A DNA stretch of 26,696 nucleotides. Origin: a virus. Location: positions 1-26,696 of the IMG/VR virus record IMGVR_UViG_3300045999_007076. The stretch is one strand, 5' to 3'. Positions within the stretch are counted from its first letter, which is position 1. Each line of letters opens with the position of its first letter. The translations under genes were made by a program, and so were the position numbers. The notes under the pieces are model-generated. The model did no database searches. It saw only the letters and a list, made by a program, of their open reading frames with translations, and had not been told where the DNA came from. This document shows positions 1 to 26,696 of the stretch, in pieces.

Positions 1-8
1 ACACCACC

Positions 9-878
9 ATGATCGATGCAACCACCACCTCCGAAACCAGCACCACCGCGGACAGCGCCGCTGTTCCCGCGTCCACCGCACCCGCTGCTAACACCAGCGT
101 CACAACCGAAGGGACACTCCTTTCCGGTGCGCCTGCCAGCGCCACCGACGCGCCAGCGCCCGCAGTAGCCGAAAAGCCCGAATGGGTTCCCGAAAAGTAT
201 TGGCGCAACGACAAGATCGACGTCGAGTCGATGGCCAAAGGGTTCAACGGGTTGGAGCAACTTTTGGGCAAGAAGGCCAACGCCATCGTTCCTCCCAACG
301 AGAAGTCCACGCCGGAGGAAATTTCCGCCTACCGCAAGGCCATCGGCGTTCCCGAATCGCCCGAAGCCTACAACCTCAAACCGGAGCAACTGCCGGAAGG
401 CGTCGTCTGGGATGAGAACGTGGCCAAGCGTGCCGCGGAACTGGCCCACAAGCACCACATTCCTGCCGCCGCCATGCAGGAGTTCATGCGCTTCGACATG
501 GAGCGGGCCGCGCTGATGAACCAAGCCGCGGCCCAGATGATCGAAACCCAACTGGAAACCGGACGCGCCGAATTGCAAGCAGTCTGGGGCGACAAGATGC
601 CGGAGAAGATCGAACTGGCCCGCCGCGCCGCGGTGACCGCCGGAGTCGATCCGACCAGCCAAGGCTTTGTTGATCCGCAAGTGGTCAAGGCCATCGTCAA
701 CCTCGCGGAGAAGTTGTCCGACGACAAGTTGGTGGCCGGTGACCAGACCGGAGCGAGCAGCACCCGCGCCCGCGCACGGGACATTATGACCAACCAAGCC
801 AACCCGCTCTACTCCCGCTACCAAGAGGGTGACGCGGAGGTGGTTGACCAAGTGCGCCGGATGCTGACCAGCGCCTAA
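9..878 (+). CDS. Capsid assembly scaffold protein (T7 gp9-like)
   Basis: 289-residue protein, probably the internal scaffold on which the procapsid shell assembles and which leaves before or during DNA packaging. The first 55 or so residues are rich in Ala, Thr, Ser and Pro and look disordered. Residues 57-125 carry the W-x-P-x-K-[YF]-W segment and the 'GVPESPEAYNL' type motif often seen in podovirus scaffolds. The rest is acidic, Ala/Glu-rich predicted helix, with a short C-terminal segment ending in Val-Val-Asp-Gln-Val-Arg-Arg-Met-Leu, the usual position of the capsid-binding helix. It lies two functional groups before the capsid gene, as gene 9 does in T7. The ATG is the first possible start in the window; an upstream start outside the window cannot be excluded. 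Family assignment rests on composition, tail motif and gene order rather than catalytic residues. Confidence 0.75.
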   Translation: MIDATTTSETSTTADSAAVPASTAPAANTSVTTEGTLLSGAPASATDAPAPAVAEKPEWVPEKYWRNDKIDVESMAKGFNGLEQLLGKKANAIVPPNEKSTPEEISAYRKAIGVPESPEAYNLKPEQLPEGVVWDENVAKRAAELAHKHHIPAAAMQEFMRFDMERAALMNQAAAQMIETQLETGRAELQAVWGDKMPEKIELARRAAVTAGVDPTSQGFVDPQVVKAIVNLAEKLSDDKLVAGDQTGASSTRARARDIMTNQANPLYSRYQEGDAEVVDQVRRMLTSA

Positions 879-888
879 TCGACTCACC

Positions 889-1704
889 ATGTCTAAAAAA
901 CCATCACGCCCGCAGTTGCTGGTCGTCGTCAGCGATCTGCATTGCGGGTCGAGCGTAGGGTTGATGCCGCCGGACAGCGAAAGCATCAACGGCAACACCA
1001 TCGGATTCGGCAAAAACATCCACCAAGCGTGGCTCTGGGAAAAGTGGCAGGAGGCACAGGCCCAAGTGTCGGAGATTGTGGGCAGCGATCCTTTTGTGTT
1101 GTTGGTCAACGGTGATGCCACAGAGGGCATCCACCACAAGTCGCCGGAAGTCGTCGCCACATTGATCGAACTGCACTGCAAGATGGCCGCAGAGGCGCTG
1201 CGACTTATGTCCCAAGCCGCCGCGCAGACGCTGGTAGTCAAAGGCACCGAGTGCCACACCCACGAGATTGAATCGTATCTGGCCCGCTTGATCGGAGCCA
1301 AGGATGGCGTGGCCCGCGAAAAGTGGCTCTTCCGTATTCATGGCACACTGATAGACGCCACCCACCACATTGGCGTGACCAGCCGCGCTTATTTGGAGGC
1401 CACCGCCATGAGCATTGCGATGGGCAACGCCCGCCTCAACTCGCTTCGCGCCGGTCACGAACCCGCCAAGGTCTTTCTTCGCGCCCACCGCCATTGCGGC
1501 GGATGGTTTAGCGACGGGGCGTCCATGCTGGGCATTACCGGCGGATGGCAGTTTCTGACAAGGCACGCCCACAAGGTGGTGCCGGATGCGATCCCGCGCC
1601 CCAGCATGATGGTGCTGGACTGGCGCAACCAGCCGGAGGGCGCACTGCCAAACGTCCACAATCTGCACTTTAACCCACCCGCGCCGGAAGTTGCCGAGTT
1701 ATGA
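889..1704 (+). CDS. Calcineurin-like metallophosphoesterase
   Basis: 271-residue protein with the ordered metal-binding motifs of the calcineurin-like phosphoesterase fold: D-L-H at residues 16-18, N-G-D at 74-76, the G-T-E-C-H stretch at 119-123 in the place of the usual G-N-H, a D-x-x-H-H at 156-160, and the closing H-R-H at 200-202. It should be a cytoplasmic two-metal phosphodiesterase or phosphatase; the substrate cannot be read from the sequence. The start is 10 nt after the scaffold gene, without a clear Shine-Dalgarno sequence, and its stop overlaps the next start as ATGA, so the genes are probably co-translated. A nucleic-acid role in packaging or repair is possible from position, but this is inference. 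Confidence 0.85.
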   Translation: MSKKPSRPQLLVVVSDLHCGSSVGLMPPDSESINGNTIGFGKNIHQAWLWEKWQEAQAQVSEIVGSDPFVLLVNGDATEGIHHKSPEVVATLIELHCKMAAEALRLMSQAAAQTLVVKGTECHTHEIESYLARLIGAKDGVAREKWLFRIHGTLIDATHHIGVTSRAYLEATAMSIAMGNARLNSLRAGHEPAKVFLRAHRHCGGWFSDGASMLGITGGWQFLTRHAHKVVPDAIPRPSMMVLDWRNQPEGALPNVHNLHFNPPAPEVAEL

Positions 1705-2033
1705 AGGAAAAACTCAAAGACAAATACCACGACTGCGGCCACCGCCCGCGCAACACCGACAAGCGCAAGCGGGTGGCCAAGGTTGAACCACAAACGCAGA
1801 ACGAGATACACCAGCCAACAGGCACAAAAGCCCAAACGAATGGCCAAGGTTGGGAGTGTTTTCGCTGCCACAGGATTAACGCACCATTTGTCCAGCAATG
1901 CAGTTGCAGCGGCTATTTCACTACAACATATCCGAACACGCCCCCGCATTGGCCTTGGTGGAGGCAGTATGAAATCACTTGTGCTTCAAGCGCGACGCAC
2001 GATCCAAAGGTTGTTTGTTATGCGTCAATCTAA
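1701..2033 (+). CDS. Small zinc-ribbon protein
   Basis: 110-residue protein. The N-terminal 30 residues are strongly basic. The centre holds a short zinc-ribbon-like knuckle, W-E-C-x-x-C followed by C-S-C (Cys 53, 56, 67 and 69), with the sequence R-I-N-A-P between the cysteine pairs. The C-terminal part has aromatic residues (W-P-W-W) and two more cysteines. No enzymatic motif is visible, so it is probably a nucleic-acid or protein-binding adaptor. It starts on an ATGA overlap with the phosphoesterase gene. The C-terminal third overlaps the next gene in another frame, which makes its exact end less secure than the zinc-binding core. Confidence 0.6.
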   Translation: MKEKLKDKYHDCGHRPRNTDKRKRVAKVEPQTQNEIHQPTGTKAQTNGQGWECFRCHRINAPFVQQCSCSGYFTTTYPNTPPHWPWWRQYEITCASSATHDPKVVCYASI

Positions 2034-2280
2034 AGTCACTGCCGAGGCATTGTCAGCGTCAGCATGGGCCGCAGCTTTGGCCACACCAATGGCCAGCGAT
2101 GTGGTTCCCGAAGGCTGGAGAACAACCCGCGAGGTCGCCGCCGAACTGGGCAAAAGCTACAGCTACACCGGCAAGCTGCTGGGCGATGCGGTGATTGATG
2201 GCCGCTGCCAAAGACAACCCTTCCGCATCCGCGTCAACGGCAGAAGTCGCGCCGTGCCGCACTACAAGCTGTCAAAATGA
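2020..2280 (+). CDS. Small winged-helix-like DNA-binding protein
   Basis: 86-residue protein with an Ala-rich N-terminal helix followed by residues 32-86, which read as a helix-turn-helix or winged-helix domain: G-W-R-T-T-R-E-V-A-A-E-L-G-K-S, a turn, a recognition-type helix, then a basic two-strand wing (F-R-I-R-V-N-G-R-S-R) ending in H-Y-K-L. This pattern is typical of small phage DNA-binding proteins. I chose the ATG with an AAAGG about 9 nt upstream because it gives a 14-nt overlap with the preceding gene. An in-frame ATG at 1969, with GGAGG only 4 nt away, would add 17 residues but overlap the zinc-ribbon gene by 65 nt. Its stop overlaps the next start as ATGA. It may act as a regulator or packaging factor; function is inferred. 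Confidence 0.6.
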   Translation: MRQSKVTAEALSASAWAAALATPMASDVVPEGWRTTREVAAELGKSYSYTGKLLGDAVIDGRCQRQPFRIRVNGRSRAVPHYKLSK

Positions 2281-2567
2281 GCCGCCGCATCCCCACCAAG
2301 CGAGTCGCCCTCGACGGCAAGTGTTGGAGGGTCAAGCTCCAGCGACCGCCGGAGCGCGAGCCTGTGGACGGACTGTGCGTCCGAGACGATAGAACCGTCT
2401 ACATCCACCCAGACGCTATTGCCCACCGCGGCAAAGAACTTGTCATCCATGAACTGCTTCACGCCCGCTTTTGGGACATCGAAGAAGACGCCATTGCCGA
2501 AGTCAGTCTGGTTATTGCCGAGGTGATGGGCTGGGTTGAGCGCAAGAACGACGGAGTCATCGGGTGA
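2277..2567 (+). CDS. Small HExxH metallopeptidase-like protein
   Basis: 96-residue protein carrying a zincin motif H-E-L-L-H at residues 58-62, preceded by a beta-strand-like segment containing V-Y-I-H and followed by E69, E70 and E75, any of which could be the third zinc ligand. The arrangement of strand, E-L-V-I-H-E-L-L-H-A, then acidic helix is that of minimal phage zincins of the ImmA or SprT-like kind, but much shorter than a full ImmA domain. No signal peptide is present, so it would act in the cytoplasm. It is coupled by ATGA to the gene before and by GTGA to the gene after. Possible roles are cleavage of a virion protein or of a host repressor; neither is shown by the sequence. Confidence 0.6.
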   Translation: MSRRIPTKRVALDGKCWRVKLQRPPEREPVDGLCVRDDRTVYIHPDAIAHRGKELVIHELLHARFWDIEEDAIAEVSLVIAEVMGWVERKNDGVIG

Positions 2568-2719
2568 CCTTTGTCCCGCTACTCATCTGCACGCTCTGCT
2601 ACGGCTGGACGGCGGTGGGGTTTTACATGCAGGACGACCGCCCCATGTGCGCGGTCTTCGTCGGCTACATGTTCAGCAACTTCGCGTTCCTCTACATCGC
2701 TCTTCTAAGCATGCGGTGA
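2564..2719 (+). CDS. Small two-span membrane protein
   Basis: 51-residue protein starting at a GTG that overlaps the previous stop as GTGA. It has two hydrophobic stretches, residues 3-22 (rich in Leu, Cys, Tyr, Trp, Val) and 28-49, joined by a short polar turn containing Q-D-D-R-P, so it would be an inner-membrane hairpin. Its size and topology fit a small holin or an accessory membrane protein, but the lysis genes seem to sit elsewhere at 24.3-25.2 kb. Continuous coding character, the tight overlap and the sudden end of coding potential after its TGA are the reasons to believe it. It is the last gene before the long non-coding leader. Confidence 0.55.
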   Translation: MTFVPLLICTLCYGWTAVGFYMQDDRPMCAVFVGYMFSNFAFLYIALLSMR

Positions 2720-2720
2720 A

Positions 2721-2745
2721 TTGTCACAAAGTGACAACTTTTGTT
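2721..2745 (+). terminator. Perfect 7-bp hairpin after the small membrane gene
   Basis: TTGTCAC, AAA, GTGACAA form a perfect 7-bp inverted repeat with a 3-nt loop one base after a stop codon, followed by CTTTTGTT. It could be a weak intrinsic terminator or a dyad operator. The stem is AT-rich for a terminator, so the call is tentative. Confidence 0.35.
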
Positions 2746-2944
2746 CAGAAATCGAAGGCGTCGAAATGTCGTTAAGCGAGCAAGGTTAGCCAGCGTCTAA
2801 CCAAACGCCGCAGGCTGAAGCGTCCCGCGGGACACTTCGGACTGACGCGCTCGACGTAGCCAACCGCTCCGTAGGGGCCGAAATACAGCCCCAGTTCATG
2901 GGATCGGTGCATAGTGTTTCTCCTTTCGTCCAAGACAGCAGAAC

Positions 2945-2974
2945 GCAGCGAGCGGCGTGCTGCAATATTTTTTG
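2945..2974 (+). terminator. Hairpin followed by T run
   Basis: GCAGC and GCTGC form a 5-bp stem around a 9-nt GC-rich loop, followed by AATATTTTTT. This fits a modest intrinsic terminator. It runs directly into the first copy of the 12-bp motif, so the T run could also be part of that site. Confidence 0.35.
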
Positions 2975-2982
2975 ACTAAACC
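2971..2982 (-). repeat. 12-bp phage motif, copy 1 (reverse orientation)
   Basis: Exact copy of the motif, read on the + strand as TTTGACTAAACC. It pairs with copy 2 as a perfect 14-bp inverted repeat (2970-2983 with 3148-3161). It is the only copy not next to a start codon. Its function, whether promoter, operator or recombination site, is unknown. Confidence 0.75.
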
Positions 2983-3148
2983 CTTGCGCCACTTCCGGCG
3001 CAGCGCAATTCTCGCAAACAGTTAGGCAGACACCTCCTCGTTGAGCCTGCCCGACGGCAACCCAAGGCCGACGACCCGTCACGAACGGATACTCGGTAGC
3101 GCCGCGGGACAGAAACCAACAACAACCCGACCAGATCCGCACGATGCG

Positions 3149-3160
3149 GGTTTAGTCAAA
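3149..3160 (+). repeat. 12-bp phage motif, copy 2 (upstream of capsid)
   Basis: Exact GGTTTAGTCAAA, ending 18 nt before the capsid ATG and just before its Shine-Dalgarno sequence. This is where T7 carries its strongest late promoter (phi10). In this copy the flanks extend it to an imperfect dyad, GGTTT-AGTCA-AAACC. Confidence 0.75.
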
Positions 3161-3178
3161 ACCAAAGGAGAAACAACT

Positions 3179-4087
3179 ATGTCTGCTATTGCACAAATCC
3201 CGCAGTATTTCACGACGGAGTTCACCTCCAACTGGGAACACCTTCTTCAGCAGAAGGTTTCCAAGTTGCGTGAGTTCGTGTCCGTGGAGTCCGTTCGCGG
3301 CAAAGAAAAAACATTCAACCAAATGGCTGCGGTCGAAATGACCAAAATCACCGCCCGCGCCGCCGACACCAACATCAGCGATGTGGCCCTCGCCAAACGC
3401 TGGCTCCGTCCGTATCCCTACGAACACGCCACCCTCTTTGACGAGTGGGATGCCGAGTATCTGGGTGAGGTCAGCCTGCCGCAGTCCGAGACGGTCAACA
3501 ACCACGCGATGGCTTACCTTCGCACCTGCGACAAGGTCATCATCGACGCGGCGCTGGGTTCTGCCTACACGGGCGAAACCGGCGTCACCCCGACCGCTTT
3601 GCCCGCTGGGCAGAAGGTCGCCGTGGACTACGTCGAAACCGGCAGCACCGCCAACAGCGGTCTGACCATTGCGAAACTTCGCCAAGCCTCCTATCTGCTC
3701 AACGACGCAGAGGTGGACGACAGCGATCCTCGCATCATTGTGGTCAGCGCCAAGCAACTCCAAGATTTGCTTCGCACGACCGAGGTGATCAGCGCCGACT
3801 ACAACAGCGTCAAGGCGCTGGTGCAGGGCCAACTCGACACCTTCATGGGCTTCAAGTTCCGCCGCGTGGCGTCGTCCTTGCTTCCCTACAACTCCAGCAC
3901 TGGTGTTCGCACTTGCTTCGCCTACGTCCGCTCCGGCCTCAAACTGGCCGACGCCGGTCGCAAGGTGCATGTGGACATCCGCGCCGACAAGAGCCACGCC
4001 CTGCAAATCCGCACGGTGGCGAGCCTTGGCGCGACCCGCATGGAAGAGAAGAAGGTCGTCGAAATCGCAGCCGACGAGGTTCTCTAA
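3179..4087 (+). CDS. Major capsid protein
   Basis: 302-residue protein, the expected size for a podovirus HK97-fold shell protein. The N-terminus (Q-Y-F-T-T-E-F, then N-W-E-H-L-L-Q-Q-K-x-S-K-L) and the W-L-R-P-Y-P-Y-E-H-A-T-L-F-D-E-W-D motif near residues 75-92 are characteristic of the phage capsid family seen in many non-enterobacterial T7-like phages. The C-terminal part has beta-rich H-A-L-Q-I-R-T. The ATG follows a strong AAAGGAG with 8-nt spacing, one of the best ribosome sites in the window, as expected for the most abundant virion protein. The frame stays open upstream to 3041, but that extension lacks a ribosome site and runs through the 12-bp motif, so I reject it. Confidence 0.88.
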   Translation: MSAIAQIPQYFTTEFTSNWEHLLQQKVSKLREFVSVESVRGKEKTFNQMAAVEMTKITARAADTNISDVALAKRWLRPYPYEHATLFDEWDAEYLGEVSLPQSETVNNHAMAYLRTCDKVIIDAALGSAYTGETGVTPTALPAGQKVAVDYVETGSTANSGLTIAKLRQASYLLNDAEVDDSDPRIIVVSAKQLQDLLRTTEVISADYNSVKALVQGQLDTFMGFKFRRVASSLLPYNSSTGVRTCFAYVRSGLKLADAGRKVHVDIRADKSHALQIRTVASLGATRMEEKKVVEIAADEVL

Positions 4088-4119
4088 TCATCAACAACCA
4101 ACCATAGGAGAATCATAAT

Positions 4120-4590
4120 ATGGCTACGTTCTACACCGACATCGCTCCCGAAAATCTGGAGCTTAACGTCCGCAACCGCGTGGACGGCGACCTTGTCAAA
4201 GGCAACGTCGTTTACGCGCAAGCGACCTACACATGCACCGGCACGGAAGCGGCGACCGGCGACAGCATCAACATTGCTGTTCTGCCCGTTGGCGCGATCC
4301 CGCTCCCCGAACTTTGGCGCGTCTCCAACGAGGCGTCCTTGGGCGGTTCTTCGGTTGCCATCTCCACGATTGGGGATGCTTCCGACGTTGACCGCTACAG
4401 CGCGACTTCGATCTCGCTGAACAGTTCGACCGCAGGCTCCGCGGCAGTCACTGCCGCTGTGGCGACGAGCGTGCTTCCGCGCTACGTCATCACCGCCGAC
4501 ACCCGCACAGTGACGGCGGCGTTCGCCCGCACCAACGCGGTCACCGCCGGTAAGAAGATTGCCTTCTTGCTCGCGTTCCGCATGCCGTAA
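4120..4590 (+). CDS. Probable capsid-associated (decoration or stabilising) protein
   Basis: 156-residue protein, rich in Thr, Ser, Ala and Val, with alternating hydrophobic strands and no long helices, so probably beta-sandwich. There is no signal peptide or catalytic motif. The start has a strong AGGAG 9 nt upstream, matching the capsid gene in strength, and the two genes share one transcription unit that ends at the terminator after it. High expression together with capsid, small size and beta composition suggest a head decoration or head-stabilising protein. This is inference from position; I do not recognise a specific family. Confidence 0.65.
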   Translation: MATFYTDIAPENLELNVRNRVDGDLVKGNVVYAQATYTCTGTEAATGDSINIAVLPVGAIPLPELWRVSNEASLGGSSVAISTIGDASDVDRYSATSISLNSSTAGSAAVTAAVATSVLPRYVITADTRTVTAAFARTNAVTAGKKIAFLLAFRMP

Positions 4591-4605
4591 GGCACTCACA
4601 GCCGC

Positions 4606-4642
4606 TGGCAGACCGGCTTCAATAGTCTGCCACCCTTTTTCT
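4606..4642 (+). terminator. Intrinsic terminator after the capsid transcription unit
   Basis: TGGCAGAC and GTCTGCCA form a perfect 8-bp stem with an 11-nt loop, followed by CCCTTTTTCT. It lies between the head genes and tail tubular protein A, the place of the T7 T-phi terminator, and would reduce transcription of the tail genes relative to capsid. Confidence 0.8.
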
Positions 4643-4649
4643 AACTTTC

Positions 4650-5255
4650 ATGGCCGACGAAACATCCATCTGCAACTTGGCTTTGGCCAAACTGGGCATC
4701 AGCCCAATCATGGCGCTGACCGACGACAGCAAGCAGGCCCAGTTTTGCAACCGCTTCTTCGCCCAGACCCGCGACGAAGTCCTGCAAGGGCATCGCTGGA
4801 ACTTCGCCATGCGCCGCGCCGCGCTTAACAAGCTGGCCACCGCCCCGCAGAGCGAATGGGCCAGCGCCTACCAGTTGCCGGTCGATTGCCTGCGCGTCGT
4901 CCAACTTAATGGCTACGAACCCAACGAAAGGCTGGGGGAGTTCAGCGTCGAAGCCGACCAGCTTCTGACCAATGCCGAGGAGGCCAGTATTCGGTATATC
5001 GCCCGCGTCGAGGACGGATCGTTTTACCACCCGCTCTTTGTCCACGCCTTGGCCACCATGCTGGCCTCGCGTTTGGCAGGCCCGCTGACCGGAAGCCGCA
5101 ACATGCCGCAAGAACTACTCCAAGAATACGAGGCGTTGACCGGCCCCAAGGCCCGCATGGCCGACGCCTTTGAGGAGCGTCTGCGCCGCAAGATGCCGTG
5201 GACGAACAGCGACCTTGTCGCCGCCCGCTACACCAAGTTCCCGTCCAGCCAATAG
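4650..5255 (+). CDS. Tail tubular protein A (T7 gp11-like adaptor)
   Basis: 201-residue protein of the podovirus tail tube or adaptor family, which forms the dodecameric ring between portal and nozzle. Diagnostic segments are the N-terminal S-I-C-N-L-A-L-A-K-L-G, then R-D-E-V-L-Q-G-H-R-W-N-F-A near residues 41-53, a Y-Q-L-P-x-D-C-L-R-V motif near residue 73, and the H-P-L-F-V-H-A-L-A-T-M-L-A-S-R-L-A helix near residue 126. Length is typical of the family. The start follows the terminator hairpin closely and lacks a Shine-Dalgarno sequence, in contrast to the capsid genes. It is followed after 3 nt by the nozzle gene, as in T7 (11 then 12). Confidence 0.88.
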   Translation: MADETSICNLALAKLGISPIMALTDDSKQAQFCNRFFAQTRDEVLQGHRWNFAMRRAALNKLATAPQSEWASAYQLPVDCLRVVQLNGYEPNERLGEFSVEADQLLTNAEEASIRYIARVEDGSFYHPLFVHALATMLASRLAGPLTGSRNMPQELLQEYEALTGPKARMADAFEERLRRKMPWTNSDLVAARYTKFPSSQ

Positions 5256-5258
5256 GTC

Positions 5259-7778
5259 ATGGCCAATCTCCTCGTCACCGCCCTCAATGCAGGCGAGTTG
5301 AGTCCTTACATGGACGCCCGCACGGACGTCGAAAAATACCGCAGCGGATGCCGCACGCTGGAAAACATGGTCGTCCTGCCCTACGGGGGCGTCTACCGCC
5401 GCGCTGGCACCGAGTATCTGGGCGAGGCCAAAAACGCCAACCAGCGTTGCCGTTTGATCGGGTTTAACTTCAGCGTGACCACCCGCTTTGTCTTGGAGTT
5501 TGGCCACCAATACATCCGGTTCTGGGGCAACGACTCACAAGTGCTTTCCGGCGGTTCGCCCTTGGAAGTGGCCAGTCCCTACCAAGAGAGCGAACTGCGC
5601 GAACTGCAATACGTTCAAGTCAACGACATCATGTATATCGCGCACGCCAACCACGCGCCGCGCAAGCTGACCCGCGTCAGCGACACGAACTGGACGCTGA
5701 CCACCGTGGCGTGGAAATACCCGCCCCTCCTCGACCAGAACCTCACGACCACCACCATCGCTTCCTCCGCGGCATCCGGCAGCGCCACGCTGACCGGTAG
5801 CGCGTCTGTTTTCCAAGCGGGCCATGTGGGTAGCCAGTGGGCTATCCAGTGGCCGCGCAACAGCGGGGCGGTGGATGAAACCATTGACGCCAACAAGGTC
5901 AGCCAAGGAACGCTCGACATCCAAGGATCGTGGACAATCACCACGGTAGGAACGTGGATTGGCAAAATCCGCCTGCTCCGAATCCCGCAGGAGAAAATGG
6001 ATTCTAACGGAGGGCGGGATCTGACCGCCTTGGCCCGCTCGACGACGACCGCGACAGCCACCCGCACCGCCCACGGCTACGCTACGGGCGACGAAGTTTT
6101 CATTCCCTCCACCGTGGCCGCGCCCTTTGCCGGAACCTATACCATCACCGTTACTGGAGCCGACACCTACACCTTCACTGTGGCCAACAGCGGGGCCGCG
6201 TCGGCCAGCGATGCGCCCGTGCAGAACTTGACCAAGATGGAAGTGGTGCGGGAGTTCACCTCGCTGACCACCGCCCGCAATTTCACCGCCACCGGCACCG
6301 AGGACGAGCGCGTCGGCCTCAAGCTGCGCGTCACCGACTACGTCTCCAACACCAGCGCCCGCGTCTTCCTTGAATCCACCGATTTCAACTCCGGCGGCAC
6401 CGTCACGATCAACAGCGTGGCCAGCGGCACCAGCGCCGGAGCCACGGTCAACAAGTGGCTGGGATCGGTCATCACCGGAACCACCCAGTGGAGCGAGGCC
6501 GCGTTTTCCGCGGTGCGCGGCTACCCGCGGGCCGTTGCCATCCACGAACAGCGCCTGTGCTTTGGCGGCACCGCCCACCAGCCGAATACCGTTTGGTGCA
6601 GCAAGGTGGACGACTTTGAAAATTTCCAACTGGGAGTTGGCGCGGACGACGGGCTGCAATTCACCGTGGCTTCCTCCGAAGGCAACCGCATCGAGTGGAT
6701 GTTCAGCCAGAAGCGCCTCATGCTGGGAACCAGCGGCGACGAGTGGACAATCGGCGGGGCCGACAGCGGGCAAGCGTTTAGTTCGACCAACGTGCAGGCC
6801 CAGAAGCAAAGCAGCTTCGGATCGAAGACCATGCGGGCCATCCTGCTCAACGACGTCCTGCTTTTCGTCCAGCGCCGCGGGCGCAAGGTGCGCGAACTAA
6901 CCTATAACTTTGAGCGCGACGGGTGGGTTGCACCGGATCTGACCGTCCTGTCCGAGCATGTGACCCAAGGCGAACTGGTCGAACTGGCCTTCCAGCAGCA
7001 GCCCGACGCCATCCTTTGGGCAGTGCGGGGCGACGGCCAACTGGTGGGCATGTCCTACGAGCGCGACCAAGAGGTCGTCGCATGGCACCGGCACACCACC
7101 GACGGGGAATTTGAATCTGTCGCCACCGTCTACGGACTCTCCGGTGCGGACGACGAGGTCTGGCTGGTGGTCAAACGCACGATCAACGGGCAGACCAAAC
7201 GCTACATCGAACGCTTCAAGGCCGACAACCGCGCCAAGTTTGAGGCCCAGACCAAGGACGACTGGTGGTATCTGGACTGTGCCAAACGCTATTCCGGCAC
7301 CGCCACGGCCACCATTACCGGACTATCCCACTTGGAGGGCAAAACGGTCAGCGTCTTGGCCAACGGGGCCGTCCAGCCCGACGAGACGGTCGCCAGCGGT
7401 CAGGTCACCCTCGACAAGACCTACACCAAGGTTCTGGCCGGTCTGCCCTACACCTCGACCATCCTGCCCATGAAGTTCGACTTTGATCTGCGCGACGGCC
7501 CGACCCGCGGACGCAAGAAGCGCATCAACCGCGTGGAAGTCAGCTTGTTCAAGTCTCTGGCAGGGGAGGCCAGCACCAACGGCACGGAGTGGCTCTGGAT
7601 CTACCCGCGGGACTTCGATGACCCTATGGACGCCAGCCCGCCGCCCTTTTCCGGCGATGCGGAGGTCGTCGTCGCGGGCGACTATTCCGACGACAGCGAC
7701 ATCTATTTGCGCCAGCGCCTGCCTTACCCGTTCACCGTCCGCGCCCTTGTCGTAAAGCTCGACGCATACGGAGATTGA
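5259..7778 (+). CDS. Tail tubular protein B (T7 gp12-like nozzle)
   Basis: 839-residue protein of the tail nozzle family, which closes the podovirus tail and anchors the fibres. The start has the family signature N-A-G-E-L-S-P-Y-M-D-A-R-T-D-V-E-K-Y, then G-C-R-T-L-E-N and Y-R-R-A-G-T-E-Y near residues 40-52. A middle segment near residues 425-455 has R-A-V-A-I-H-E-Q-R-L-C-F-G-G-T followed by N-T-V-W and D-F-E-N-F, the beta-propeller signature of these proteins. Residues 155-410 are Thr, Ala and Ser-rich and likely form an inserted domain. Its length is close to T7 gp12. It begins 3 nt after tail tubular A and ends just before a copy of the 12-bp motif. Confidence 0.88.
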   Translation: MANLLVTALNAGELSPYMDARTDVEKYRSGCRTLENMVVLPYGGVYRRAGTEYLGEAKNANQRCRLIGFNFSVTTRFVLEFGHQYIRFWGNDSQVLSGGSPLEVASPYQESELRELQYVQVNDIMYIAHANHAPRKLTRVSDTNWTLTTVAWKYPPLLDQNLTTTTIASSAASGSATLTGSASVFQAGHVGSQWAIQWPRNSGAVDETIDANKVSQGTLDIQGSWTITTVGTWIGKIRLLRIPQEKMDSNGGRDLTALARSTTTATATRTAHGYATGDEVFIPSTVAAPFAGTYTITVTGADTYTFTVANSGAASASDAPVQNLTKMEVVREFTSLTTARNFTATGTEDERVGLKLRVTDYVSNTSARVFLESTDFNSGGTVTINSVASGTSAGATVNKWLGSVITGTTQWSEAAFSAVRGYPRAVAIHEQRLCFGGTAHQPNTVWCSKVDDFENFQLGVGADDGLQFTVASSEGNRIEWMFSQKRLMLGTSGDEWTIGGADSGQAFSSTNVQAQKQSSFGSKTMRAILLNDVLLFVQRRGRKVRELTYNFERDGWVAPDLTVLSEHVTQGELVELAFQQQPDAILWAVRGDGQLVGMSYERDQEVVAWHRHTTDGEFESVATVYGLSGADDEVWLVVKRTINGQTKRYIERFKADNRAKFEAQTKDDWWYLDCAKRYSGTATATITGLSHLEGKTVSVLANGAVQPDETVASGQVTLDKTYTKVLAGLPYTSTILPMKFDFDLRDGPTRGRKKRINRVEVSLFKSLAGEASTNGTEWLWIYPRDFDDPMDASPPPFSGDAEVVVAGDYSDDSDIYLRQRLPYPFTVRALVVKLDAYGD

Positions 7779-7789
7779 CAATAGTGTGA

Positions 7790-7801
7790 TTTGACTAAAC
7801 C
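7790..7801 (-). repeat. 12-bp phage motif, copy 3 (before the gp13-like gene)
   Basis: Exact copy read on the + strand as TTTGACTAAACC, ending one base before the ATG of the gp13-like gene. T7 has a late promoter (phi13) at the same gene boundary, but this copy is inverted relative to the copies before capsid and tail fibre. Confidence 0.75.
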
Positions 7802-7802
7802 C

Positions 7803-8219
7803 ATGAGCCAGCCCGTTCTTCAACTTCGCATGTTCGACCGCGACAAGGATCACGCGCTGCTCGTCGATTGGTGCAACGCGCACGGCGGCGAAGTCACTCC
7901 GGCCCATTTGCTTCCGCCGCTTGGCGTGATCGTGCAGCAAGACGGCGAGGATGCCGCCATGCTCTTTTTGTATTACGCGCTCTCCGCGGGCGTCTGCTTT
8001 GTCGATTGCGCGGCCACCCGCCCGAAACTTTCCCTCAAAGAATCCATCGAGTGCTTCGATGTTGCCATTGGCTACCTCAAGAGCGAGGCGCGTCATAATG
8101 GCTACCATGTCATGCTTGCCCACGCCTCTCCGGCAGTGGCGCGTTGCCTGTCGCGGATCGGGTTCCAAAAAAACAAGGAGTCTTTGGTCAGAATGTTTTG
8201 TCTGACCGACGAAAACTAA
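7803..8219 (+). CDS. GNAT-like protein at the T7 gene 13 position
   Basis: 138-residue protein resembling a minimal GNAT acetyltransferase fold: an N-terminal strand and helix (residues 5-24), a G-V-I-V-Q-Q-D-G-E-D-A-A strand pair near residues 41-52, a central helix, the strand H-N-G-Y-H-V-M-L-A-H, and a closing A-R-C-L-S-R-I-G-F-Q-K segment typical of the GNAT C-terminus. The acetyl-CoA loop (Q/R-x-x-G-x-G/A) is not clear, so it may be an inactive fold. Position between the nozzle and gp14-like genes matches T7 gene 13, whose product is needed for correct virion maturation. An in-frame TTG at 7791 would add four residues but starts inside the 12-bp motif; I prefer the ATG. Confidence 0.65.
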   Translation: MSQPVLQLRMFDRDKDHALLVDWCNAHGGEVTPAHLLPPLGVIVQQDGEDAAMLFLYYALSAGVCFVDCAATRPKLSLKESIECFDVAIGYLKSEARHNGYHVMLAHASPAVARCLSRIGFQKNKESLVRMFCLTDEN

Positions 8220-8936
8220 ATGCCACAAATCGCCGTCCCTCTTGCCATTACCGCCGCGGTGTCCAGCTTGGCCTCCGCGGGTATTTCTTACTACGGCCAG
8301 CAGCAGCAAGCCGCCTCTGCCGAGCGCCTCGCCAACTACAACTACCAAGTGCAACTGCAACAAATGCAGATGCAGGCGCAGATGCAAAAAGTCGCCGCTG
8401 AACAGCAATACCAAGCGGGCATGCAGAACGCCACCGCGATGCAGAACGAGGGTCTGCGCGTGGAACAGGAGGCCCGCGAACGGGCCAAGCGTATGCGGGC
8501 CGAAAACGAACGTCTCTTGGGCCAGCAGCGAGCGCAGTTTGGCAAGGCGGGCGTGACCAGCGCCGGTTCGCCATTGGCCGTCATGGCCGAGTCTGCCGGA
8601 TTGATGGAACTCGCCGTTGGCGACGAACTCTACAAGGCTGACATGGAGCGCAGCGCCTACTACCGCAAAGCCGAGGTCGAGAAGTGGCAGGCCGGATACT
8701 CTTTGGTGGACAAAGCCGCCGCCGACTACAACGCGGCCAGCGCGTCCTTCCGCGCCCAGCCGATCCTCTTGGAAGGCCAGAACACCGCCAGCGCCCTGCG
8801 CGTCAATAGCTACGGGTCGCTGATCTCCGGCGTCTCTCAAGCGGCGAGCATTGGCAGCAACTTTAACTTTGGCGGGGGTAAACGGAACCCAGCGGGCTAC
8901 AATAATTTTGATTACGGGTCTGGCACAGGAGCTTAA
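8220..8936 (+). CDS. Internal virion (ejection) protein, gp14-like
   Basis: 238-residue protein starting directly after the previous stop. Residues 1-25 are hydrophobic and Ala/Ser-rich, followed by a long heptad-like, Gln, Ala and Met-rich helix (residues 26-105) with many repeats of Q-M-Q and Q-Q-Y. It contains the conserved G-V-T-S-A-G-S-P-L-A-V-M-A-E block near residues 110-125, which is characteristic of short-tailed phage ejection proteins. The C-terminus is Gly, Asn and Ser-rich. Proteins of this position and composition leave the virion first and form a channel in the outer membrane. The assignment rests on gene order plus this motif. Confidence 0.78.
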   Translation: MPQIAVPLAITAAVSSLASAGISYYGQQQQAASAERLANYNYQVQLQQMQMQAQMQKVAAEQQYQAGMQNATAMQNEGLRVEQEARERAKRMRAENERLLGQQRAQFGKAGVTSAGSPLAVMAESAGLMELAVGDELYKADMERSAYYRKAEVEKWQAGYSLVDKAAADYNAASASFRAQPILLEGQNTASALRVNSYGSLISGVSQAASIGSNFNFGGGKRNPAGYNNFDYGSGTGA

Positions 8937-8939
8937 AAA

Positions 8940-10901
8940 ATGGCCAACATCCCACTCGTCCAAATTCCCAACGCTCCCGCGACCGGCTCGACCGCCGTGC
9001 CGCTGCCGGTGGGCGCGATCCGCGCTCCGAATGTCGAACTCATGGGCATGATCGACGACGCCAGCTACATGGCGGTGGGCCGCGCCTACGAGAACCTTGG
9101 CAACGCCGGTCAGCAAGCGGCCAATGTGCTGGGCGACTTTTCGCTGTCAATGGCCCGCGCCAGCGACGAGGCCAACCTTGCCGCCGCCGACCGAATCAAG
9201 ACGGACATGGTTTCCAAGTTCGACGCCGAGGTTGCCACCAAGCCGGAGAGCGAATGGAACGCGATTTGGGAAAACAACTACGCGCCCAAGCTGCGCGACC
9301 AAGTGTCGTCCCTCAAGATGACCACCCGCGACGGACTCAACCGGCGCGACACTTGGCTGGCCAACACCGAGAACGGAATCAAAGCGCAAGTGTTTACCAG
9401 CGCCAACAAGGCCATGATCGGACGCGCCACGCAGGAGCAGACCAACCTTGTCGAGCGAGCCAAGGCCGAAGGGCGCTACGAAGACGCGATGGCCGCTCTG
9501 CGCCGCGGGGCCGAGGTGGGCCTGTGGACACCGGAAGCTGCCGACGCGGGCATGATCAAAATCGAACAAGAGCAAAAGGCCGAAACCAAGCGCCAACTGT
9601 GGGAAACCGTTGACACCCAAATGATCCAGCGTCTGGCCGACGGAAGCACCGCAGAGGCTGACGAGGTGACCGCGGATCTGCGCCAAGCGGTCGAAAGCGG
9701 ATCGTTTAAAAGCAAGTTTTTCCCATCACTCAACGGCGAGCCAGCCGACATCAAAAAGGCGCTCAAAATGTGGGAGGGCCACAGCCAAAACGCCACCATC
9801 GACAAATACAACGAAGCCGTCACCGGCATTGCCGAAGGGCAATACGGAACCGTCGAACAACTGCGCGAGCAATGGGGCGACAAGATCGACACCATCAATA
9901 TGCAAAAGTTGGAGGCGGCGTTTAGCCAGTCGCCCGAAGAACAGGCCAAACGTCTTGCCGAGCGCCCTCAACTGGTCACCGCCATCGAAATGTTTGAAGC
10001 AGCCAATGACCCGAAGAGCGTTGAGTTCACCCGTCTGCTCGCGTGGATTCACACTATGCCAGCCGGATACCAAGCCGATTTGAGCGACATGCTGCGCGAC
10101 AAACAGCGCAACAGCCAGCCCAAGCCCAGCACCGCCATCGAAGCCATCAAGCAGCGCAGCCGCGAGATGTTCACGCTGGGCAAATACGGTTCCATCAAAA
10201 GCGAAGAAGCGTGGCAAGCGGCCAAAACGCGCCAATCCCGCGAGATCGACATGCTCAATAGTTGGGCGTCGGCCAACCCGAAGGAAGCCGCCGACGCGAC
10301 CAAAGTCACCGAGCAATACAACCAGATCCGCACCAAGATTTACCAAGAGGACATGGCCGATGGCGTGGCCGACACGCCCAAGCCAGAAATGCTCCAAGCG
10401 CCGACCATCAACCCGCGGCGCGTGTTGCAAGACCCGCGCTTTGGCCCGCAGACCAACGCCGGAACACGCCGCGCTCCAGCCTCCATCCGCAACAACAACG
10501 CCGGAGCCATGTGGTATGTCGGAGGATGGCAAAAGAAATTCGGTGCCGAGTATGGCCAAAAGCTCAACGACGGCTTGGGCCAAGGCAACCAGATCGCCAA
10601 GTTCCCCACGCCGGTTCATGGAGCCGCCGCGCTGCTTTACCAACTTGACCGGCCCAGCTACCGCAACAGCAGCGTGCGCCAAGCCATTTCCAAGTGGAGC
10701 GGGGGCAATAATGTGTCCAGCTACCTCTCCATCTTGCGAAGCGCCGGATTCACCGCCGACCAAAGCGTGGCCGAAATCATGGCGTCACCCGAAGACGCGA
10801 TTGCCTTTGCCCAAGCGATGGCTCGCCACGAAGCCGGACAAGACTTCCCGCTCGACAACAGCGGATGGCAACAAGCCTACGAGATGTATCGCAGCGCATG
10901 A
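8940..10901 (+). CDS. Internal virion protein, gp15-like, with C-terminal putative lytic domain
   Basis: 653-residue protein. Residues 1-500 are mostly charged helix (coiled-coil type: K-A-E-G-R-Y-E-D-A-M and similar), as expected for the inner core or periplasmic conduit protein. Residues about 508-653 form a separate domain that begins I-R-N-N-N-A-G-A-M-W, passes through L-N-D-G-L-G-Q-G-N-Q-I-A-K-F and H-G-A-A-A-L-L, then W-S-G-G-N-N, and ends in an E-A-G-Q-D-F-P helix. From memory this pattern occurs in virion-associated peptidoglycan-degrading proteins. In T7 the lytic domain sits on gp16 instead, so it seems to have moved. CAGGAG lies 11 nt upstream of the start; the stop overlaps the next start as ATGA. 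Confidence 0.72.
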   Translation: MANIPLVQIPNAPATGSTAVPLPVGAIRAPNVELMGMIDDASYMAVGRAYENLGNAGQQAANVLGDFSLSMARASDEANLAAADRIKTDMVSKFDAEVATKPESEWNAIWENNYAPKLRDQVSSLKMTTRDGLNRRDTWLANTENGIKAQVFTSANKAMIGRATQEQTNLVERAKAEGRYEDAMAALRRGAEVGLWTPEAADAGMIKIEQEQKAETKRQLWETVDTQMIQRLADGSTAEADEVTADLRQAVESGSFKSKFFPSLNGEPADIKKALKMWEGHSQNATIDKYNEAVTGIAEGQYGTVEQLREQWGDKIDTINMQKLEAAFSQSPEEQAKRLAERPQLVTAIEMFEAANDPKSVEFTRLLAWIHTMPAGYQADLSDMLRDKQRNSQPKPSTAIEAIKQRSREMFTLGKYGSIKSEEAWQAAKTRQSREIDMLNSWASANPKEAADATKVTEQYNQIRTKIYQEDMADGVADTPKPEMLQAPTINPRRVLQDPRFGPQTNAGTRRAPASIRNNNAGAMWYVGGWQKKFGAEYGQKLNDGLGQGNQIAKFPTPVHGAAALLYQLDRPSYRNSSVRQAISKWSGGNNVSSYLSILRSAGFTADQSVAEIMASPEDAIAFAQAMARHEAGQDFPLDNSGWQQAYEMYRSA

Positions 10902-13900
10902 CCCCGACCATGCTCAACGAGGGACGCGCTGCTTCCCGCGGCGCGGCAGGCAGGCAAACCGCAGACTTCACGCTGGCCATCGATGACAAGCGGGCCAGCG
11001 AACTCTACGACTCCTTCGATTCGGCCAGTCCGATGGAACAGGATCAATACCGCAGCGCCCTCCGCAACTGGGCGGAAACCAAGCTGGCCGAGGAGCAGTC
11101 GCGCAACTACGACGATCTGACCGGCATCTATGCCGACGTCAACCGCTGGTGGGAAGACTCCGGCGGCGGGCAGGCCGACGACGAGGTCAAATTCGGCGCG
11201 GCCAACCGCAAGTTCATTGCCGCCCAGACCGGCCAGACCGCCCGCGAAATGGGCGACCTTTATCCAAGCGAACGCGACCGCTGGTTTTTGCAGACCTTCG
11301 GCCAAGCCCCGAAGACGGAATCTGAAGCCTATCAGACGATTGGAAAACTGCTCCAAACACGCCAACAGACCAAACAGGCTTTGCGTGAACTGCCCTCTAC
11401 GCTGGCCCTTAACTTGATGCGCCCCGCCGCCACTGGCACCGACGCGCCGGAACTGGCCAGCCTCGATCTTTTTAACGCATGGAAGGAGCGCCACGCCGAC
11501 ATCCTGCAAGACCTTCCCGAAGACTGGGAAAGCAGGGCAATGGAGCAGGCTGAAGAGATCCGCCAAAGCACGACCGACCTCATGCGCGAGATCGGCCCCG
11601 ACGCCAAGAAAGCGTGGGACATCCTGCAAAAGTGGAGCCGTCCCGAAGCAAACGATGCCGGAGTGACGGATCAATCTTCAGTCATCCGCCAAGACGTCGA
11701 AGACCTTGCCAAAAATCTCACCAACATGCCCAAAGACCGCCAAGACCGGCTTTTTGAGGCGCTTTACCGCGCCGCCGAAGCCACGGGCGCGGGCATGGGC
11801 AAGGGATTCTTTGAAAAGGTGGGCGAGGGGTTGGTGCGCGGCGGCGTTAAACTCTACGATGACAACGTCATGGGGGCCGAGGATCGCGCCCTGCGCCTCA
11901 ACGTCACCCGCCTCCAACGCGGCGGCACGCTTTACGAGATGGCCGACGGCACAGTTGGCACCCAAGAGGACATCGCCCGCTGGGCCTCCACCGGTAACTA
12001 CAACGCCACCAAACTGCTGGCCGACCCCAGCTTCCAAGCCGGAACCGGCAACGTCAGCGACGAGCGCCGCCGCGAACTGCTGGACTCCAACGAACAGCGA
12101 CTGCGCGAAATGCAAACTCTTCGCAAGGTTCGCCAGTTAGCCGAGGGGGCCATAGACCCACTAAAGACCGAACTCGACGGCTTGGCCGGTTCACTTGTTC
12201 AAGGCGCTTACACTTTCAGCCAAAGCGCCGCCTACACCGCAATGGCGGCTATTCCCTATGTCGGCCTTCCCGCCGTGGTTTACTCGCTGGGCAACAGCAA
12301 CTACTTCCGCATGCTCGATGAGTATCCCGACATCGACACCGACTTTGCTTGGACTTTGAGCATGGCCATCGGTGCGCCGCAGGCCGTTGTCGAACGATTT
12401 AAAGCCAACGCCCTCTTGGGCAAATCTCCGGCCCTCAACGCGCTGATGAAGAAAATGACCGACGCCCGCACCCCGCTGGCCGCACGCATCGGCGTGGCTT
12501 ACGGGGCGAATGTCGCCTACCAAACCGGACAAGAATTTATTCAAGAGGCCATGCCGGTGCTGGGCGACCAGATGGCCGCGGCCATCCGCGAAGACATGCC
12601 GGAGTTCGATGCCGCCAAAGCGTGGGGCGCTTACGTTGACCAAACGCCGGAAATCTTTTTTTCCATGCTGTGGGCGGGCTTGATTGGCGGTGGCGTCGTC
12701 ACTTTGCAGGAGTTTAAGCGGGACGGCATTTTCCTCACCAACGTGGGCGAACTTGAAAATGTTGGCGTGGTGGGAGAAGTCGCCCGCGACATCGCCGCGG
12801 AGCCGGATGTCAACGTCCGCAACGAAAAGCTCAAGACCGCGCTCAACAACCGCAGGCCCGAAGACATCCAAGCGGGCATTACCAAGCGTGCCGCCGCGCT
12901 GGAAGCCGCCGGAAAGCAGCAGGGACGCGAACTCCCGACTCGCCACACCGCGACCGACGCCGAGGGCAACCTTACCCACATCATCTACGACCAGCAGGGC
13001 AAAGAACTCCTCCGCACCGCCGACACGCTTGCCGCTGATGTCGCTTATGTCGGCATGGTGCGCCAAATTATCGGCGCGGAATTCAGCCAAGATGCTTACA
13101 ACGTCCAGCAATTTGCAAACTGGTGGGCGACTCAAGATCCCAAGCAAGCCAGCAACGATCTGCGCGATGCACGCCTGCCCAACCAAGGCATCACCGCCGA
13201 GCAGAAAGTGCAAATACTGGAACAGGTGGGCAACAAACAAGGCATCGAAGAACTACACCGACGCATTGCCCAATCGCCCTACGCCGGAACTCCCTACGAC
13301 CAAATCGTCATTCTTGGCGAAGCCAGTGTGGAGCAAGTGGGCGACATGGTTTTCCGTTCTGTAATGACGGTGTATCCCAAGGGCGACCTCCGCGCCGCCC
13401 GCGAGGAAATGCACCATACAGCCGTCCGCTTTGCTGCAGCCAATGGACGCGCCGACGAGAACACCCTGCGCGGATGGCTGGAAGCGTCCGAGCGAGTTTT
13501 TGCCGAGAGTGGCTTGGGCATCGCGCTACCTCGCGCCGACATGACCGACATCGTCGAGTCAATGGCCGTGGTGCAGGAAGCCTTTGAAAACGAACGCATC
13601 AGCGCGGACGTCGAGATGAGTCTGCCGCAAGAGTTTGTTGCCTACATCAAGCGCATGATCCAAGTCTTTGTCGAAGTGCTGAAGCGCGGCAAAGCACTGC
13701 GCGAAGCCTTTGATGCCGGTGCGCTGCCCTCCGAGTTTGAAGCGTTCCTTGCCGAGACAACCGGCGTGGCTGACCAGACCATCGTAGACCGCTCCCGCGA
13801 AAAGACCGCGCAGGAGGTTGCGCCGGAGGTGGCGAATTATTCGATTGGTCTGCGCGAGCCAGACGCCTTCCGCTTCAACGAGCAAACACTGCCCAACGGC

Positions 13901-16900
13901 AACGTGCGCTTCATCGCATACCACGGCAGCGAGCAGGCTTTGTCGGAAATCCAAGACCAGCCGATTTACGTCAGCAGCATGTCCGACGGCGCGGGCTACG
14001 GAACGCCGACCCGCGTCATCGTCGAAGGCAAGTTTGTTTCGGAAAACGAGATTGAAGCGTTTGCCGCCAAATACGGCATCGCAATGGAAGATTTGTTCCA
14101 CGAAGAGGCATCGATGGAGCGGGACTTGCAGGAGGCGCTCCGAGCCGAGGGCTACGACGGTGCGATGTATTACGATCAGCGGCGTGACGACGGCGAAGTG
14201 GTTCCCGCGGCGATTATTGTCAACCCGCAGGCCATCCGCATGGAGCCGGTTTCCAACTATTCTATCGCCGTTCCATCCGAAGTAGACGAAGCCGCGGTCT
14301 ACGATTCGGTGCTAAAGTTGGCCGGTAGCCGCAAATGGGATCGTGGGCGCGACCTCAAGATGGCCATGCAGGAAGCCGTCCTTTCACGCGCACAGGCAGC
14401 GGGCGTGGATGTTTCCGACATGTCGCCGGAGACAAAAGCCTATCTTGTCCGCGTGGCGTTGCGTGACGCTCTGTTTGCGCTGAAGCAAAACCCGAATGCC
14501 ATCGGATGGTATGACATCAAGACGCGGCAGGCTCTGGCCGTCATGGCGCTGATCCATCCCGAAATCGGAACCGACGAGAACGCACGCTTCGCCTTCACAT
14601 GGATTCTGGCAGTGACGTCCAACGGGCTGAAAGTGGACATGAACTTCGATTTGGCCGAGTCCGTTTACCGCCAATACAAAAAGAAAAAGGTCATGCCGAC
14701 CAACGTCGGTATCGGCACCGCGGGCAAGGCAATCAACAACTCGCTCAAGTTGTTCAATCGTTTGGCTAAAGAGTGGGGCATCGACAACTTCCGCGCATTC
14801 ACCCAGACCACGTTCAAGGTTGCCGAGATTTCGTCCATTGACAAAAATCTCAAGCCGAGCGGCGAATTTGCTGCAACCGACGTTCGCGGTGCGGCTATCG
14901 CTGGCCCCAAAATCGGCAACGGATTTTTCAGCAACCTCAACGGTTTCTTCGACGCGCTCACGATGGATCGCTGGCTCATCCGCACATGGGGCCGGTGGAC
15001 TGGCACGCTCATCAAAGCAATGCCGGAGCAGACGACAAAGGCCACCGAGCGCCTGCAAAAAGCGGTTGAGGCAGTAAGCAGCGAACAGGCGTCCGAATTG
15101 TCCGCGGTGATTGGTTTGGACATTCCGACAGCGACCATGCCCGAATTGGCGCAGGCGCTGGCCAAGGCATCGATGGACAAGGAGATTCGCGAGGCGCTCA
15201 ACTCCGTCAGCGAGGAACTACGCAAGGCGGGCAACAGTCTTGCCAAATACCTCGACGGCCAAAAGGAAGCTCCCTCCGGCCCCGCCGAACGCAACAACGT
15301 CCGAGAAATTTTCCAGTCCGTCTTGGATGAACTTCGCGCTACCGAAGAGTATAAAGACCTTACAATGGCCGATTTACAGGCCGTCCTGTGGTATGCCGAA
15401 AAGCGCCTCTACGAATCCGCCAAAGAAGACTTTGTTGACGACGACGAGACAGAGGGCTACGCTGATGATGAAGCGCCGGACTACGCCAACGCCGCGGCCA
15501 AAGTGGCTCGCGACAAAGGAGTGTCCCAAGCGCGGATTTCTAAAGCACTTACCGATACAGCCAATGTCACCGCAGGAGGAACACGATCTTCAAATGCAGG
15601 ACGCCTTGGAGCCACAGGAGGGCAGCAAGGCGCGGCTGGAGGCTTTACTCAAGGCCAAAAGCGGCTCTTCCGAGGCAATGTCGCAGTCCGCACCGTCCGA
15701 CGCGGTCGCGGCTCAAATGCAGCGCCATCGTGGTCTTACAGCCGAGAAGGCAGTGGAGATGGCGGAAGCGTTCGGGTTCTAAAGAAGATCGCGGTCAAGT
15801 ATACCGCGTCCTACAAAGCCGGTCGCGACATCCGGCGCGTTTTTCGCAACAATGGCATCGAAGCGCCTCGCTTTGTCGAGTTGGTGCAAGACGAGGCCAA
15901 TGCTACGCGGTTTTCCGAACTAATCACCGCCAGTAAAAAGGCAAGCAAGTTTGGCGCGGCGGTCTATGTCTATCCAACCGGCGACTACCAAGGTATGCGT
16001 TTGTTTCTGTCCGAAGATGGCACCACCGGCTTTGCGCTCAAATCCAACGGCGACATCGTCTCCGTGTTTTCAACCGGCGGTGCCGGTCATGGCGCTTTGG
16101 AGTTGGCGGTTGCGGAAGGCGGCACGCGCCTCGACGCTTTTGACACCATACTCCCAGACTACTATTCCTCGCATGGCTTTGTTGCCGTCTCGCGTCTGAA
16201 GTGGGACGACTCGCAATCGCCCGACGGCTGGAACAAGACCCTTTACAAAGAGTTCAACAACGGCGAGCCGGACGTTGTCTTCATGGCGCACCAGCCATCC
16301 TATCTTGGCTGGTATAGTCAAAACGACGGCACCGTCTACACCGACTACAACGACGCGGTGGACGCGCAGGATCGAGCCGTGGCCGACGCCACGACCGGCG
16401 CAAACATCAGCACGCGCAACTACTCCATCTCCACCCAGTCCGAAATCGACCGCGTCGGCGCGGCGTTGGATCGTCTTGCCCGCAGTCCCTCCGAGCGCAT
16501 CTCGCAGTATGCCGCGCTGAAAGAACGCCTTGCCGCGGCCTTGGAGCGCAACAAGCCGATCATGCAGTCCATGCGCGGCGACATGTTGCCGCAGGATTTC
16601 GACCGCACGCGCATCCTCAACGACCTTGGGTTCCTCGACTACATCCTCAAGGTGCTACCGCCGGAAGTGCGCGGGCGGGTGGGGGGCTACACCAACCTCG
16701 CCAGCATTGCGCCGGTAGACGTCTACAAGGGCGATCAGAAAGTCAGCGAGGCCAAGAACCCCGCGGGCGCAATCATCAGCGCGTGGATGCGCGAGGGTCA
16801 GAATATTGGGCAGGCGCAGAAAAACACGGCACTGCCGGAAGGCTACAGCACGGTGCCAAACACCACCGACGAGCGCAGGGACAAAACCATCGCCAACTTC

Positions 16901-19531
16901 CTTATCGACCGGCTCAAGAAGATCGACCGCGAACTGGAGCGTTACTACAAGCGCGACCTCATGGAGCGCATCTTCGATGTGCTGGACAAGTCGCGTCCCA
17001 AGGCCGGTCAAAGCGGAGTCAAGCGCAGCACGCTGGGGCCGGAAACGCAGAAGTTTGCCGACATGGTCTACCGCGCCTCACTGCTCGACGATGAAAAGAC
17101 GCCAAAGCGTCTGGCGCAAATTGAGGCGGAAATCACCAGCATTGTGCCAAAAGACGGCGATCCCGAATCGGTGGCGAAAAGCCAGAAAGAAATTTCGCAA
17201 CTTTCTGAAGAGTGGACAATCGTCAACACGTTTGGCGATTTAAAGAACCGCTCGTCCGAGACGCTGGCCAGCGGCTTGGATTGGTTGCGCGATCAACTCA
17301 AAGCCGGACGCGAATCGTGGCGGATTAAGGAAGCTGCCCGCATCCAAGAAAACCGCGAGCGAGCCGCCAAAGTTATCGCGTTCTTGGGCAAACCAACCGA
17401 CGTCGGACGCTTTGAAAACAAGTCAAGGTTGCAGCGATTCCTGCAAACGGCCAACGCCATCGACCTCGACCACAAGAGTTTTGAGCAGTTTGCTTTTTGG
17501 CTTTTTGGCGATGAGGTCTCCGCTGAACTGTCGGAAAAGATGATGCGGGCCAATATCAATGTGGCCAAGACAGAGCTTGAGCATAACCGCGCCATTCTTG
17601 CCGCGCTGCGTGAGGGGGCGAAGGCGGCTGGCACCACCCGCGGCAGGGCGTTGGCCGCGTTCAAGGAGAACCAGTCCAATGCCGTCCGCAAGCTACAAGG
17701 CCGCAAGGTCAAGCCGGTTGAAATTTCCATCGAACTGGCCAAGAAGATTGTGCGCGGGCTGGCCGACCGTGGCAGCTTGTCAAATCAAGACGTCCAAACT
17801 TTGGCCGACGAATTGGCCTCATTGCCGCGAGACACCAAAAAAGAAAACGTCACCATTCAGCAAGTAATTTTCCGCGGCGAGGAAGTGCGCCTCACCTTGA
17901 GCAAGGCACAGGCCATGCAACTCTGGCTGACATGGCAGCAAACCGACGCGCAGGAGAAAATGCGGAAGGACGGCTTCAATGAGGACAGCATTGCGGACAT
18001 CGAAGACCTCCTTGCCGATCCGTTTTCGCAAACGATCTTGCGCTTTATGCGGCGCACTTACGGCTCCGGCTACGGCATCACCAATCCGATCTATGCCCGC
18101 ATGTTTGGCATGAACATGCCAATGGTCAGAAACTACGCTCCGGCCCGCTACTTATCGGAAAAAGAAATCAAAGATGTCGGACTCGACGGCTCGCCGCTGA
18201 CTGCCGGTGGTCAGCCCAGCTTTGCCAAGTCCCGCGTCAGCCACAGCGCCAAGCTGGCACCGGAAGACGCGATGACGGTGCTACAAGGCCATCTCGCCAT
18301 GCAGGCGCACTTTGTCGCTTTTGCCGAACTCCACCGCGAATACCGCTCGCTGTTGTCTAATCCCGAAGTGCGTCAAGCCATCCGTCAAAAATTTGGCGAA
18401 GACGTCCTCCAAACCGCCGAAATGTGGGGGGATCAAATGGAGCAACGCGGCGGAAACAAAGCGCGGGAAATCAAGTGGCTGCAAAACCTTGTGGGAACTA
18501 TCATTGGCGGTCAGTCCGTGTCGTTGTTGGGCCTTAACCTCAAGTCGCTGGCCATGCAGAGCGACAACTTTATGCGCTTTTTCTTGGCGCTGGACAGTCG
18601 TCAGATTGGGTCGGCCCTATCTGACCCAGCCGCCCTTATGCGGAACATTAAGAAGGTATGGAAGACCGACATTCTTCAAACCCGCAAAGAGGGCGGTGCC
18701 ACGGCAGAAACGCGGTTTTTCTTTGAGCGGTTTGTCTCCATGTTCCGGCGCGGAACCAAAGTGGCCGAATTGTCAATGGTTCCGATGAACTACACCGACT
18801 CCGCGGGCCTGTCTGTTTCCGGCGCTGTCGTTTACGAGGCGGCTTACAAGGACGCCATCGAAAGTGGCATGAACGAACGGTCAGCCGAGCAAGCGGCCAA
18901 GGACGCTGTAGAGGCAATGGTTTACCGCTACGGCCAGCCGGTGTTGATGGGCCAGAAGTCCAATATTGAAAACTCCGGCAATGTTTTCACAAAATCTTTC
19001 TTTCTTTTCATGTCCGATCCGCGTCTGAAAATGGCGCTTATTTCCGATTCCGTCCGAGGTCTGGCCACCGGACGCGGCGACTGGAAGGCCCATGTGCGCC
19101 GGATTGTGGCCATCGAATTAATGGCTGTGGTCTCGCACGTTTTAGCCACTTACTTCCGCGACCTAACCAGCGACGACGAAGACGAGGATTTGTGGTCGGT
19201 CGGCGGATTTGGACGCGCCTTACTGCTGGCCCCCTTCCAAGGATACTTCCTGTTGGGAACTGCCGGTGAACTTCTGCTATCGCGCCTCATGGAGGGCAAA
19301 TGGTTCACGCCTACCCAAAACCCGCTTGTCCGCGTGGCAGACACCGGCCTTCGGGCGTTTAACAATCTCGACGACGCCCTCAATTTCGACGACCCCGACG
19401 CGCTGGTCAAAGAATGGACAAACATTACCCGCGCCATTGCCGTGGCCCCACCACTCGCCGCGCCCGCCGTCATCATGAACCTCGTTCGCCCGCTGGTGCA
19501 GGGATGGGAGCGCATGGACGACGACGAATAA
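10898..19531 (+). CDS. Giant polyvalent ejection protein (gp16-like position), 2877 residues
   Basis: Largest gene of the window, starting on an ATGA overlap with the gp15-like gene; an in-frame ATG at 10865 would overlap that gene by 37 nt and is less likely. Layout by residue: 1-420 charged helices; 431-465 and 585-604 hydrophobic, probably membrane-inserting; 985-1118 an ADP-ribosyltransferase-like module (Y-H-G-S, then Y-G-x-P-T-R-V-I-V-E-G and G-Y-D-G-A); 1135-1390 a conserved module with G-W-Y-D, N-V-G-I-G-T-A and G-F-F-S-N-L-N-G; 1556-1628 Gly/Arg/Ser-rich, low complexity; 1630-1838 an acetyltransferase-like module (L-D-A-F-D-T, S-H-G-F-V-A-V-S-R); 1845-2300 coiled coil; 2300-2870 a conserved C-terminal region with hydrophobic segments near 2734-2754, 2774-2795 and 2847-2866. 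NYSI occurs at 980, 1120 and 1841. It is probably injected with the DNA. Enzymatic labels are fold resemblances only. Confidence 0.8.
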   Translation: MTPTMLNEGRAASRGAAGRQTADFTLAIDDKRASELYDSFDSASPMEQDQYRSALRNWAETKLAEEQSRNYDDLTGIYADVNRWWEDSGGGQADDEVKFGAANRKFIAAQTGQTAREMGDLYPSERDRWFLQTFGQAPKTESEAYQTIGKLLQTRQQTKQALRELPSTLALNLMRPAATGTDAPELASLDLFNAWKERHADILQDLPEDWESRAMEQAEEIRQSTTDLMREIGPDAKKAWDILQKWSRPEANDAGVTDQSSVIRQDVEDLAKNLTNMPKDRQDRLFEALYRAAEATGAGMGKGFFEKVGEGLVRGGVKLYDDNVMGAEDRALRLNVTRLQRGGTLYEMADGTVGTQEDIARWASTGNYNATKLLADPSFQAGTGNVSDERRRELLDSNEQRLREMQTLRKVRQLAEGAIDPLKTELDGLAGSLVQGAYTFSQSAAYTAMAAIPYVGLPAVVYSLGNSNYFRMLDEYPDIDTDFAWTLSMAIGAPQAVVERFKANALLGKSPALNALMKKMTDARTPLAARIGVAYGANVAYQTGQEFIQEAMPVLGDQMAAAIREDMPEFDAAKAWGAYVDQTPEIFFSMLWAGLIGGGVVTLQEFKRDGIFLTNVGELENVGVVGEVARDIAAEPDVNVRNEKLKTALNNRRPEDIQAGITKRAAALEAAGKQQGRELPTRHTATDAEGNLTHIIYDQQGKELLRTADTLAADVAYVGMVRQIIGAEFSQDAYNVQQFANWWATQDPKQASNDLRDARLPNQGITAEQKVQILEQVGNKQGIEELHRRIAQSPYAGTPYDQIVILGEASVEQVGDMVFRSVMTVYPKGDLRAAREEMHHTAVRFAAANGRADENTLRGWLEASERVFAESGLGIALPRADMTDIVESMAVVQEAFENERISADVEMSLPQEFVAYIKRMIQVFVEVLKRGKALREAFDAGALPSEFEAFLAETTGVADQTIVDRSREKTAQEVAPEVANYSIGLREPDAFRFNEQTLPNGNVRFIAYHGSEQALSEIQDQPIYVSSMSDGAGYGTPTRVIVEGKFVSENEIEAFAAKYGIAMEDLFHEEASMERDLQEALRAEGYDGAMYYDQRRDDGEVVPAAIIVNPQAIRMEPVSNYSIAVPSEVDEAAVYDSVLKLAGSRKWDRGRDLKMAMQEAVLSRAQAAGVDVSDMSPETKAYLVRVALRDALFALKQNPNAIGWYDIKTRQALAVMALIHPEIGTDENARFAFTWILAVTSNGLKVDMNFDLAESVYRQYKKKKVMPTNVGIGTAGKAINNSLKLFNRLAKEWGIDNFRAFTQTTFKVAEISSIDKNLKPSGEFAATDVRGAAIAGPKIGNGFFSNLNGFFDALTMDRWLIRTWGRWTGTLIKAMPEQTTKATERLQKAVEAVSSEQASELSAVIGLDIPTATMPELAQALAKASMDKEIREALNSVSEELRKAGNSLAKYLDGQKEAPSGPAERNNVREIFQSVLDELRATEEYKDLTMADLQAVLWYAEKRLYESAKEDFVDDDETEGYADDEAPDYANAAAKVARDKGVSQARISKALTDTANVTAGGTRSSNAGRLGATGGQQGAAGGFTQGQKRLFRGNVAVRTVRRGRGSNAAPSWSYSREGSGDGGSVRVLKKIAVKYTASYKAGRDIRRVFRNNGIEAPRFVELVQDEANATRFSELITASKKASKFGAAVYVYPTGDYQGMRLFLSEDGTTGFALKSNGDIVSVFSTGGAGHGALELAVAEGGTRLDAFDTILPDYYSSHGFVAVSRLKWDDSQSPDGWNKTLYKEFNNGEPDVVFMAHQPSYLGWYSQNDGTVYTDYNDAVDAQDRAVADATTGANISTRNYSISTQSEIDRVGAALDRLARSPSERISQYAALKERLAAALERNKPIMQSMRGDMLPQDFDRTRILNDLGFLDYILKVLPPEVRGRVGGYTNLASIAPVDVYKGDQKVSEAKNPAGAIISAWMREGQNIGQAQKNTALPEGYSTVPNTTDERRDKTIANFLIDRLKKIDRELERYYKRDLMERIFDVLDKSRPKAGQSGVKRSTLGPETQKFADMVYRASLLDDEKTPKRLAQIEAEITSIVPKDGDPESVAKSQKEISQLSEEWTIVNTFGDLKNRSSETLASGLDWLRDQLKAGRESWRIKEAARIQENRERAAKVIAFLGKPTDVGRFENKSRLQRFLQTANAIDLDHKSFEQFAFWLFGDEVSAELSEKMMRANINVAKTELEHNRAILAALREGAKAAGTTRGRALAAFKENQSNAVRKLQGRKVKPVEISIELAKKIVRGLADRGSLSNQDVQTLADELASLPRDTKKENVTIQQVIFRGEEVRLTLSKAQAMQLWLTWQQTDAQEKMRKDGFNEDSIADIEDLLADPFSQTILRFMRRTYGSGYGITNPIYARMFGMNMPMVRNYAPARYLSEKEIKDVGLDGSPLTAGGQPSFAKSRVSHSAKLAPEDAMTVLQGHLAMQAHFVAFAELHREYRSLLSNPEVRQAIRQKFGEDVLQTAEMWGDQMEQRGGNKAREIKWLQNLVGTIIGGQSVSLLGLNLKSLAMQSDNFMRFFLALDSRQIGSALSDPAALMRNIKKVWKTDILQTRKEGGATAETRFFFERFVSMFRRGTKVAELSMVPMNYTDSAGLSVSGAVVYEAAYKDAIESGMNERSAEQAAKDAVEAMVYRYGQPVLMGQKSNIENSGNVFTKSFFLFMSDPRLKMALISDSVRGLATGRGDWKAHVRRIVAIELMAVVSHVLATYFRDLTSDDEDEDLWSVGGFGRALLLAPFQGYFLLGTAGELLLSRLMEGKWFTPTQNPLVRVADTGLRAFNNLDDALNFDDPDALVKEWTNITRAIAVAPPLAAPAVIMNLVRPLVQGWERMDDDE
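15564..15782 (+). CDS. 72-residue ORF embedded out of frame in the giant gene
   Basis: An ATG-started frame, +1 relative to the giant gene, encoding a 72-residue charged helical protein: M-S-P-Q-E-E-H-D-L, then A-R-L-E-A-L-L-K-A-K, and a C-terminus R-G-L-T-A-E-K-A-V-E-M-A-E-A-F-G-F followed by TAA. That C-terminus resembles (from memory) the G-L-T-x-E-x-A tail of small stand-alone phage proteins. Its codons (GAG, CAG, GCC, AAG) match the other genes here, while the giant frame over the same bases uses GGA, CGA and ACA and gives Gly/Arg/Ser-rich sequence. No Shine-Dalgarno sequence is visible, but several genes here lack one. It may be a true overlapping gene, or a gene over which two flanking genes became fused. 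Confidence 0.5.
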   Translation: MSPQEEHDLQMQDALEPQEGSKARLEALLKAKSGSSEAMSQSAPSDAVAAQMQRHRGLTAEKAVEMAEAFGF

Positions 19532-19556
19532 ACTATTGCGCCACCATGCACCCGAA

Positions 19557-19568
19557 GGTTTAGTCAAA
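19557..19568 (+). repeat. 12-bp phage motif, copy 4 (before tail fibre gene)
   Basis: Exact GGTTTAGTCAAA in the 47-nt gap after the giant gene, ending 10 nt before the tail fibre ATG. T7 has its phi17 promoter at the same boundary. No Shine-Dalgarno sequence lies between the motif and the start codon. Confidence 0.75.
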
Positions 19569-19578
19569 TCTCACTACT

Positions 19579-21642
19579 ATGGCCGTTCAATCCGATACCT
19601 CTCGCATTTCCTACGCAGGCAATAACTCGACCTCGACGAGTTACGCCGTCCCGTTTGTCTTTTTGGAAAACGCCCACCTCAAGGCCATCGCCAAGACCAG
19701 CGCCGGAGTCGAAACCGTCGTCACGCTGACCAACCACACCGGAGCCGGAAACGTCAACGGAGGCACCGTCCGCACCTCCGTCGCCATCCCCACGACCAGC
19801 ACGCTCACCATCTACCGCGACGTCCCGATCACCCAGACGACGACCTACGCCGAAGGCGGCGACTTTCCCGCCGCCAGCCATGAGCGTGCGCTGGACAAGC
19901 TGACCCAGATTTCCCAGCAAAACGCCCGCAAACTTGGCAGCGCCCTCCGGCTTTCCGAAGCCAACCAGATCGGAGAACTCAACCCACCACTGACCAACCA
20001 GCAGCACATTCTCTCCAGCGTAGGCGGCGCGGCCCCGTCATGGCAGGCGCTCCCATCCTTGTCTATCGGCCCCGTCATCGCCACCGGATCGACGACCCCC
20101 CGCAGCGTCCAAGACCGTTTTGCCGATGCCATTAACGTCAAAGATTTTGGGGCAACTGGAGACGGAGTGACAGACGACCGCGATGCTTTTGTGGCAGCGG
20201 CGAATGCGGCAACCGCGCAGTCAAAGCGCCTTATTATTCCTTCCGGCACATACAACATTAGCGGCGGCGGGCTGATACCGATTGGAGATGTTTGCATTGA
20301 GAGCTACGGCACAATCACCGGAGCGGGAGCATCGTTTGGCGCGCAAAACTGCCCTTTTGGAACAGGGAATTTTCAGTTCCACAAAATGGGAACCTACCAA
20401 AATGTGCTTCAGTTCGACAGGTGGAACGTCAACGCCACAGATTCAGAGGCTCACGCCGGTATTGCGGTTCTGCGCCGTTATGATGGCCGTGCAAATACGT
20501 CGTCCTATCACCAGTCTGGAACCCCAATTTCGGGCTATCTTCACTACGGTGAAGAACGCGCAGCTTTAGCGCAAAAAGCAAGCGGAACAGCGAACGCGGT
20601 TGCGGGTCATATAAATGTTTTTTCTTTAGACAACGGCACAGGAGGGGGGCGATCAGAAATTGTTCCAGTGGCCGGAGCGGTGTCGTGCAGCCCAACCGCC
20701 TCAATCACTGCCGGAGGCAACTACTACAACGAGTTCAGTATAAATGGCCCTACCGGCACAAGCGGTTCTGATCCGCAGCGAGAGGGCTTTTTGGCAGGCG
20801 GATGTTTCTTGGTGCAAAAATACTGCCCATCAAACACAAAAGACGCCAACCACGAAGGTTCTTACGGGATAACCATAACGACGCGATGCGGAAGTGGTGG
20901 ATTTGATTTTTCGCGCCCATCCAATGTTGAAACATACAAATTGTTCGCCGGTTTGGCTATCAACGGTTGGTCTGGCGTGGCCGGAGTCGCCACAGACGGA
21001 CATTCGGCTTCGGCTAATTCTGCTTATGAGTGGGGAATCATAGTTGGAGGGCATGGTTCTGTTTGGACTGCTCACGATACCAACAGCAAGATTGATACAG
21101 GCATCGGTATCCGAGATTACGTTTTCTGGGGCTTGCAGATATTTTCGCGCCATCCAGACAACAACGCTGACAGCGGGGCAATCGCCGTCCATGCCGGTGC
21201 CGGTGCGAGTCTTTTCGGCATGTCGTCTGCATCCGCTGACACCGTTTCTGTTATACAAGCGCAATCGTCTGGACGTTTTGACAGTGCGATCCGCGTTTGG
21301 CCGACCACACACGTTTCAAGCGAAAGAGCCGGTTTGCGCTTGGATGATTGGACTTTTATCCAAGACACATCCGGAACCGGAACAAAAGACTTTAGCATTT
21401 ACCAAGCCGGAACAGCCAATGCAACTCGCGCTATTATCAGCACAAGCGGCAATGTAAGTATTGGCAGCGTCGATCCTTTAAGCAAGTTGCATGTCGATGG
21501 CGACATCACCGTTTCCAATGCGACAACGGCAACTTCCGCGGCAGCAGGAACCAACGGAAGCACTCCCGCACAAGTTGAGGGCTATCTCGTGGTAAAAATC
21601 AACGGAACAGCACGCAGAATACCTTATTACAACGCGCCATGA
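19579..21642 (+). CDS. Tail fibre / tailspike with T7-type N-terminus and pectate-lyase fold
   Basis: 687-residue receptor-binding protein. Residues 1-150 match the virion-anchoring N-terminus of T7-like fibres (Y-A-G-N-N-S-T-S-T-S-Y-A-V-P-F, D-V-P-I-T-Q-T, and a helix with A-L-D-K-L-T-Q-I-S-Q). Near residue 185 it changes to the pectate-lyase superfamily entry motif V-K-D-F-G-A-T-G-D-G-V-T-D-D, followed by beta-helix-like sequence; the end has K-L-H-V-D-G-D-I-T-V-S-N-A, a trimerising fibre-tip style. It may bind or cut a surface polysaccharide, but catalytic residues cannot be assigned. Sampled 60-base lines of the receptor-binding half have about 45-47% G+C against about 60% in upstream genes, a sign of module exchange. 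The stop overlaps the next gene as ATGA. Confidence 0.82.
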   Translation: MAVQSDTSRISYAGNNSTSTSYAVPFVFLENAHLKAIAKTSAGVETVVTLTNHTGAGNVNGGTVRTSVAIPTTSTLTIYRDVPITQTTTYAEGGDFPAASHERALDKLTQISQQNARKLGSALRLSEANQIGELNPPLTNQQHILSSVGGAAPSWQALPSLSIGPVIATGSTTPRSVQDRFADAINVKDFGATGDGVTDDRDAFVAAANAATAQSKRLIIPSGTYNISGGGLIPIGDVCIESYGTITGAGASFGAQNCPFGTGNFQFHKMGTYQNVLQFDRWNVNATDSEAHAGIAVLRRYDGRANTSSYHQSGTPISGYLHYGEERAALAQKASGTANAVAGHINVFSLDNGTGGGRSEIVPVAGAVSCSPTASITAGGNYYNEFSINGPTGTSGSDPQREGFLAGGCFLVQKYCPSNTKDANHEGSYGITITTRCGSGGFDFSRPSNVETYKLFAGLAINGWSGVAGVATDGHSASANSAYEWGIIVGGHGSVWTAHDTNSKIDTGIGIRDYVFWGLQIFSRHPDNNADSGAIAVHAGAGASLFGMSSASADTVSVIQAQSSGRFDSAIRVWPTTHVSSERAGLRLDDWTFIQDTSGTGTKDFSIYQAGTANATRAIISTSGNVSIGSVDPLSKLHVDGDITVSNATTATSAAAGTNGSTPAQVEGYLVVKINGTARRIPYYNAP

Positions 21643-21827
21643 AGACTCTGATCGAAAACAACGAAACTTCCGCGAGCTATGAGTTCACGAGCGGAACGGC
21701 AGTGCGACAATTCACAGTTACATCTGGCCCTCAAGTGACAGAAGAAACTGTTGTCGTCGATTTTGAAGCTTTGGCCGACGCAGAATACCAAAGGTGGTTG
21801 GAGTGGTTGAATATCACGCAAGAATAA
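21639..21827 (+). CDS. Small hypothetical protein after the tail fibre
   Basis: 62-residue acidic protein, coupled to the fibre gene by an ATGA overlap. It looks like a short beta domain (residues 10-45, alternating Thr and Val) followed by a helix rich in Glu and Trp (Y-Q-R-W-L-E-W-L). I do not recognise the family. Its position and lower G+C, like the fibre tip before it, suggest that it travels with the receptor-binding module, perhaps as an assembly factor. This is inference. Confidence 0.5.
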   Translation: MKTLIENNETSASYEFTSGTAVRQFTVTSGPQVTEETVVVDFEALADAEYQRWLEWLNITQE

Positions 21828-21832
21828 CAAAC

Positions 21833-22012
21833 ATGGAACACACCATACAACTTACAGTAAGCCAATTACAGGTCATTAGTGCCGCGCTGTGTGAATTGCC
21901 ATTCCGTATGGCTGCGCCTGTGGTTGATGCAATCAACAAGCAACTTCGTCCTCCCGCGCCACATACAGACGAATCTTATACGCCTCCAGCGTGGCCAACC
22001 GAATCCAAATGA
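21833..22012 (+). CDS. Small hypothetical helical protein
   Basis: 59-residue protein. The N-terminal 36 residues form an amphipathic pair, I-Q-L-T-V-S-Q-L-Q-V-I then L-C-E-L-P-F-R-M-A-A-P-V-V-D-A-I-N, a pattern common in short phage proteins near tail genes; the C-terminal 20 residues are Pro-rich. I chose the ATG five bases after the previous stop; an in-frame upstream ATG at 21794 would overlap the previous gene by 34 nt. It is coupled to the next gene by ATGA. Function is unknown. Confidence 0.55.
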   Translation: MEHTIQLTVSQLQVISAALCELPFRMAAPVVDAINKQLRPPAPHTDESYTPPAWPTESK

Positions 22013-22344
22013 TTTTGGAACTCAAAACCTCCGCAGCCATGCTGACCGCCGGAACATTCGGCGTCTTCGCTACCGCCACGCCGGTCATGGAGTCCTTCGG
22101 CTGGCTTCGCACTGTGGCCGAACTGGGCAGCTTTGGACTGGTCGCGTTCAGCGCCATCATGCTGCTGGTCAAGGTCGCACCGGCTTTTATCAACCACTTG
22201 GACAAGGCGCGTGATTCTTTCCTTGTCGAACTTTCCAAAGAGCGCGAGCAGCGTCACGCGAACGCGGAGAAACTCAATCAGTCGCTGCACCAGATCGACC
22301 AGTCGATCCGCGACGTCCATCACACTTTGAAGGGGGTCAAGTAA
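22009..22344 (+). CDS. Two-span membrane protein with C-terminal coiled coil (holin-like)
   Basis: 111-residue protein. Hydrophobic spans lie near residues 10-28 and 43-66, separated by a short polar loop containing F-G-W-L-R. The remaining 45 residues are highly charged and heptad-like (K-A-R-D-S-F, K-E-R-E-Q-R, L-H-Q-I-D-Q-S-I-R-D-V), a cytoplasmic coiled coil. The ATGA overlap with the previous stop fixes the start; a GTG at 21991 would add six residues. Size and topology suit a class II holin or a membrane anchor, but two other small membrane proteins in the window compete for that role. Confidence 0.6.
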   Translation: MILELKTSAAMLTAGTFGVFATATPVMESFGWLRTVAELGSFGLVAFSAIMLLVKVAPAFINHLDKARDSFLVELSKEREQRHANAEKLNQSLHQIDQSIRDVHHTLKGVK

Positions 22345-22599
22345 ATGAGCGTCAAAATTCAAGACTGGAACCGCGTAGCCTCGCAAGTCGTCCTCGTCGC
22401 GCAGGGGCCGGATGGCAAGCCCGCGTTGCTCGCGGAGAACAAGCCTGCCTACGACTACCGCGCCTTCACTTGGACAAGCGGCAATGCAACGCAGGTGGTC
22501 TACCGGCAAGGTGGAGCAAGCGGAACCATAGTGCTGACCGAAACCTTCACCTACGACGGCGACGGCAACCCGCTCACCCAGACGCTGACCTACCCGTAA
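22345..22599 (+). CDS. Hypothetical small tail-associated protein
   Basis: 84-residue protein whose ATG directly follows the previous stop. It appears all-beta, with Y-R-A-F-T-W-T-S-G-N-A-T and a closing Y-D-G-D-G-N-P-L-T-Q-T-L-T-Y stretch that resembles one repeat of YD/RHS-type sequence, often seen in phage tail and fibre accessory proteins. There is no signal peptide or catalytic motif. It sits immediately before the glycine-rich fibre gene, so it may be a fibre connector or be incorporated in the tail tip. Function is inferred from context only. Confidence 0.5.
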   Translation: MSVKIQDWNRVASQVVLVAQGPDGKPALLAENKPAYDYRAFTWTSGNATQVVYRQGGASGTIVLTETFTYDGDGNPLTQTLTYP

Positions 22600-22600
22600 C

Positions 22601-23842
22601 ATGCCTTGGAAATACAACCCGTTTACTGACGCGCTTGACCTCACTGGATCGGGCGGCGCGAGCTACATCGATGGGGTAGTGGCTGACAGTTCTTTGCTTC
22701 CTGTCACCCTTGGAACACCGGCCCTCGACTCCGTTTTCCTTGCCAAGGCGGGTTCCGGCCTGTGGCTAATTTCTCGACGGCCCGCGGGACTGTATGTGCG
22801 TGTGGCCAACAACGGCGTGGCCGCGGATTGGACTTATCTTGGCGCGTTTCCAGAGGTGAATGCAGACGCCAACTGGGAGCTATACAATACGGCTGACCCC
22901 ACCAAAGAACTGAAGTTCGATTTGTCCAGCATCTCCACCGGCACCACCCGCACCCTATCCGCACCGAATGCCTCGGGAACCATCGCTCTCACCTCCCAGC
23001 TCGTAGACACCCGCATCTACACATCGAACGACACTTGGACAAAACCGGCCGGAGCCAAGCGCATTGAATTCATCATAATCTCCGGTGGCAATGGCGGCGG
23101 CGGTGGGCGGCGCAGCGACTCATCGACAGCCGCCTCTGGTGGCACGGGCGGCAACGGCGGTAGAGTTATCATTGGCCAAGCTGATGCTGCATATTTTGGC
23201 GCGACAGAAGCTGTCGTTGTGGGCGCAGGCGGCGCGGGCGGCGCGGCAAGAACGGCAAGCGATACAAACGGCGCTGCTGGAACCGTCGGCGGCGAATCAA
23301 GTTTTGGCTCGATTGCAACGGTAGGTGCGAGCACGGGCGGCGGCGCGGCCGGAACAACAGCGGCCTTGGGCAATACAACGGCCACTGGCAATGCCGTCCT
23401 ATACTACGGAACAATCGCCGCTACTTCTCGCGGCGGAGCAACGTCTATCACGGCAAACTCTGGCGCGGGCATTGATGCTAACGTGTGCCCCTCTGCGGGC
23501 GGCGGCGGCGGCAGTAAAAGCTCGGCGGGAGTTTATTATGTCGGCGGCGACGGCGGGGCAGTAGGGGCATTTACGAACTCTCGCGTAGGTGTCACAGCCG
23601 GAGGCGTTGCCGCCGCCAACGCGGCAGGCGGAAACGGCGGCCTGTCGCACATGGCATTCTTCGGCACCGGCGGCGCGGGCGGCAGTCCCGATGGCTCCAC
23701 AGGCGCAGCCAACAAAGGCGGCAACGGCGGACTCTACGGCGGCGGCGGCGGCGGCGGATCAGGCAGCTTTAACGGCGCAGGCGGCGACAACTCCGGCGGC
23801 AACGGAGCGCAAGGCATCGTCGTCATAACCACTTACTTCTAA
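22601..23842 (+). CDS. Second adhesin: fibre protein with glycine-rich C-terminal domain
   Basis: 413-residue protein. It opens with W-K-Y-N-P-F-T-D-A-L-D-L-T-G, a common start of phage fibre subunits. Residues 1-140 are beta-rich and contain L-S-A-P-N-A-S-G-T-I-A-L-T, the classic end of a fibre segment. Residue 148 onward begins W-T-K-P-A-G-A-K-R-I-E-F-I-I-I-S-G-G, the entry of phage glycine-rich tip domains, and then about 240 residues with many G-G and G-G-N-G-G runs. In comparable phage tips such polyglycine regions form a sandwich that presents variable loops to the host receptor. An in-frame run of six GGC codons lies near the end. This is a second, structurally different receptor binder next to the pectate-lyase-type spike. 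Confidence 0.72.
   Translation: MPWKYNPFTDALDLTGSGGASYIDGVVADSSLLPVTLGTPALDSVFLAKAGSGLWLISRRPAGLYVRVANNGVAADWTYLGAFPEVNADANWELYNTADPTKELKFDLSSISTGTTRTLSAPNASGTIALTSQLVDTRIYTSNDTWTKPAGAKRIEFIIISGGNGGGGGRRSDSSTAASGGTGGNGGRVIIGQADAAYFGATEAVVVGAGGAGGAARTASDTNGAAGTVGGESSFGSIATVGASTGGGAAGTTAALGNTTATGNAVLYYGTIAATSRGGATSITANSGAGIDANVCPSAGGGGGSKSSAGVYYVGGDGGAVGAFTNSRVGVTAGGVAAANAAGGNGGLSHMAFFGTGGAGGSPDGSTGAANKGGNGGLYGGGGGGGSGSFNGAGGDNSGGNGAQGIVVITTYF
23738..23755 (+). repeat. (GGC)6 in-frame triplet run
   Basis: Six successive GGC codons inside the glycine-rich tip domain. Slippage here would change the number of glycines without breaking the frame, so it could vary loop length between phage isolates. 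Confidence 0.8.
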
Positions 23843-24264
23843 TGACCGAGAAATACGCCATCCTCGATCAAGCCAACGGACACCTCGTCAACGTCGTCCT
23901 CTGGGACGGCGACACCGCCAAGTGGCAACCGCCCACCGGAACATCCGCCGTGCGCCTCGCCGACATCGACCTCGCCACACTTCCGCCCGCGCCCGCACCG
24001 GAAGCCGAGCCGATCACCGCCGAAGAATGGGTCGAGCAGCACCTCACATCGACGCAACTCCACGCACTGTCCGATCTTCGCTTGTCGCTTGTGCTGGCGG
24101 GTAAACCCCTTGGGCCGCTCATGCAATCCCTGCGTGACTGGACTTCGCAATTGATCGTGGCATCGGCGGCAGATCCTTCGCCGCGGAACGATTGGCCCGC
24201 TGCACCTTGCTCCTACGAAGCCGCGAGTGCCGAAGCCATCGCCGCATTGGCCTCAAACCCTTGA
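23842..24264 (+). CDS. Fibre accessory / tail assembly-like protein
   Basis: 140-residue protein coupled to the glycine-rich fibre by a TAATG overlap. The N-terminus (K-Y-A-I-L-D, then N-V-V-L-W-D-G-D and W-Q-P-P) is common in small proteins encoded behind phage fibre genes. A Pro/Ala-rich linker (residues 49-60) leads to a helical C-terminal half with E-E-W-V-E-Q-H and L-R-L-S-L-V-L-A-G-K-P-L-G. It may be a fibre chaperone or minor tip component; there is no catalytic signature. It ends the adhesin operon, and a mismatched copy of the 12-bp motif follows. Confidence 0.55.
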   Translation: MTEKYAILDQANGHLVNVVLWDGDTAKWQPPTGTSAVRLADIDLATLPPAPAPEAEPITAEEWVEQHLTSTQLHALSDLRLSLVLAGKPLGPLMQSLRDWTSQLIVASAADPSPRNDWPAAPCSYEAASAEAIAALASNP

Positions 24265-24281
24265 CCCCCATCCGGCGGGAC

Positions 24282-24293
24282 GGTGTAGTCAAA
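24282..24293 (+). repeat. 12-bp phage motif, copy 5 (one mismatch, before lysis genes)
   Basis: GGTGTAGTCAAA differs from the consensus at one base. It lies in the 31-nt gap before the lipoprotein gene and ends two bases before its ATG. Position again marks the start of a gene block, here the probable lysis cassette. Confidence 0.6.
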
Positions 24294-24295
24294 AC

Positions 24296-24433
24296 ATGCG
24301 CCTCTTTCTAATCATCGCCGCTTTGACGCTGACAGGCTGCGCGAATTTTTCCGAAGTCCGCTTTGGCTACGACTTCACTAACAAATCGCTGACGGTATCC
24401 ATGCCGTTGGCCAAACCGACATCAACAAAATGA
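24296..24433 (+). CDS. Small phage lipoprotein (possible outer-membrane spanin)
   Basis: 45-residue protein with a complete lipoprotein signal: a basic start, the hydrophobic core F-L-I-I-A-A-L-T, and the lipobox L-T-G-C with the acylated Cys at residue 15. The mature part is only about 31 residues and has F-G-Y-D-F-T-N-K-S-L-T-V. That length and the location next to a small membrane protein and a lysin suggest an o-spanin (Rz1 type), although it is not markedly proline-rich and no clear i-spanin partner is visible. An upstream in-frame ATG at 24227 would destroy the signal peptide position, so I chose the later start. The stop overlaps the next gene as ATGA. Confidence 0.6.
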   Translation: MRLFLIIAALTLTGCANFSEVRFGYDFTNKSLTVSMPLAKPTSTK

Positions 24434-24597
24434 AAAATTGGCAAACGACCCTTTTGGGTATTCTCACCATCATCGCTTCGGCCTCCAGTGCTGGCCGCGA
24501 TTTCCTCACCACCGGACAGCTTCCCGACCTTGGGTTGCTCTTCGCTTCGCTGACCGCGGGATTTGGTTTGGTCATGGCACGCGATGCCCGCAACTAA
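24430..24597 (+). CDS. Small two-span membrane protein, holin candidate
   Basis: 55-residue protein. Residues 4-22 (T-T-L-L-G-I-L-T-I-I-A and following) and 33-50 (L-G-L-L-F-A-S-L-T-A-G-F-G-L-V-M-A) are hydrophobic, and the end R-D-A-R-N is polar. The M-K-N-W-Q-T-T-L-L-G start and the G-F-G-L-x-x-A-x-D-A end recur, from memory, in many short phage membrane proteins encoded beside lysins. It is coupled to the lipoprotein by ATGA and overlaps the lysin start by 14 nt, which makes it the best holin candidate in the window. Confidence 0.65.
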   Translation: MKNWQTTLLGILTIIASASSAGRDFLTTGQLPDLGLLFASLTAGFGLVMARDARN

Positions 24598-25159
24598 ACC
24601 GAAGACGCGCCCGCGTATCACCGCGCAGGACGTCGAGGAGATTGCTCGCAAACACGGAGTCAAAGACTCTGTCGCTATCGTGGGCATCCGCGGCTACTAC
24701 CTCCGCACGCTTGGCAACCCGAAGAAGAACGACCGCGGCATCTGGGACGACTGCATAGCGGTAATCTCGCCCACCGCGTTCGCCGCTTACAACGGCAACA
24801 CCGACCCGTCGTTCTGGCGCAAGGGCATCGCGTCCCTTGTCGAAGGCGTCCACAAATACCGGAAGGGGCGGCACGGCATTTCCCGCGGCAACCCGTATCC
24901 GGCGCTGCGCCCAGCCAACCCCAGCGAATCGCTGCCGGTGACGCGGGACGGGCAGCTTGGCCGCTCGCAAGGTGTGGCCATCAACATCCACCGCGGCGGC
25001 AGCATCAATTCGGTATCACAATCTGTGACTTCAAGTCTTGGATGCCAAACGATCCCACGCGAGCAGTGGCCCAGCTTTATCGGACTCGTCTACGGGGAGA
25101 TGGATCGCTACGGGCAAAAGGTTATTCCTTACGTTCTAACAACGGCACAGAGCGCCTAA
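24584..25159 (+). CDS. Putative phage lysin with L,D-transpeptidase-like motif
   Basis: 191-residue protein. The C-terminal half has I-N-I-H-R-G-G (His 136) followed after 15 residues by S-S-L-G-C-Q-T-I (Ser 151, Cys 154), which resembles the H-x-x-G and S-x-G-C catalytic pattern of YkuD-type L,D-transpeptidase folds, some of which cut peptidoglycan cross-links. The N-terminal half has G-I-R-G-Y-Y-L and W-D-D-C-I-A-V-I-S. No signal peptide is present, so export would need the holin. The ATG lies inside the end of the small membrane gene. It ends 38 nt inside the convergent integrase gene. The lysin role is supported by motif and cassette position, not by a confirmed family. Confidence 0.6.
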   Translation: MPATKPKTRPRITAQDVEEIARKHGVKDSVAIVGIRGYYLRTLGNPKKNDRGIWDDCIAVISPTAFAAYNGNTDPSFWRKGIASLVEGVHKYRKGRHGISRGNPYPALRPANPSESLPVTRDGQLGRSQGVAINIHRGGSINSVSQSVTSSLGCQTIPREQWPSFIGLVYGEMDRYGQKVIPYVLTTAQSA

Positions 25160-26276
25160 TCGCTTCGGCCATAGTTTGTATCGAAGCATGAGTGTAGTTG
25201 TTGCTGACCTTTGTCGAATCGTGGTCGCAGACCAGTTGCCGCACGCGCTGATCAACCCCTGCATCGACCATGAGAGTGTTGATCGTATGCCGCCAGCTAT
25301 GAAACGTCTTGTCCGTAATCCCGCGACCTTCGCCTTTCTTCTTGGTCTTGATCCTTGCAACGCCAGCGCGGTCGAGTAAGCGCGAGAAGTGCCGCGAGGC
25401 AACGGTGATGCTCATGGCGTCGAGCGTGGGCGTGATCTTGCCGCGGCCCCGCAGCTTGTTTAGCTCCCCGACCAGCGGCACTGCGACAACCTTGCCGCGA
25501 CGGCTTTTCTTTTCTGGCATGAACCGGAGGACGCCGCTTTCTATTTCCTCGTGGCTGCGATGGATGGCGTCTCCCAACCGCATGCCGAAGAACAAACCGA
25601 AGAGGCAGGCAATGCGCCACTCTTTGTCCGCGGCGGCGAGGATGGCGCTGATGTCTTGGGTCGAGAACGGCTTCCGACCCGTCGGCGTGGCGTCCTCGCT
25701 CATGCGGAACAGTGCCGCCGGATTCGCGTCGATCTCGCGGAGGTGCAGGGCGCGGGTGAAGACGGCGCGGACGGTCTTGGTGATCTGCTGGGCGCTGCGA
25801 GCCGACAGCCCGCGTTTAATCAGCGCGTGGTAGAACTCCGCTATATCCTCTGGGGTTATGGACTTGAGGTCATGCCGCGCCCGTTGGCCAAGGAAATCAG
25901 CGAAGTGCTGGCAGTGGGATCGGTAGGAGTCAACGCTGCGAGGCTTGGCCGTCTTTGCGCCTATATAGCCCTGTGCGGCCTTTTCCCATGTGGTGCGGCG
26001 CATTGACCCCTTGACGCCCGCGGCCCGCATGAGAGCCGCCACGCTCGCTTTCATCCACACCTCATCCGGTATCTGGTCGCGTAGCTCGCGCCCGATCCGC
26101 TCCAATTCGTCGGCATACCGCTGGGCCGTTTTGCGCGGGGTTGTCTTGTGCAGCATCTTTGTGCTACGACAAGTCTGACGCCAGAAACCGCCGTCTGGGT
26201 GGTCTTGTGAGAAAATCCAGACCCGCATGCGGGCCATCCAATAGGGACTGTTGGGAAGGATAATGAGTGAAGACAT
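25122..26276 (-). CDS. int: Tyrosine-type site-specific integrase
   Basis: 384-residue recombinase, the only gene called on the minus strand. Residues 8-40 (N-S-P-Y-W-M-A-R, then G-G-F-W-R-Q) form the small N-terminal arm-binding-like strand region; 95-195 form the core-binding helical domain (S-Y-R-S-H-C-Q-H-F, L-S-A-R-S-A-Q-Q-I); 200-384 form the catalytic domain. Catalytic residues are Arg 233 in G-M-R-L-G-D-A, a lysine in E-K-K-S-R-R-G-K near 257, H-S-W-R at 326-329, His 352 in D-H-D-S, and the nucleophile Tyr 361 in N-N-Y-T-H. The set is complete, so the enzyme should be active. It faces the attachment region directly upstream of its start, the usual arrangement of temperate phages. Confidence 0.92.
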   Translation of the reverse strand: MSSLIILPNSPYWMARMRVWIFSQDHPDGGFWRQTCRSTKMLHKTTPRKTAQRYADELERIGRELRDQIPDEVWMKASVAALMRAAGVKGSMRRTTWEKAAQGYIGAKTAKPRSVDSYRSHCQHFADFLGQRARHDLKSITPEDIAEFYHALIKRGLSARSAQQITKTVRAVFTRALHLREIDANPAALFRMSEDATPTGRKPFSTQDISAILAAADKEWRIACLFGLFFGMRLGDAIHRSHEEIESGVLRFMPEKKSRRGKVVAVPLVGELNKLRGRGKITPTLDAMSITVASRHFSRLLDRAGVARIKTKKKGEGRGITDKTFHSWRHTINTLMVDAGVDQRVRQLVCDHDSTKVSNNYTHASIQTMAEAIRRSVPLLERKE

Positions 26277-26287
26277 AAGAGGTGAGA

Positions 26288-26310
26288 GTTGACCCAGCCA
26301 GTTCTACACT
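26288..26310 (+). promoter_or_regulatory. Left paired arm-type integrase sites
   Basis: GTTGACCCAG, CCA, GTTCTACACT: two related 10-mers with a 13-bp period and a CCA spacer, just upstream of the integrase start. The same architecture recurs on the other side of the tRNA fragment, which suggests integrase arm-binding sites. Confidence 0.5.
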
Positions 26311-26350
26311 AAAATGCCTACAATGCATCAAGAAAATAGTCGTTTGTCTC

Positions 26351-26369
26351 TGTAACAGAAGGGGTTACA
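26351..26369. other. Candidate recombination core (inverted repeat around 7 bp)
   Basis: TGTAAC and GTTACA flank a 7-base spacer (AGAAGGG). Inverted core-type sites around a 7-bp overlap are the usual crossover design for tyrosine recombinases. It lies between the two arm-site pairs and beside the tRNA fragment. The assignment is structural only. Confidence 0.35.
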
Positions 26370-26370
26370 C

Positions 26371-26400
26371 GAAGCGTCGGTTCGATTCCGACCCTCGCCT
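26371..26400 (+). other. tRNA 3'-end fragment (attachment-site homology)
   Basis: The segment contains a T arm with stem GTCGG/CCGAC and the standard loop TTCGATT, followed by CCTCGCC and T, which look like the acceptor 3' strand and discriminator. No matching GGCGAGG 5' acceptor strand or anticodon arm is present, so it is a fragment rather than a tRNA gene. Such fragments restore the host tRNA (or tmRNA) on integration. The tRNA identity cannot be read. Confidence 0.7.
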
Positions 26401-26432
26401 CTCTCTCTGTAAAACAGCGGATGGGGCTTAAA

Positions 26433-26455
26433 GTTGACACACCCAGTTGGCACAC
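26433..26455 (+). promoter_or_regulatory. Right paired arm-type integrase sites
   Basis: GTTGACACAC, CCA, GTTGGCACAC: two near-identical 10-mers (one difference) with the same 13-bp period and CCA spacer as the left pair. Together with that pair they flank the tRNA fragment, as P and P' arms of an attP would. Confidence 0.55.
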
Positions 26456-26487
26456 GTTTTAGATATTGCAGAACCTTTAGGCGTGCG

Positions 26488-26499
26488 TTTGACTAAACC
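26488..26499 (-). repeat. 12-bp phage motif, copy 6 (before the small basic gene)
   Basis: Exact copy read on the + strand as TTTGACTAAACC. It abuts the GTG start of the next gene with no spacing. Because it lies beyond the tRNA fragment and arm sites, it indicates that phage sequence continues past the attachment region. Confidence 0.75.
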
Positions 26500-26682
26500 G
26501 TGCCATATGCCGACCGAAACGAGCAGTTAGCGGCAATGCGGAAACGCTACGCCGAGCGGTATGCCAGCGACCCGAAGTTCCGTAAGGCAGAATCCAAGCG
26601 CAAGGCCAAGTTCTACGCCGACAATCCAGCCTACCAGCGCCGCGTGAAGCGCAAGGTCAAGGCCCGCCGTTCCGCTAAATAA
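26500..26682 (+). CDS. Small basic phage protein
   Basis: 60-residue protein, about one third Lys and Arg, with repeated Y-A-D/E and R-K units (P-Y-A-D-R-N-E-Q, R-Y-A-E-R-Y-A-S-D, F-Y-A-D-N-P). Its N-terminus resembles the M-P-Y-x-D-x-x-x-Q start of many small phage and HNH-associated proteins, which supports the GTG start over an in-frame ATG at 26536. It probably binds nucleic acid. It sits on the far side of the attachment region, under its own copy of the 12-bp motif, and may be the first early gene or a moron-type cargo gene. No Shine-Dalgarno sequence is visible. Confidence 0.6.
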   Translation: MPYADRNEQLAAMRKRYAERYASDPKFRKAESKRKAKFYADNPAYQRRVKRKVKARRSAK

Positions 26683-26696
26683 TTTTCTGGTTGTCC

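Follow-up and report, generated by a model that had tools for sequence, protein, structure and literature searches.

The 26,696-base linear IMG/VR virus record IMGVR_UViG_3300045999_007076, referred to here in its entirety as the window, contains a capsid gene (PF19821), matches to tail genes and, near its right end, short repeats flanking the 3' fragment of a tRNA gene next to an integrase gene. This arrangement raises the question of whether the region from 26288 to 26455 is a phage attachment site (attP) and, if so, with which host gene and at which position strands would be exchanged. The initial annotation, made from the letters alone, had read the region as an attP that lies next to an integrase gene and has P and P' arms, and our analyses support this as the best reading, based on repeats beyond chance, a matching host tRNA-Cys gene, and the integrase. 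We assign a probability of roughly 0.9 to the full explanation, i.e., that a temperate tailed phage of Verrucomicrobiota uses the region as its attP and recombines with tRNA-Cys by exchange in the T-loop, and that its relatives have changed targets by exchange of a block. The relevant features are as follows.

25122–26276, minus strand: lambda-type tyrosine integrase of 384 aa, near the right end of the window; start codon 12 bp from P1
26288–26297, plus strand: P1, putative arm-type site GTTGACCCAG, based on sequence and a position kept in relatives
26301–26310, plus strand: P2, putative arm-type site GTTCTACACT, based on sequence and relatives
26348–26359, plus strand: conserved left core flank CTCTGTAACAGA, found with its right partner at a fixed length of 66 in 31 loci and the window
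26375–26401, plus strand: copy of the tRNA-Cys(GCA) 3' end (T arm, acceptor strand, and nucleotides 73–74), the 27-mer CGTCGGTTCGATTCCGACCCTCGCCTC
26376–26380 and 26388–26392: T-stem strands GTCGG and CCGAC around the T-loop
26381–26387, plus strand: T-loop TTCGATT, predicted 7-bp overlap for strand exchange, based on T-loop geometry, hybrid cores, and the Ms6 precedent
26404–26417, plus strand: conserved right core flank TCTCTGTAAAACAG, the first nine bases of which are a direct repeat of 26347–26355
26433–26442, plus strand: P'1, putative arm-type site GTTGACACAC, based on sequence and relatives
26446–26455, plus strand: P'2, putative arm-type site GTTGGCACAC, based on sequence and relatives
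26500–26682, plus strand: small basic gene of 60 aa with a GTG start, an open frame on the P' side kept in relatives

The gene at 25122–26276 encodes a tyrosine integrase, on which Pfam (PF00589, E 4.5e-9, plus SAM-like N-domains), PHROGs (phrog_1 integrase, 7e-32), and structure comparison concur. Residues R233, H326, R329, H352, and Y361 are unchanged in 21 relatives. In a Foldseek search with an AF2 model (mean pLDDT 75.7, pTM 0.51), full-length lambda Int (1z1b) ranked first (E 1.6e-9, ~19% identity) and is the closest full-length solved structure by fold; lambda has a non-tRNA attB and five arm sites and is unlike the window in both respects. Residues 1–40 follow a predicted strand-strand-strand-helix order, and the N-terminus probably has an arm-binding fold; these 40 residues are modeled poorly (block pLDDT 47–60). 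The closest annotated phage integrase in the phage collection shares just 25% identity and comes from an Akkermansia or Bacillus phage; Akkermansia is a genus within Verrucomicrobiota. On the other side of the region, the 60-aa gene had no family match in Pfam, NCBIfam, or PHROGs, and homologous starts of this gene are present in the flanks of relatives. Reading the surroundings of the attP by eye, we recognized no clear excisionase gene or host-factor bending site; an IHF-type site considered in the A/T-rich stretch on the P side matched poorly. Elsewhere in the window, positions 10865–19531 contain an open frame of 2,888 aa with a Pfam match that is sub-threshold only.

The two pairs of 10-mers described in the initial annotation, spaced by CCA at 26288/26301 and 26433/26446, have correct coordinates, and the CCA is present in both the left and the right tandem. 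The left and right blocks form a direct repeat of 17 nt with 88% identity, and the best 23-mer match between the flanks (18/23) was reached by 0 of 400 dinucleotide shuffles (mean 14.1, maximum 17). Within each tandem, however, the 10-mers of the window agree weakly (5/10 per side), and the claimed 13-bp period therefore rests on the relatives. Across 38 distinct attPs, an offset of 13 gave the best self-match in the right flank (mean 8.68/10, runner-up 6.63) and, narrowly, in the left flank (5.58 vs 5.13); at the P2 position, most relatives have TATACA or TGTACA. The description of the pairs as symmetric holds in the sense that there is a tandem on each side but is loose, as all four sites have the same orientation and P1 and P'1 start 96 and 49 bp, respectively, from the T-loop center.

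The tRNA T arm and acceptor end noted between the arms is exact at 26375–26401. ARAGORN detected no tRNA in the window, and Rfam detected nothing except a sub-threshold tmRNA match over the T arm. The 27-mer occurs exactly in 35 viral contigs and in at least 119 host contigs, i.e., contigs of bacterial genomes. As to the suggestion that candidate hosts carry a tRNA gene ending in this fragment, in 108 of the 119 host contigs listed the 27-mer forms the 3' end of a tRNA-Cys(GCA) gene that ARAGORN identifies as intact, while the remaining 11 are fragments or contig ends. Among these 108 genes, the 27-mer continues with CA, completing an encoded CCA, in 97 and does not in 11; in the attP, it is followed by T instead of CA, as in the hosts lacking an encoded CCA, although this does not fix the host. 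The host records listed are titled Verrucomicrobia or Verrucomicrobiota nearly throughout, with a few Bacteroidetes, Paceibacterota, and "bacterium". In one order represented by 213 genomes, the Cys 25-mer was found in 23/213, a Gly 26-mer in 120/213, and both in 16. The host phylum would be Verrucomicrobiota (uncultured bacteria), and any placement below phylum would be putative.

In 26 of the 35 viral contigs that carry the 27-mer, the stretches examined encode a relative of the integrase, and two others (L019 and L027) have the same attP located at a contig end. The viral contig L014 differs in carrying an intact tRNA-Cys gene with the same 27-mer (3138–3210) beside structural genes and, as judged by eye, a terminase-like gene; this is either a phage-borne tRNA or a host junction. 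Using a core-flank pattern that permitted lengths of 48–78, we identified 43 loci, comprising 31 of this family, all exactly 66 bp long, and 12 unrelated loci of other lengths. In the window, the tRNA fragment is bracketed by the direct repeat TCTCTGTAA at 26347–26355 and 26404–26412, and relatives have a TTTTACTCTGTAA-like repeat on both sides at fixed spacing. The arms are also held at set distances from the core. In 20 of the 38 distinct attPs, in which the arm strings were read by eye, P1 lies 96–97 bp from the T-loop center in 18/20 and 106–107 bp in 2/20, while P'1 lies 49 bp from it in 16/20 and 57, 59, 69, and 70 bp in the other four; in L184, the P pair reads 14 rather than 13 bp. The exceptions differ by approximately whole helical turns, even in attPs with changed arm sequence, as expected if arms and core must lie on the same face of the helix. 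Between subgroups, the arm sequence varies, and on both sides together (GTTRGCACA, GTTATCCAC, GTTATCACGG, and TTACGGC). At the level of sequence, arms, spacing, tRNA identity, integrase, and conservation support that the region is an attP.

Two questions decide how this site is read, namely where strands are exchanged and whether the four repeated sites serve the integrase. The initial annotation drew attention to an inverted repeat with a 7-bp spacer, and this repeat is present in the window (TGTAAC at 26351–26356, AGAAGGG, and GTTACA at 26364–26369). As a perfect 6-bp inverted repeat with a 7-bp spacer, 12 bp left of the region of the T-loop center, it could itself be the crossover site, as the layout in the initial annotation implies (GTAAC-AGAAGGG-GTTAC, 26351–26369), with the tRNA fragment serving as homology only. 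We consider this very unlikely. Cys-type relatives like L002 lack its right arm, reading CTGGCC there, and Gly types carry a changed version of it (CTTACA or CTTATA); both keep the rest of the site. The AGAAGGG spacer has no counterpart in host tRNA-Cys genes. Because the repeat is absent from relatives that retain everything else, it is probably incidental. The better core is likely the T-stem repeat around the 7-bp T-loop at 26381–26387, as suggested by the following sequence comparisons: identity between attP and host starts about one T-stem strand 5' of the T-loop, and two hybrid cores in relatives switch sequence within the 7-bp T-loop and not at the GTAAC-GTTAC repeat.

As for the four repeated sites, they could instead serve as operators for a repressor or a directionality factor. 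PMC10111431 leaves an operator option open for the doubled motif of helper-embedded satellites, and P2 occupies the stretch directly upstream of int in which one would look for a promoter. Nevertheless, we regard this alternative as unlikely, given that the sites lie at fixed distances from the T-loop on both sides with steps of ~10 bp, that their sequence changes jointly on both sides of the core, and that no sigma-70-like consensus promoter was found in 26200–26696. We also considered that, as in KplE1, a promoter covering P2 might let the integrase regulate itself; with no consensus promoter found, this is speculation. The idea that the site is a dead or secondary attP, an unused relic, draws on the searches for lysogens. 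No integrated copy of the window's own family was found (0/387, 0/213, and 0/62 genomes), nor when the order with 213 genomes was searched once more, and a further search of 320 genomes yielded only integrases of 28–29% identity, in 3/320. This idea seems hardly credible to us in view of the intact integrase frame and the preservation of the site in dozens of contigs.

The search for attL and attR in related prophages, as proposed in the initial annotation, gave such a pair in one distant relative at the same tRNA-Cys but none in the family of the window. Specifically, a genome of Verrucomicrobia subdivision 3 contains a 5.5-kb element integrated at tRNA-Cys, the integrase of which is 26–28% identical. 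At one end of this element, an intact tRNA-Cys gene is followed by two copies of the motif TAGTGCTAACA; at the other end, two TAGTGCTAACA motifs are followed by a tRNA-Cys 3' fragment, beside the element's own integrase gene. Judged by its sequence, the element displays the predicted attL/attR layout in a distant relative, with the arms split between the ends. No relatives joined to host DNA elsewhere were seen, but in the genomes searched the window's family was not found integrated at all. Separately, an integrase of 29% identity in a host genome (L397) lies beside arm-like repeats and another tRNA 3' end, an arrangement suggesting that the layout is more widespread in Verrucomicrobiota.

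In the attP reading, we infer integrase binding, cleavage points, and restoration of the tRNA in this family as follows. The N-terminal domain of the integrase would bind the four arm sites, and its core-binding and catalytic domains would bind the T-stem inverted repeat. The 7-bp T-loop TTCGATT would be where strands are exchanged with the host tRNA-Cys gene. At attL, the phage-borne T-stem and acceptor strand would rebuild the tRNA, and attR would receive the P arms, the tRNA fragment, and int.

The target differs among the relatives. In them, the 66-bp slot contains tRNA-Cys, a tRNA-Gly 3' end, or non-tRNA sequence, and for the Gly-type core, we found an intact tRNA-Gly gene at 6 of 7 host loci examined. 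We compared integrase domains between types using hand-picked rows (11 Cys and 5 Gly). The core-binding domain shares 43% identity between Cys and Gly types versus 79 and 82% within types, while the catalytic domain shares 73% between types versus 74 and 80% within types, with one pair reaching up to 91%. For the trees, the 48 integrase rows were reduced to 41 by removing identical rows of the same label and to 39 by leaving out L156 and L371, in which the contig ends in the attP; the partial L188, L393, and L394 were left out of the integrase table. In the core-binding tree, all 26 Cys rows group together as a single clade (SH-aLRT 98). The catalytic tree needs 5 changes for Cys and places L167 (Cys) within the Gly rows (SH-aLRT 97) and L373 (Gly) next to the Cys rows (94). 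The core-binding domain thus tracks the target and the catalytic domain does not, and a target switch therefore seems to be the exchange of one block. Three-sequence tests on ten hand-picked triplets gave one breakpoint at about −143 to −174 and another at about +633 to +789 relative to the int start (p 2e-4, which is the floor of 5,000 permutations), placing one end of the exchanged block just beyond the core and the other close to where the core-binding domain meets the catalytic domain. A control triplet of the same lineage (Cys) displayed weak mosaicism too (p 0.018). An AU test on the catalytic domain with 21 rows, after 13 near-copies or distant Cys rows were dropped and the GAGTTATGGG and "other" types were left out, did not reject a single Gly-type clade (p 0.168), probably because the catalytic domain is itself mosaic. 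From these comparisons, a switch of target likely moves the core and the P arms as one block with the first two integrase domains (N-terminal and core-binding), without the catalytic domain and the P' side.

The hybrid cores L189 and L217 (=L377) have the left half common to Gly types and then change within the T-loop; relative to the int start, the breaks are at −104 and −111 and the T-loop spans −105 to −111. An exchange made by the integrase between two attPs would fit this pattern, as would other events. A search via the right flank for parents of the non-tRNA cores found none with a family integrase or left flank nearby among the 119 stretches examined of at least 120. We tentatively propose, at somewhat less than even odds, a portable target block, in which the 66-bp slot with its TTTTACTCTGTAA-like repeat flanks, the P arms, and the integrase's N-terminal and core-binding domains would be swapped between phages through homologous recombination at conserved flanking sequences. 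The catalytic domain and P' arms would remain in place, and the integrase would sometimes make new, non-tRNA cores from two attPs. Counting these hybrid cores, four attPs of the family have no tRNA end, i.e., L189 (=L203), L377 (=L217), L185 (=L208), and L381; two share their left half with the tRNA-Gly types, and two share GAGTTATGGG.

The initial annotation considered the regular arm architecture unusual, which overstates the case, since similar doubled arm sites are described in PMC10111431 and PMC8074189. In the attPs of helper-embedded PICIs, a co-oriented, doubled tandem arm motif lies on each side at a fixed distance from the crossover, and four half-sites are proposed for an integrase tetramer (PMC10111431). 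The window shares the co-oriented doubled tandem at fixed distance on each side of the core. It differs in the motif and in the distances, which are ~85 and ~60 bp from the T-loop center to the tandem centers versus 81 bp upstream and 132 bp downstream, and, unlike the window, these PICIs integrate into phage late genes (PMC10111431). According to PMC8074189, the IntA–IntF attPs of Oenococcus oeni also have direct-repeat arm sites (2/2 or 2/3 by side) and target tRNA 3' ends; IntE, with tRNA-Cys and 2/2 repeats, matches the window, and related attPs have differing targets, as do the window's relatives. That source discusses arm-domain change and use of secondary sites, whereas here the core-binding domain follows the target. 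In mycobacteriophage Ms6, the attP core reproduces 26 bp of a tRNA 3' end and, typically for T-loop integration, exchange likely occurs in the 7-bp T loop, as predicted for the window; core changes redirect Ms6 to other tRNA-Ala genes (PMC1762012). Ms6 differs in that it involves mycobacterial tRNA-Ala, a single integrase, and a mutated core rather than natural block exchange (PMC1762012). In KplE1 intS, as in the window, an arm site adjoins the integrase gene and the target is a tRNA gene, but in KplE1 a mapped −10 box lies across the arm site and autoregulation has been measured (PMC2951348), while no promoter was found in 26200–26696 of the window. In the literature searched on integrase domain exchange, tandem arm sites, and temperate phages of Verrucomicrobiota, we found neither the site nor the exchange named.

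The site is an ordinary attP, well preserved and of a familiar type, from phages about which little is known; what adds interest is its set of relatives, a natural series in which targets have been exchanged. For a phylum from which few phages have been cultured, it offers a ready map of the integrase, arms, core, and host tRNA of temperate phages. Since the arm sequence varies separately from the target in this series, two old questions can be put to the test: which arm-binding residues recognize the arm site, and by what route an integrase comes to use a new tRNA gene. Individual relatives show further variation. In L375, CTGTGAAATTTCACAG-like palindromes, perhaps operators, lie on either side of the attP, on the P side and in the right core flank. 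In L006 and L032, the tRNA-Cys T arm occurs a second time, ~130 bp to the right of the 27-mer, and a separate pair of arm-like motifs comes after this copy, suggesting two att-like cores in succession.
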